Assembly: GCA_030647905.1 (NCBI GenBank)
Contig: JAUSJA010000002.1
Location: forward strand, 1-50,126
Direction: 5' to 3'
Source: Gemmatimonadaceae bacterium
GTDB taxonomy: Bacteria > Gemmatimonadota > Gemmatimonadetes > Gemmatimonadales > Gemmatimonadaceae
Length of the DNA stretch: 50,126 nucleotides
This document shows, one piece after another, positions 1 through 50,126 of this stretch. Numbering within the stretch: the stretch's first letter is position 1; each line of letters begins with the position of its first letter. The translations under genes were made by a program, and so were the position numbers. Below the pieces are notes generated by a model. It was not told the origin of the DNA. It did no database searches and saw nothing but the letters and a program-made list of their open reading frames with translations.

Positions 1-289
1 TCGACGAGGAGCTGATGATTCTGGCCCCCTCGAACGGCAACCTCCTTGACGATGTCCGCTTCCTTTCCGCAAAGGGGTAGCCCGTCCTGATACAGGCGGA
101 CGCTCGCATAGGGCAGCTCCAGCGCCGCGATCATCCGGCGAATCCCGCTCCAGATTTCATCAATTGACTTGAGATGCTCCGTCCACTTTTCGTGGCCGTA
201 GCGGGTGACGTACTCCTGCTTGATCTGCTCGAGCAGCGACCCCATATCCTGTTCGGTATGAATAATCGGAACCACAATGAGCGTGCGCA

Positions 290-290
<1 letters not shown>
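1..290 (-). CDS. Unrecognised conserved-looking protein, 5' part only
   Basis: An open frame starts at ATG (288-290 on the minus strand) and runs without a stop to the window edge, giving the first 96 or so residues. It begins MRTLIVVPIIHTEQDMGSLL and later contains LPYASVRLYQDGLPLCGKE. No signal peptide or membrane segment is visible, and the mix of acidic, basic and hydrophobic residues looks like a soluble cytoplasmic protein. I do not recognise the family. It lies 88 bases downstream of the stop of the kinase receiver domain on the same strand, so it could be co-transcribed with the kinase. The reading frame is convincing because codon use is good and the frame is open to the edge; the function is unknown. 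Confidence 0.6.
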
Positions 291-4327
<4,037 letters not shown>

Positions 4328-4452
4328 ACACAGCGCGGTCCTGTTTGCGATCGTTCGGGGCGGGGGTCATAGGTTCCCATATTACGCGCCCCGCCCTGCA
4401 CCAGCAATGCCGGCGAGCGTTGCTGGAGAACCTCGCCCGCTCCGGCCTGTCC

Positions 4453-5538
4453 TCACGGGCGTAGTGTGTTGCACGCGGGCGGGCGCTCGTACGTGTCCAC
4501 GAACTGCCGATACAGCGCTTGCTCAGCGCGCGTGAGGTCGCCCGCCTCGAGCCGAACGCGGAACAGCACCTGCGCGCGGCGCACATGGCTCGCGAGCCCT
4601 TGGTTGCGCCCGTTGGGGGTCGCATGGGCGAGCAGTCGCCGCCTGAGGTTCTTCGCCTTCCCCAGGTAGATGATGCCCGCGCAGCGCCGCTCGTACCCCG
4701 GCTGGCCGGGGGCGAGGCGGAGCTCGTAGACGCCCGCTGCCTGCGGGGCCCCCTGAAGGATGCCCGGCCGCGCCAACGTACGGAGCGCGGAGAAATCCAT
4801 CGTCGTCGCCATGTAGCCACTGCGGCGAGCGCGTACGCTCGCGCCCGGCACGCCCAGGGACTTCCGGCAGTATGCCACGAGCCGGCGGGACACGCGCATT
4901 CCCGCGCGCCGCGGCACGCGACACGCGAGTTCCTCATCGGTCCAGGCTCCCAGGAGGAGCCCTTGCTCGCGAAGCCACCGTTCGCGCGCGAGCACGTCGC
5001 GCAGCAGCGCCCGCAGGACGGCTCGCGAGCTCACACAGAGTGCCCGGAGCGGCAGGGGCGCGCCGGTGGGCAGGAGCACCACCGTCGAGCGCAACACGCG
5101 CGAAACGCGGCTCGCATCGGCCACCGCGAGACGGGCGCGTGCCTGGCGCACGACTTGGCGCTCGGTCAGGACCACGAGCCGGGTCTCGGCGCCCGTGCAC
5201 AGAAAGTCGGGCTGCGCGCCGATGAGCACCCGGACGACCTCGTGGGCAATGCGGTTTCTCGTGCTGACGAGCAGCAAGGTCCGCACGGCGCGCCGGATGT
5301 CTTCCGAACATTCCCCGTCCGCGGGCGCCATCCAGGCCCCGAGGCGATGCCAGTCCACCGTGTACTCACAGCCGAAGTAGAGCGAGCGCCAGACGAGGTG
5401 CGGCGTCTCGTTCCGTACCCGGACCTGAGCGAAGACCCCGTCGGGGCCGTGCGCGACGGGCGCGTGGCTGGCCCCCGGCAGGAGCGTGCGGCACAACGCG
5501 GGGGTGGCTCCGTCGAACAGGCCAGCGCGCCGCGCCAC
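4453..5538 (-). CDS. RpoN (sigma-54)-like DNA-binding protein fused to a C-terminal GIY-YIG nuclease domain
   Basis: Numbering from GTG 5538 gives 361 residues. Residues about 85-240 resemble the C-terminal half of sigma-54. They show a core-binding-like helix with STRNRIAHEVVRVLIGAQ and DFLCTG, an HTH-like LTERQVVRQARARLAVADAS followed by RVSRVLRS, then LPTGAPLPLRALCVSS in the place of the usual SPRGxFxLKxFFSS. An RpoN-box-like SRRLVAYCRKSLGVPG (usual ARRTVAKYRE...LGIP) is at about 216-231. Residues 269-361 are a GIY-YIG domain: GVYELR, IIYLGKAKNLRRRLLAH, and the later Glu in LTRAEQALYRQF. The sigma-54 activator-interacting region is absent. The frame stays open to 5823, but beyond 5670 it only translates CRISPR repeats, so the gene is either naturally short or was cut at its 5' end by the array. 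The start is uncertain because meaningful-looking sequence (GKIVLARFLERPPASV) lies upstream of 5538. Function is unknown. Confidence 0.7.
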   Translation of the reverse strand: MARRAGLFDGATPALCRTLLPGASHAPVAHGPDGVFAQVRVRNETPHLVWRSLYFGCEYTVDWHRLGAWMAPADGECSEDIRRAVRTLLLVSTRNRIAHEVVRVLIGAQPDFLCTGAETRLVVLTERQVVRQARARLAVADASRVSRVLRSTVVLLPTGAPLPLRALCVSSRAVLRALLRDVLARERWLREQGLLLGAWTDEELACRVPRRAGMRVSRRLVAYCRKSLGVPGASVRARRSGYMATTMDFSALRTLARPGILQGAPQAAGVYELRLAPGQPGYERRCAGIIYLGKAKNLRRRLLAHATPNGRNQGLASHVRRAQVLFRVRLEAGDLTRAEQALYRQFVDTYERPPACNTLRP

Positions 5539-5670
5539 GTCCTCCGCCTTCAGCGCGGCCGCCAGGACGGACGCCGGCGGCCGCTCCAGGAAGCGCGCGA
5601 GGACGATCTTGCCGATGAGCGTGGAACGTGTCGCGGTTGAGAACGTCGTCCTTGATGGGTTCAGCAACAA

Positions 5671-5899
5671 GTGCTCAACGCCTTTCGGCATCACAGAAAA
5701 CGACACCAGTCTGCGGAGTCCATCCATGTCCGGTTTGTGAATGTGCTCAACGCCTTTCGGCATCACAGAAAACGACACTGAGTCGTAGAGTGGTGATCGC
5801 CTTCCACTAAGTCGCGTGCTCAACGCCTTTCGGCATCACAGAAAACGACACGATGCGGCCCATATTCGTGCCGCTCATTTCCTGGAAGTGCTCAACGCC
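5671..5899 (-). CRISPR. Short orphan CRISPR array: three 36-bp repeats plus a 12-base remnant of a fourth
   Basis: Identical 36-bp repeats lie at 5671-5706, 5743-5778 and 5816-5851, separated by unrelated spacers of 36 (5707-5742), 37 (5779-5815) and 36 bases (5852-5887). At 5888-5899 only the first 12 bases (GTGCTCAACGCC, plus strand) of a fourth repeat remain before the sequence diverges. On the minus strand each repeat reads GTGTCGTTTT...GTTGAGCAC and contains ATGCC-GAAA-GGCGT, a 5-bp stem with a GNRA loop. That suggests minus-strand transcription, with the leader on the right where the truncated repeat is. No cas gene is present. The repeat resembles the GCCGAAAGGCGTTGAGCAC class of class 1 systems, but the subtype cannot be fixed from the repeat alone. 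Frames crossing the array (VSFSVMPKGVEH) are spurious. Confidence 0.93.
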
Positions 5900-5985
5900 A
5901 AGCGGCCGCAGTCTGATCTGGGAGGTCTTTCACCCGCGCAGGTAAGCCGGCTGCTCGCGGCCGATTGGGCGGATGGTGATGGTGT
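5894..5985 (+). pseudogene. 5' scrap of an unrecognised gene fused to the broken CRISPR repeat
   Basis: Directly after the truncated repeat the plus strand reads NAKRPQSDLGGLSPAQVSRL then LAADWADGDG. This looks like a real N-terminal protein segment; the GLSPAQ...RLL pattern is reminiscent of N-termini of several uncharacterised bacterial proteins. Meaningful sequence stops by about 5985, and the 108-bp direct repeat begins at 6019. The scrap is therefore bounded by a rearrangement on each side. No start, function or full family can be assigned. Confidence 0.35.
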
Positions 5986-6018
5986 CCGACGACGACCCGT
6001 CGCGGGGCCGAAGCAACG

Positions 6019-6140
6019 ACCCGCGACGCGGGCGGACGGGAGAAAGACCCCACCTGGACCGCACGCGGACAACCGCACGCGGACTCGTGGCGCGGCGTGA
6101 AGCGTCGCGCCATACTACTGCGTGCTCGATTAGAATTCCT
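6019..6140. repeat. Left copy of a 108-bp direct repeat (with a 14-bp internal duplication)
   Basis: Apart from a 14-base tandem duplication (AACCGCACGCGGAC, 6071-6084), this stretch matches 9119-9226 base for base over 108 positions. It contains two inverted repeats: CCCGCG-A-CGCGGG near its left end, and TGGCGCG...CGCGCCA in the middle. It starts abruptly after the gene scrap ending at about 5985 and ends where the broken TPP-enzyme gene begins. No convincing coding frame is present. Confidence 0.9.
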
Positions 6141-6154
6141 ATCGTGTATCGTGT

Positions 6155-6674
6155 ATCGTGGACTGCTCCTGGATGTCCACCGGGCAGGTGATGTGCGCCA
6201 CGCTGCGACCAGCCAGCGCCGCGCGGCAGCCGGCGTCAACCAGGCTGCGTGCGTGTGCGGCGCCCATCACCTGCTGATGAAGCAGGCCACATCTTTGAAG
6301 AGCGCGAGGAGATCCACCTCCTGCTGGTAGTGCATGCCGAGCAGGTCGTGGTAGGTCTGGCCCGTGATGGCCAGCACCGGCGCGCCGTCGAGTTTCGCGT
6401 CGTAGAGCCCGTTGAGGAGATGGATCGCTCCCGGCCCCGAGGTGGCGAGGCAGACGCCGAGCCGGCCCGTGTACTTGGCGTAGGCGCAGGCCATGAACGC
6501 CGCCGCCTCTTCGTGGCGCACATGGATGAAGCGAACACGGTCTTGCCGGACGCGCAGCGCCTCCATGATCCCGTTGATGCCGTCCCCAGGAAGGCCGAAG
6601 ATCGTGTCCACGCCCCAGTCGAGCAGGCGATCCACGAGGATCTCGGCGGTCGTGTACTTCTTGTCGGAGCTCAT
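6155..6674 (-). pseudogene. Truncated, frameshifted thiamine-diphosphate enzyme (pyruvate oxidase/acetolactate synthase-like), N-terminal part
   Basis: From ATG 6674 the frame gives 135 residues typical of the N-terminal Pyr domain of TPP enzymes: TTAEILVDRLLDWGVDTIFG with the family Gly-rich GLPGDGINGIMEAL, the catalytic Glu in RHEEAAAFMA, and CLATSGPGAIHLLNGLYDAK. It stops at 6267-6269 (TGA). In the next frame the homology simply continues, with VMGAAHARSLVDAGCRAAL and HITCPVDIQEQ, down to about 6155. One frameshift therefore interrupts it near 6270. The gene is then cut off by the direct repeat at 6140, leaving about 170 of the usual 550-600 residues. The FAD/TPP-binding domains are missing, so it cannot be a working enzyme. 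Confidence 0.8.
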
Positions 6675-6701
6675 TGATGGCGAATCTCCCGCTGAAAGAC
6701 G

Positions 6702-7016
6702 TGGCTGCAGCCGAGATGGAACGACGTCAACACACTGCTGAAAGTCTACCAGCAGCCAGATCCGGCAACGTTAAAGGTCGTCATGAGCGACCCGCGGAAA
6801 GTCTCGGACAACATCTCAGTGGCAAGGTAGGAGAAACAGGTATCGCTGTTTGAAACGAAAAAGCGCCGCGACAGCGCCGTTAGCCGGGCGCTCAACGTCG
6901 AGGAGGGCGAGTCGCCTCTGGCGAGCTACGCCTGCCCGCCGTATGTTTCCCGGGTCCCCCACGACATCCGCGTGCCGTCATCGCTGACGGGAGCGCAGAG
7001 CTTCTCGGCGGCTTAG
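6702..7016 (+). pseudogene. Decayed fragment resembling the C-terminus of a tyrosine recombinase
   Basis: The plus strand reads WLQPRWNDVNTLLKVYQQPD then PATLKVVMSDPRKV, with a TAG at 6828-6830. The pattern W...V.TLL..YQQ.D..T...V...P.K is what follows the catalytic tyrosine region in many phage-type integrases. After the TAG the same frame stays open for 61 codons to 7014-7016 (FETKKRRDSAVSRALNVEEG and on), which I do not recognise. No start or upstream catalytic residues are present. It is probably the leftover tail of an integrase that once brought in this accessory segment. The match is short, so confidence is modest. The rest of the gap up to 7085 shows nothing else. Confidence 0.4.
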
Positions 7017-7085
7017 GTCAGGAGTGGCGGTCAACGTGAACAGCTATGCCTTTTGTTTCACACTCGGATCGTTCTGAGCGCCGCC

Positions 7086-8180
7086 ATGAGCCTCCTCACG
7101 CTTCTCGCTCGCTTCGTGCTCGCCGTGGTGTTTGGCGCAGCCGGTCTCGCGAAGCTCGCGGACCGCACGAAGACGCGCACCTCGCTCGCCGCGTTCGGAG
7201 TCCCACGGGCGCTCGTCGGCGCCGCGAGTCTGGCGTTGCCGGTGGCGGAACTCGCGATCGTCGTCCTGCTATTGGGCGCGCCGACCGCATGGTGGGGAGG
7301 CGCCGCTGCGCTCGGGCTGCTCATCGCTTTCACGGTCGTCATCGCGGCGAACCTCGCGCGCGGACGCAAGCCCCCGTGCCACTGCTTCGGCCAGCTTCAT
7401 TCCCGGCCTGTCGGCTCGGAGACGCTCCTGCGCAACGCCGCTCTCGCCGGCTGTGCGGCGCTGGTCGTCTGGCCCGGACCGGGCCGACCGCAACCGGAAA
7501 TCCTGCGCTCATTGTCCGACGCAACGGCGTTGGCGCCAGCCGCCGTCGTCATCATCGCATGTGCAGCCGCGCTGTGCATCGGACAGTCCGTGCTGATCTG
7601 GCAGCTCTTTCGCCAGCACGGGCGCCTGCTCCTGCGTATGGATCGCATCGAACGGAGTAGCGAGGCTGCGCACCAAGCGCAGCAGGTGGAGTCGCTCGCC
7701 GCGCTCGAGCCACTCCTTCAGGGGCTCCCGGTCGGCACGACGGCTCCGCCGTTCGAGCTCGCGACTCCCTCACGCGGCACGCTGTCGCTCGGCGCGCTGC
7801 TCCAGGAACGTCGTCCGGTCATGCTGATCTTCTCCGATCCGGATTGCGGTGCCTGCACCGCGCTGCTGCCTGAAGTCCAGCGGTGGCAAGTCGGCTACGC
7901 AGACAAGATCAGGATCGCCGTGGTGAGCCGTGGTAGCGATCATGCGGTTCGCATGATGGCCAAGCGCCACGACCTGACGGACGTGCTCCTCCAGACGGAT
8001 CGCGAGGTGGCCCAGTCGTACAACGTGCAGGCCATCCCTTCGGCCGTGCTCATTCGGGTTGACGGACAGATCGGCAGTTCGCTGATGCTGGGTCGCGACG
8101 CGATTGAGCAGCTCCTGCAGCTCGACACGGTTTCTCTCGATGCCAGCGCAAGTGCGTCATACTCGGCAACCTCAGTCTGA
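7086..8180 (+). CDS. MauE/DoxX-type membrane protein fused to a thioredoxin-like domain
   Basis: There are 364 residues from ATG 7086. The N-terminal half has about five hydrophobic segments and the MauE/DoxX signature FGAAGLAKLAD, with a conserved Cys-rich turn PCHCFG at about 96-101. The C-terminal part (about 215-345) is a TlpA/MauD-like thioredoxin fold: VGTTAPPFELATP, PVMLIFSDPDCGACTALLPE with the CxxC at 254-257, and the cis-Pro region VQAIPSAVLI. It should sit in the inner membrane with the redox domain outside and pass disulfides or electrons to a secreted partner, as MauE/MauD do for the methylamine dehydrogenase light chain. The natural partner here is the Cys-rich exported protein 25 bases downstream. 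A longer upstream start at 7053 (TTG or ATT-like) is less likely. Confidence 0.82.
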   Translation: MSLLTLLARFVLAVVFGAAGLAKLADRTKTRTSLAAFGVPRALVGAASLALPVAELAIVVLLLGAPTAWWGGAAALGLLIAFTVVIAANLARGRKPPCHCFGQLHSRPVGSETLLRNAALAGCAALVVWPGPGRPQPEILRSLSDATALAPAAVVIIACAAALCIGQSVLIWQLFRQHGRLLLRMDRIERSSEAAHQAQQVESLAALEPLLQGLPVGTTAPPFELATPSRGTLSLGALLQERRPVMLIFSDPDCGACTALLPEVQRWQVGYADKIRIAVVSRGSDHAVRMMAKRHDLTDVLLQTDREVAQSYNVQAIPSAVLIRVDGQIGSSLMLGRDAIEQLLQLDTVSLDASASASYSATSV

Positions 8181-8205
8181 TTGCCTCACGTCACCTGGAG
8201 GAGGG

Positions 8206-9000
8206 ATGGACGACTTACTTGATGAACTGTCTCGAAGGCTCGCAACGGCCACGTCGCGCCGCGATGCGGTGCGCGTGATGCTCGCCGCGATCTTCGGCGG
8301 AGCAGGCGCGCTCGCCTGCGCAGTACCGACCGAGCCCAAATCGTGCCTGTCAGACAGCTGCAAGGGATCGGACGGCAAATGCTATGGTCCCTGCGCCAGT
8401 GGGTCCTATTGCACCACCAGTCCCAGCGGAAACTGCAGCTCGCCCAGCGCGGGCGGTGTGTATTGTTGTGCGGGTTCTGGAGGCACGGGTTCTGGTTATA
8501 AATTATGGAAAGGATCTTTCCGGGAATCTTTCTATGACCTTAATATATGGGGTGAGAGGGCACGCATAGTTACAGGCAAACCCTTTATGGTTGTAAAATA
8601 CAATAAGATAACATCAGATATATTAGATTGTGAATTTGGATTGAGTGAAGTTACACAGCAAGCAATACCTGGTTTTGATCCAGCACCTCCTTATCCAACC
8701 CTTAGTGCAACTACCATAGATTATCATTCTGAACTTAATTTGCAAGGTTCCGTTGCTCTGTGTGTCGGATGGTCATCGAAATCATCAATAACACTACCAA
8801 ATGGCTCCCCCATAAAAATAAACAGCTCCGCAATATTTTCATTCAAGAATGGTTCTTCACCGGGTGGAGTTGGTTATAATGCGCAATGGTCATTTTCGCA
8901 AACCAATATTACTATGGTCGGTGGTGTTAAGAATATTGATACCACATACTACCTTGGTATCGATTCTGACCCAACAAGTGCATTTCATCTAAAAGTGTAA
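8206..9000 (+). CDS. Exported Cys-rich protein, chimeric: GC-rich N-terminus joined to an AT-rich foreign C-terminus
   Basis: There are 264 residues from ATG 8206, preceded by a strong GGAGGAGGG. The N-terminus MDDLLDELSRRLATATSRRD then AVRVMLAAIFGGAGALACA looks like a twin-arginine-type signal. A Cys-rich module follows (SCLSDSCKGSDGKCYGPCAS...GGVYCCAG), a plausible substrate of the upstream MauE-thioredoxin protein. At about 8480-8500 the base composition collapses from GC-rich to clearly AT-rich and stays so to 9118. Residues from about 95 on (YKLWKGSFRESFYDLNIWGE...) use AT-ending codons. I do not recognise that second part; it is Ser/Asn/Thr-rich and looks beta-rich and secreted. The frame is intact across the junction, so a fused protein can be made. 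Whether it is functional is unknown. Confidence 0.7.
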   Translation: MDDLLDELSRRLATATSRRDAVRVMLAAIFGGAGALACAVPTEPKSCLSDSCKGSDGKCYGPCASGSYCTTSPSGNCSSPSAGGVYCCAGSGGTGSGYKLWKGSFRESFYDLNIWGERARIVTGKPFMVVKYNKITSDILDCEFGLSEVTQQAIPGFDPAPPYPTLSATTIDYHSELNLQGSVALCVGWSSKSSITLPNGSPIKINSSAIFSFKNGSSPGGVGYNAQWSFSQTNITMVGGVKNIDTTYYLGIDSDPTSAFHLKV

Positions 9001-9086
9001 TTGTTGAGCGTCATAACATCGTAGACAGATTTGAGTGCCTGTTTAAGAAGTAAAGCGAAATGCATCAATGGTATAATTTCAGAAAG

Positions 9087-9114
9087 GCAGGGCCAGAAAT
9101 GGTCCTGCTTTTTT
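9087..9114 (+). terminator. Strong intrinsic terminator after the chimeric gene
   Basis: GCAGGGCCA (9087-9095), loop GAAA (9096-9099), TGGTCCTGC (9100-9108), then six T (9109-9114). The 9-bp stem, tetraloop and U-tract are textbook. It lies at the very end of the AT-rich segment, five bases before the second 108-bp repeat. Confidence 0.88.
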
Positions 9115-9118
9115 GTTT

Positions 9119-9226
9119 ACCCGCGACGCGGGCGGACGGGAGAAAGACCCCACCTGGACCGCACGCGGACTCGTGGCGCGGCGTGAAGCGTCGCGCCATA
9201 CTACTGCGTGCTCGATTAGAATTCCT
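9119..9226. repeat. Right copy of the 108-bp direct repeat
   Basis: This is identical to 6019-6140 without the 14-base duplication. The two copies enclose 2978 bases holding the broken TPP-enzyme gene, the integrase-like scrap, the MauE-thioredoxin gene, the chimeric gene and its terminator. From 9227 to 9321 I see no gene, no terminator and no clear promoter. Confidence 0.9.
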
Positions 9227-9321
9227 GTGGTGCCGATCATCGCCTCGAAGACTGTGACCGGAGTATCGAGGCAGATCATCGCCTTCTGACCTGCCGCGGC
9301 CACGCCCGCTATCTTCACTAC

Positions 9322-10749
9322 ATGCTCCTTCGCCGGTTCTTCGACGAACAGCTCGCCCAGACGAGCTACCTCGCAGCGTGCGATCACGCGCGCCTCGGCG
9401 TCATAGTGGACCCGAATCGCAACGTCGCTCAATACATTGAGGCGGCCGCACGCGACAACATCCGCATCGTCGCGGTCACCGAGACCCACATCCACGCCGA
9501 TCTTGTTTCCGGCTCGAGGGAGCTGGCACGGCGCACGAACGCCCAGCTCTATCTCTCCGATGCGGGCGACGCCGAGTGGAAGTACGGTTTCGCCGGCGAG
9601 TCACGTGCGGAGCTGCTGACGGACGGATCGCACTTCATGATCGGCGACGTACGAATAGACGCGATCCACACTCCCGGTCACACGCCCGAGCACATGACTT
9701 TCCTCGTCACCGACACGGCGGTCGCCGCCGAGCCGATGGGAGCCATCACCGGCGATTTCATTTTCGTCGGAGACGTAGGCCGCCCCGACCTGCTCGAGCG
9801 CGCTGCGGGATACGCCGGCACGATGGAAACAAGCGCTCGGCGGCTCTTCCAGTCGTTGCAGGCTTTCAAGACATTCCCTGATTATCTCCAGATATGGCCC
9901 GGTCACGGCGCAGGCTCAGCCTGCGGAAAGGCCCTCGGCGCCATGCCGCAATCCACGCTTGGCTACGAGAAGCTGTTCAACTGGGCTTTCGCCGAGGACG
10001 ATGAGGAACGCTTCGTAACGGAAGTACTCGCCGGACAGCCCGAGCCACCCGCGTATTTCGCGATCATGAAGCGCGTCAACCGCGACGGGCCGGCAGACGC
10101 GCCGACAACGGTCCCGCCGGTCGCTGGCGCAGACGAGATCGCGCGCTCTCTGTCGGCCGGTGAGACAGTGGTGGATACGCGATCCGTACTGGAATTCGCA
10201 GCGCGACATGCGGCCGGCTCGGTCAACATCCCGCGCAACAGATCTTTTCTCAACTGGGCTGGTTCCCTTCTGCCGTACGACCGCGACGTGTGCGTGATCG
10301 GCGATTCATCCGAGGAGGCACGACGCCAGCTTGCGGCGGACCTGTCGCTCATCGGCCTCGAGCGAGTCTCGGGCGTATTCCCCGCCGAATCGCTCGACGA
10401 GCTCTCGAAGCTCGGCGTGCGGATGAGCGCGACGAGACAGATATCCGTCGGAGACGTTCGGACCAGACGCAACGCGACGATCCTCGACGTTCGCGGCCGC
10501 AGTGAGTTCGCGGCGGGGCATCTGCCGCGCGCGCTGAACATTCCACTCGGCGAGCTCCGCAGGCGCCTCGACGAGATTCCCGAGGGGCAGGTCGTCGTTC
10601 ACTGCCAAGGTGGCTCGAGATCGGCGATCGCGGCGAGCATCCTGCAGCGTGGCGGCAGAGATGACATGTCGAGCATGTACGGCGGTTTCTCGGAGTGGGA
10701 GCGGAGCGGCAACCCTGTGGAACGAGGTTCGCGAACTCAGGGGAGCTGA
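9322..10749 (+). CDS. Metallo-beta-lactamase-fold persulfide dioxygenase-like protein with two rhodanese domains
   Basis: There are 475 residues. The N-terminal 230 or so are an ETHE1/CstB-type metal hydrolase fold with THIHADLVSG (His56, His58, Asp60), HTPGHTPEHM (about 113-122), FVGDVGRPDL and WPGHGAGSACGK. The usual HxHxDH has Leu at the last position; the mononuclear-iron persulfide dioxygenases need His-x-His, a later His and an Asp, which are all here. Rhodanese domain 1 (about 270-365) has no active-site Cys (VCVIGDSSEEARRQ). Domain 2 (about 375-465) has CQGGSRS with the catalytic Cys. The likely role is oxidation of glutathione or low-molecular-weight persulfides to sulfite in sulfide detoxification. 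It is followed after 3 bases by the ABC exporter gene. No strong ribosome binding site is seen before ATG 9322. Confidence 0.88.
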   Translation: MLLRRFFDEQLAQTSYLAACDHARLGVIVDPNRNVAQYIEAAARDNIRIVAVTETHIHADLVSGSRELARRTNAQLYLSDAGDAEWKYGFAGESRAELLTDGSHFMIGDVRIDAIHTPGHTPEHMTFLVTDTAVAAEPMGAITGDFIFVGDVGRPDLLERAAGYAGTMETSARRLFQSLQAFKTFPDYLQIWPGHGAGSACGKALGAMPQSTLGYEKLFNWAFAEDDEERFVTEVLAGQPEPPAYFAIMKRVNRDGPADAPTTVPPVAGADEIARSLSAGETVVDTRSVLEFAARHAAGSVNIPRNRSFLNWAGSLLPYDRDVCVIGDSSEEARRQLAADLSLIGLERVSGVFPAESLDELSKLGVRMSATRQISVGDVRTRRNATILDVRGRSEFAAGHLPRALNIPLGELRRRLDEIPEGQVVVHCQGGSRSAIAASILQRGGRDDMSSMYGGFSEWERSGNPVERGSRTQGS

Positions 10750-10752
10750 CGC

Positions 10753-12627
10753 ATGACCCATCCGCTGACACCGATGGTCTCCCGCGGTCGCCGGATGGAC
10801 GAGAAGCCCCCTTCATGGCGCGAGCGGCTGGCCGCGCTGCGCCACATTCCGCCACTGGGCCGGCTCGTCTGGCAGACGCACGCCGGGTACACGGTGGCGA
10901 TGATGGCGCTCCGCCTGACCCGCGCGTTCGTTCCCGTTGCAACGTTCTGGGTCGGCAAGCTCATCCTCGATACCGTGATCGGCGTGCGGGACGGCCGTGC
11001 GGAGCTGCCGACTCTCTGGCGCTACGTCGCGATGGAGATCGGCATCGTCGTGGCCGGCGAGATTCTCGCGCGGGCATCGTCTCTGATAGAGAGCCTGCTC
11101 AGCGATCTGTTCTCCAACCGCATGAGCGTCCGGCTGATGGAGCACGCGGCGACTCTCGATCTCGCGCAGTTCGAGGACCCGACGTTCTACGATCACCTGG
11201 AGCGTGCGCGGCGACAGACGGTAGGGCGGATCGCGCTGCTCACGCAGGTCGTGTCAATGACCCAGGACGCGGTAACGCTTCTCACGATCGGTGGCGTGCT
11301 GATCGCCTACAACCCGTGGCTGGTCCTCCTGCTGTTCGGCGCCGTGCTGCCAAGCTTCCTCGGGGAGACGCATTTCGCCGCGCTCGGATATTCGCTGCTG
11401 TTTCGATGGACCCCGGAGAGACGACAGCTCGACTATCTGCGATTTGTCGGAGCGAGCGACAAGACGGCGAAGGAAGTGCAGATGTTCGGTCTCGCGCCGT
11501 GGCTCACCGACCGGTACCGGATTCTGTCCGATCGTTTCTACGAGGAGAACAAGCGGCTGTCGCTTCGGCGCGGAGCGATCAGCGCCCTGCTCTCGATCTT
11601 CGGCACCATCGGGTACTACATCGCGTACGTGATCATCATTCTCCGCGCCGCGCGTGGAGAGATAACGCCTGGCATGCTCATCTTCCTGTCGGCGTCGTTT
11701 GCGCGCGGCCGCGACACCATCCAGGGCATTCTGCTTTCGGCGTCGAGCGTATATGAGCAGGCGCTCTACCTTCGCGACCTGTTCGTGTTTCTCGAGATGA
11801 AGCCGACCATCTCGTCGCGGCCCGATGCGCGGCCGGTGCCGATGCCTATCGCGCGCGGATTCGTATTCGAGGATGTGGGCTTCAGATACCCGGGCAGCGA
11901 CCGGTGGGCGATCAGGAACGTGTCATTGGAACTGCGGCCCGCCGAGCGCGTTGCGCTGGTTGGCGAGAACGGGGCAGGCAAGACGACGATCACGAAGCTC
12001 ATCGCGCGACTGTACGAGCCGACTGAAGGGCGGATAACGCTCGACGGCGTGGATCTGCGCGACTACGACCTCGAATCGCTGCGGCATGCGATCGGCGTGA
12101 TCTTCCAGGACTTCGTGCGCTACGACATGCGCTTCGACGAGAACATCGGCGTCGGTGAAATTGAGTCGGTCAGAGCCGCTCTCGACGGCGCCGAGGGAGT
12201 GCCCGACAGCATCGAGCTGGCCGCGCAGAATTCGCTCGCCGCTTCACTCCTGCCGCGCTTTCCGAACGGTTATCGGCAGATGCTCGGCCGCCGCTTCGAG
12301 GAAGGGGTGGATCTTTCGGGCGGCGAGTGGCAGAAGGTGGCCCTGGCGCGCGCGTATCTGAGAGACGCCCAGGTGCTGATTCTCGATGAGCCCACTGCCG
12401 CGCTGGATGCGCGTGCCGAGTTCGAGGTATTCCTGCGATTCTCCCAGCTCGTCGCGGGACGAATGGCGATACTGATCTCGCATCGGTTCTCGACCGTGCG
12501 CATGGCCGACCGGATCATCGTACTCCGCGGCGGGAAGGTCGAGGAATCGGGGACGCACGAGGAGCTCGTCGCGGGCGGAGGATTGTACGACGAGCTCTTC
12601 CGGATGCAGGCGGCCGGGTATCGGTAG
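10753..12627 (+). CDS. ABC exporter half-transporter (membrane domain plus ATPase)
   Basis: There are 624 residues. The N-terminal 330 or so form the exporter membrane domain with several hydrophobic stretches (TVAMMALRLTRAFVPVATFW, LLTIGGVLIAYNPWLVLLLF, IFGTIGYYIAYVIIILRAAR). The ATPase domain carries Walker A GENGAGKTT, Q loop VIFQDFVRYD, signature LSGGEWQKVALARA, Walker B LILDEPTAALDA and the H loop SHRFSTV. One chain holds one of each, so it should act as a homodimer. The substrate cannot be told from sequence. A possible ribosome site, GGGGAGC, precedes ATG 10753; an alternative start is Met15. The gene starts 3 bases after the persulfide dioxygenase gene, so they are probably one transcript. 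Confidence 0.9.
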   Translation: MTHPLTPMVSRGRRMDEKPPSWRERLAALRHIPPLGRLVWQTHAGYTVAMMALRLTRAFVPVATFWVGKLILDTVIGVRDGRAELPTLWRYVAMEIGIVVAGEILARASSLIESLLSDLFSNRMSVRLMEHAATLDLAQFEDPTFYDHLERARRQTVGRIALLTQVVSMTQDAVTLLTIGGVLIAYNPWLVLLLFGAVLPSFLGETHFAALGYSLLFRWTPERRQLDYLRFVGASDKTAKEVQMFGLAPWLTDRYRILSDRFYEENKRLSLRRGAISALLSIFGTIGYYIAYVIIILRAARGEITPGMLIFLSASFARGRDTIQGILLSASSVYEQALYLRDLFVFLEMKPTISSRPDARPVPMPIARGFVFEDVGFRYPGSDRWAIRNVSLELRPAERVALVGENGAGKTTITKLIARLYEPTEGRITLDGVDLRDYDLESLRHAIGVIFQDFVRYDMRFDENIGVGEIESVRAALDGAEGVPDSIELAAQNSLAASLLPRFPNGYRQMLGRRFEEGVDLSGGEWQKVALARAYLRDAQVLILDEPTAALDARAEFEVFLRFSQLVAGRMAILISHRFSTVRMADRIIVLRGGKVEESGTHEELVAGGGLYDELFRMQAAGYR

Positions 12628-12638
12628 CGCGTCGTGCG

Positions 12639-12642
<4 letters not shown>
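12624..12642. terminator. Hairpin between convergent genes
   Basis: GTAGCGC (12624-12630), loop GTCGT, GCGCTAC (12636-12642): a perfect 7-bp stem overlapping the stop codons of the ABC exporter (plus strand) and the S9 peptidase (minus strand). There is no T-tract on either side, so termination activity is only suggested by position. Confidence 0.4.
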
Positions 12643-14714
<2,072 letters not shown>

Positions 14715-14741
14715 TTTCTGGTGGGTTGTGTTGGGGGTTGA

Positions 14742-15578
14742 TCAGGCGTCGGGCCGAGCAGCGGACCAGCGTAACGGATCGAACACGGCAGGCGGAATGG
14801 GCTCGTTCACTCGCACCTTCTCGTACTGTTCCCTGAAGTAGGGCTTGCCATCGCGCAGCGACACGAACTCATGCGCCACCTGGAAACCGTCTATCTCCTT
14901 GTACTCACCGACGCGCGTGTCGGTCACGACGGTGCGGTCGCCGCGCTTTTCGCGCTGAATGATACGGAGGAGGAGCAGCTTGTCCGCATCTATCCAGACC
15001 TGACTCGACTCTTCGTCGCCTTCATCCGCGCCGATCACATAGACGCGCTTCCTGTCGAGCCGACCGCTCCGAAACTTGTCGAGATCCATGCGCAGTGAAT
15101 CAAGCCGCCGCAGCGTCACCGCAGGTGGAATGGCATACACGTCGGCGGTGAGCGTGAGAATCGGCTGGATCGAGCGGCGCGAATCTACCCTGCGACCGTT
15201 GTCGAAGGTCATCACGCGATTGTTCAGGATGAGCAGCCCGCTCTTCGACGAAAGCGGCTCGAAGTCTATCCTGAGCTTTCCGGGTACAGAGAGATTCTCC
15301 ACCCAGCGCGACTTCTCTTCCTTGCCGGACTGAGTGTAGAAGGTATTCGCCTGCTCGAAGCGGAGCGTGCTGTACCACTTGTCCGAGTACCGGTCGTGCA
15401 TCTCGCGCACCAGATCGCGCGAGGAAGTAATGGCGAGCTTCGGGGCCTCTTCAGGCGCCGGCTCCCCGACCGGCGGATTCGCGGCCGAACATGCGGCTGT
15501 CAAGAAAACCAGCGCGGTAGTCCACGGGCGCGCATTCAGAAGCGCGCGCCCGGCAGTGCGGTGGAGCATCGTTCTCAT
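14742..15578 (-). CDS. Outer-membrane-type lipoprotein with a LolA/LolB-like fold
   Basis: There are 278 residues. The N-terminus has a basic start and a hydrophobic stretch ending in a lipobox (ALVFLTAACSAANPP, Cys about residue 30), so it should be lipid-modified. The body (SSRDLVREMHDRYSDKWYST, RWVENLSVPGKLRIDFEPLS, VWIDADKLLLLRIIQREKRG, EYKEIDGFQVAHEF) has the pattern of LolA/DUF4292-like outer-membrane lipoprotein-sorting proteins: an open beta-barrel that carries or senses lipids. It begins 9 bases after the stop of the M14 peptidase and ends 27 bases before the S9 peptidase start, so the three are very likely one operon. The exact function is not assignable. Confidence 0.72.
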   Translation of the reverse strand: MRTMLHRTAGRALLNARPWTTALVFLTAACSAANPPVGEPAPEEAPKLAITSSRDLVREMHDRYSDKWYSTLRFEQANTFYTQSGKEEKSRWVENLSVPGKLRIDFEPLSSKSGLLILNNRVMTFDNGRRVDSRRSIQPILTLTADVYAIPPAVTLRRLDSLRMDLDKFRSGRLDRKRVYVIGADEGDEESSQVWIDADKLLLLRIIQREKRGDRTVVTDTRVGEYKEIDGFQVAHEFVSLRDGKPYFREQYEKVRVNEPIPPAVFDPLRWSAARPDA

Positions 15579-15587
15579 GACATGTCC

Positions 15588-18347
15588 TTACGGACGATTC
15601 AGCTGACCGTAGTAGATACCGTTGAACAGGAAGCGGAACGCACCATGAGTCTGACCCCGGAAATATACCTGGGGTCCATACAGCACGACGCTGCCCTTCC
15701 CCATCGGTGAAACGAGGATTTCCGTCGCGTCATCGAGCACCTTCTGCCCCCAGGCCCACCCGCTGCGAAGGGGCGCCGGGCTGTCGAACCAGGCGACGCG
15801 CTTCACTCCTTTCGCCGACGCTCCTGACTGCAGACGGAATGCCGGATTGTTGTCGAAGAAAATATCCGCCCTGGGCGACATTCCCCAGGCGATGGTGTTG
15901 GTCGTGTCCACCGCGACGGAGAGGACAGACCCCGGCACGTAGTACTTCGCGCGCGGAAGCGGCTTGTCGCTCTCGTCCACGACTGCGTCGGATACCGGCA
16001 GCTCCAGCCTGTACGCTATCTCGGAGGCAACGCCGAGGGCGAGCAGCGTCCCCCCGTTCTCGACGAAGCTGCGAATGCGTGGCAGCGTCTTCTCGATCGT
16101 AATTCGTCCAAGACGGGAGTGCCATTCGGCCGGGACTTTGTCGGCGGGCGGTTGCAAGCGCCGCTGACAGCTTCCCGTCGAGTCCACCGGGGCGGAGAGT
16201 CTCGCGCAATTGGGAAGAACGAGCACGTCGTACCTTGAGCTCAGGTCGCCATTGTCGAGATCGTTGGCGAAGACGACTTCGTACGGAAATTCGAACTGAT
16301 CGAAAACGAAGCGCATCCAGCCCGACGATATCTCGCCACCGTAGACGTCCCATAGAGCAATGCGCGGCAAGTGCAGGCGCGTCATCGACCCTCCAGGCAT
16401 CGCGATATCCACCGGAGAAAACGTCACACCCCTCTCGGCGGCGAGTGCGCGGAGCATCGGCTCCGCCGCGGTGGTGTTGCGCACCACGAAGGCGCCTGCC
16501 GGGAGGCCCGTGCCGGCCGCAGGAGCAGCGAGTGTGTAAACCTCCTGGCCGGCCTTGAGCAGCCGGTTGGCCGCGGTGAACGAATCGTTCGTCCCTCGTG
16601 TCCACGAATAGAACTGCGGCGCCAGGAAACGCGATTCAGGCGCCTGCACCCTCATTCCCACCGTTCCCGCCGGTACCGGCGCGAATCCATTCAGCTTTTC
16701 GAAAGGTCCCGTGAACGAATCGAGTATGCGATCGAACTTCACACCCATCTGGTACGCCAGCGTCCACCCGGCGTTGTCGTATGGCGGAGTCGGCGGGCCA
16801 CCAGGATACGGGATATCGTCAGGATGATTCTGCGGCTCGAACATGTCGAGCACGTGCGGACGGAATGCCTGCGACGTGATCACGACATATGACTCCTCAG
16901 GGTAGGTCCTTCCGGCGACGGAGAATGCCCTCGTCGCGCGGTGGATCGTCACGCCGTTCTTCACCAGCGCATTCACGAATTTCACCGCCGTGGCGAAATC
17001 CTTCTGATTCGACGGAATGATGTATCCGCGCGGATCGCGTGCCGCCGGATCCTTGAGGAGCTTCACGTAATCGGCGCTTGGCAGCCGCGTTTTCGCGGCG
17101 CTGTCCTTCTCCACAGCGAGCTTCACCGCGTCCACCTTCTGAGGTGTCAGCGTCCACGTGTCTCTGCGCCCACGATCGATGGAGTTCCGTCCCATGCGAT
17201 ACGCGTTGAAGAGGAAGTCCTCACGATACTTCGAAGCCACGTCCATGACCGCGCGGTTGGCGGAGAGCTCGTATGCCATGGATTGCGCGAAGTGCCACTT
17301 CTGTGGCAGGATCGGGAAAGGCGTGCTCCCACTCGGCAGAAGGCGTTCGGGGACCAGCGCGATCTCGCCCGGCGTGGGATTGCCGAAGGTCTCGGTGAGG
17401 AGACCGATCATGTTGTGGAAGTACACGGTGGTCCGGAGACCGCCGTTCCACCACGTCGAGAAATTGGCTCCGTTCCGCATCGTCGCCCCCGGCTTTCCCT
17501 CAGCGATGAACCGGCTGTGGATCGCCGCCCCGACGAGATCTATGCCAACCGGAATCAGAGGATCGAGATTGTAGTTGAACGGATCGCGGAAAGGCGGCGC
17601 GAAGATAACTGTGCCTTCCGGGCCCGTCTGATGGTGGTTGTAGACGATGTGCGGATACCAGGCCCTGTAGAGAATGCTGTCCGCTGCCTGTGTCTCGGGC
17701 TGCGACGCCATGTACGAATCGCGGTTGTTGTCGTGGCCGATGTACTTGTGATAGAGTCGCGGCACTCCGGCTGTTGACCGGTTTTCCTTCACCGAGTCGC
17801 GCATGTACCAGTTCGAGACGAGGTCCATGCCGTCGGGATTCGCCGGCACCGCCAGCAGAATGTCGTCCCGCAGGAACCGCTGCGTCTCGGCGTCGTTGCG
17901 GCTCACCATTTCGTACACGTACTGTATGAGCTGCTGGGCGCCAAGGACTTCGCTGGCGTGCAGACCGCCGTCAATCCAGACCACCGCCTTCCCTTCCCGG
18001 GCCAGAGCGCGTGCCTGCTCGTCGTTCAGGCCATCGGCGTGGGCCAGCTTCGCCGCAATCTCCTGGTACCGTCCCAGCTTCCGGAAATTCTCCGGCGCGG
18101 TAATGATCGCCATCAGCATCGGCCGGCCTTCGGCGGTGGTTCCGATGCGCACTACACGCATGCGGTCCGATTCACGGTCCAGCTTCTCCCAGTATTTCGT
18201 GAGCTGCTGATAGTTGGCGAGAAAATAGTCGTCGCCGATGTTATGCCCGAACTCCTGCAGCGGGGTCGTGATACGCCCCTGCGCGGAAGCGGACGACGTG
18301 ACGACGACCAGGCCAAGGATCAGCGAAAGGGTGCGGCTGAAAATCAT
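15588..18347 (-). CDS. Secreted M14 family zinc carboxypeptidase
   Basis: Starting at ATG 18347 gives 919 residues with a clear signal peptide (MIFSRTLSLILGLVVVTSSA, then SAQ). The longer frame to 18503 would add 52 residues without signal-like character and overlap the transporter gene, so I reject it. The M14 zinc site is visible: WIDGGLHASEVLG (HxxE), ANPDGMDLVSNW, and a third ligand in YNHHQTGPEG. After the catalytic domain (about residues 30-400) comes a long C-terminal region with a Rossmann-like glutamine-amidotransferase-type fold (DVYGGEISSGWMRFVFDQFE, VLVLPNCARL). That architecture is common in large secreted M14 peptidases of Gemmatimonadota and Bacteroidetes. It is the first gene of the M14-lipoprotein-S9 cluster. 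Confidence 0.88.
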   Translation of the reverse strand: MIFSRTLSLILGLVVVTSSASAQGRITTPLQEFGHNIGDDYFLANYQQLTKYWEKLDRESDRMRVVRIGTTAEGRPMLMAIITAPENFRKLGRYQEIAAKLAHADGLNDEQARALAREGKAVVWIDGGLHASEVLGAQQLIQYVYEMVSRNDAETQRFLRDDILLAVPANPDGMDLVSNWYMRDSVKENRSTAGVPRLYHKYIGHDNNRDSYMASQPETQAADSILYRAWYPHIVYNHHQTGPEGTVIFAPPFRDPFNYNLDPLIPVGIDLVGAAIHSRFIAEGKPGATMRNGANFSTWWNGGLRTTVYFHNMIGLLTETFGNPTPGEIALVPERLLPSGSTPFPILPQKWHFAQSMAYELSANRAVMDVASKYREDFLFNAYRMGRNSIDRGRRDTWTLTPQKVDAVKLAVEKDSAAKTRLPSADYVKLLKDPAARDPRGYIIPSNQKDFATAVKFVNALVKNGVTIHRATRAFSVAGRTYPEESYVVITSQAFRPHVLDMFEPQNHPDDIPYPGGPPTPPYDNAGWTLAYQMGVKFDRILDSFTGPFEKLNGFAPVPAGTVGMRVQAPESRFLAPQFYSWTRGTNDSFTAANRLLKAGQEVYTLAAPAAGTGLPAGAFVVRNTTAAEPMLRALAAERGVTFSPVDIAMPGGSMTRLHLPRIALWDVYGGEISSGWMRFVFDQFEFPYEVVFANDLDNGDLSSRYDVLVLPNCARLSAPVDSTGSCQRRLQPPADKVPAEWHSRLGRITIEKTLPRIRSFVENGGTLLALGVASEIAYRLELPVSDAVVDESDKPLPRAKYYVPGSVLSVAVDTTNTIAWGMSPRADIFFDNNPAFRLQSGASAKGVKRVAWFDSPAPLRSGWAWGQKVLDDATEILVSPMGKGSVVLYGPQVYFRGQTHGAFRFLFNGIYYGQLNRP

Positions 18348-18396
18348 GATGAGAATCGGGAGGAATGATTTGAGCGATTTTCTGGTGCGGTAAAAG

Positions 18397-19305
18397 CTAC
18401 CCCGCTGCTCGACGTGTGGACACCGTGTTCCAGGCGGCGACAAGCACTCCCGCAAGCACCACCACACCGCCGAGAAGAGTCGCGAGCGGCGGCACCTGGG
18501 CAATCGCGGGTATCAGCGCGCCAAGAAGTGTCGCGCCAACGGGCTCTCCGAGGACTGTGAGATTCACGACGTATGCAGGGAGATACTTGAGCGCCCAGTT
18601 CATTCCCGTGTGCCCAAGCAGCATGGGTCCGATCGCGAGACCGGCGAAGATCGCCAGCTCGCGCGGTGGCTGTGGGGTAAGTGGAGTGCCTGTCAGGCCG
18701 GCCATCGCGAAGAGCGCTATCGCGCACGCCGAGTATGCGAGCGCGACGTAGGCCCATATCCCGTATGTCGCACGAAGATGGCGACCAATCGTATAGTAGA
18801 TGCCCGCAGTCACCGCCGCCGACGCCGCAAGCATGTTGCCGAGCATGGCGTTGCTTCCGCCGGCCGAAGCGCTGTCGCGCCAGGCGGGAGCGGCGATAAG
18901 CATGGCCCCCAGAAGAGCGATCGAGATGCCGATCAGCTGCCGCCGGTTCGGCGCCTCACGCAGAAAAATCGTGGAGATCGCCACGATGACAGCCGGTTGA
19001 AGGCTGACGAGTGTTACGGAAGCGGCGATCGTCGTGAGATGGATGGACGCGTTCCACGCCCAGAAATGAAGAGCGAGTGCTATCCCGGCGCATGACGCGA
19101 GGGCGGTGTCGCGTGCCGTCAGCTTGGCCCAGTCGCGCCACTGGCCTGTGACGGCCAGCGCGACGGCGACGATCACGAGAGAGAAGCAGAGTCGCCATGC
19201 GGCGATGGCGAGGGGATCGGCATTCGAGAGCCGGACCAGCGGCCCGGCGAACGAGATGCCGAGCAGCGATACCGCGAGAACCCAACCCGGCGAGGGGCGG
19301 TTCAA
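18397..19305 (-). CDS. DMT-superfamily (EamA) transporter
   Basis: From TTG 19305 there are 302 residues, the normal EamA length, with about ten hydrophobic segments in two repeated halves (WVLAVSLLGISFAGPLVRLS; later MLLGHTGMNWALKYLPAYVV). It probably exports or imports a small metabolite; the substrate is unknown. The frame continues upstream to 19467, but that part overlaps the transglycosylase gene and reads as Arg/Gln/His-rich noise. No good ATG/GTG lies between, so a TTG start is the best guess, with no clear ribosome site. Confidence 0.82.
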   Translation of the reverse strand: MNRPSPGWVLAVSLLGISFAGPLVRLSNADPLAIAAWRLCFSLVIVAVALAVTGQWRDWAKLTARDTALASCAGIALALHFWAWNASIHLTTIAASVTLVSLQPAVIVAISTIFLREAPNRRQLIGISIALLGAMLIAAPAWRDSASAGGSNAMLGNMLAASAAVTAGIYYTIGRHLRATYGIWAYVALAYSACAIALFAMAGLTGTPLTPQPPRELAIFAGLAIGPMLLGHTGMNWALKYLPAYVVNLTVLGEPVGATLLGALIPAIAQVPPLATLLGGVVVLAGVLVAAWNTVSTRRAAG

Positions 19306-19346
19306 GTTGACGGAAGCGGCGTACTGCCCGGCTGCCGCCGCAGCCG

Positions 19347-20096
19347 CTACTCCTGACCCTGCGGCTGGTCGTTGATCGTCATGAGCTGGCGTGTCGTGCG
19401 GTTGGCGGCGGTCATGACCTTGCCCGAATAGCTGCTGCAGTTCGGTGTGTTGGCGCCGCGGACGCAACCGTTGTATCGCTGAAGCGCGACACGGAGATTC
19501 GGCGCATTCTTGATCGCGTCGGCAAGAACGCTGACGCCGTGGCAGATGTTGCCCTCGATGTCATAGAGATCGCGCGACTTGCAGCCCCACTGTCCGCGGT
19601 GGAACGGCATGACCTGCATGAGGCCCTGCGCTCCCACGAAGCTGCGGGCGTGCGGATCCAGGTTACTGCTCTCGACCAGCATGACACCGACCAGAAGCGC
19701 GGGATCGATCTTCCTGCGCTTCCCCTCGGCGACGACGGCGCTGGCGATCCGCTCGGCGACCTCACCGTTCCGGGTATAGCGGCGAAGGACCTGGGCGATG
19801 CGGAACGCATCTTCGCTCGGTTTCGCGGCGCTGATAACGGCACCGGGGAGCTTGAGAAGCTCTGCCGGCCGCGTGAACTGCGGATGCTGGTGCTCGAGCG
19901 TCCACACCGTTCCGGCAGCGAGAAGCACGGCAAGCACAACCGCTTGCGCGGCCGCGCCGATGTAACGGCGCCACCGGGGACGGTAGAGCTCGGTGACCTG
20001 CTCTCGGCTGGTCACGATCTTGAGACTGGTCCGCCCCGAAACCACACGGGACAGTTCGCCATCAGGCCGCTGGTACAAGCACTCCTCCTTTACCAT
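19347..20096 (-). CDS. Lytic transglycosylase (SLT domain), membrane-anchored, paralogue 1
   Basis: ATG 20096 gives 249 residues. One N-terminal membrane segment (AAAQAVVLAVLLAAGTVWTL, about 50-70) anchors it, with the rest outside. The SLT domain has the catalytic Glu in LLVGVMLVESSNLDPHARS, GLMQVMPFHRGQWG, and the final LQRYNGCVRGANTPNCSSYS, where two Cys probably form a disulfide. It should cut the MurNAc-GlcNAc bond in peptidoglycan. It is about 50% alike by eye to the protein at 20734-21498, so the pair is a tandem duplication with the XRE gene between them. Its first 35 bases overlap the end of the XRE gene, implying translational coupling. Confidence 0.87.
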   Translation of the reverse strand: MVKEECLYQRPDGELSRVVSGRTSLKIVTSREQVTELYRPRWRRYIGAAAQAVVLAVLLAAGTVWTLEHQHPQFTRPAELLKLPGAVISAAKPSEDAFRIAQVLRRYTRNGEVAERIASAVVAEGKRRKIDPALLVGVMLVESSNLDPHARSFVGAQGLMQVMPFHRGQWGCKSRDLYDIEGNICHGVSVLADAIKNAPNLRVALQRYNGCVRGANTPNCSSYSGKVMTAANRTTRQLMTINDQPQGQE

Positions 20097-20619
20097 CGGA
20101 AAAAGCCCTGCCGAGCCGGTCGGCAAACTTCTCCAGGGCCGCGAAATCCTTTTCCCAAACCTCATATTCGGCTGCCGTCGTCGGAGACCGGTGGAGCGTC
20201 GTGCCGGCGGACGGATCTACCACCTTTCTGATCTGCTTGCGCTCGCGAACCAGCTCCGCGCCATGTGATTCGGCGAAGCTCCACATGCGGCGGCCGATCT
20301 GCGAGTTTGTCAACGGGCAGTCCGGGTAACGCGACCGGATATACCTGATGAAGTATTCGTTATCCACGATTCTTCGTCCGACGGGCACGGAGTCGTCCGC
20401 CACCGGCTCGACCGAGCTCAGGCTGACGCGCAACTCAGCCCCGAGCACCGCGGCTATCTGACGCAACAGATCGAGCGAGACGTTGTAGTGCTCGTCGTGT
20501 TCGATGTTGCGGATAGTTGACGGCGACACGGGAACGGTGAGCTGTGCGGCAACGTCTTCGCGCCGCAGACCTCTGAGCTTGCGAAGCCGCTCGAGGTCGC
20601 GTCCTATCCAGTCGGCCAT
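20062..20619 (-). CDS. XRE-type helix-turn-helix regulator
   Basis: ATG 20619 gives 185 residues; a 10-residue longer start at GTG/ATG 20649 is possible. Residues about 5-60 are a Cro/C1-type HTH (LERLRKLRGLRREDVAAQLT, SPSTIRNIEHDEHYNVSLDL). The C-terminal 110 residues (FIRYIRSRYPDCPLTNSQIG, RRMWSFAESHGAELV) are not a domain I recognise and have no catalytic motif. It sits between two transglycosylase paralogues and overlaps the start of one, so it probably controls cell-wall remodelling genes. The short upstream region (20638-20700) is AT-richer and contains GTTAACTGACAACGTATAAC, which could hold its promoter and operator; that is a guess from position. Confidence 0.8.
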   Translation of the reverse strand: MADWIGRDLERLRKLRGLRREDVAAQLTVPVSPSTIRNIEHDEHYNVSLDLLRQIAAVLGAELRVSLSSVEPVADDSVPVGRRIVDNEYFIRYIRSRYPDCPLTNSQIGRRMWSFAESHGAELVRERKQIRKVVDPSAGTTLHRSPTTAAEYEVWEKDFAALEKFADRLGRAFSDGKGGVLVPAA

Positions 20620-20733
20620 ACCTATTCCGGTAATCCTGTTAACTGACAACGTATAACAGTAACCCGGTTGAGGTATTGGTACAACCCTTCCCGGTAAATA
20701 GCCTACCGAGGGTGGGCTGGCTTCTATGGACGA

Positions 20734-21498
20734 CTACTCGGCGGCACTCGGGAAAAGCGCCTGGAGCATCTGCGACGCGGCCTGGTCGGCGTATTTCAGC
20801 ACCTTGCCCGAGTAGGTGTGGCAGTGTGGCGTGTTCGTCCCGCGCACGCACCCGTTGTAGCGAAGCAACGCCCTTTCCATGTTCGGCGATCGCTTGACCA
20901 GATCGGCGAGGATGCTCGTTCCGTAGCAGATATTGGACTCGATGTTCGCGAGATCGCTCGAAGGGCAGGCCTTCCATTTGCCGGCGTGAAAGGGCATGAC
21001 CTGCATCAGCCCTCTCGCGCTGACATTGCTCCGTGCGACCGGGTCGAGCTTTGCGTTCTCCGTCAGAAGCACGCCGATCAGAAGGGCGGGGTCGAGATTT
21101 CTCTTCCCGCCTTCATTGATGATCGCCTGGGCGATGCGATTCGCGCGCACGGTGTCCTTCGTGTACCGGCGGAGCACGCTGCTCACGCGAAAGACCTGCT
21201 CGCTCACCGGCGGGGGCGCGAGCACAAACTCCGCGGGAAGCTGAAGGATCGACCCGGGTTTCACGAACTCCGGCTTCTGCTGATTGACGGTCCAGATGGT
21301 GCCCGCAACCAGAAGCGCCCCAGCGCCGAGGCTGTGCGCGAGCGCGCGGATGGCCTTCTGCCCGCGTGAGAGCGGAGGACGCTCGGACCCGTGGCGGCGG
21401 ACATCCGTATACACACTTCCGGACAACCTGCGTCGATCGTCCGGACCCTGAATCTGCGTTTCGTCGTCCTGGCGATCCGAGCTGGCGGAAGCCATCAT
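20734..21498 (-). CDS. Lytic transglycosylase (SLT domain), membrane-anchored, paralogue 2
   Basis: Starting at the first of two ATGs (21498) gives 254 residues; the frame is open further, to GTG 21558. A cytoplasmic polar N-terminus, one membrane segment (AHSLGAGALLVAGTIWTV) and an external SLT domain follow. The domain carries DPALLIGVLLTENAKLDPVA (catalytic Glu), GLMQVMPFHAGKW and LLRYNGCVRGTNTPHCHTYS. The final Cys pair matches paralogue 1. The gene is divergent from the LysM protein gene at 21606; the 107 bases between them must hold both promoters, which links two peptidoglycan-binding products. Confidence 0.87.
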   Translation of the reverse strand: MMASASSDRQDDETQIQGPDDRRRLSGSVYTDVRRHGSERPPLSRGQKAIRALAHSLGAGALLVAGTIWTVNQQKPEFVKPGSILQLPAEFVLAPPPVSEQVFRVSSVLRRYTKDTVRANRIAQAIINEGGKRNLDPALLIGVLLTENAKLDPVARSNVSARGLMQVMPFHAGKWKACPSSDLANIESNICYGTSILADLVKRSPNMERALLRYNGCVRGTNTPHCHTYSGKVLKYADQAASQMLQALFPSAAE

Positions 21499-21605
21499 GG
21501 TCTTCTCTTCTGCACCGTGCATGCCACGTGCGGGTATGGAGATTGCCCAAGTTGGCACGCATCTTCATTTGTGATATTGTTCCCGGAACCACCTAAATCT
21601 GCGAA

Positions 21606-22403
21606 ATGAAGGAATCGGAAGGACTCTACAGGTGGTTCCGTGTCATCAAGCGAACCCTGATCGGACTGGTTTTCGTGATCGGGGGCCTCATGATTTTCGG
21701 GTACGCCGTGTTCATGCGGCACATGGACGCCCGCGGTGCGTGGAAGTCCGCTGCACGGGAGCTGAATGGCGGGATGCTCCACTACGGCGAGCACGTCGAA
21801 CGCTACGCGAAGGCTTTTCAGCGGCGGCCCACCGACTATTATCGCGCCGCGAATGGCCTTCTCGTCGCGACCAATGACCGCGTCATCTTCATAGGCATTG
21901 CGCCGAGCGACAAGCTGCAGAACGAGGACGCGCCAGCGACGATTCTCCAGTATGAGTTCCCGAACGACATGCTGCTGACGATGAAGAAGAGCCGGCTGTA
22001 CTTCCTTACAGCTCACGGCGTACGCGTGTCACAAGCCAACGGGGCAAAGGAGGAGTTCGCCGCCTCACGCGGCGATGAGCCGGCCCTCGACAGCCTCATT
22101 GAGCATGTCAACCGGCGGCTCGACGCGCAGCGGGTGGAAGCGATCAGGGAGCGCCGGATCAGAGCCGCGGTCGCGGCGATGATCAACGAGCCGATCTACT
22201 ATGTGGTGCGACGCGGGGACGCGATCTCCAGCATTGCCGTGCGGTTCGACACGACGACTGAGCAGCTGAAGAAGTGGAACAATCTGCCGAGCGACAAGGT
22301 CAGGATCGGTGACCGGCTCATCGTCAAGGCCGCGGGACCGCGTCCCAAGCCGCCGCCGAAGCCCGCGCCTCGCCAGCGGCAGCCGCGCGGTCCGAAGATC
22401 TAG
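21606..22403 (+). CDS. Single-pass membrane protein with a C-terminal LysM domain
   Basis: There are 265 residues. One N-terminal membrane segment (TLIGLVFVIGGLMIFGYAVF, about 17-36) is followed by a 150-residue middle region that I do not recognise and that looks like a PH-like beta fold (GLLVATNDRVIFIGIAPSDK...). LysM is at about 195-240 (IYYVVRRGDAISSIAVRFDT then TTEQLKKWNNLP...VRIGDRLIV), and the tail is Pro/Arg-rich. LysM binds N-acetylglucosamine in peptidoglycan. It is transcribed away from the second transglycosylase, so a cell-wall maintenance role is likely. Confidence 0.85.
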   Translation: MKESEGLYRWFRVIKRTLIGLVFVIGGLMIFGYAVFMRHMDARGAWKSAARELNGGMLHYGEHVERYAKAFQRRPTDYYRAANGLLVATNDRVIFIGIAPSDKLQNEDAPATILQYEFPNDMLLTMKKSRLYFLTAHGVRVSQANGAKEEFAASRGDEPALDSLIEHVNRRLDAQRVEAIRERRIRAAVAAMINEPIYYVVRRGDAISSIAVRFDTTTEQLKKWNNLPSDKVRIGDRLIVKAAGPRPKPPPKPAPRQRQPRGPKI

Positions 22404-22436
22404 AGGCGACCCGCGCTGCCCGTGACCCGCTGCCCG

Positions 22437-25400
22437 TCAGTGCTCGTCTCCGCCGAAGCCGGTGTCCTCGGGGATTTCTCCGATCCTTTCGACGTGCACA
22501 ACGCGTTTCATCGTCGTGCCGCCGGCCGTGATGGTGACGAGATAGTCGCCCTCGGCCGCCGCGGGCCCGGGTCGCGGACCGCCGCCGAAGCGGCCGCCCC
22601 CGCCGCCGCCACCGCCGCCACCGCCAAAGCCGGGGACGCCACCAGGAGGCGCTTCCGCCGGACGAAGGTTGATCTCTCCGGGCTGCTGCCCAAAGCCGCC
22701 CTGACCACGGCCGCGGCCGCCGGGACCACCCGGCACACCGGGCCCTCTACCCTGCGCCTGCATCCGCTCGCGCAGCGCGCGCATACCGGCGGTGTCTCCG
22801 CGCACACGCATCGCGGTCATCGAGTCCCGCAGGTTGCCGATTGCGGTCGTATCCATGCCAGGGAGATTGCGCCCGGCACCCGTCGTGTCACCGCTCGCAC
22901 GCAATGAATCCTCGCGCTGGCGCCGTATCCGCGCCGCATTGATGCTGTCACGAACTCCTGACGGCGACAGCGGACGCGGCGCTCCGCGCAGATCCCAGTT
23001 GACACGATGCACTCCCGCGCCGCCAGGTCCCGTCAGCCGGCGCACGACGTCGCCCTTCACGTCCGTGACGACGATGCGCGTCGTGTCACGACGAGCATCA
23101 CCGGCGGTGAGGCGATAGGTGAACGTCGCCCCATACTGGGGATTGTCGGCAACGTAGATCTTGTTGCCGTTCCACTGCTGGGTGAACTGCTGCGCGTACT
23201 GGTAGGCCTGAGTCGGCTGGAAGAAATACGCGCGCTGTCCCATCACGGTGTCGGCCATCTGCTCGAGCGGCGCGATGTCAGTGATCCAGATGGAGCGGCC
23301 ATGGGTCGCGGCGATGAGCTCGCGGTCCCGCGGGTGGATCCTGAGGTCGTGCACGGGGACCGTCGGCAGGCCCGTCATGAAGCGCTGCCACGACGCCCCG
23401 CGGTTCGTGGAGACATAGGCGGCTACATCGGTTCCGACGAAAAGCAGGTCGCGGTTGTACGGATCCTCGCGAACCACGTGGACGTAGTCCACGCCGCCGC
23501 TCGGAAGATTGTTCGCTATCGCTCGGAACGTGCGGCCGAAATCATTCGATACGAAGAGATATGGCCTGAAATCGTTGTCACGATGCGCGTCGAACGACAC
23601 GTAGACGGTCGCCGTGTCGAAGTTGGACGCTTCGACCCTGCTCACCCATGTCTTCGGCGGGACGCCCGGGAACCGCTTCGTCAGGTTCGTCCAGCTGCCG
23701 CCGTCGTTCGTGCTGACCCAGACGTTGCCGTCGTCGGTCCCCGCCCAGAGAATGCCCGGGCGCACCGGCGATTCCGCAATCGTGGTGATCGTGCCATACG
23801 TCTCGGCGCCCGTCGCGTCGCGCGTGATTCCGCCAGTCGTCTTCGTGCTGACGCGGATGCGCATCGAATCGGCCGTCGAGAGATCGGGCGATATCGGATA
23901 GAAGTTATTGCCCCGGTTTGCTGACTTGAGAAGGCGATTGCCGCCCATATAAACCGTGGTTGGCGAATGCGGTGAAAGGAAGAACGGAGCGGACCAGTTG
24001 AAACGGTACCGCGCCGCGGAATCGGCCCGCGCGCGCGCGCGGACGGCATCGAGCGCGCTCGTGACGCGCAGGTTCACCGGCTGCACCGTGTCGCCGCGTG
24101 CGACGATGAGCGAATCCTCGAAGTTGATGCGGCCGGCATTGCTGCGCATGATCGGATAGCGCGCACCGTTGGCGACGTCCAGACGCGACGCGTTGCCTCC
24201 CTGCGACTCGCTGTAGATGATGTTGGGGTTGGTCGGATCCATCGCGCTGTAGAAGCCGTCGCCGCCGCCAACGTTGAACCAGCTCGCGTTGCTCGCACCG
24301 TCGCGGCCGCGCGTGCGCGTTGGCCCACACCACGTTCCGTTGTCCTGAAGCCCGCCGCACACGCGATACGGCTTGCTCATGTCGAAGCTGACGCCGTAGA
24401 ACTGTCCGATCGGGAACGTGTTCGGGAAGTCATACGTCCCGCCCTTGTCCCACGTGATCGCGATTCCGCCGTCGTCACCGATGATGAAATGGTCGGGATC
24501 GGCTGGATCTATCCACATCGCGTGCCAGTCGGTGTGAATTGACAGCGCCCCGCGACGCTCGGTCTTGCCGCCGTCATCGGAGAAACGGAACACCGACGAC
24601 ATCCAGTACACGCGGTCGGAGTTCTTCGGGTCCACTCTCACCTGCGAGTAGTAGAAGGGCCGGGCGTCGCCGGCGTTACGCTGCAGGAGCGTCCACGTCG
24701 CACCGCCATCGGACGTGCGATACAGCCCGCTGTTCGTCCGCTGCGCCTTCGACGTGTCGGGAACCTCACCTTTCTTCAGCGCCTTCTGCAGCGTGTCCGC
24801 CTCGACCATCGCATAGATGACCTTCGGGTTCGACGCAGCGACAGCGATGCCGATGCGTCCCTTCATCGTCGAGGGAAAGCCGCCGCCCTTGATCTCGGTC
24901 CACGTCTCGCCGGCGTCGGTGCTCTTCCAGAGCCCGCTGCCCGGTCCGCCGCTCTGCAGGAAGTACGGTCCGCGCATGCGCTCCCAGCTCGACGCCCAGA
25001 GCGTGTTGTGGTCGGCCGGGTCCATCGCCAGGTCCACGAACCCGGCCTTGTTGCTGATGAACTTCACCAGCTTCCACGTGGCTCCGCCGTCGGTGCTCTT
25101 GTAGAGTCCGCGCTCCGGGTTGGTCGCCCACGTCTGTCCGACGGCGGCGACGTAGACGATGTTCGGATCGCGCGGATCAACCACGATGCGGCCGATCGCC
25201 TGTGTCTTCTCGAGGCCAATCAGCTTCCACGTCTTGCCCGCGTCGTTGGACTTGTAGATGCCGCCGCCGGGCGAGAGCGAATTGCGGGAGTCCTCTTCGC
25301 CGGTGCCGGCGTAGATGATGTCGCCATTGGAGGGTGCGATGGCGATGTCACCAAGCGAGATTACGCGCTCCTTGTCGAAAAGCGGGAAGAACATCGTGCC

Positions 25401-25637
25401 GGCGTTCACCGTCTTCCAGATTCCGCCGGTGGCGGTGGCGACGTAGAACACCTTGGAGTTCCGTGGATCAACTTCGATGTCGGTGACCCGGCCGCCCATG
25501 TTGGCGGGGCCGATGGACCTCCATCGGAAGGCGGCGAGGGCCGCCGAATCCAGCGGGGCCGAGAGCTGGGCATTGACCGGCCCGGCGAGCAACACAGCGG
25601 CGCCGGCGAGGAGCAGGGGGACACGAAGTGTACGCAT
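22437..25637 (-). CDS. Secreted VPS10/sortilin-type BNR (Asp-box) repeat protein
   Basis: ATG 25637 gives 1066 residues with a signal peptide (MRTLRVPLLLAGAAVLLAGP, VNA). The body is a long ten-bladed-type beta-propeller with many Asp-box motifs (SxDxGxTW: KSNDAGKTWK, KSTDGGATWK, KSTDAGETWT, RTSDGGATWT, STNDGGSWTN). Near the C-terminus are a Pro/Arg-rich linker and a run of 11 glycines (FGGGGGGGGGGGRFGG), encoded by a GGC-type trinucleotide tract at about 22585-22640. The last 50 residues are a beta-sandwich (GDYLVTITAGGTTMKRVVHV). Such proteins are abundant in Gemmatimonadota and are often labelled glycosyl hydrolases, but no catalytic glycosidase residues can be claimed here. Confidence 0.85.
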   Translation of the reverse strand: MRTLRVPLLLAGAAVLLAGPVNAQLSAPLDSAALAAFRWRSIGPANMGGRVTDIEVDPRNSKVFYVATATGGIWKTVNAGTMFFPLFDKERVISLGDIAIAPSNGDIIYAGTGEEDSRNSLSPGGGIYKSNDAGKTWKLIGLEKTQAIGRIVVDPRDPNIVYVAAVGQTWATNPERGLYKSTDGGATWKLVKFISNKAGFVDLAMDPADHNTLWASSWERMRGPYFLQSGGPGSGLWKSTDAGETWTEIKGGGFPSTMKGRIGIAVAASNPKVIYAMVEADTLQKALKKGEVPDTSKAQRTNSGLYRTSDGGATWTLLQRNAGDARPFYYSQVRVDPKNSDRVYWMSSVFRFSDDGGKTERRGALSIHTDWHAMWIDPADPDHFIIGDDGGIAITWDKGGTYDFPNTFPIGQFYGVSFDMSKPYRVCGGLQDNGTWCGPTRTRGRDGASNASWFNVGGGDGFYSAMDPTNPNIIYSESQGGNASRLDVANGARYPIMRSNAGRINFEDSLIVARGDTVQPVNLRVTSALDAVRARARADSAARYRFNWSAPFFLSPHSPTTVYMGGNRLLKSANRGNNFYPISPDLSTADSMRIRVSTKTTGGITRDATGAETYGTITTIAESPVRPGILWAGTDDGNVWVSTNDGGSWTNLTKRFPGVPPKTWVSRVEASNFDTATVYVSFDAHRDNDFRPYLFVSNDFGRTFRAIANNLPSGGVDYVHVVREDPYNRDLLFVGTDVAAYVSTNRGASWQRFMTGLPTVPVHDLRIHPRDRELIAATHGRSIWITDIAPLEQMADTVMGQRAYFFQPTQAYQYAQQFTQQWNGNKIYVADNPQYGATFTYRLTAGDARRDTTRIVVTDVKGDVVRRLTGPGGAGVHRVNWDLRGAPRPLSPSGVRDSINAARIRRQREDSLRASGDTTGAGRNLPGMDTTAIGNLRDSMTAMRVRGDTAGMRALRERMQAQGRGPGVPGGPGGRGRGQGGFGQQPGEINLRPAEAPPGGVPGFGGGGGGGGGGGRFGGGPRPGPAAAEGDYLVTITAGGTTMKRVVHVERIGEIPEDTGFGGDEH

Positions 25638-25836
25638 TGTTGTGGTTGTGGGGTTTGGCGGCGCCGACCAGCTCAAAACAGACCGGACGCGCGACAGTCG
25701 GACCAATGATGCAACTACGTCCGGCAGGCGGTAAGTGTTGGAGCGGCCCCGGAGATGGGGCGACGGTTGTTGCCGGCGTTGCGCTTCCCTATGTTTGCCG
25801 CGCCGCAGTCAGGCCAACACATTCACCGAGCGCCGC

Positions 25837-27123
25837 ATGCCTCAGTCCTTCGGCTACTACCAGCTTTCCACGAGCACCGCACAGGGCGGGACGATTCCTC
25901 TCGCGGCACAGTTCCAGCCGGGAGTGCCGCTCGACCCGGTCGCCGCCACTAACGCCTACCTCGCCACCCTCCCCGCCGACAAGCGAGCCGCTTCCGACGC
26001 CTACTTTGAAGGCGGCTACTGGATAGGCCTCTGGGACAGCCTCATCACGATCGCCATCATGGTCCTGCTGCTGCGCACCGGAATTTCGCGCGGCATGCGG
26101 AACCTCTCGGAGCGGCGGGCCCGGTGGAGACCGGTACAGACCTTTCTCTACTACGCGCAGTTCGTCGTCCTGACGACGCTGCTCGCCTTCCCCTTCACCG
26201 TTTACACGGGATTCATCCGCGAGCACCAGTATGATCTGTCCACCCAGAACCTCGGACAGTGGCTCGGCGATCAGGCCAAGGGGCTTCTGGTCGCCGTCAT
26301 TCTCGGCGGGCTCGCGGTGACCGCACTCTACGGTGTCGTCCGGCGCTTTCCTCGCACGTGGACCGTCTGGGGCGCCGTGGTCGGCGTCATCCTCGCGACG
26401 ATCGGGGCACTCATCGCACCGGTGTTCATCGTTCCCCTGTTCAACACGGTCACGCCTCTCACCGACGAACGCCTTCGCGAGCCGATACTGTCGCTGGCGC
26501 GCGCCAACGGCATAGAGGCGAACGACGTGTTCGTGGTTGACGCCTCGAAACAGTCGAAGCGCATCAGCGCGAACGTATCGGGTGTGTTCGGCACGATGCG
26601 CATCACGCTCAACGACAACCTGCTGAACCGTTCCACACCGGAGTCAGTAAGGGCGGTGGTCGGACACGAGATGGGACATTACGTGCTCAATCACGTGTAC
26701 AAGTTCCTGATGTTCCTCAGCATCTTTATCGTGGTGATGTTCTCTTTCCTCCAATGGGCGTTCGGGCGCGCCGTTGGCCGATGGGGAGAGCGCTGGGGGG
26801 TGCGCGACATCGGCGATCCTGCTGGATTGCCGGTCGTGGTGGGGATCCTTGTCGTCTTTACTCTCGTCACGGGCCCGTTGCTGACGTCGTTCACCCGGGC
26901 CACGGAAGCCGAGGCGGACATGTTCGGTCTCAATGCCGCGCGCGAGCCGGACGGCTTCGCCCAGGCGGCGCTGCTATTGTCGGAGTACCGGAAGCTGGAT
27001 CCGGGGCCAATAGAGGAGTTCATCTTCTTCGATCATCCCAGCGGCAGGACGCGCATCTACGCGTCAATGCGCTGGAAGGCGGAGCATCGCGCCGACTACA
27101 CCTCGTCCCAGATTCTCCGGTGA
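25837..27123 (+). CDS. M48 family metalloprotease (Ste24/CAAX-protease-like)
   Basis: ATG 25837 gives 428 residues. Several membrane segments (DSLITIAIMVLLLRTG, LLVAVILGGLAVTALYGVV, VVGVILATIGALIAPVFIVP) precede the zinc motif VVGHEMGHYVLNH (HExxH). The third ligand is the Glu in TEAEADMFGLNAA. SKRISANVSGVFGTMRITLN before the zinc site is typical of the Ste24 group. It acts in the inner membrane, probably in quality control of membrane proteins. The frame could start at 25735, but the added residues are Cys/Arg-rich noise. Its last 28 bases overlap the end of the convergent MFS gene. Confidence 0.92.
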   Translation: MPQSFGYYQLSTSTAQGGTIPLAAQFQPGVPLDPVAATNAYLATLPADKRAASDAYFEGGYWIGLWDSLITIAIMVLLLRTGISRGMRNLSERRARWRPVQTFLYYAQFVVLTTLLAFPFTVYTGFIREHQYDLSTQNLGQWLGDQAKGLLVAVILGGLAVTALYGVVRRFPRTWTVWGAVVGVILATIGALIAPVFIVPLFNTVTPLTDERLREPILSLARANGIEANDVFVVDASKQSKRISANVSGVFGTMRITLNDNLLNRSTPESVRAVVGHEMGHYVLNHVYKFLMFLSIFIVVMFSFLQWAFGRAVGRWGERWGVRDIGDPAGLPVVVGILVVFTLVTGPLLTSFTRATEAEADMFGLNAAREPDGFAQAALLLSEYRKLDPGPIEEFIFFDHPSGRTRIYASMRWKAEHRADYTSSQILR

Positions 27124-28421
27124 CGCGTCTCCGGCAGGACGAGTGACCCGACGATGAAAGTGAGAAGCGCTATCCCGATCGGGTACATCAGTCCAGCGTA
27201 GATGTTACCCGTGCGGGCGACGAGCGCTGTCGCGATCAATGGCAGGAACCCGCCGAACCACCCGTTGCCGAAGTGGTACGGCAGCGACATGGACGTGTAG
27301 CGGACTTTCGCCGGGAAGGACTCGACGAGGAACGCCGCAACAGGCCCGGTCACCATTGCCGCGAGGGCAATCATCACGACTATGATCGCGACGATCGCGG
27401 GAGCATTGACCGGCGAGGAGAACGATGTCATCGCGCGATAGAGCGCGTAGTACGATAGCGCCGACAACAGATTGCCGGCCATCATGATCCGCTTGCGACC
27501 GAACCGGTCGGAGAGCCGTCCGAAGATCACGAATGCCGGTGTGCCGATCACGACGGCGACCGCGACGATCGTGTACGCCTGCGAGGCGGGGATCTTGAGA
27601 ACGGTCTGGAGAAAGAAGAGAGCGTAGAAGTGCGACGCGTAGTACGTGACCGCCTGCCCCGCCGTGACTCCAAACAGCACTTGCAGTACGACCTTCCATT
27701 TGGGCCACGTATCGAAGCTCTCGCGGATCGGCGAGACAGATGCATTGCCCGCCGCCTTGAGCTTCGCGAACAGTGGTGACTCACCGAGCTGCATCCGGAT
27801 GTAGAACGACACCGCCACGAGCAGCAGCGACAGGAGAAACGGAATTCGCCATCCCCATTGAGCGAAGCTCGACTCGCCGAGCAATCTCGAGGTCACGAGG
27901 ATCACAATCAGCGACGTGAACAGGCCGAGGCTCGCGGTGGTCTGAATGAAGCTCGTGTAGAATCCGCGGCGCGAGTCGGGAACATGCTCCGCGACGTACA
28001 CCGCGGCTCCGCCGTACTCGCCACCGAGGGCGAGGCCCTGAAGCATCCGGAGAATGACGAGCATTACCGGCGCGGCCATGCCAATCCGGGAGTATCCTGG
28101 AAGAATGCCGATTGCCGCGGTCGCTCCGCCCATCACAAGAAGCGTGGTGAGAAACGCGAACTTTCTCCCCACGAGATCGCCGATGCGCCCGAAGAACAGC
28201 GCGCCGAGCGGCCGGACCGCGAAGCCAACTGCGAATGTCGCGAGCGTCTTGAGGAAGCTGGCAGTGGCGTTGCCCGGGGGATAAAACTGTGTGGAGAGGA
28301 TCGTCGCGAGACTGCCGAAGATGAAGAAGTCGTACCATTCGATCATCGTACCAGCGGTGGATGCGGCGATCACCCGCCAGATTCCGCGGGGAGCCTTCTC
28401 GAGTTCCCTGGCGTTCGGCAT
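27096..28421 (-). CDS. MFS transporter of the metabolite:proton symporter (MHS) family
   Basis: There are 441 residues and about twelve membrane segments. The start MIEWYDFFIFGSLATILSTQ and FAVRPLGALFFGRIGDLVGRK (the MFS loop 2-3 motif) are typical of the ProP/KgtP/ShiA group of proton-coupled uptake of organic acids and compatible solutes. The gene is divergent from pxpABC across 40 bases, so it may bring in 5-oxoproline or a related acid. This is inferred only from the neighbourhood. Confidence 0.9.
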   Translation of the reverse strand: MPNARELEKAPRGIWRVIAASTAGTMIEWYDFFIFGSLATILSTQFYPPGNATASFLKTLATFAVGFAVRPLGALFFGRIGDLVGRKFAFLTTLLVMGGATAAIGILPGYSRIGMAAPVMLVILRMLQGLALGGEYGGAAVYVAEHVPDSRRGFYTSFIQTTASLGLFTSLIVILVTSRLLGESSFAQWGWRIPFLLSLLLVAVSFYIRMQLGESPLFAKLKAAGNASVSPIRESFDTWPKWKVVLQVLFGVTAGQAVTYYASHFYALFFLQTVLKIPASQAYTIVAVAVVIGTPAFVIFGRLSDRFGRKRIMMAGNLLSALSYYALYRAMTSFSSPVNAPAIVAIIVVMIALAAMVTGPVAAFLVESFPAKVRYTSMSLPYHFGNGWFGGFLPLIATALVARTGNIYAGLMYPIGIALLTFIVGSLVLPETRHRRIWDEV

Positions 28422-28461
28422 GGCGCTTATCTTACGTCACGCCAGAGATTTCGGACAACCA

Positions 28462-29235
28462 TTGACCGACAAACCGCTCATTTCGATTGACATCAACGCC
28501 GACCTCGGCGAGCACGACGGCGACGGATACGCAGCCGATGAGGCCATACTCGACGTCGTGTCGTCAGCGAGCATCGCGTGCGGTGCGCACGCAGGGTCGC
28601 TCGAGGTGATGCGCCGCACGGTAGTTGCCGCGAGCGAGCGAGGTGTGAGCATCGGCGCGCATCCCGGCTATCCCGATCGCGAGGGATTCGGACGGAGAGA
28701 TCTCCAACTGGGGCCCGTCGAGATGGCCGCATCGATCGCGGCGCAGATCGAGCTCCTTTCGCGATGCTGCGATGAAGCCGGCGCGCGGCTCCGGTACGTG
28801 AAGCCCCACGGCGCCCTTTACAACCGCGCGGCGCGGGATGCGGAGCTCGCGAAGCTTCTCGCCGGTTGTGTCGCGCAGGTGAGCGAATCGCTCGTCGTCC
28901 TCACCCTGCCCGGCAGCGAGCTCGAGCGCGAGGCAACGGCACGCGGATTGGCGGTGGCGCGGGAAGCATTCATTGACAGGGCGTATCAGAGCGATGGCGC
29001 GCTCGTTCCGCGCGATCAGCAAGGAGCCGTCATCGAGGATCCCGGGATCGCGGCGGCTCGCGCGGTGGAGATCGTACTCGACGGGCGGGTCCGGGCGATG
29101 GACGGATCGGTCGTTGCGATTTCCGCCCAGTCGCTCTGCATGCATGGGGACAGCCGCAACGCTCTCGCGACTGTGCGCCTCGCAAGAAGCCGGCTCGAAG
29201 AATCAGGAATCCGCATTCTGCCGTTCGCTCGATGA
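28462..29235 (+). CDS. pxpA: 5-oxoprolinase subunit A (LamB/YcsF family)
   Basis: TTG 28462 gives 257 residues, the usual size. Family motifs are complete: SIDINADLGE, ASIACGAHAGS, SIGAHPGYPDREGFGRRD, YVKPHGALYN, AFIDRAYQSDGALVPR and LCMHGDSRNA. With PxpB and PxpC it hydrolyses 5-oxoproline to glutamate using ATP. No ATG or GTG in a sensible place exists, and longer starts (to 28291) would overlap the MFS gene, so TTG is the best choice. It overlaps the start of pxpB by 4 bases (ATGA). Confidence 0.92.
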   Translation: MTDKPLISIDINADLGEHDGDGYAADEAILDVVSSASIACGAHAGSLEVMRRTVVAASERGVSIGAHPGYPDREGFGRRDLQLGPVEMAASIAAQIELLSRCCDEAGARLRYVKPHGALYNRAARDAELAKLLAGCVAQVSESLVVLTLPGSELEREATARGLAVAREAFIDRAYQSDGALVPRDQQGAVIEDPGIAAARAVEIVLDGRVRAMDGSVVAISAQSLCMHGDSRNALATVRLARSRLEESGIRILPFAR

Positions 29236-29894
29236 GTGGGCCGCGCATCTCGCCACTTGGAGACTCGGCGATCACGGTCACGCTCGGCGAAGGGATCAGC
29301 GAGGAGCTGAGCGAGCGCGTCGTGGGTCAGGCCGATGCCATCTCCGCGGCGAGGATCGGCGGAGTCACCGACGTCGTGCCTTCGTACGCCGCGCTTGCCG
29401 TCTACTACAATCCGCTGACGATCGAATACGCTGATCTTCACCGCGAGATTCTCGCGGCCGTCGAGGCCATCGCGGTGCCGCCGGGCGAGAGTGCGTCCCG
29501 CCGGCGCGCCGAGCGGCTCCACCGAATCGCGGTGAGATACGACGGCGAGGATCTGGAGGAAGTCGCGCGGCTCGCGAAGCTGTCGGTCGAAGATGTAATT
29601 CGAATTCACACGGTGTCCGAGTACCGGGTGTTCGTCATCGGGTTCGTGCCGGGGTTCGCCTATCTCGGCCCTCTCGACAGCCGGCTCGCTCTGCCGCGTC
29701 GCGAGTCACCCCGCAAGCGCGTTCCCGAGGGCGCGGTCGCGATCGCCGAGCGACAGACCGGGATCTATCCGTCTGCGACTCCGGGCGGATGGCACCTTAT
29801 CGGATCGACCGATCAGCGAATGTTCGATCCGGAGCGGGATCCGCCAGCATTGCTCGAGGCGGGCGACAGAGTGCGATTCGAGGTGGTGATGTGA
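29232..29894 (+). CDS. pxpB: 5-oxoprolinase subunit B (KipI/allophanate hydrolase subunit 1 family)
   Basis: There are 220 residues with the family signatures ISPLGDSAITVTLG at the N-terminus, VIGFVPGFAYLG, LALPRRESPRKRVPEGAVAI and YPSATPGGWHLIG. It acts with PxpA and PxpC in ATP-dependent opening of 5-oxoproline. Its start overlaps the end of pxpA, which supports coupled translation. Confidence 0.93.
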   Translation: MSGPRISPLGDSAITVTLGEGISEELSERVVGQADAISAARIGGVTDVVPSYAALAVYYNPLTIEYADLHREILAAVEAIAVPPGESASRRRAERLHRIAVRYDGEDLEEVARLAKLSVEDVIRIHTVSEYRVFVIGFVPGFAYLGPLDSRLALPRRESPRKRVPEGAVAIAERQTGIYPSATPGGWHLIGSTDQRMFDPERDPPALLEAGDRVRFEVVM

Positions 29895-29931
29895 GCACGT
29901 TCTCTCGTGATGAGAGCATCGCCACGCACGG

Positions 29932-30861
29932 ATGGAGCACGTGATCCGCGTCAGGAAAGCGCCGGCGTACGCGACGGTGCAGGACACGGGTCGGCGGGGA
30001 TTTCTCGCCAGCGGCGTGCCTCGGGCGGGAGCAATGGATCTGCCGGCGCTTACGACTCTCAACGTGCTGCTCGGGAACGACATGGGGGCTGCCGGAATCG
30101 AGTGGGCGCTCACCGGCGGCGAGCTCGAGTTCGGCGACGCTACGGTATTCGCCGTCGGCGGCGCCGAGGCGTCGGTCTCACTCGGCTCGACGCAGCTGGA
30201 TGCGTATAGAGCATACGGCACCGCGGCCGGGGAGACTCTTTCGATAGATGCCATCACAGGCGGACGATTCGTGTACATCGTCTTTGCCGGGGGCATTGAC
30301 TGCGGCGTGGTCATGACGAGCCGAAGCACATATGCGCCCGGGCGATTCGGCGGGCTCGAAGGTCGCCGTATCAAAGGAGGAGACGTGCTAACGGTCGGAA
30401 CCAGCGGCGGGCGGAGGCGACGCCAGTTCAGCGACGCGTTACCAAATGAGCTTCGCCCTGTGCGCTCGCGCGAGGCGATTCGATTCGTACCGGCTGAAGG
30501 CGGTGACGCGGTGACGGTCGAGGGGCGCTACACCGTCTCGCACGCATCCGACCGCACAGGCTATAGACTGGTGGGCGAGCCTCGCGAGAACGGCGCGTCA
30601 ATCACATCCGAGCCCGTGTGTCCAGGCGTGATCCAGCTTCCACCGGACGGCGAGCCGATCGTGCTGATGTCGGACGCCCCGACGATCGGCGGCTATCGCA
30701 TCGCCGGCGCGGTAATCTCGGCAGATCTGGGCGCGCTGGCTCAGAGACTCCCGGGCGAAGCGATCTCGCTCGAGCCGGTCACTGTAGAACAGGCGCAGAA
30801 AGAACTGGAAGCACAGGCCGGGCTTCTGGCGCAGGTGAGAGAGTGGTGTCTCTGCGACTAG
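29932..30861 (+). CDS. pxpC: 5-oxoprolinase subunit C (KipA/biotin-dependent carboxyltransferase family)
   Basis: There are 309 residues: ATVQDTGRRGFLASGVPRAG, MDLPALTTLNVLLGND, IEWALTGGELEF, SRSTYAPGRFGGLEGRRIKG, and late VLMSDAPTIGGYRIAGAVIS. All are typical of KipA/allophanate-hydrolase subunit 2 proteins. It completes the pxpABC set, 37 bases after pxpB. An alternative start is GTG 29941. Its stop overlaps that of the convergent Ig/SGNH gene by 4 bases. Confidence 0.9.
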   Translation: MEHVIRVRKAPAYATVQDTGRRGFLASGVPRAGAMDLPALTTLNVLLGNDMGAAGIEWALTGGELEFGDATVFAVGGAEASVSLGSTQLDAYRAYGTAAGETLSIDAITGGRFVYIVFAGGIDCGVVMTSRSTYAPGRFGGLEGRRIKGGDVLTVGTSGGRRRRQFSDALPNELRPVRSREAIRFVPAEGGDAVTVEGRYTVSHASDRTGYRLVGEPRENGASITSEPVCPGVIQLPPDGEPIVLMSDAPTIGGYRIAGAVISADLGALAQRLPGEAISLEPVTVEQAQKELEAQAGLLAQVREWCLCD

Positions 30862-33800
30862 GGCGTCAGCTGCAGCATGATGGACACGACCTGATCCGCG
30901 ATCGAGTCCCGGACCGATTCCGCGTAATGCAGCTCGTCGTTGGTGACGTGCAGCGTCGGGTCCTTCCATGTCCGTCCGTCATCGGTCGAGACTAACGCGG
31001 AGATGTCAACGAGGCGAATGCCCTTGGCCAGGGCAAGCGCGCGGATCTTCGAGTTCAGCTCTGGGATATTCGTGCTCTCGGACGGCTGACGCGGAGGAAT
31101 GGTCGTGATCATGAGGCGGCTGGGCGACAATCCGCGGATGCTGGTCCAGTCGTCTATCATGATCGCGAGGTTGTTGCGGATCGCAGTCGTTGACACTCCC
31201 ACTCCGATGTCGTTGGTCCCCATCGAGATGTATCCGAAGTCGGAGCTGCGCGGCTTGAACGCCTGGACGCGCTGGATCGCCCCATTCGGATAGAACGAGT
31301 TGATCGGCTCGCCGCCGCTCCACGGATAAGCATCGCCGAGCACCTCGCCGCGGAAGCGCGTGACGCCTCCTACCTGTTGGAGCGCATTGGGCGCGAAGAG
31401 AATGCTTGTCCCGGTTCCCGTCGAAGTGCCAGCGATGCCGTGATTGACCGCGCGGATGGTCGTCGTGCTATTGGCGCGCCATCTCGCCTCGATCTTCCCG
31501 GCGAGCTGCAGCGTGCTGTTCGGCGAGTTCGCGCCGAGCTTGATCGTCGGATTGGCGCTGGACACATACGAGCCGACCTTGGCCGACGGATCCGTGCCCT
31601 GGAACCCGAGGTCGGTGTTCGAATCCCCGAACGTCACGATCTGAACTTCAGCGGTTCCGAGAGCGACGAAGATCACCGGATCCCCGCTCAGTCCGGGAAC
31701 TGACGCGAACAGCGAGTTGCCGCCGATGCCGAGAACCCAGCTTCCGATGGTGGCGATGCCCGACGCATTGGTTATCGAGGTCGCGCCGTTGATCGTCCCG
31801 CCTCCGCTCCGGATGCTGAACGTGACACTCACGCCCGCGACGCCAATGCCGTCCACAGTGGTCACCTTGACCGACGGCGGAATCGCAACGGGCTGGCCTG
31901 CAAAAGCGGTCTGACCGTCACCGGCGTTGATCGCGATCGCGCTGGGCGGTGGTGAGGCGGCGGTGGCGTTGAACGTCACTGGACTTCCGGACAGAGCTCC
32001 CGCCGAAGCCGTCAGTGAGTTTGGACCAAAGTCGGGGCCCAGCGTCCAGCTCCCGACCGCGGCGATGCCATCGCCGTTCGTCGTCGCCGTGGCGCCGGTG
32101 ATGCTGCCGCCTCCGGAGGTGACGGCGAAGGTGACGGCGACACCAGGGACCGGAATGCCCGCAACATCGGTCACGATGACCGACGGCGGAGTCGAGACCG
32201 CGAACGATGGCCGCGCAGTCTGATTGTTGCCGGCGTACCCGGCGATCGTGCTTGGTACCGGCGCGACCGCTGTAGCGTTGAACGTGATCGGGCTGCCGGT
32301 GAGGCCGCTTGCGGTCGCGGTGAGCGATTGCGGGCCCGGTGTCGAACCCAGTTTCCAGCTTCCGACGGCCGCGATGCCCGATGCATCGCTCACTACCGTC
32401 GCTCCGGTGACACTACCGCTGCCGCTCGCCGGCGCGAACGTGACAGTGAATCCAGAGACGAAGTTGCCGTTTGCGTCTGTGATCCTGACCGATGGCGGCG
32501 TTCCGACGTTTCCGCCCGCGGTGCCAGTCTGATTGTTGCCGGCGAACGCGGTGACGGTGGTCGGCGGGCCCGCGCCGCCCACTGCCTGGAACGTCACCGA
32601 CGCGCCGCTGATCGCGGGAGACGTCGCCGTCAGCGTGTTGGGTCCGGCAACGGTTCCAATCGTCCAGCTTCCCACTGTGGCGATGCCCGACGCATTGGTC
32701 GTAGTGGTCGCGCCGGTGATCGTCCCGCCGCCCGTCGAGACCACAAATGTCACGGCGACATTCGCGATCGGATTGTCTCCGGCGTCCGTGACCTTTACCG
32801 ATGGAGCGACGGGCGCCGTTGCACCAGCCGTGACCGACTGATTGTTGCCGGCGAACGCAAGGATCTTCGATGGTGGCCCCGGAACGACGGAGATTGTCGC
32901 CGTGCCCGACTTGCCCTCGGACGACGCCGTCACCGTCACCGACCCGAGGACCTTCGCGGTCGCAACTCCAGTCTCGGCATCCACGGAAAGAACCGCGGGG
33001 TTGGAGCTGCTCCAGAAGACCGGTCGCGTGAGCGTCGTTCCCTCGTTGTCCTTGACTGTCGCGCTGAGCTGACGCGTGGTGACGACCGCCATCGCCGAGA
33101 GATCGCCGCCGATGGTGACGGTTTCGACCCTGGGCTGCATCATCGCCGCGTACGTGCTGAAGTGCGACACGGCGCCCGTAACGGTTTTCGCGGTGAGATT
33201 GGCCGAGCTTCCGGGAACGACGCGCCACGATGATCCGTTGGCCTCGTACAGCTGCAGTCCGTTCTCGGGGCTGTCGGAAGCGACGTTGGCCGTATCGTAT
33301 TTGATGGTCAGCGTGATGGGCTGCGAGAACGTCGCGCCATTCGGGCCGAAGTCGAAAGCCGTGCCCGGCATGAGGCGCGGATTCGGCGGGGCGTTGGCCG
33401 CGGGCTCGACGGTGATGTTCGTCGTCTGCGACACCGCGCCGGCTGGCACGGCGACGGCAACCGCTCCGCTCAGGACGGAGAACGAAGTCCCTGCCGGCGA
33501 GACGACCGCGCCGTTCTTCACCTTCACATCCACGGTGGCCGCGTGCCCTTCAACCGTTGCCGTGATCGTGGCCGTTCCGAGCGCCACGCCAGTCACGAGA
33601 CCTGCGGCGACCGTGACCCTGGTCGAGTCCGAGCTCGACCACGTCGCGAGCCGGTCGGTGAGCGCGTTGCCCGTCGCGTCCTTCGGCACGACGGTGAGCA
33701 TCTGCGTTCCACCAGGAACGACTTCGACGGCCTGCGACACCACGATCTGCACCGTGACGACAGGCACCGGCGGCGCTGTCCCTTCGCCGCAGGCCCAACC

Positions 33801-33977
33801 AAACGCCGCGACCAGCGCCGCCCCGCGAAGCAACGTCTCCCGGGTCAACTTCAGCCGGACTCCCCGCGCGGCAGCCGCGATCAAAGCCTCGGAGCGACTT
33901 CCGCGCGAGCGAACACGCGCCGATTGCGAATCGGCGGCTTCACCTCGAGGATTGAAGTCGTTCGGTGGATTTGACAT
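30858..33977 (-). CDS. Secreted Ig-like repeat protein ending in an SGNH/GDSL hydrolase domain
   Basis: ATG 33977 gives 1039 residues (the longer frame to 34088 is unsupported). The long basic N-terminus is followed by a hydrophobic stretch (LLRGAALVAAFGWACGEG), which could be a signal or lipoprotein signal. Then come Big2/invasin-type Ig domains (VVPGGTQMLTVVPKDATGN...) and a ZU5-like part (FDFGPNGATFSQPITLTIKY). Four near-identical repeats of about 100 residues follow, each starting with A(G/Y)AGNNQ or INAGDGQ and containing SVxVTD...VxVTFxxxSGGGxIxGAT...GIAxVGSW. The C-terminal 240 residues are an SGNH hydrolase: IVTFGDSNTD (Ser), ISMGTNDIG (Asn), DELHYAES (Asp-His). It is presumably an esterase or deacetylase held away from the cell surface on an Ig stalk. 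Confidence 0.87.
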   Translation of the reverse strand: MSNPPNDFNPRGEAADSQSARVRSRGSRSEALIAAAARGVRLKLTRETLLRGAALVAAFGWACGEGTAPPVPVVTVQIVVSQAVEVVPGGTQMLTVVPKDATGNALTDRLATWSSSDSTRVTVAAGLVTGVALGTATITATVEGHAATVDVKVKNGAVVSPAGTSFSVLSGAVAVAVPAGAVSQTTNITVEPAANAPPNPRLMPGTAFDFGPNGATFSQPITLTIKYDTANVASDSPENGLQLYEANGSSWRVVPGSSANLTAKTVTGAVSHFSTYAAMMQPRVETVTIGGDLSAMAVVTTRQLSATVKDNEGTTLTRPVFWSSSNPAVLSVDAETGVATAKVLGSVTVTASSEGKSGTATISVVPGPPSKILAFAGNNQSVTAGATAPVAPSVKVTDAGDNPIANVAVTFVVSTGGGTITGATTTTNASGIATVGSWTIGTVAGPNTLTATSPAISGASVTFQAVGGAGPPTTVTAFAGNNQTGTAGGNVGTPPSVRITDANGNFVSGFTVTFAPASGSGSVTGATVVSDASGIAAVGSWKLGSTPGPQSLTATASGLTGSPITFNATAVAPVPSTIAGYAGNNQTARPSFAVSTPPSVIVTDVAGIPVPGVAVTFAVTSGGGSITGATATTNGDGIAAVGSWTLGPDFGPNSLTASAGALSGSPVTFNATAASPPPSAIAINAGDGQTAFAGQPVAIPPSVKVTTVDGIGVAGVSVTFSIRSGGGTINGATSITNASGIATIGSWVLGIGGNSLFASVPGLSGDPVIFVALGTAEVQIVTFGDSNTDLGFQGTDPSAKVGSYVSSANPTIKLGANSPNSTLQLAGKIEARWRANSTTTIRAVNHGIAGTSTGTGTSILFAPNALQQVGGVTRFRGEVLGDAYPWSGGEPINSFYPNGAIQRVQAFKPRSSDFGYISMGTNDIGVGVSTTAIRNNLAIMIDDWTSIRGLSPSRLMITTIPPRQPSESTNIPELNSKIRALALAKGIRLVDISALVSTDDGRTWKDPTLHVTNDELHYAESVRDSIADQVVSIMLQLTP

Positions 33978-34034
33978 GGCAGCTATCCATTCTAATGATT
34001 GGCACTTGGCCAAACAACGCCCTTGACGCCGGCC

Positions 34035-34211
34035 GTAGTGGGTCAGTTTCGAGTTGGCAGGATGGAGGCGAGCCGCCCTGCGTGCCACGGAGAATGGAGG
34101 CCCTCAGCACCGCACTATGCGTGGTCCCGCAGTTCCCCCAACAACCGTTTTCCTCCGTGTGCTTCGTGTCTTCGTGGCAAGTGCAGAGACATGGCTAAAC
34201 TGACCCACTAC
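34035..34211. mobile_element. Small inverted-repeat-bounded element (MITE-like) or insertion scar
   Basis: GTAGTGGGTCAGTTT at 34035-34049 and its exact reverse complement AAACTGACCCACTAC at 34197-34211 bound 177 bases with no gene. The interior resembles spacer DNA (CCTCCGTGTGCTTCGTGTCT). No target-site duplication is obvious. The right end coincides with the point where an mscL-like sequence begins, so the element may have cut that gene. A transposase is absent. Confidence 0.55.
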
Positions 34212-34355
34212 CGAATCGGCTTTGTCGTGTGGCGCATCGCGAAGCTGATCGAGAAGCCGGCGCCCCCCGCTGTCGCCGTGAGAAGATGCCAGTACTGCCA
34301 GATGGAAGTGGACGCCGCCGCGACGCGTTGCCCGCACTGCACAAGCCAGCTTTGA
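34191..34355 (+). pseudogene. C-terminal remnant of an MscL-type mechanosensitive channel with zinc ribbon
   Basis: A 54-residue frame from ATG 34191 reads RIGFVVWRIAKLIEKPAPPA then RRCQYCQMEVDAAATRCPHC. The end of the second membrane helix, a Pro/Ala linker and a CxxC-x12-CxxC zinc ribbon are exactly what ends many bacterial MscL proteins. TM1, the periplasmic loop and most of TM2 are missing. The homology starts where the inverted repeat ends (34211), so this is a 5'-deleted gene. It could still make a short zinc-ribbon peptide. Confidence 0.55.
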
Positions 34356-34391
34356 CATTGTGGAGGAGATGGCCCGTCGCTCGCGGACGAG

Positions 34392-35372
34392 CTACTCCGT
34401 TGACAGGAGCTGAAGCAGCCCGGGCCACTCGATGTTCCCGCCGCTCAGCACTGCCACCGTCGCTCCGGACGGCTTCACCGCGCCTGTGAGCAAAGCCGCA
34501 GCTGTAATCGCGCCGCTGGGCTCGACGACAATCTTGAGACGGTCCAGCAAATGGCGCATCGCCGCGGGGAGCGGCGCATCGTCCACCAGCACCACGTCGT
34601 CAATGTACGCCTGATGATGCAGGAACGGTCGTCCGCCGATCTCGGTCGCCTGCAGCCCGTCCGCCAGGCCGCCGGTCGCTTCGAGCCTTACCGGCGCCCC
34701 TTTCTGCCGCGCGCGATACAGCTTCGGCGCGCTGACGGGTTCGACCCCGATCACCTTCACGCCGGGCAGAAGGAGCTTGATCGCCGTTGCCACGCCCGCG
34801 CTGAGTCCACCACCTCCGACGGGAACGAGCACCGTATCCACGTCGGGCATGTCTTCGGCGATTTCGAGACCGACCGTTCCCTGCCCGGCGATTATCGTCA
34901 AATCGTCGTAAGGATGAACGAGCGTCATCCCCTCCTCATCGCAGATCTCGCGCGCTTTCTCCGCCCGGTCCTGAGTCGTCGTGCCGGACAGCACGATCCG
35001 CGCGCCGAGACGTTCCGCACCGGCGCGCTTGGCGGCGGTCACGTTCGTCGGCATCACGACGACAGCCGGAACGCCAAACAGTTTCGCCGCCATCGCAACA
35101 CCCTGACCGTGGTTGCCCGACGACGGAGCGACCACCCCGCGCGCTCGTACGTCGGCGGGCAGCGAATGCAGATAGTTGTAGGCGCCGCGAAACTTGAACG
35201 CACCGGCGCGCTGTAGACCTTCCGGCTTGTACCATACGGGAGCGCCGAGGCGGTCGCTGAGGACGTCGTCGTAGAGCAGCGGAGTGCGAATGGCGACCGG
35301 CGCCAGAACTTCGGCGGCGCGCTTCAGATCGCGCAGCGTGACGAGCGGTGAATCAACTGCCTGCGATGTCAT
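34392..35372 (-). CDS. PLP-dependent threonine/serine dehydratase (no ACT domain)
   Basis: There are 326 residues, fold-type II. PLP-Lys is in GAFKFRGAYNYL, the substrate loop is SSGNHGQGVA, the phosphate-binding loop VPVGGGGLSAG, and the end VAVLSGGNIEW. It converts threonine to 2-oxobutyrate plus ammonia (or serine to pyruvate). The length and lack of a C-terminal ACT/regulatory domain point to the catabolic TdcB-like or racemase-like group rather than the isoleucine-inhibited biosynthetic enzyme. It is divergent from the deoxyhypusine-synthase-like gene; the 213 bases between them hold no other gene. Confidence 0.92.
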   Translation of the reverse strand: MTSQAVDSPLVTLRDLKRAAEVLAPVAIRTPLLYDDVLSDRLGAPVWYKPEGLQRAGAFKFRGAYNYLHSLPADVRARGVVAPSSGNHGQGVAMAAKLFGVPAVVVMPTNVTAAKRAGAERLGARIVLSGTTTQDRAEKAREICDEEGMTLVHPYDDLTIIAGQGTVGLEIAEDMPDVDTVLVPVGGGGLSAGVATAIKLLLPGVKVIGVEPVSAPKLYRARQKGAPVRLEATGGLADGLQATEIGGRPFLHHQAYIDDVVLVDDAPLPAAMRHLLDRLKIVVEPSGAITAAALLTGAVKPSGATVAVLSGGNIEWPGLLQLLSTE

Positions 35373-35585
35373 TGTTTCCCCTGATTTCTATCTGAGTGCC
35401 AGACGCAACGCCGTGGAGAAGGAGATGAATCGCCAGCAACACGCCGCCCTCGCTCTCGAACTCGGCGTATGTGCCGCCTTCCGCCAATTGTGCGACACGC
35501 GGCGCAAAATAGCCACTCGACGCACCAGCGCCGCTCGCGTGACCGTCGCTTGACAGCCTTCCCGGGTTTCGGTTAGCTATCACGC

Positions 35586-36614
35586 ATGAGCCATAATGAC
35601 ACTCCTCGAAAGAGCGCTTCCGTCACAGCGGCGGGAACGCGCGGCAGCCCGGTGTCGGCGTTTCTGCGCCATCATTACCGTCACTTCAACGCCGCGACGC
35701 TGATTGACGCCGCCGATGCCTACTCCGCGCATCTCGACGGCGGCGGCAAGATGATGATGACCATCGCCGGCGCGATGTCCACCGCCGAGCTCGGCATCTC
35801 GCTCGCGGAGATGATCCGCCAGGGACGTATTCAGGCGATCACATGTACGGGAGCGAATCTCGAGGAGGACATCTTCAACCTCGTCGCTCACGATCATTAC
35901 GAGCGCGTGCCGCACTACCGCGACCTGACACCGCGTGACGAGCAGGATCTGCTCGATCGCCACATGAACCGCGTGACCGATACCTGCATCCCCGAGATGG
36001 AGGCGATGCGGCGCATCGAGAAGGCGGTGCTCGACGAGTGGATCGCCGCCGACAAGCGCGGCGGGCGTCTCTTTCCGCACGAGTTCATGTACCGCATCCT
36101 GAAGAACGGCTCGCTCGAAGGCAGCTATCAGATAGATCCGAAGAATTCGTGGATGATCGCCGCAGCCGAAAAGAACCTCCCGATGTTCGTTCCGGGGTGG
36201 GAGGACTCGACGCTCGGCAACATGTACGCTGGCCACTGCATTTCCGGCGACGTCAAGAACGTCCACACCGTCCGGACGGGAATCGAGTACATGATAGTGC
36301 TCGCGGACTGGTACACGAACAACTCCACCGACGGCACCGTCGGCTTCTTCCAGATCGGCGGCGGCATCGCCGGCGATTTCCCCATCTGCGTGGTGCCCAT
36401 GCTGCACCAGGATCTGCAGCGCAACAATGTTCCGGTGTGGGGATACTTCTGTCAGATCTCCGATTCTACGACGAGCTACGGATCCTACTCGGGCGCCGTG
36501 CCGAACGAGAAGATCACGTGGGGCAAGCTGGCGATGGACACGCCGAAGTTCGTCATCGAGAGCGACGCGAGCATCGTCGCGCCGCTCATGTTCGCACTGA
36601 TTCTGGGCTGGTAG
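35586..36614 (+). CDS. Deoxyhypusine synthase family protein
   Basis: There are 342 residues. It has the NAD-binding and active-site features of the family: MMTIAGAMSTAELG, ITCTGANLEEDIFNLVAHDH, GWEDSTLGNMYAGHCI, VGFFQIGGGIAGDFPICVVP and GSYSGAVPNEKITWGKLA with the catalytic Lys. In archaea and eukaryotes this enzyme adds aminobutyl from spermidine to eIF5A; in bacteria, which lack eIF5A, relatives make homospermidine or have unknown substrates. The bacterial 'deoxyhypusine synthase-like' group is therefore the safe call. No polyamine gene lies next to it. Confidence 0.9.
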   Translation: MSHNDTPRKSASVTAAGTRGSPVSAFLRHHYRHFNAATLIDAADAYSAHLDGGGKMMMTIAGAMSTAELGISLAEMIRQGRIQAITCTGANLEEDIFNLVAHDHYERVPHYRDLTPRDEQDLLDRHMNRVTDTCIPEMEAMRRIEKAVLDEWIAADKRGGRLFPHEFMYRILKNGSLEGSYQIDPKNSWMIAAAEKNLPMFVPGWEDSTLGNMYAGHCISGDVKNVHTVRTGIEYMIVLADWYTNNSTDGTVGFFQIGGGIAGDFPICVVPMLHQDLQRNNVPVWGYFCQISDSTTSYGSYSGAVPNEKITWGKLAMDTPKFVIESDASIVAPLMFALILGW

Positions 36615-36629
36615 CCGGACGTCTCAGTT

Positions 36630-37154
36630 TCAGAAGCTGGACCCCCAGCGGACAACGTCAACGTCGGCCCGGATCTGACGGCCCCCCGACGGGGTGCTTT
36701 CTACCACGACGCTTCCCGCCGCGCCGTCCGTCGTGCGCAGGTTGTCGCCACCAAGTGCCGAGGGACGGAAGCTGACCTGCGCCATCATCGGCGGCGTGTT
36801 GTCGAGGATCTCGAAGCGGAGCGGATAGGTGCCGACATCCAGCGGCTTGCCGAGATTGTTGCCCGAGAAGAGGATGATCAGATCGCCATCGCCTCCGTCA
36901 GTTGCAACCCAGCAGCCGAAGCCGTGATAGCTCTTGTCGGGAATCGTCCCGATGAACTTGCTCGGCACGTCGCCGCGGATCTGGCCTATGGACGAGTAGG
37001 TCTTGGCCATGACCGTCACCGCGCAGCTGTTGTTCTCGGTGACTGTCGCGGTGAGGCGGTAGGTCGGAGGAGCATCAGGCGCTGCCGTGTCCTTCATCGT
37101 GCAGGCGGACGCGGCGAGAATTGCGGCTGACGCGGCAAGAAGCGGATGTCTCAT
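36630..37154 (-). CDS. Small lipoprotein of unknown function
   Basis: ATG 37154 gives 174 residues. The signal and lipobox are MRHPLLAASAAILAASACTM, Cys about residue 18. The remainder (YRLTATVTENNSCAVTVMAK, SKFIGTIPDKSYHGFGCWV, VGTYPLRFEILDNTPPMMA) is beta-rich with two conserved-looking Cys. The frame's extension to 37292 is Arg/Ser noise. I do not recognise the family. Confidence 0.72.
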   Translation of the reverse strand: MRHPLLAASAAILAASACTMKDTAAPDAPPTYRLTATVTENNSCAVTVMAKTYSSIGQIRGDVPSKFIGTIPDKSYHGFGCWVATDGGDGDLIILFSGNNLGKPLDVGTYPLRFEILDNTPPMMAQVSFRPSALGGDNLRTTDGAAGSVVVESTPSGGRQIRADVDVVRWGSSF

Positions 37155-37295
37155 CGAAATCGGAGTGAAGGGTACTGTCTCTGATGACGCTCTCCGAGGG
37201 GAATGGTAACGCGGACCGGACCCTTTGGGCACGCTTGGACTTCTCGAACGCCCCGCCTGAGATCGACCGAGCGGATCAGACCGCCGGCGCACGGA

Positions 37296-38090
37296 TCAGC
37301 CGGCGATGCGGCCGACAAGGCGCAACAGGCCGTCGAGTATCGTAAGCGGGTGCGGTGGACACCCCGGTATCCACAAATCCACCGGAATCGATGGGGGAAT
37401 CCCGACGATCGCGGAGCTTCCTCGAAACGGTCCTCCGCTCACGGCACAGGCCCCAACAGCGACGACGATTCGCGGATCCGGGACGGCGGCGTAGGATCGC
37501 TCGAGCGCTTCGACCATGTTCGAGTTCACAACTCCGGTGATTACAATTCCGTCCGCATGGCGCGGAGACGCGACAAATTGCACGCCGAAGCGCGCCATGT
37601 CGAAAACGACGTTCGAGAGCGCGACCATTTCCGACTCACAGCCATTGCAACTCCCGGCGACGACGGAGCGCAGTCGAAGCGACCTGCCGAGGATTTGGCG
37701 CATTTTCTTATCGAGAGCGCGCGCGAGCTCCACTTCGCCGGTCGCAGTGACCAATCCCTCGCGCGCGCTCGTCGCCATCCGAAAGTCCCGCGTGTAGATC
37801 GTCCGGCATCCGTGGCTTTCGGACGCCTCCTCCGGCGAAAACAAACACGTTCCGAGATCGATCACGGGAAGACCCCGCGGTCCCTTGCGGGCCGCCCCGG
37901 ATGGGACTTGCGCGCAGAACTCATCCACGCGCGCGGCATTTCCCACGCAGCCGACATTCGGGCGCCCTCTGAACCGCTCAGGGAATGGCGTGTCCTCTGT
38001 GGGAAAGGGCGAGGTCTGTCCACGCTGCTCGACCCATGTTCGCAGGAACTCAAACACCGACGCCTCCGGTTCGCGACGCCGGGGCTTCAC
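37296..38090 (-). CDS. Hydrogenase-related small subunit (HyfI/NuoB-like) with a degenerate ferredoxin-like N-terminus
   Basis: There are 264 residues from GTG 38090. The C-terminal half is the NuoB/HyfI fold with all four proximal [4Fe-4S] ligands: GSCNGCE (Cys148, Cys151), VGACAVSGG (Cys215) and PGCPPHP (Cys244). The N-terminal 120 residues look like a worn HycF/HyfH ferredoxin domain (VIDLGTCLFSPEEASESHGC then RTIYTRDFRMATSAREGLV), where only scattered Cys (48, 59, 82, 95) remain, so it probably binds no cluster. It is the last gene of the operon, 32 bases after the large subunit. It transfers electrons to the modified large subunit at the cytoplasmic face of the membrane complex. Confidence 0.85.
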   Translation of the reverse strand: MKPRRREPEASVFEFLRTWVEQRGQTSPFPTEDTPFPERFRGRPNVGCVGNAARVDEFCAQVPSGAARKGPRGLPVIDLGTCLFSPEEASESHGCRTIYTRDFRMATSAREGLVTATGEVELARALDKKMRQILGRSLRLRSVVAGSCNGCESEMVALSNVVFDMARFGVQFVASPRHADGIVITGVVNSNMVEALERSYAAVPDPRIVVAVGACAVSGGPFRGSSAIVGIPPSIPVDLWIPGCPPHPLTILDGLLRLVGRIAG

Positions 38091-38122
38091 CTTGGCGCCG
38101 ACCGTGGCGATGGTCGGGACGG

Positions 38123-39634
38123 TCAGAGATCATGGCCGGCATATGACAGGTTGAAGCTCTTATTGCAGAGCGGAAAGTCAGAGATCTGGTTTCCGGGCAT
38201 CGCCATGGCGAGCGCCCCCCAGTTGTGAAACGATGGGTCGGTCACCTTGTGGCGACGGACGCCACCACGATCATCTGTGAGAAGCACGTGGGCGACTTCC
38301 CCACGCCACCCTTCTTCGAGCGAGACGACCAGTTCGCCGGGAGCAAGCGCGGCACACGGCGACCGAAGCTCACCCTTCGGCAATGCACGCACCTGCTCCG
38401 CGACGAAGTCCAGTGAGCGCTGAATCTCCAGCCACCGAACGAGCGCGCGCGCGTAGACGTCGCCCGCCCAGGCTCTCGCCACCGGAATCTGCGCGAAGCG
38501 GAACACCCCGTACGGATGATCGTGTCGCACGTCGAGCGCGACGTCGCAGCTTCGCGCGACCAGGCCGACATACCCGCGCGCGATGCAAACGTCCTTCGTG
38601 ACCACGCCCACACCTTCCAGGCGTGACTGCACGGATGCGGCTCCGAAAAACTGGCCAGCCACCTGGCGCAGGTCCTGGCCGAGCCGCCGGACACGCCGCC
38701 CGATCTCTTCACCCATCTCGTCCGGAATGTCAAACGTCACCCCACCCGGCCGAATGAGTCCGCGCCCGTAACGGTTGCCCGAGATCGTCATGAGCAGGTT
38801 CAGGCACTCCCCGCGCATTCTGCCGAAGTATGCAGCTGCAGGCTGGTATGCCACGTCGCCAGAGATCGCACCGAGATCCCCGATGTGATTCGCGAGCCGC
38901 TCCAACTCCAACGCGATGCCACGAATCGTTTGAGCGCGAGGACTCTTGCGGCTCCTGGCGAGCGCCTCGATTGCACCACAGTACGCACTGGCGTGCGCAA
39001 TGACCGAGTCGCCAGCGATCGACTCGGCGACGTAGATCGCGCGTGCCCGGTCCAACGTCTCCAGAAGACGTTCCACTCCCCGGTGCTGATATCCCAACAT
39101 GATCTCGAGTGAGAGAACCTCCTCGCCATGCGCCTGCATTCGGAAATGTCCAGGTTCGATGATGCCTGCGTGGACCGGTCCGACGGCCACTTCGTGGACC
39201 TCGTCTCCGGCGATCGTGGAGAACCGATATTCGGCGTGGCTACGCTCCTCGATGCGCCACGACGAAGGCGCGTGGTCGGCAGGATGGCGGCGCAGCGGCT
39301 TCAACGCGGGGTGCCCTTCGGGCGCTGCTGCACATTGCTCCGCGATCTCGCGTTCGAAAAGCGCCGCCTGGCGACAAGCGGCTCCCAGCGCGGGATAGTG
39401 TTGCCCGACGATCGCGCTCAGGACGGCGAGCTGCCCGCTCTCGTCGTGCGCCAACACGGCGATGAGCCGCAATCGGTCCTCGGCTTCGGGGACGCCAAAC
39501 AGGGACACGAGGCGCCATTGATCACCGATCGCCGTCGAGATCACGGTGGCGACTTCCGTCACTGGCAGCGTTGGAACGTCGGCGAGTCGGACGCTTCGCC
39601 GATTGCCGATTCGCGCACCAGGCAGGATCGTCAC
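38123..39634 (-). CDS. Hydrogenase-related large subunit (HyfG/NuoCD-like) lacking the [NiFe] cysteines
   Basis: There are 503 residues. The N-terminal 120 correspond to the NuoC/HyfG 30-kDa domain. The rest is the NuoD/HycE-type large subunit (VGPVHAGIIEPGHFRMQAHG, LGYQHRGVERLLE, ELERLANHIGDLGAISGDVA). Where group 4 hydrogenases have CGIC, this protein has AGDS (residues 207-210, in ESIAGDSVIAH). Near the C-terminus a single Cys490 (FPLCNKSFN) replaces the second CxxC. It therefore cannot bind a [NiFe] centre and should not be a hydrogenase. This is the hallmark of the energy-converting hydrogenase-related (Ehr) complexes. Its start overlaps the end of the HyfF-like gene (ATGA). Confidence 0.85.
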   Translation of the reverse strand: MTILPGARIGNRRSVRLADVPTLPVTEVATVISTAIGDQWRLVSLFGVPEAEDRLRLIAVLAHDESGQLAVLSAIVGQHYPALGAACRQAALFEREIAEQCAAAPEGHPALKPLRRHPADHAPSSWRIEERSHAEYRFSTIAGDEVHEVAVGPVHAGIIEPGHFRMQAHGEEVLSLEIMLGYQHRGVERLLETLDRARAIYVAESIAGDSVIAHASAYCGAIEALARSRKSPRAQTIRGIALELERLANHIGDLGAISGDVAYQPAAAYFGRMRGECLNLLMTISGNRYGRGLIRPGGVTFDIPDEMGEEIGRRVRRLGQDLRQVAGQFFGAASVQSRLEGVGVVTKDVCIARGYVGLVARSCDVALDVRHDHPYGVFRFAQIPVARAWAGDVYARALVRWLEIQRSLDFVAEQVRALPKGELRSPCAALAPGELVVSLEEGWRGEVAHVLLTDDRGGVRRHKVTDPSFHNWGALAMAMPGNQISDFPLCNKSFNLSYAGHDL

Positions 39635-41076
39635 GGCCTCATCCCGCCCAGCGATGCAGCGGCACGACCGATCGCTGCGCGCAACGGGGCCGGGATGTAC
39701 AAGCCGAGCAGAAGTACGATGCTCGCGAGAATCACCGGTCCCACCACGAATGAGGGTCGCTCCGCGCCGGACGACGACTCGTCAGCCGCGCCGGCGGGTT
39801 CACCATAGACGATGTCGATTATCATCCCCGCGATTCCCACAAAGATGATCGTGAGCATCAACACCGTCGCGGCGGCGACCCACGGATGATGCTCACGCAC
39901 GGCGCCGGTGATGATCGAGAACTCGCTGATAAAGAGTCCGAATGGCGGCGATCCGGTGACCGCGAACAGGCCGATCACCAACAGCCACGCCGACACAGGA
40001 CGCACGCGCAGCATGCCATGCATGTCGGCCACGACGGACGTCCCGGCGGCAAGCACCAGGTTCCCGACGGCCAGAAACAGCATGCCCTTGACGAGTCCGT
40101 TGTTGATCAGGTGAAGCACTGAGCCATACGCCCCTGCTCCACCGATCCCCAGACCGAGCACGAGAAGCCCCATGTGCTCGACGCTTGAATACGCGAGCAG
40201 TCGCTTGACGTCGGCCTGGCCGATGATGAACGCCGCGGCGACGAGCAGTGAGAAGAGGCCGGACGCGATCAGGAGTGGCCGCACAAAGTCCTGGAGACCG
40301 GCGGCCATCGCGACCTGAGTGAAACGCGCCAGACCCAGAAAGGCGCAGCTCGTGAGTGCCCCCGCCATCAGGCCGCCGACGAGACTCGGCGCCTCGCCGT
40401 ACGTATCGGGTTTCCAGGTATGGAGCGGAGCGAGTCCCATCTTGGTACCGAACCCGGCCAGCGCGAACACGAAGGATGCTCGCAACCACCACGGGTCCAG
40501 GCGGCTGGCGCCGCCAATCAGGTCCGGCAGCAGAAGCGCTCGCGAGCCGCCATCTACAGGCTGAGCTGTCGCCAGTAGAAACACCGCGAGCAGTGCGAGT
40601 GCTATTCCGACGGACGAGAGCACGAGGTACTTCCACACTGCTTCGAGCGAGCGCCGGTCGTGGCGCGCATAGATCAGCGGCGCAATGGCGAGCGTTGTGG
40701 ATTCCATCCCAACCCACAGCAGCGCCAAATGTTGACTTAGGGCGACCAGCGATGTGGCGGACAGGAACGCCAGGAGGCAGCTCACGAAGGCGCGCCCGCC
40801 GCGTGGAGTCTGGTCGCGGAGGTAGCCCACCGCGTAGTACGCCACGACGAGGAAAAGCACGCTCACGGTGCTGAGAACGACGAGGCCCAGTTCGTCGGCC
40901 ATTAACCAGCCGCCAGGCGCCCGGTCCGCCTGATGCACCCATAGCAGGCCGACGGCGCCGGTGTGTAGTGTCGCGATCGTGAGCAGCAACGCCGAGCGCG
41001 CTCGAGCCCCCTGAACCACATAGGCGAGCGCGCCGGCTGCGAGGGGGACCACCACAATCAGAAGTTCTATCAGCAC
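39631..41076 (-). CDS. HyfF-like Mrp-antiporter-type membrane subunit
   Basis: There are 481 residues and about 14 membrane helices. It belongs to the NuoL/M/N-Mrp family: LLWVGMESTTLAIAPLIYAR (conserved Glu), FGTKMGLAPLHTWKPDTYGE (Lys-His of the broken helix), DVKRLLAYSSVEHMGLLVLG. It should move protons or Na+ across the membrane in the hydrogenase-related complex. It is 7 bases from the HyfE-like gene and overlaps the large-subunit gene. Confidence 0.88.
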   Translation of the reverse strand: MLIELLIVVVPLAAGALAYVVQGARARSALLLTIATLHTGAVGLLWVHQADRAPGGWLMADELGLVVLSTVSVLFLVVAYYAVGYLRDQTPRGGRAFVSCLLAFLSATSLVALSQHLALLWVGMESTTLAIAPLIYARHDRRSLEAVWKYLVLSSVGIALALLAVFLLATAQPVDGGSRALLLPDLIGGASRLDPWWLRASFVFALAGFGTKMGLAPLHTWKPDTYGEAPSLVGGLMAGALTSCAFLGLARFTQVAMAAGLQDFVRPLLIASGLFSLLVAAAFIIGQADVKRLLAYSSVEHMGLLVLGLGIGGAGAYGSVLHLINNGLVKGMLFLAVGNLVLAAGTSVVADMHGMLRVRPVSAWLLVIGLFAVTGSPPFGLFISEFSIITGAVREHHPWVAAATVLMLTIIFVGIAGMIIDIVYGEPAGAADESSSGAERPSFVVGPVILASIVLLLGLYIPAPLRAAIGRAAASLGGMRP

Positions 41077-41083
41077 ATCCCTC

Positions 41084-41725
41084 TCATGATTCGCGCAGCT
41101 CGGTCAGATTCACCGCGGAGATCGAGTCAAACTCGCGGTTGATGTGGAACACGACGATGCCCATGATGAACACGCCGACGAAGACATCGAGCAGGACCCC
41201 CGCCTCGACCAGAAAAGGGACTCGGCGGGCGAGAGTGAGACCGAAGATGTAAACACCGTTCTCGAGCATCATGTAGCCGACCACCTGGATCACTGCCTTT
41301 GCGCGCGTGATGAGTATGACCATACCGATCATCACGGTCACGAGTGCCACAGGCACAACGAGGCTGCCGCGCGCCGAAACCGGCATCGTACTCGCGACGG
41401 CGAACGCCGCGCCAAGTGCAGCGGCGCCGAGAAGCATCGAACCCATGTAAGGCACGAGGGGCTCGACCTCACGCCGAATCGCGGCCTCCCGGATAGCCCA
41501 GCGAAGAAACCCGGGGAGCAGTATCGCTTTGACGATCACCGTGCCAATCGCGAGCGCGACCACATGCGTCGTGAGCTCGCCCTCCGTGACCAATGGAAGA
41601 AGTCCCAGAATCGCGCCCTGGAACGCGATCCAGCGAATGCAGGCGCTCAGGCGAGACGTGCCCAACACAGCGAAATCAGTCAGTACCACCAGGAGGAGCA
41701 GCAGCTGCAGCGACGAGTGCGTCAC
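41084..41725 (-). CDS. HyfE-like membrane subunit
   Basis: GTG 41725 gives 213 residues, the usual HyfE length; the open frame to 42142 is Arg-rich noise. There are about seven hydrophobic segments, including LVVPVALVTVMIGMVILITR, then AVIQVVGYMMLENGVYIFG, the NuoK-like motif with the conserved Glu in MLENG. The end is FIMGIVVFHINREFDS. The start overlaps the HyfC-like stop (GTGA), so translation is coupled. Confidence 0.83.
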   Translation of the reverse strand: MTHSSLQLLLLLVVLTDFAVLGTSRLSACIRWIAFQGAILGLLPLVTEGELTTHVVALAIGTVIVKAILLPGFLRWAIREAAIRREVEPLVPYMGSMLLGAAALGAAFAVASTMPVSARGSLVVPVALVTVMIGMVILITRAKAVIQVVGYMMLENGVYIFGLTLARRVPFLVEAGVLLDVFVGVFIMGIVVFHINREFDSISAVNLTELRES

Positions 41726-42648
41726 GCCGGGTTCCAGAGCACGAGGATGAGGCTGAACAGCGCGAGCGATGAGGCGCCGGCGAGGTACAACGGTACCTTC
41801 GGCAGCCGCAGTCGTGCCATCGTCGCCTCGACGATGCCGATACCGACTCCAACTGCGAGCAGCCCGCCCCCGAGCACGGCGACCGAGCCCGCGGCTGACA
41901 GATTCGCGCGAGGCACGAGCACGCTGACAACCATCGCGCCGAGAACAGCGAGCTTCAGCGCGCTTCCATACAGAATCAGCGCGAGGTCCGGGCCGCTGTG
42001 ATCGAGAACCATCACTTCGTGCACCATGGTCAGCTCGAGGTGTGTGGCCGGATCGTCCACCGGCACGCGGGCACATTCCGCGAGCAGCAACGCGAACAGG
42101 CAGGCGCTGATCATTACGAGTGCCGGAGCGTTTGCTGCCCAATGGCGCGCGAAAGGCACGCCCAGCATTCCAGACAGAGACAGCTCGTGCGTCACCACGC
42201 CAAGTGTCCCGAACGACAGGAACAGGCCGACTTCAACGAGGCTCGCGAAAGTGACCTCCCGGCTCGCGCCCATTCCCTCGAAGCTCGACCCGGTATCGAG
42301 CGCTGCCAGCACAAGAAAAAAGCGGCCAAGGCCGAGCACGTACGCAAACGCCACCCAATCGCCGCTGAATCGGATGAGTGACACACGGCCATCCAGCGGG
42401 ACGACCGTCGCCGCCAGAAGGGTCGTCGCCACCACCAGGACGGGCGCCAACCGGAAGATCCACGTCGTCGTTTCGCTGAACACCGCACCGCGCCGAACGA
42501 GCTTCCAGAGATCGAAGTACAGTTGCAGTGCCGGCGCTCCCTGGCGACCGGTAAGCGCCGACTTCGTCCGCGTCGCCACGCCAGCAACAGCAGGAGCGAG
42601 AAGCAATACCAGGATGAAGGCAAACGCCGCGGACGTCGTGATGTTCAC
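41722..42648 (-). CDS. HyfC/NuoH-like membrane anchor subunit
   Basis: GTG 42648 gives 308 residues and about eight helices, matching HyfC/HycD/NuoH: LFDLWKLVRR-type start (QLYFDLWKLVRRGAVFSETT), LDTGSSFEGMGASREVTFAS and ECARVPVDDPATHLELTMVH, the characteristic loop that joins the peripheral arm to the membrane. The longer frame to 42846 overlaps the HyfB-like gene and is rejected; the HyfB-like stop lies 7 bases before GTG 42648. Confidence 0.87.
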   Translation of the reverse strand: MNITTSAAFAFILVLLLAPAVAGVATRTKSALTGRQGAPALQLYFDLWKLVRRGAVFSETTTWIFRLAPVLVVATTLLAATVVPLDGRVSLIRFSGDWVAFAYVLGLGRFFLVLAALDTGSSFEGMGASREVTFASLVEVGLFLSFGTLGVVTHELSLSGMLGVPFARHWAANAPALVMISACLFALLLAECARVPVDDPATHLELTMVHEVMVLDHSGPDLALILYGSALKLAVLGAMVVSVLVPRANLSAAGSVAVLGGGLLAVGVGIGIVEATMARLRLPKVPLYLAGASSLALFSLILVLWNPA

Positions 42649-42655
42649 TCGGCGC

Positions 42656-44617
42656 TCACGGCGCAACAACCAGATAGGTGAGAAACGCCAGAACGGCGGC
42701 GACGACGTAAAGCAAATAAAAGTGCAACCGTCCATCCTGAATCGGACGCAGCCGAAGAGCTGATCTCCGCACGCGCGCCCACAATGGCGCGACAACGCGG
42801 TCGAGAATGAGATCGCGTGGCATGCTGTGGAACACGGTTGCACCACGATGTTCCTGCACGCCCGTCAGAGGTCCGAATACAGAGAGCAGCGGCGCGGCGA
42901 ACGACGATGCCGTATACTGCATTCGCGACGTCGTCGCTCCGTATCCGCAGCTCCAGGTGGCATCCAGCCGCACCGATCTGCGACGCAGCACGAACCGTCT
43001 TCCAGCCCAGATCACCACAACGACGAGTAAAAGACCCGTAGCAAAGACGGCGACGCTTTGCGCGGCGGGCGATACCTCAGCCCAGGCTGCGGCCGCTTGA
43101 CTTTGGGGCTGGCCGCCGATTGTCGCCCCAATGAAGAGAAACGGCCGGACGATCAATGCTGGCAGTAGCCCGATGGCGACACATATCGCAGCCAGCGCAA
43201 GCTGCGGGAGGAGAAACGCCGGGCCGACCTCGCGTGCCGCAAGCGGCCGGTCGCTCCTGGGGCGGCCGAGAAACACTACGCCGGCGGCCTTTGCGAAGCA
43301 GGCCAAGGCCAGACCACCAGCGAGCGCCAGTACCGGAGCGCCGAGCAGCGCGATCCGCAGCGCGCCCGGCGAATACCCGGCACGAAAGAGCCCCTGGTAG
43401 ACAAGCCACTCGCTTACGAAGCCGTTCAGCGGTGGCACGCCGATTATTGCGATGGAGCCGATCAGGAACGCCGCAAAGGTAATGGGCATGCGACGTGCGA
43501 TGCCTCCGAGCTCCTCCATGTTGCGAGTGCCCGTCATTCGGTACACGGCGCCTGCACTCATGAACAGGAGCGCCTTGAAGAGCGCGTGGTTCACCGTGTG
43601 GAGGACGGCAGCGCCATATCCAAGAATTGCCAGGATGGGGTGCCCGTATGCAGTCCCCAGCGCGCCGAGTCCCATGCCGATCAGGATGATGCCGATGTTT
43701 TCGACGCTGTGATACGCGAGAAGACGCTTGATGTCGTGCTGCGCGAGCGCCCACAGCACTCCAAGCACGGCAGACAAAGCGCCCAGCAAGAGGACGGTCC
43801 ACGCCCACCACGCGGGCGGCGGACCCGCAAGCATCACGACGCGAAGCAAGCCGTAGATACCCGTCTTGATGACGATACCCGACATGACCGCCGAAACGTG
43901 TGAGGGAGAGGCGGCGTGGGCGGAAGGCAACCAGAAATGCAGTGGCACAAAACCGGCCTTCACTCCAAAGCCCGCGAGCGCCAGAAGGAAGAGCGGTCCC
44001 CCGCCCCACATCAGCGTCGGTCGGGTAGCAGCAAGCGACGCGAACGACCAATCGGCCGTTCCTCGCGACCAGACCGCGAACATCACGAACAGCAAAAGCG
44101 TGCCGGTGTGGGTCGCGACGATGTAGATGAACCCTGCACGGCGCACCTGCGGCTGGTGATGGTCCGTCATGATGAGCAGGAACGAACTGATCGCCATCAT
44201 CTCCCACGCGCAGAGGAACAACATCACACTCTGCGCGGTGACTACGAGCGCGAGAACGACGACGAGCACGGCGTATGTCGTGTTTGCCTGTCGTGAAACG
44301 CTTGTGTTCGCACCGGCGCGCATGTCGGCAGCACCGTATACGGCATTGGCGGCCCCGACGACCAATACCGCGAGCAGAAACACGGCCGAAAGCGGGTCGA
44401 TGCCGATCACCCAGTCGCCCCCCGGAAGGCCCGAAGGCCAGCGCGTGGCCAGGCTGGTCGCGCCGCCGAGCACGCGAAAGGCAGGAACCGAAGCCAGGCT
44501 CGCCCCCGCGACAACGAACGTCGCGAATACTCGATCGCGCATCGCATCGCCGCGGACCACAAGGGCGGTGACAACGGCGGCCACGAGCATTCCGAGTCCG
44601 GCGAAGAACAGAATCAC
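42656..44617 (-). CDS. HyfB/NuoL-like Mrp-antiporter-type membrane subunit
   Basis: There are 653 residues and about 16 helices with family motifs LFLCAWEMMAISSFLLIMTD (Glu), FGVKAGFVPLHFWLPSAHAA, ALAQHDIKRLLAYHSVENIG and VNHALFKALLFMSAG. It is the largest proton- or Na+-translocating subunit of the complex. Its start overlaps the end of the upstream HTH/PTS-IIA gene by 4 bases (ATGA). The C-terminal extension after residue 480 includes an Arg-rich cytoplasmic loop. Confidence 0.9.
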   Translation of the reverse strand: MILFFAGLGMLVAAVVTALVVRGDAMRDRVFATFVVAGASLASVPAFRVLGGATSLATRWPSGLPGGDWVIGIDPLSAVFLLAVLVVGAANAVYGAADMRAGANTSVSRQANTTYAVLVVVLALVVTAQSVMLFLCAWEMMAISSFLLIMTDHHQPQVRRAGFIYIVATHTGTLLLFVMFAVWSRGTADWSFASLAATRPTLMWGGGPLFLLALAGFGVKAGFVPLHFWLPSAHAASPSHVSAVMSGIVIKTGIYGLLRVVMLAGPPPAWWAWTVLLLGALSAVLGVLWALAQHDIKRLLAYHSVENIGIILIGMGLGALGTAYGHPILAILGYGAAVLHTVNHALFKALLFMSAGAVYRMTGTRNMEELGGIARRMPITFAAFLIGSIAIIGVPPLNGFVSEWLVYQGLFRAGYSPGALRIALLGAPVLALAGGLALACFAKAAGVVFLGRPRSDRPLAAREVGPAFLLPQLALAAICVAIGLLPALIVRPFLFIGATIGGQPQSQAAAAWAEVSPAAQSVAVFATGLLLVVVVIWAGRRFVLRRRSVRLDATWSCGYGATTSRMQYTASSFAAPLLSVFGPLTGVQEHRGATVFHSMPRDLILDRVVAPLWARVRRSALRLRPIQDGRLHFYLLYVVAAVLAFLTYLVVAP

Positions 44618-45318
44618 GCCAGGGGCACCACTTTGAAGGATCCCGTGTTGCGGGTGCTTTCGACCAGCGCGACACGATCGAGGATCTCGTCGGCCGGTGC
44701 GCGATCTCGCAGCAGACCGCGGAGAGTATCGTCCCGGAGCGCAAATCCGAGTCGTGCGAGAATCGCCAGGTGCGCCGGCACCGTCGGGCTGACGACCATG
44801 AATAGCGCGTGCACGGGCCTGCCATCCATAGATCCGAATTCGATCGCGTGGCGGAGCAACCCGAGTGTAACGAACGGCTGTTCGACCTGCAGAACGATCG
44901 GGTTTCGCACGTGGGGAATCGCGATTCCGTCGCCGATGCCAGTGGAGCCCATGGCTTCACGCGCCTCGAGCACACTCAACAGGAATGCACGATCCTGCTC
45001 CGGCGCCAGCGGCAACCGTTCGACGAATTCGCCGAGCACCTCGGCCTTTGTGTTTCCTCCAATGTCGCTGAAGATTCCACCAGCGCGCAGGAGCTCGCTC
45101 AGCAATGGGACGGGGTCCGGCGAGCCCCGAGCCTGATCGAGCAGTTGCCGGGAAACCGGGACGCCATTTTCGACCGCCCACTCCCATAGCTCGACGGCAT
45201 TCATGTAGATCTGTTCATTCGCGTGGTGGGCGGGGAGCGCGCGCTGACTGATCCAACGCCTGATCGTAGCTTCGTTCACACCGAGATGGCGGGCGGCCTC
45301 ACGAACTGTCAGCTGCAT
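44614..45318 (-). CDS. Excisionase/MerR-type HTH fused to a PTS EIIA (fructose/nitrogen type) domain
   Basis: There are 234 residues. The N-terminus MQLTVREAARHLGVNEATIR then RWISQRALPAH is a winged-helix DNA-binding motif of the MerR/excisionase kind. From about residue 75 on is a PTS IIA-2 domain (LLSELLRAGGIFSDIGGNTK, REAMGSTGIGDGIAIPHVRN, with phospho-accepting His136; AHLAILARLGFALRD). It overlaps the HyfB-like gene by 4 bases, so it is the first gene of the hydrogenase-related operon. It presumably senses the phosphorylation state of the PTS (energy or carbon status) and regulates this operon or the complex itself. No other PTS gene is in the window. Confidence 0.87.
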   Translation of the reverse strand: MQLTVREAARHLGVNEATIRRWISQRALPAHHANEQIYMNAVELWEWAVENGVPVSRQLLDQARGSPDPVPLLSELLRAGGIFSDIGGNTKAEVLGEFVERLPLAPEQDRAFLLSVLEAREAMGSTGIGDGIAIPHVRNPIVLQVEQPFVTLGLLRHAIEFGSMDGRPVHALFMVVSPTVPAHLAILARLGFALRDDTLRGLLRDRAPADEILDRVALVESTRNTGSFKVVPLA

Positions 45319-45677
45319 TCGGTCTCGGGCGACGGCGTCGAAACTCCGATCTCCTCAAGCGCACTCAGTTCCCTGCCGGTCATTTCGCCCAGCCCTCGGT
45401 TGTAGCGGTGGTGTTCAGATGCGGTTTGCCCATATCCGCACTGTGCGAATCACCGTCCCTGGGATGCACGCGGCGCGAATGTCCTTCTGCATCGTCGCAA
45501 CGCGAGACGTTCGCGCCAACAATAGCACACTCTGTCGTCCGCTGCGAACTGCGCCGGCGAATGCGTTGTTGCGACAGGTCAACGCTCGCGACCAGCGCAC
45601 GGAGTACCCAGACCAACCGATGGGGCGATCGGGGCGCGGCGTCTCGGCGATGCCATCAATGGCCGATCCGAGCGGTC
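45319..45677. other. Intergenic stretch upstream of the hydrogenase-related operon
   Basis: About 360 bases with no gene I can support. On the minus strand a 24-codon frame (45309-45383, MTGRELSALEEIGVSTPSPE...) ends overlapping the start of the HTH/PTS-IIA gene and could act as a leader peptide or be chance. Frames across 45380-45616 are Arg/Ser-rich and inconsistent with neighbours. The promoter of the operon should be here, but no clear -35/-10 pair stands out. Confidence 0.3.
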
Positions 45678-45782
45678 ATGCCAGGCGCCAAAACACTTTG
45701 CGTGGGGGATGGCATCAATGATGCCCCGGTCATGATGGCCGCCACGGTCGGTGTGGCGGCCGCCCTTTTTTCCCAAAGGTGA
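45678..45782 (+). pseudogene. Scrap of a P-type metal ATPase
   Basis: The plus strand reads GAKTLCVGDGINDAPVMMAA then TVGVAAALFSQR before TGA at 45780. This is the GDGxNDxP hinge motif of the P-domain of Cu/Zn/Cd-type P1B ATPases, normally preceded by about 600 residues (actuator, DKTG phosphorylation site, nucleotide domain) and followed by two helices. None of that is present, so it is a fragment of about 30 residues left by deletion. Confidence 0.6.
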
Positions 45783-45868
45783 TTCATGATCTCTGACGGC
45801 ACCTTGACCCAGACCCCACATCCCTTTGACGCGGCGCGCACGTCGAAATGGAACGACGCGGTGGATGT

Positions 45869-46303
45869 ATGACGTTGGACCGTCAGCTCGTGTTGCTGTT
45901 TGTTCTCCCGATTCCGATTGCGTCCATCGCGTGGACCGTGACGCACGAAGATCTGTTTCGCGAGCCTCGCGACTGGTGCGCTGCGAAAAGCAAATCGTGC
46001 CAGCGCCTATACTCGCGCAAATTGTTCTACCTGTTCACGTGCGAGTATTGCTTCAGTCACTACGTCACCGCCTTCTTCCTGTTCATCACCCGTTACAAGC
46101 TGCTGTTCGATGACTGGCGAGGCTATCTCATCGCCGGTTTCTCGCTGGTATGGCTGGCCAACGTCTACATGAGCTTCTTTGGCAGGTTGCGTCTGGAGAT
46201 TCGGGAAGATCGGATGGAAATCGCAGCAGCAGAGTCGAGAGAACGCACTGAAGTCAGGAATGCGCAGAACGACCCTGAGAATCTGGGTGGCCCTGCGCCG
46301 TGA
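45869..46303 (+). CDS. Small membrane protein of unknown function
   Basis: ATG 45869, with GGTGGA a few bases upstream, gives 144 residues. Three hydrophobic segments (RQLVLLFVLPIPIASIAWTV, CFSHYVTAFFLFITRYK, RGYLIAGFSLVWLANVYMSF) and a paired-Cys motif CEYCFSHYV resemble DUF1360-like membrane proteins. The C-terminus is charged and probably cytoplasmic. It lies between gene fragments but its own frame is intact. Confidence 0.6.
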   Translation: MTLDRQLVLLFVLPIPIASIAWTVTHEDLFREPRDWCAAKSKSCQRLYSRKLFYLFTCEYCFSHYVTAFFLFITRYKLLFDDWRGYLIAGFSLVWLANVYMSFFGRLRLEIREDRMEIAAAESRERTEVRNAQNDPENLGGPAP

Positions 46304-46307
46304 CGAT

Positions 46308-46488
46308 CAACGGCGGCGACGAGGGGACCCGTTCGCGCCGCCTTTCTGATTTCGCTGACCGCCTCATTCACGCGCTTGATCGCGAGCCGCGATCCGCGCC
46401 AACCGAACGCATTGCGGCGAAACCGCAACCTGAATGCCCACGCGTGCGCGCCCTGAGGTCTCGGGCGCGAGGCGGAGGTTCGCTTCAC
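46308..46488 (-). pseudogene. 5' fragment of a gene for an unknown protein
   Basis: From GTG 46488 the minus strand reads VKRTSASRPRPQGAHAWAFR then LRFRRNAFGWRGSRLAIKRV and NEAVSEIRKAARTG. The dense aromatic/basic pattern is like the N-termini of a family of uncharacterised proteins of several hundred residues that I recall from other bacteria; I cannot name it. Here it ends after about 60 residues against the small membrane-protein gene, so only a scrap remains. Confidence 0.4.
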
Positions 46489-46498
46489 AGGGACTTCT

Positions 46499-46699
46499 TC
46501 AGCGCGCGCCCTCATCTTCCTGACGTACCGCCAGATCGTTGACACAGGCCTGACGCAGCGGTCCCAGTTCCTGCTCGACCGCGTCGCGCGTCTTGTCGTC
46601 GAGTTCCGACCCAGGCGTCATGCCCTTCAGATGGGCTCGGGCCCGATCAATGTTGGTGATGATATCGTGCAGCCGTTCGTTGGGAACGTCAGAAGGCAT
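46499..46699 (-). pseudogene. HepT-like (HEPN, DUF86) toxin with its catalytic middle deleted
   Basis: ATG 46699 gives 66 residues instead of the usual 110-140. MPSDVPNERLHDIITNIDRA then RAHLKGMTPGSELDDKTRDA matches the N-terminal helices of HepT, and ELGPLRQACVNDL matches its C-terminal helix. The two are joined directly after DAVEQ. The region between, which carries the RNase motif Rx4-6H (RNRIVH-type in homologues), is missing without a frameshift. The product cannot be an active RNase. It overlaps the end of the MntA gene by 11 bases, the normal MNT-HEPN operon arrangement. Confidence 0.65.
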
Positions 46700-46988
46700 A
46701 CACCGCTTCCGCCTCTGCGCTCGGACGCACGTGAGGCCGCAGGCGGTCGCGTCGCGCAACATCGACGTCTCGTCCCACGATCTCTTCGAGGTCGGCCGCT
46801 ATTCCCGCGTACGCGAAGAAGTTGTCGGCGACATCCGGCGTGAGGTCCACGAACAGGTCCACATCGCTATCGGCTCGGTTCTCCGCTCGCACCACCGAAC
46901 CGAACACCGCGACGTGGACAACGCCCCGCTCTCGAAGTTCGACCTCGTGGGCGCGGAGTCTCGTGAGAATGTTCGTGAGCAGCGACAT
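46689..46988 (-). CDS. mntA: MntA-type nucleotidyltransferase (MNT antitoxin)
   Basis: There are 99 residues. The nucleotidyltransferase signature VHVAVFGSVVRAENRADSDV then DLFVDL (GSxxRxxxxxDSDxD) is complete, with a later acidic residue in DVDVARRDRL. In MNT-HEPN modules MntA inactivates HepT by adenylylating it. Here the partner lacks its catalytic part, so MntA may be a leftover antitoxin. Confidence 0.85.
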   Translation of the reverse strand: MSLLTNILTRLRAHEVELRERGVVHVAVFGSVVRAENRADSDVDLFVDLTPDVADNFFAYAGIAADLEEIVGRDVDVARRDRLRPHVRPSAEAEAVYAF

Positions 46989-47105
46989 AGGGTGTTAACC
47001 TACTGCGTCCGCGGTTCGCCTACAATCAGCCGAACGGCGGCGAGCGGCGAAGAGCAGGCCCCACCGACGCGCCCTCGTGGCTTCCGATGTGCTTCCTACA
47101 AACAA

Positions 47106-47134
47106 AACGCCCAGCGATCATTTCGCTGGGCGTT
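47106..47134 (-). terminator. Intrinsic terminator of the tRNA-Pro gene
   Basis: AACGCCCAGCGA (47106-47117), loop TCATT, TCGCTGGGCGTT (47123-47134): a 12-bp perfect stem. On the minus strand the hairpin is followed by TTTGTTTGT, so it fits termination of the tRNA transcript coming from 47170. The other side (CTTTCT) is T-rich too, so it may work both ways. Confidence 0.8.
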
Positions 47135-47169
47135 CTTTCTAACATTATACAAATCAGCCACTTACTCTA

Positions 47170-47243
47170 TCGGGACGGCGGGATTTGAACCCGCGGCCCC
47201 CTGAACCCCATTCAGGTGCGCTACCGGGCTGCGCCACGTCCCG
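47170..47243 (-). tRNA. tRNA-Pro, anticodon GGG
   Basis: The minus strand folds as a tRNA. The 7-bp acceptor is CGGGACG/CGTCCCG, the D arm includes AGCCCGGTAGCG, and the anticodon arm is CCTGA-ATGGGGT-TCAGG with anticodon GGG. The variable loop is short and the T arm is GCGGG-TTCAAAT-CCCGC, with discriminator A at 47170. CCA is not encoded. The neighbouring truncated genes suggest it may have served as an integration site, but no duplicated tRNA 3' end is visible. Confidence 0.95.
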
Positions 47244-47392
47244 CTACGCGGTGGTCTGCGAAGCAAAGCGCAATCTACCCCTGCACCACCCCCTAATCAA
47301 CTCGCGACCGGCAATGCCTCGCCACTCGCCAAGCAGACCTCCTCGCCGCATTGTAATTTCCTGCTTCACTGGACCCCTATCGCACCGCGCAA

Positions 47393-48421
47393 GTGGCCGA
47401 CTCACGTCTCTCCACAACATCCACGCAGGACCTCCGGGATCTCGGCTTCGGCTCCGTCGTCGGCGGAGCCAACGAGAAGCGGCTGCTCAACCGCGACGGA
47501 TCGTTCAACCCGCGGCGCGAAGGACTGCGCTTCCTGGCGGGACGCAGCGCGTACCACTTCTTCCTCAACATCTCCTGGAAGAAATTCTTCGCCACCGTCG
47601 CAGGCGGATACTTCCTCGCCAACGTCATCTTCGCACTGGCGTACCTCGCCTGCGGGCCGAACGCGATCGAAGGACAGGACCCGAGGTTTTTCGGAGGAGA
47701 GTTCGGCCGCGCATTCTTCTTCAGCGTCGAAACGATCGGCACGATCGGATACGGGAACATCTACCCCACAGGTGTTGCGGCCAACCTGATCGTCACGATC
47801 GAGTCGCTCACCGGCCTCCTCATGCTCGCCCTCGGCACGGGAATCCTCTTCGCCCGATTCTCGCGCCCCACGGCGGCGATCGTGTTCAGCGAGCGCGCTG
47901 TCGTAACTGGATACCGCGACCAGACGGGCTTCATGTTCCGACTTACCAACGCCCGCAAAAATCAGCTCATCGAGCTCGAGGCGAAGGTGCTCTTCAGCAG
48001 GATGGACGGCGCGTCACGACGGTACGACCAGCTCACGCTCGAGCGCACCCGCCTCGTCTTCTTCCCGCTCAGCTGGACAATCGTCCACCCGATCAACGAG
48101 AAGAGCCCGATGTGGGGCCTCACCGATACTGACCTCGCGGACACAGACGCCGAGTTCCTCGTGCTCCTCTCGGGCATAGATGAGACCTTCTCGCAGATGG
48201 TGCACGCGCGCACATCCTACAAGCCGCACGAGATCGTGTTCGGCGAGCGCTTCGTCAACATCTACAAGCCGGTGCGCGCCGACGGCACAGTCGCCATTGA
48301 CGTGCGCAAGCTGGGCCACACGGAACCGGCCCCCGAGGAATGGTCCGCGACACGCACCTGGCACGACACGGGACACTTCAGGGGGTATGCGCCCCCGCGC
48401 CCGGGACCGCCGAAGAGCTAG
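47393..48421 (+). CDS. KirBac-type inward-rectifier potassium channel
   Basis: There are 342 residues from GTG 47393. Features: slide-helix region, TM1 (FFATVAGGYFLANVIFALAY), pore helix and K+ filter SVETIGTIGYGNIYPTG (TIGYG), TM2 (NLIVTIESLTGLLMLALGTG then ILFARFSRP). The large cytoplasmic Ig-like C-domain has Kir signatures (FMFRLTNARKNQLIELEAKV, SWTIVHPINEKSPMWGLTD, TSYKPHEIVFGERFVNIY). It should be a tetramer gating K+ flux. It is convergent with the TauE/SafE gene. Confidence 0.93.
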   Translation: MADSRLSTTSTQDLRDLGFGSVVGGANEKRLLNRDGSFNPRREGLRFLAGRSAYHFFLNISWKKFFATVAGGYFLANVIFALAYLACGPNAIEGQDPRFFGGEFGRAFFFSVETIGTIGYGNIYPTGVAANLIVTIESLTGLLMLALGTGILFARFSRPTAAIVFSERAVVTGYRDQTGFMFRLTNARKNQLIELEAKVLFSRMDGASRRYDQLTLERTRLVFFPLSWTIVHPINEKSPMWGLTDTDLADTDAEFLVLLSGIDETFSQMVHARTSYKPHEIVFGERFVNIYKPVRADGTVAIDVRKLGHTEPAPEEWSATRTWHDTGHFRGYAPPRPGPPKS

Positions 48422-48458
48422 ACCGCGTCGGGTGGATGCACCACTGCCTGTGTGTCAG

Positions 48459-49220
48459 TCATCGCCTGTAAAGTACATAAAGCGAAACGCCGATCAGGAG
48501 GACTCCGAAAACCTGGCGCAGGCGGCGTTGCGGAACCCTCTTGCTGAGAAGCGTCCCCGTCATGCTTCCGACTGCCGCGACCGCCGTGAACCACGCCACG
48601 AGAGACCAGTCCACGGGCACTGTGCCCGCGTAGCCGAGGAATCCGCTCAGGGCGTTCATCGCGATCACGAGCAGTGACGTCCCGATGGCGAGGCGCATCG
48701 GAAGTTTCGCGACGAGCACCAGCGCCGGGACGATGAGAAATCCGCCGCCGACGCCGATCAGTCCGGTGAGGAGTCCGACACCGATTCCCTGGAGCGCGAG
48801 CAGGACGTAAGTGCGCCGGTCGCCGCTGAACTCATAGTCCACAATTTCCGGCGTGGCGGATTTTCGAAAAGTCCCGCGAAGCATCATCACAGATCCGGCG
48901 AGGCCGACAACCGCGAACAATACGAGCTGCGCCTCCCCGGGGACGTGCTTCGCCAGCCGCGCGCCGGCATATGCGGCAATCACAGCGAACGGCCCGAACA
49001 CCATCGCGACTTTCGACACGACAGTCCGCTGCCTCACATGCGACAGGAACCCAATGAAAGCGACCAGCCCCACTACGCAGAGGCTGGTCGCAATCGCCGG
49101 TTTGACCGGCACATGAAGCCCGTATATCAGGATCGGCACCGTGAGCACCGACCCACCCCCGCCGAGCAGGCCGAGGACGAACCCGACGAGGAGCGCGAGC
49201 CCCGCGCCGAGCGCGGTCAT
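48459..49220 (-). CDS. TauE/SafE family membrane permease
   Basis: There are 253 residues and about eight helices in two inverted halves, each beginning with the family motif: GFVLGLLGGGGSVLTVPILI and GLLTGLIGVGGGFLIVPALV. Members export sulfite, sulfoacetate or other organosulfonates, or act with sulfur chemistry; the substrate here is unknown. A link to the persulfide dioxygenase at 9.3 kb is possible but they are far apart. Confidence 0.9.
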   Translation of the reverse strand: MTALGAGLALLVGFVLGLLGGGGSVLTVPILIYGLHVPVKPAIATSLCVVGLVAFIGFLSHVRQRTVVSKVAMVFGPFAVIAAYAGARLAKHVPGEAQLVLFAVVGLAGSVMMLRGTFRKSATPEIVDYEFSGDRRTYVLLALQGIGVGLLTGLIGVGGGFLIVPALVLVAKLPMRLAIGTSLLVIAMNALSGFLGYAGTVPVDWSLVAWFTAVAAVGSMTGTLLSKRVPQRRLRQVFGVLLIGVSLYVLYRR

Positions 49221-49223
49221 TGG

Positions 49224-50126
49224 CTACGATCCCGTCTTAAATGCGAAGCTGAAGTTTCCGGTGAGCCCATTGCCTGCTGTATCCTTGGCCGCAGTTGTCA
49301 CCGTTGCCGTGTAGCTAGTAGTCGCAGAGAGAGTCCCGCTGGGCGTGAGTGTCGCAGTCCTCGTCGCAGAATCGTACACAACACTCCCTGGAACAGCGGC
49401 ACCACCGGTAAATGCAAGACTGAAAGCTGTGTTAACGGTTGATGCGTTCATGTCTTCGCTGAACGTCACAGTAATCGTCGTATCCCTCGGTACATTTATT
49501 GAGTCCGTCGGCGTCCGGGCGATCACGGTCGGCGCTATCAAGTCGGTCACAGTCGTAAACGTGGACGTCGATGTCGCCGCCAGCGCGTTCCCCGCCACGT
49601 CCTTCACTCCCGTCGTCACGGTGATCGTGTAGCTCGTGTTGTTCGCCAGATCCGCCGTCGGGTCGAGAGTAGCCGTGTTCGTCGCAGAGTTGTACGTCAC
49701 CGTGCCGGCTATCGGAGATCCACCCGCGGTCGGCGTGAGGGTAATGTTCGTTGAGTTGATCGTCGTGGCATTCATCGGCTCGCTGAATGTCACCGTCACG
49801 TTCGTATTGATGGCGATGCCGGTGGCGCCGTTGGTCGGCGTCCGCGCGACGATCGTCGGAGCTGCGGTATCACCGGTCGAGAACGCGAACTGGAATGGCG
49901 CCGCCAGCGCGTTCCCCGCGGCGTCCTTCACTCCGGTGGAAACGGTGACGGAATAGCCGGTGCTTTGCGCGAGCGGTGAAGCAGGCGTAAACGTCGCCAC
50001 GCGTGTCGTCGTGTTGTAGGCGACCGTTCCGGTCACCGCAGTGCCCGAAGATGTCACGCGAACGGTGATGTTCGTCGCGGAGACGGTGGTTGCGTCCATC
50101 GCCTCGCTGAACGTGATGTTCACCGT
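49224..50126 (-). CDS. Ig-like (SbsA/Big_5) repeat surface protein, C-terminal part
   Basis: The frame is open through the right edge, so the N-terminus is missing. The 301 or so visible residues are three tandem Ig-like repeats of about 100 residues (ITFSEAMDATTVSATNITV; VTFSEPMNATTINSTNITL; VTFSEDMNASTVNTAFSLAF), each with APT(V/I)(V/I)ARTPT between them and DxAGNxL near the end. It stops at 49224-49226 after FAFKTGS. Such domains form adhesin or S-layer-like stalks outside the cell. No catalytic or anchor domain is seen in the C-terminal part. Confidence 0.85.
   Translation of the reverse strand, partial: TVNITFSEAMDATTVSATNITVRVTSSGTAVTGTVAYNTTTRVATFTPASPLAQSTGYSVTVSTGVKDAAGNALAAPFQFAFSTGDTAAPTIVARTPTNGATGIAINTNVTVTFSEPMNATTINSTNITLTPTAGGSPIAGTVTYNSATNTATLDPTADLANNTSYTITVTTGVKDVAGNALAATSTSTFTTVTDLIAPTVIARTPTDSINVPRDTTITVTFSEDMNASTVNTAFSLAFTGGAAVPGSVVYDSATRTATLTPSGTLSATTSYTATVTTAAKDTAGNGLTGNFSFAFKTGS

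Follow-up and report, generated by a model that had tools for sequence, protein, structure and literature searches.

The locus and the fusion gene

The window, that is, the whole stretch of 50,126 nucleotides of Gemmatimonadaceae DNA that was analyzed, carries on its minus strand a gene that joins the DNA-binding half of sigma-54 to a GIY-YIG nuclease domain. It is followed by a gene for a sensor kinase, and a -24/-12-like site with a tetranucleotide tract lies between these genes. On its other side, the fusion gene borders an orphan CRISPR array. The features are listed in Table 1.

Table 1. Features of the fusion locus in the window
Feature	Coordinates	Strand	Remarks
Partner gene, PilJ-HAMP-PAS-GAF-PAS-HisKA-HATPase sensor kinase	290..4327	-	frame open from a TTG start at the present repeat number
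Degenerate second site CGG-N8-TTGA and interrupted poly-Glu tract, partner PAS region	3218..3248	-	TRF row 3205-3235
Tetranucleotide tract	4276..4311	-	TRF, 9 copies of CTGC on the plus strand = (GGCA)8 after TTGCGCA
TGGAACGAACGTTGC, -24/-12-like site TGG-N8-TTGC	4312..4326	-	overlaps the partner's start codon
Fusion gene	4453..5670	-	putative region-I-like N terminus, ELH-HTH, RpoN box, GIY-YIG; 405 aa from the likely TTG start
GIY-YIG nuclease domain	4456..4818	-	structure match to UvrC, T4 EndoII and Eco29kI; motif residues invariant
Sigma54_DBD match (ELH-HTH and RpoN box)	4831..5268	-	Pfam PF04552 at 130-275 of a 400-aa query
RpoN-box counterpart, two Arg aligned to R455/R456	4861..4890	-	both Arg invariant in 27/27
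Orphan CRISPR array, not part of the system	5671..5906	.	three perfect 36-nt repeats and a degenerate fourth

The region 4453..5823 on the minus strand is one open frame without a stop. The gene likely starts at the TTG directly after the last CRISPR repeat, and the 51 codons of the frame before this start merely read through the CRISPR repeats. The first-pass annotation had proposed a two-domain fusion in this frame, and Pfam, 27 full-length homologues and structural matches of an AlphaFold2 model all bear this out. The Sigma54_DBD profile matches the window protein with an E value of 1.8e-5 (24.9 bits; gathering score, 22.8) and matches all 27 family members at E≤0.1, the best at 5.5e-12. 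The best sequence match among solved structures is Aquifex RpoN (5ui5, E=2.1e-4), and profile-profile comparison (hhalign) with an RpoN from the same phylum, Gemmatimonad RpoN, gave E=5e-9 and P 95.9. The GIY-YIG match is weak in the window copy (E=0.22); it reaches E≤0.1 in 26 of the 27 family members and passes the gathering score in the Sulfuricystis member. A sequence search of the GIY-YIG part alone against the PDB gave no meaningful match.

The AlphaFold2 model, built from 22 homologues, has a mean pLDDT of 87. Its residues 13-284 align to Escherichia coli sigma-54 (8f1k_M, 11..477) with a Z score of 15.3 over 232 residues and an rmsd of 5.8, and the solid part of this alignment is that from model residue 74 onward on sigma-54 residue 270 onward. 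Residues from about 285 to 405 align to the GIY-YIG domain of UvrC (1yd6, Z 9.6) and to T4 EndoII, with Z scores of 9.4-9.6. The GIY-YIG residues G-V-Y, Y-x-G, R, H, E and the C-terminal N are invariant in all 27 sequences, even though the most divergent of them share 28-33% identity with the window protein. The dN/dS ratio of the fusion gene is 0.15-0.22 (0.22 between the window and locus L015).

The first-pass annotation had assigned the sigma-54-like part to the core-binding, HTH and RpoN-box half. The matched elements are the ELH-HTH and the RpoN box, and the RNA polymerase core-binding domain is the part that is missing: it has no Pfam match in the fusion protein, 405 aa leave no space for it, and the range of the structural alignment agrees. 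The accompanying claim that the activator region is lacking is less clear-cut. The model has helices at residues 12-28 and 32-48, inside the stretch aligned with sigma-54 region I, and the hhalign sequence match there is nonsignificant. A frameshift or an assembly join as the source of the fusion was ruled out, because the 27 full-length homologues are intact and keep the same domain order without exception. The gene is therefore an intact, single-frame fusion of the sigma-54 DNA-binding half with a GIY-YIG nuclease domain.

Distribution of the family

A related Gemmatimonad has a homologue at 65%, and more distant members (29% over 97% of the length) are found on plasmids of Sulfuricystis and Diaphorobacter. 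A genome scan found 25 loci, almost all of them in betaproteobacterial MAGs and isolates (for example, Gallionella, Sideroxydans, Rhodoferax and Thiobacillus). In the order of one carrier, 6 of 349 genomes matched, one of them with a truncated copy. The distribution is patchy and spans two phyla. Phages, IMG/VR and PHROGs contained no phage or viral member, and a phage origin of the fusion was rejected on that result.

On the Diaphorobacter plasmid pDCB1 (L014, 16164-21918), the unit lies near a recombinase and a Tn3-family transposase. Small ORFs beside it recur with equal sizes in two MAG loci, L032 and L033, which suggests recent transfer on a mobile element. A decayed copy (L083, G547:C16) encodes the fusion without its N-terminal half; a leader tract of 5 units remains, and the partner is cut short with other genes behind it.

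The partner gene is a PAS-containing sensor

Where the next gene could be read, it lies on the same strand as the fusion gene, and in nearly all loci it encodes a PAS-containing signaling protein. Most betaproteobacterial partners are protoglobin-PAS-GGDEF-EAL proteins, and the remaining partners are PilJ-HAMP-PAS proteins with a kinase or GGDEF-EAL output. The genes upstream of the fusion differ between loci. The tabulation of neighbors that the first-pass annotation had called for thus identified the sensor gene, and not CRISPR, as the conserved neighbor.

In the window, at about 750-800, there is a frameshift or sequence error in the partner between the HATPase and the receiver domain, which is encoded in another frame (ORF 379-1038). 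In L015, a response-regulator domain and the kinase share one frame. By eye, window positions 6267-6674 hold an apparently truncated N-terminal fragment of a thiamine-pyrophosphate enzyme of the pyruvate oxidase/acetolactate synthase type.

A sigma-54-like site and a tetranucleotide tract lead into the partner gene

The gap between the fusion and the partner contains the same element in all loci, TGGAA-N6-TTGCGCA-(RGCA)n, with the unit AGCA in betaproteobacteria and GGCA in Gemmatimonads. Its TGG overlaps the partner's start codon (ATGG, GTGG or TTGG). The TGG-N8-TTGC spacing is the -24/-12 geometry of sigma-54 promoters, and the tract starts immediately after it. This conserved pairing of site and microsatellite, which the first-pass annotation had not noted, is the central result. 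The tract is present in all tabulated fusion loci, which are related by descent, with n=2-31; many of these loci come from MAGs, in which assembly errors are possible in long tracts. L082 has a tract so long that it leaves a gap in the assembly. GG-N8-TTGC is exact in every tabulated locus except the near-identical pair L016 and L017, which have one extra base.

One leader frame in three enters the partner gene or, in the Gallionella group, stops at a codon overlapping the partner's ATG. The other two frames stop within about 20 codons. In the window, the leader with its 8 units is in frame with the kinase. According to the frame tables, gain or loss of one 4-nt unit shifts the frame, as in a phase-variable SSR gene; in the predicted OFF states, internal start codons could keep some expression. 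L016 and L017 keep the TTGCGCA-repeat DNA while the encoded peptide frame differs, which argues that the leader element functions at the DNA level.

Three of 201 genomes from the window's order had the tract pattern, and two of these were the fusion carriers. The third match (G047) was a chance match in coding sequence and was set aside. L038 (G430:C11) has a duplicated leader, in the order fusion, tract, GGDEF gene, second leader and tract, and then the protoglobin gene.

A second site precedes a GAA tract inside the partner gene

In 24 of the 26 partner genes that could be read, a poly-glutamate stretch in the PAS domain is encoded by a pure (GAA)6-14 tract directly after a second GG-N8-TTGC, which lies roughly 1 kb into the coding sequence. 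The two exceptions are the window and L028, and in both TTGC has become TTGA and the tract is interrupted. In all 16 partner genes with a readable RLAE motif, the Leu-Ala of the internal site is spelled CTT-GC, which these genes use for 34 of their 224 other Leu-Ala pairs. Therefore, the base sequence, and not the protein alone, is constrained at the internal site.

Tracts accompany the fusion and differ in length between close copies

Protoglobin-type homologues were also compared in five fusion-free genomes, and all five lacked both tracts. One of these homologues, that of G524, retains the internal site followed by just (GAA)3 and has a one-unit leader that has lost its TGG. This homologue lies in what looks like a flagellar gene cluster.

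Across all fetched DNA we counted 70 distinct runs of 3- to 4-nt units, and 67 begin at GG-N8-TTGC; loci were partly fetched for their tracts, so this count reports spacing specificity and not genome frequency. The remaining three are two runs at assembly gaps and one (CAG)5. In the 24 fusion-carrying genomes, every pure (GAA)≥6 tract but one lies at such a site, and the five fusion-free genomes have no pure (GAA)≥6 tract. Pure (GCAR)≥4 tracts in fusion genomes also lie at sites, apart from a few exceptions. The tracts without a site in fusion genomes are an hsdS (GCAA)8 and a (GCAG)4 in G424 and a (GAA)6 in G430. The first, at position 2428 of L216 (G424:C51), is a pure tract that ends a type I restriction specificity-like gene without TGG-N8-TTGC and is probably an ordinary phase-variable hsdS. 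The (GAA)6, at position 753 of L218 (G430:C50), encodes poly-Glu in another PAS protein.

G480 has a single fusion gene and, unlinked to it, a sensor gene with both sites, a leader of about 28 units and (GAA)9. No fusion lies within 12 kb upstream of this sensor gene. This arrangement suggests action in trans, and G480 is the one genome in which a true unlinked target was seen. Orphan copies of the leader pattern were sought in 23 fusion genomes and discarded, since every extra match had the fusion or a duplicated leader nearby. Matches to the tract pattern in IMG/VR were chance matches only, with mixed units within coding regions.

Close copies differ in repeat number. L014, L032 and L033 are separated by 0-1 substitutions in 4.2 kb, and they have 4, 5 and 5 RGCA units and 8, 14 and 13 GAA units, respectively, with no other indels. 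L034 to L036 differ by 19-38 substitutions over 1.6 kb, and their sole indel amounts to a single repeat unit of the leader. Close relatives thus vary in tract length here, as at an SSR locus. In sum, the association of the fusion, the sites and the tracts is solid, and the existence of a conserved unit is near certain.

Proposed mechanism

We suggest that the sigma-54-like module directs the nuclease to the sites and so drives repeat-length changes that switch and tune the sensor, and we put the probability of this reading at roughly 0.58. In its fuller form, the protein would be a dedicated microsatellite mutator that binds TGG-N8-TTGC, acts on the following repeat in cis and in trans, and switches (4-nt steps) and tunes (3-nt steps) sensor genes; we favor this form too, by a slightly smaller measure. 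We observe the fusion and its conservation, the sites and tracts, their strict association and their variation in length; we infer binding and cutting at the site, a causal role of the protein in the length changes, and the effect on physiology.

In this scenario, a sigma-54 would have become a site-directed nuclease by losing its RNA polymerase core-binding domain and acquiring a GIY-YIG domain. The RpoN box and the HTH would read TGG-N8-TTGC, with GG at -24 and GC at -12. In sigma-54, the RpoN box occupies -24, where R455/R456 are needed, and region I and the ELH-HTH are placed at -12 and deform the DNA immediately downstream (PMC7175178). Since the RpoN box lies upstream at -24 in sigma-54, the C-terminal nuclease would have to reach over to the repeats via a linker. 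It would then nick or cut at the first repeat units, which adjoin the -12 element, and the number of units would change when the lesion is repaired by slippage or annealing. In the leader, 4-nt steps would move the frame, and roughly a third of the repeat numbers would fuse the leader to the sensor or couple the two, giving phase variation. Within the partner, 3-nt steps would make the poly-glutamate loop of the PAS domain longer or shorter and so tune the sensor. There is a precedent for a GIY-YIG endonuclease that drives tandem amplification in cis and in trans, SegB (PMC13096335). One suggestion of the first-pass annotation, a regulator that cleaves its own sites, comes close to this evidence, although its cleavage step is likewise inferred.

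Other points weigh against the site-directed nuclease as well. Co-occurrence in cis can also reflect common inheritance of a mobile unit, the loci are not phylogenetically independent, and plain polymerase slippage would make tracts of this kind vary with no nuclease involved. The few tracts without a site in fusion genomes count against it too.

Alternative explanations

The fusion may instead be a DNA-binding regulator of the -24/-12-like site, with the repeats as a spacing or frame device that varies by plain slippage and with a minor or other role for the GIY-YIG domain. A protein bound at the leader site could block expression, because this site overlaps the partner's start codon, and a repressor that flanks a phase-variable repeat is known, NadR (PMC2791445). 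However, a regulator would not predict the interrupted tracts at broken sites or the absence of tracts without the fusion; the second site lies far inside a coding region, and the whole GIY-YIG motif has stayed invariant across divergent members. We consider this explanation unlikely.

The unit might also be selfish, a homing-type or transposon-borne nuclease that cuts sigma-54-like sites, with the repeats as repair scars and the sensor as a hitchhiker. The patchy spread over two phyla, the plasmid locations and the neighboring Tn3-family transposase fit such an element, and an intact site next to the gene is what a cutting nuclease would meet repeatedly. Homing endonucleases, however, normally insert into their own site and thereby destroy it, and here the gene does not interrupt its site: the sites are intact beside the gene and inside the partner. 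The partner, both sites and the poly-Glu position are also conserved between phyla, and viral members are absent from the collections searched. A selfish origin is thus a rather doubtful explanation.

Still less probable, in our view, is an ordinary SSR contingency locus whose leader contains a true sigma-54 promoter, at which the fusion would act as a competitor of sigma-54 and the tract would change by plain slippage. Phase variation by SSR needs no dedicated enzyme (PMC11868660), and TGG-N8-TTGC fits the consensus geometry of sigma-54 promoters (PMC3844500). Against this, the identical geometry precedes a different repeat inside a coding sequence, where a promoter is not expected, and pure repeats of these units are nearly confined to the sites in fusion genomes.

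A defense or CRISPR-associated nuclease, the role to which the first-pass annotation had pointed because the orphan array abuts the window gene, is highly improbable: the 28 other member loci have no CRISPR-like array, the genome assembly has no detectable Cas1, PADLOC and PHROGs gave no match for the fusion, and the conserved neighbor is the sensor gene. The perfect repeats at 5671, 5743 and 5816 belong to the genome's only array, and because no other member has one beside it, this neighbor is a local coincidence.

Relation to known systems

The fusion shares with sigma-54 (RpoN) the fold and sequence of the ELH-HTH and RpoN box, the two -24 arginines and the site geometry GG-N10-GC; judged from the model, its N terminus may also be region-I-like. 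Unlike sigma-54, it has no core-binding domain, is shorter at about 405 aa and has an appended GIY-YIG domain, and it scores far below the NCBIfam RpoN cutoffs. We therefore conclude that it is not a sigma factor. With the GIY-YIG nucleases (UvrC/Cho, I-TevI, Seg, Eco29kI and T4 EndoII), it shares the fold and the motif residues, among them the C-terminal Asn described for the UvrC-type lineage (PMC1564403), but its DNA-binding part is derived from sigma-54. The 2006 survey of the GIY-YIG superfamily makes no mention of sigma. SegB of T-even phages is likewise a GIY-YIG nuclease tied to changes in repeat number in cis and in trans; unlike the present unit, it amplifies large segments by recombination, not 3- to 4-nt microsatellites, and has no sigma-54 module (PMC13096335).

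The leader resembles the tetranucleotide SSR genes of Haemophilus, Moraxella and Neisseria, in which a repeat in the 5' reading frame alters the frame when units change. Here, in contrast, the tract comes with a nuclease gene and a fixed site, and the sensor gene also contains another tract, this one in frame. We know of no dedicated enzyme for tetranucleotide SSR phase-variable genes. The invertases Hin and FimB/FimE are also dedicated DNA enzymes encoded beside their switch, as the fusion would be, but they are recombinases that act by inversion, whereas this unit has a nuclease and repeats. Our literature searches for GIY-YIG with phase variation, protoglobin or tandem repeats returned no description of such a system, and the word "nuclease" is absent from a review of phase variation (PMC11868660).

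Repeat-based phase variation is usually explained as passive slippage at tracts kept by selection. The unit of fusion, site and tract may instead serve as a dedicated switch for the purposeful mutation of a sensor gene. If so, the cell would direct mutation in a new way, through an enzyme that targets chosen sites and destabilizes their repeats; the sigma-54 fold would have taken on a new fate, and programmable repeat instability would gain a natural tool. The finding makes it testable whether bacterial microsatellite instability can be actively driven at a defined locus.

Follow-up and report, generated by a model that had tools for sequence, protein, structure and literature searches.

What does a membrane complex built like a group 4 [NiFe] hydrogenase do when its [NiFe] site is missing? 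The question is raised by positions 37296-45318 of the window, by which we mean the whole stretch of 50,126 nucleotides analysed here (Gemmatimonadaceae bacterium, assembly GCA_030647905.1, contig JAUSJA010000002.1). An initial annotation had assigned this locus to the energy-converting-hydrogenase-related (Ehr) complexes, a widespread, unexplained family; a collection of species-level genomes contains at least 579 relatives of the present type.

An Ehr operon of seven genes

We identified seven genes on the minus strand, all with open frames (Table 1). The six subunits already annotated (two antiporter-type, NuoH-, HyfE-, NuoB- and NuoD-like) were recovered at the same coordinates and passed the Pfam cut-off, with the exception of the HyfE-like subunit, which scored 18.2 bits against PF00420 (cut-off 26.1). 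They had been described as six overlapping genes: all six are present, a seventh at the head of the operon had gone unmentioned, and only three junctions overlap, by 4 bases each (EIIA/B, C/E and F/G). The remaining junctions are gaps of 7, 7 and 32 bases when using the GTG starts that we chose for HyfC (at 42648, in a frame open to 42846) and HyfE (at 41725).

Table 1. Genes and sequence features of the Ehr operon, in window coordinates
Feature	Position	Strand	Evidence
HTH_17 + PTS_EIIA_2 regulator (HTH-EIIA), 234 aa, first gene	44614..45318	-	Pfam
HyfB-like antiporter subunit, 653 aa	42656..44617	-	PF00361; NF005086, 568 bits
NuoH/HyfC-like subunit	41722..42648	-	PF00146
HyfE-like subunit	41084..41725	-	NCBIfam NF008556, E 1e-20, under its cut-off
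HyfF-like antiporter subunit, 481 aa	39631..41076	-	PF00361; NF005044, 314 bits
Large subunit, NuoC-NuoD fused, EhrL-like, 503 aa	38123..39634	-	PF00346, model, tree
AGDS at the CGIC position, residues 207-210	39005..39016	-	alignment with HyfG, HycE, L202
C-terminal pocket motif SDFPLCNKSFNLSYAGHDL, residues 485-503, replacing DPCxxC and tail	38126..38182	-	alignment
Small subunit, HyfH-HyfI fusion, EhrS-like, 264 aa	37296..38090	-	PF01058, model
Decayed HyfH-type ferredoxin domain without a complete cluster ligand set	37746..38057	-	profile match
FSPEE, residues 84-88, motif fixed where the inner cluster site was lost	37827..37841	-	clade alignment
Proximal [4Fe-4S] ligands C148, C151, C215, C244, intact	37359..37649	-	alignment

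The phylogeny proposed as a check on family membership was run for the large subunit, as a quick search with NuoD as outgroup. It placed the window within a 101-row Ehr clade (SH-aLRT 100) including Geobacter argillaceus and Geomonas, with NuoD and the group 4 hydrogenases carrying CGIC outside; no grouping with true hydrogenases was seen. These data support the assignment of 37296-45318 to an Ehr complex, as predicted from sequence. The other proposed check, an absence of hyp genes, proved unusable since the genome encodes HypD together with a full PF00374 [NiFe] hydrogenase, both on the same contig, which is not that of the operon. A separate NuoD locus of this genome is found on contig C37.

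With the Ehr of Geobacter (EhrA, EhrC, EhrL, EhrS and others), the operon shares a similar subunit set, the lack of NiFe ligands and the large-subunit clade; unlike it, the window lineage lost both small-subunit ferredoxin clusters. The accessible part of PMC7894505 quotes an Ehr gene list for an organism related to G. argillaceus and Geomonas. With Hyf/Hyc (group 4 [NiFe]), it shares the gene order B-C-E-F-G-(H)I and the large- and small-subunit fold, but it lacks the NiFe ligands, HyfA, HyfD, a separate HyfH and the C-terminal extension, its HyfH being decayed and fused to HyfI.

A conserved putative pocket in place of the [NiFe] site

We aligned the large subunit with HyfG, HycE and the Cys-bearing relative L202. 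The replacement of CGIC by AGDS was borne out, and both NiFe-binding CxxC motifs of group 4 [NiFe] hydrogenases are absent: the ligand positions read A207, S210, S497 and G500 (0/4 Cys), the second CxxC pair aligning to the latter two. The initial annotation had also reported a single Cys at the C-terminal site; this residue, C490, lies at no ligand position, and 5 of 92 relatives have I, N or S there instead. Across the four ligand columns of the 92 type-1 rows examined, Cys was found at one position only, in 3 rows. A sequencing slip is excluded because the same replacement motifs recur across these 92 rows, and no Cys motif was found. By the same alignment, the Tyr and His of the NuoD quinone site are likewise absent (G208 and I159 in the window).

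The AlphaFold model of the large subunit (pLDDT 91, with low confidence in tail residues 499-503 and loop 154-159) has E. coli HycE as top Foldseek match (7z0s_E, TM 0.88). We defined 15 conserved positions, including G208 and D209, as a pocket by alignment with the NiFe-site motifs. All 15 were kept in 56/56 wired rows, in 21/23 rows of the inner-cluster-loss bin (a bin that still includes L086 and L127) and in 4/4 proximal-lost rows (L197 not being in the counts). The [NiFe] site is replaced by a conserved putative pocket without metal-ligand Cys, comprising G208, D209, H214 and a SDFPxxNKSFxxSYxGxD tail.

A small subunit with its ferredoxin wire cut

The small subunit had been described as NuoB-like, which holds for its PF01058 match and leaves out a HyfH-type ferredoxin half. 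The first ~115 residues form a decayed ferredoxin domain of this type that has lost both [4Fe-4S] sites: it matches the profile of its intact relatives (E 7e-40), which themselves match HyfH (E 1.6e-25), and a Fer4 match, obtained for L063, L045 and L107, was not obtained for the window small subunit. At the lost inner site, F[SA]PEE is found in 19/19 members of the window clade examined. The AlphaFold model (pLDDT 89) matches HycG and MbhJ in Foldseek. Alignment and profile mark the small subunit as a fusion of HyfH and HyfI, with the predicted ferredoxin wire cut in the window lineage. The electron donor had been called unknown, which understates the case for the window clade, where the ferredoxin wire itself is lost. 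The proximal cluster ligands are kept, so that the window complex may still be put to redox use.

We then took a census of cluster ligands in the 92 relatives whose small subunit could be read, after dropping L130 (frameshift), L034 (masked), L006, L067 and L131 (contig ends), L127 (short N terminus), L087, L099 and L109 (loci where no small subunit was found), duplicates L056-L060, type-2 Ehr and hydrogenases. Ferredoxin Cys were assigned to the inner or outer cluster following the pattern of 2[4Fe-4S] ferredoxins. All clusters were kept in 56 rows, the outer ferredoxin cluster was lost in 9, the inner in 2, both in 19, and every cluster in one (L020, with no ligand set remaining). The proximal cluster was wholly lost with the ferredoxin kept in 2 rows (L107 and L197), and its Cys were reduced to 1, 2 and 3 in L125, L135 and L069 respectively. 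Five rows lack 2-4 proximal ligands; all four proximal Cys are present in 86/92 rows, window included.

Loss is cluster-wise, with the inner set broken and the outer complete in L042 and L061, and the outer gone and the inner complete in L112 and L120. In Omnitrophota L066, L070 and L092, the ferredoxin domain is shortened and the proximal site kept. In 26/92 rows the wire is interrupted at the proximal cluster or at the inner one of the ferredoxin domain, corresponding to 6 changes by parsimony on the tree (4 for the proximal site alone); 18 of these 26 rows belong to the window's own phylum, under uneven sampling. L197 lies on a contig of 5.96 Mb, making an assembly error unlikely there, and the cluster-free L020 is one MAG contig of 4,484 bases. 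In G283, G298 and G299, we found no further complete Ehr small subunit that might serve as a substitute.

Further proximal losses were searched for with the DNA pattern of PGWPPHP, a Trp variant that misses losses with other residues. This yielded 10 places in 387 genomes from L135's phylum, 18 in 392 from that of L107 and 5 in ten individually chosen genomes, 3 being shared. Of 31 loci, translation left only L107, L125, L135 and a new case, L176 (= L197), as Ehr; the remaining 27 were chance matches in other reading frames. The L020 small subunit was also queried against 199 genomes of one phylum, ligands being scored for census members only.

Conserved ion channels and purifying selection

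The NuoL-, NuoH- and HyfE-like membrane subunits occur together in the window operon. In the HyfB-like subunit, E144, K234, K265 and H348 (NuoM numbering) are present in 83/83 sequences and E407 in 82/83; in the HyfF-like subunit, the channel E144 is present in 96/98 and K234 in 98/98. The NuoH/HyfC-like subunit keeps E157, D213, E220 and R291 in 92/92, with His at position E218 in 92/92. Where the gene is present, channel residues are also kept in L107, L125, L135 and L020, the exception being one His to Gln change in HyfF of L135. The operon has in common with complex I its NuoB-, C/D-, H- and L/M/N-type subunits and the channel Glu and Lys; it differs from it in lacking the N module, NuoI, the quinone Tyr/His and, in the HyfE-like subunit, Glu36 and Glu72 of NuoK.

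Within the window's genus (L031-L033), dN/dS was 0.24-0.34 for the small subunit and 0.05-0.19 for the six other genes. Between L125 and L135, both damaged at the proximal site, it was 0.10-0.16 for C, E, F, G and I. Values for subunit B were discarded in several pairs and in the comparison of the window with L002, owing to paralogues or partial genes. Purifying selection acts on the large-subunit pocket and on the predicted proton-channel residues.

Proposed ion translocation, with or without electrons

Loss of the metal site and of most Fe-S wiring, with ion channels kept, suggests that Ehr may not need electrons. Our preferred reading, to which we give just short of an even chance, is that Ehr here is an ion-translocating complex whose core reaction needs no ferredoxin-fed electrons, and possibly none at all. 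The pocket would perform a reaction or ligand-binding step, mechanically coupled, as in complex I, to ion flow through the NuoH-like subunit and both antiporter subunits. A net transfer of electrons would most likely be unnecessary, so that the complex would use or exchange ion gradients as Mrp or DAB do. Mrp antiporters and DAB are non-redox relatives of complex I. Like the window operon, Mrp and DAB (DabA-DabB) have a NuoL-like proton-conducting subunit, and theirs works without redox chemistry, as the accessible part of PMC13144422 describes for the NuoL-like subunit of DAB2. Unlike them, the window retains a hydrogenase-like arm that bears a single Fe-S site, and its operon encodes no DabA or beta-carbonic-anhydrase-like protein.

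Extended to the whole family, a non-redox reaction would couple the pocket's substrate or ligand to ion transport, and the Fe-S wire would be dispensable, severed in different lineages at the outer or inner ferredoxin cluster or at the proximal one, down to the cluster-free G283; we hold this extension only tentatively, as rather unlikely. We counted against a non-redox reading the rise of Ehr on formate, uneven sampling, the single contig of L020 and the weaker selection on the small subunit.

The strongest competitor keeps Ehr a redox enzyme: in the window clade a soluble donor would reach the proximal cluster directly, the ferredoxin domain could then decay, and redox chemistry at the pocket would drive ion pumping. 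Conservation of the proximal Cys in the window and 86/92 rows indicates that the cluster is usually under selection and that another donor could feed the pocket. The 56/92 fully wired rows suggest that most of the family does redox work, and the Omnitrophota kept the proximal site despite a shortened ferredoxin domain. According to the available portion of PMC7894505, Ehr of Geobacter sulfurreducens is also more abundant on formate. However, the pocket is kept although L020, L107 and L197 have lost the proximal ligands outright and the site is damaged in both L125 and L135, and the NuoD quinone Tyr and His are missing. Moreover, no oxidoreductase or ferredoxin gene is found in the window's operon, and a profile search found no second HyfH-like match within the window. 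This competitor is a real possibility, with the balance somewhat against it.

Alternatively, labour may be divided, with an ancestral redox function and wire-cut forms that have lost catalysis and serve as a plain cation/proton antiporter or a regulated ion leak, the arm acting as a scaffold or as a sensor read by EIIA. The conserved channel residues, the EIIA gene in most operons and the relaxed small subunit of the window's genus are consistent with this idea, but a scaffold alone could dispense with the 15 pocket residues that most inner-loss rows and all counted proximal-lost rows keep, and we consider it improbable. A decaying pseudo-operon could explain the two lost ferredoxin clusters and the higher small-subunit dN/dS, yet is very improbable given seven open frames, low dN/dS in the six other genes and a FSPEE-type motif fixed in its clade. 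A true group 4 [NiFe] hydrogenase, disguised by sequencing errors or carrying an unusual metal site, suggested by the hyf/hyc fold and gene order and by hyp genes in the genome, is refuted by the ligand alignment (0/4 ligands, identical substitutions family-wide), the tree and the location of HypD on the contig of a separate PF00374 hydrogenase, and its probability is practically negligible.

Wire-cut lineages that keep pocket and channels are natural mutants and, being cut at different points, make the electron need of Ehr directly testable. If Ehr needs no electrons, it would be a complex-I-fold machine without redox chemistry and would help to disentangle the pumping of complex I from its electron transfer.

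The HTH-EIIA gene and the operon neighborhood

We searched the open PubMed Central literature and found, in its accessible texts, no report of Ehr cluster loss or of an HTH-EIIA partner. The HTH-EIIA gene is found in 48 of the 56 loci having room upstream, and its phospho-acceptor His136 (AIPH motif) in 50/50 aligned sequences. It is absent from the Geobacter subunit list in the accessible part of PMC7894505 and adjoins the operon in G. argillaceus (L086). The window's genome encodes EI and HPr, through which the HTH-EIIA protein may be phosphorylated and would set the expression or activity of the complex. This conserved partner offers a handle on the conditions in which the complex is used.

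Clustering of flanking frames from the 93 loci recovered response regulators in 15 loci (a generic family) and SulP in 7; several further families were out-of-frame echoes of GC-rich DNA. Among the 25 largest families, no partner oxidoreductase was seen to recur. A bicarbonate/sulfate link via SulP was considered and rejected, the subfamily being present in 7/25 Ehr genomes of the phylum (at least 52% identity) and near Ehr in 4, with no match in the window's genome; the SulP association is a weak lead only. The SulP gene adjoins the operon in L031, L032, L033, L036, L092 and L124; in L101 a more distant SulP lies far from it, which looks like chance.

Phylogenetic placement and genome context

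The window complex has no NiFe ligands and no complete set of ferredoxin cluster ligands, keeps its channels and large-subunit pocket intact, and is under selection. In a large-subunit tree of 114 rows (quick IQ-TREE), it falls within an Ehr clade of 101 rows (SH-aLRT 100) that takes in Geobacter argillaceus and Geomonas, supporting the Ehr kinship proposed in the initial annotation, and there within a 20-row subgroup made up of members of its phylum and a single Eisenbacteria member (support 99). The second Ehr type (L097b, L197p8054) branches next outside (support 88), followed by L202, a hydrogenase that bears the Cys and comes from a genome in the same family as the window (104 rows, support 100). 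Confidence in this deep order is lower than in the Ehr clade, since several terminal branches are long and the program flagged long branches that join at the outgroup. L202 (G112:C236) is a group-4 hydrogenase with four NiFe Cys, yet has an Ehr-like tail (DFPLVNKSFELCYSC), and may connect the hydrogenases with Ehr. Loci L097 and L197 carry tandem type-1 and type-2 Ehr sets, the latter sitting between F and G of the former in L197. Among the matches listed, the nearest named relatives were Gemmatimonadaceae and Gemmatimonadetes MAGs.

The genome (3.1 Mb, 37 contigs, 98.6% complete; the window is contig C2) encodes complex I NuoD on contig C37, and HypD with a full-length PF00374 hydrogenase on C25; absence of hyp genes, suggested earlier as a check for Ehr, is therefore unusable here. 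The window's seven Ehr genes likely form one operon, since junctions are 4-base overlaps or gaps of 7, 7 and 32 bases. The six overlapping genes first described keep their subunit assignments, the count becoming seven with HTH-EIIA and some junctions being gapped.

Features of the Ehr operon and its neighbours in the window
Feature	Coordinates	Strand	Remark
Deoxyhypusine/homospermidine synthase-like	35586-36614	plus	best NF001980, 114 bits, far under cut-off
Small subunit	37296-38090	minus	
Large subunit	38123-39634	minus	
HyfF-like	39631-41076	minus	
HyfE-like	41084-41725	minus	
HyfC/NuoH-like	41722-42648	minus	
HyfB-like	42656-44617	minus	
HTH-EIIA	44614-45318	minus	
Partial heavy-metal P-type ATPase match	45408-45782	plus	GDGINDAP region only; apparent relic
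MntA-like nucleotidyltransferase antitoxin	46499-46988	minus	NF047752, 38.7 bits (cut-off 60); perhaps a toxin-antitoxin pair with adjoining second small frame
Inward-rectifier-type K+ channel	47393-48421	plus	near Ehr operon
TauE/SafE exporter	48459-49220	minus	near Ehr operon

Large subunit: NiFe site and pocket

We aligned the window large subunit with E. coli HyfG, HycE and NuoCD, the genome's own NuoD, and L202, in which all four NiFe Cys are present (CGVC and CYSC). The first Cys pair is replaced by A207 and S210 and the second by S497 and G500, bearing out the absent [NiFe] site. Over 92 type-1 rows, the first ligand column holds A in 85, S in 4 and C in 3, and Cys occurs in none of the other three. 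The single Cys earlier assigned to the C-terminal site, C490, lies outside the ligand columns (I, N or S in 5/92). At the positions of the NuoD quinone-site Tyr and His, the window has G208 and I159.

Fifteen pocket residues (G208, D209, H214, S485, D486, F487, P488, N491, K492, S493, F494, S497, Y498, G500 and D502) are all kept in 89/92 rows: 56/56 wired, 21/23 scored as inner-cluster loss (a bin including L086 and L127, both treated differently in the final wire census), 7/8 with outer-cluster loss, 4/4 with proximal loss and 1/1 with a single change. AlphaFold modelled both subunits with good confidence: the large one (mean pLDDT 91) best matched HycE and the small one (mean pLDDT 89) best matched HycG.

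Small subunit: loss of iron-sulfur clusters

Judged from its sequence, the window small subunit is fused to a ferredoxin domain that has gone dead. By profile, its first ~115 residues match a domain that relatives carry at the N terminus (E 7e-40) and that itself matches HyfH/HycF (E 1.6e-25); Pfam detected Fer4 domains in the small subunits of loci L063, L045, L107 and L125, and none in those of the window, L042 and L020. The inner-cluster site reads F[SA]PEE in 19/19 window-clade members examined; it settled on another fixed motif once the cluster was lost, a pattern unlike that of free decay.

Among the 92 type-1 rows with a readable small subunit, window counted, 56 keep every cluster, 9 have lost the outer and 2 the inner ferredoxin cluster, and 19, the window among them, have lost both and retain the proximal cluster. 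L020 has lost all three; L107 and L197 have lost the proximal cluster fully, and L125, L135 and L069 have 1, 2 or 3 Cys at the proximal site, these five retaining ferredoxin. On the large-subunit tree this takes at minimum 10 outer, 3 inner and 4 proximal changes; the wire is cut at the inner or proximal cluster in 26/92 rows (at least 6 changes).

In the GCPP motif, Trp stands in place of the proximal Cys in L107, L125, L135 and L197, and L020 has Phe there, as if the cavity were filled. The L197 contig spans 5.96 Mb of a 6.0 Mb genome, and the L107 operon is complete apart from the proximal ligands (EIIA, EIIA, B, B, C, E, F, G, I). When six genomes were searched, those of L020 (G283), L107 (G298) and L125 (G299) yielded no second full-length Ehr small subunit; those of L135 (G300) and L197 (G406) also carry a type-2 Ehr whose proximal ligands are intact. 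In a Desulfuromonadales Ehr locus (L109, 9001-12491), a sensor-like frame follows the large subunit and no small subunit was found; L243 (420-482, on its own contig C8) is a short remnant of the C-terminal end of an Ehr small subunit, close to an apparent integrase frame.

Channels, selection and mechanism

Antiporter and NuoH-like channel residues are retained nearly without exception, wire-cut loci included, and His replaces NuoH E218 in 92/92 NuoH-like subunits. Within the window's genus, dN/dS is 0.24-0.34 for the small subunit and 0.05-0.19 for the six other genes; genes C, E, F, G and I give 0.10-0.16 when L125 is compared with L135.

A pocket step may drive ion movement, or be driven by it, with no electrons supplied through ferredoxin and, given the Ehr members that have no proximal ligands, perhaps with none from any source. 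That Ehr retains redox work is the competing explanation, and counting for it are the proximal site, intact in the window and in 86/92 rows, the 56 fully wired members, and a Geobacter Ehr that rises on formate, according to PMC7894505. We consider a non-redox role plausible, if somewhat doubtful, for the window complex, and unlikely as a rule for the whole family. In DAB2, a complex-I-like subunit takes part in PMF-driven, non-redox chemistry (PMC13144422); its likeness to Ehr is one of analogy, with no kinship of the whole complex.

Ehr is already known, its function being described as unknown in PMC6349859, PMC10284858, PMC12342949, PMC10432482 and PMC7894505; an FDH-Ehr link was proposed by the Margulisbacteria authors (PMC6349859). 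Searches of open PubMed Central papers turned up no report of Ehr cluster loss or an HTH-EIIA partner.

HTH-EIIA regulator and Ehr surroundings

Of the 56 named loci from L061-L135 whose upstream sequence leaves space for it, 48 have an HTH-EIIA gene, and some have two; a doubled HyfB-like gene frequently accompanies it. The EIIA His is invariant (50/50 sequences), and HPr and EI genes are adjacent on contig C8 of the window genome. HTH-EIIA may be phosphorylated, with an effect on Ehr. The K+ channel and TauE/SafE exporter genes near the operon may have a link to ion balance. A SulP-type anion transporter adjoins the Ehr operon in three phyla (L092, 1800-3473; L031-L033, L036 and L124).
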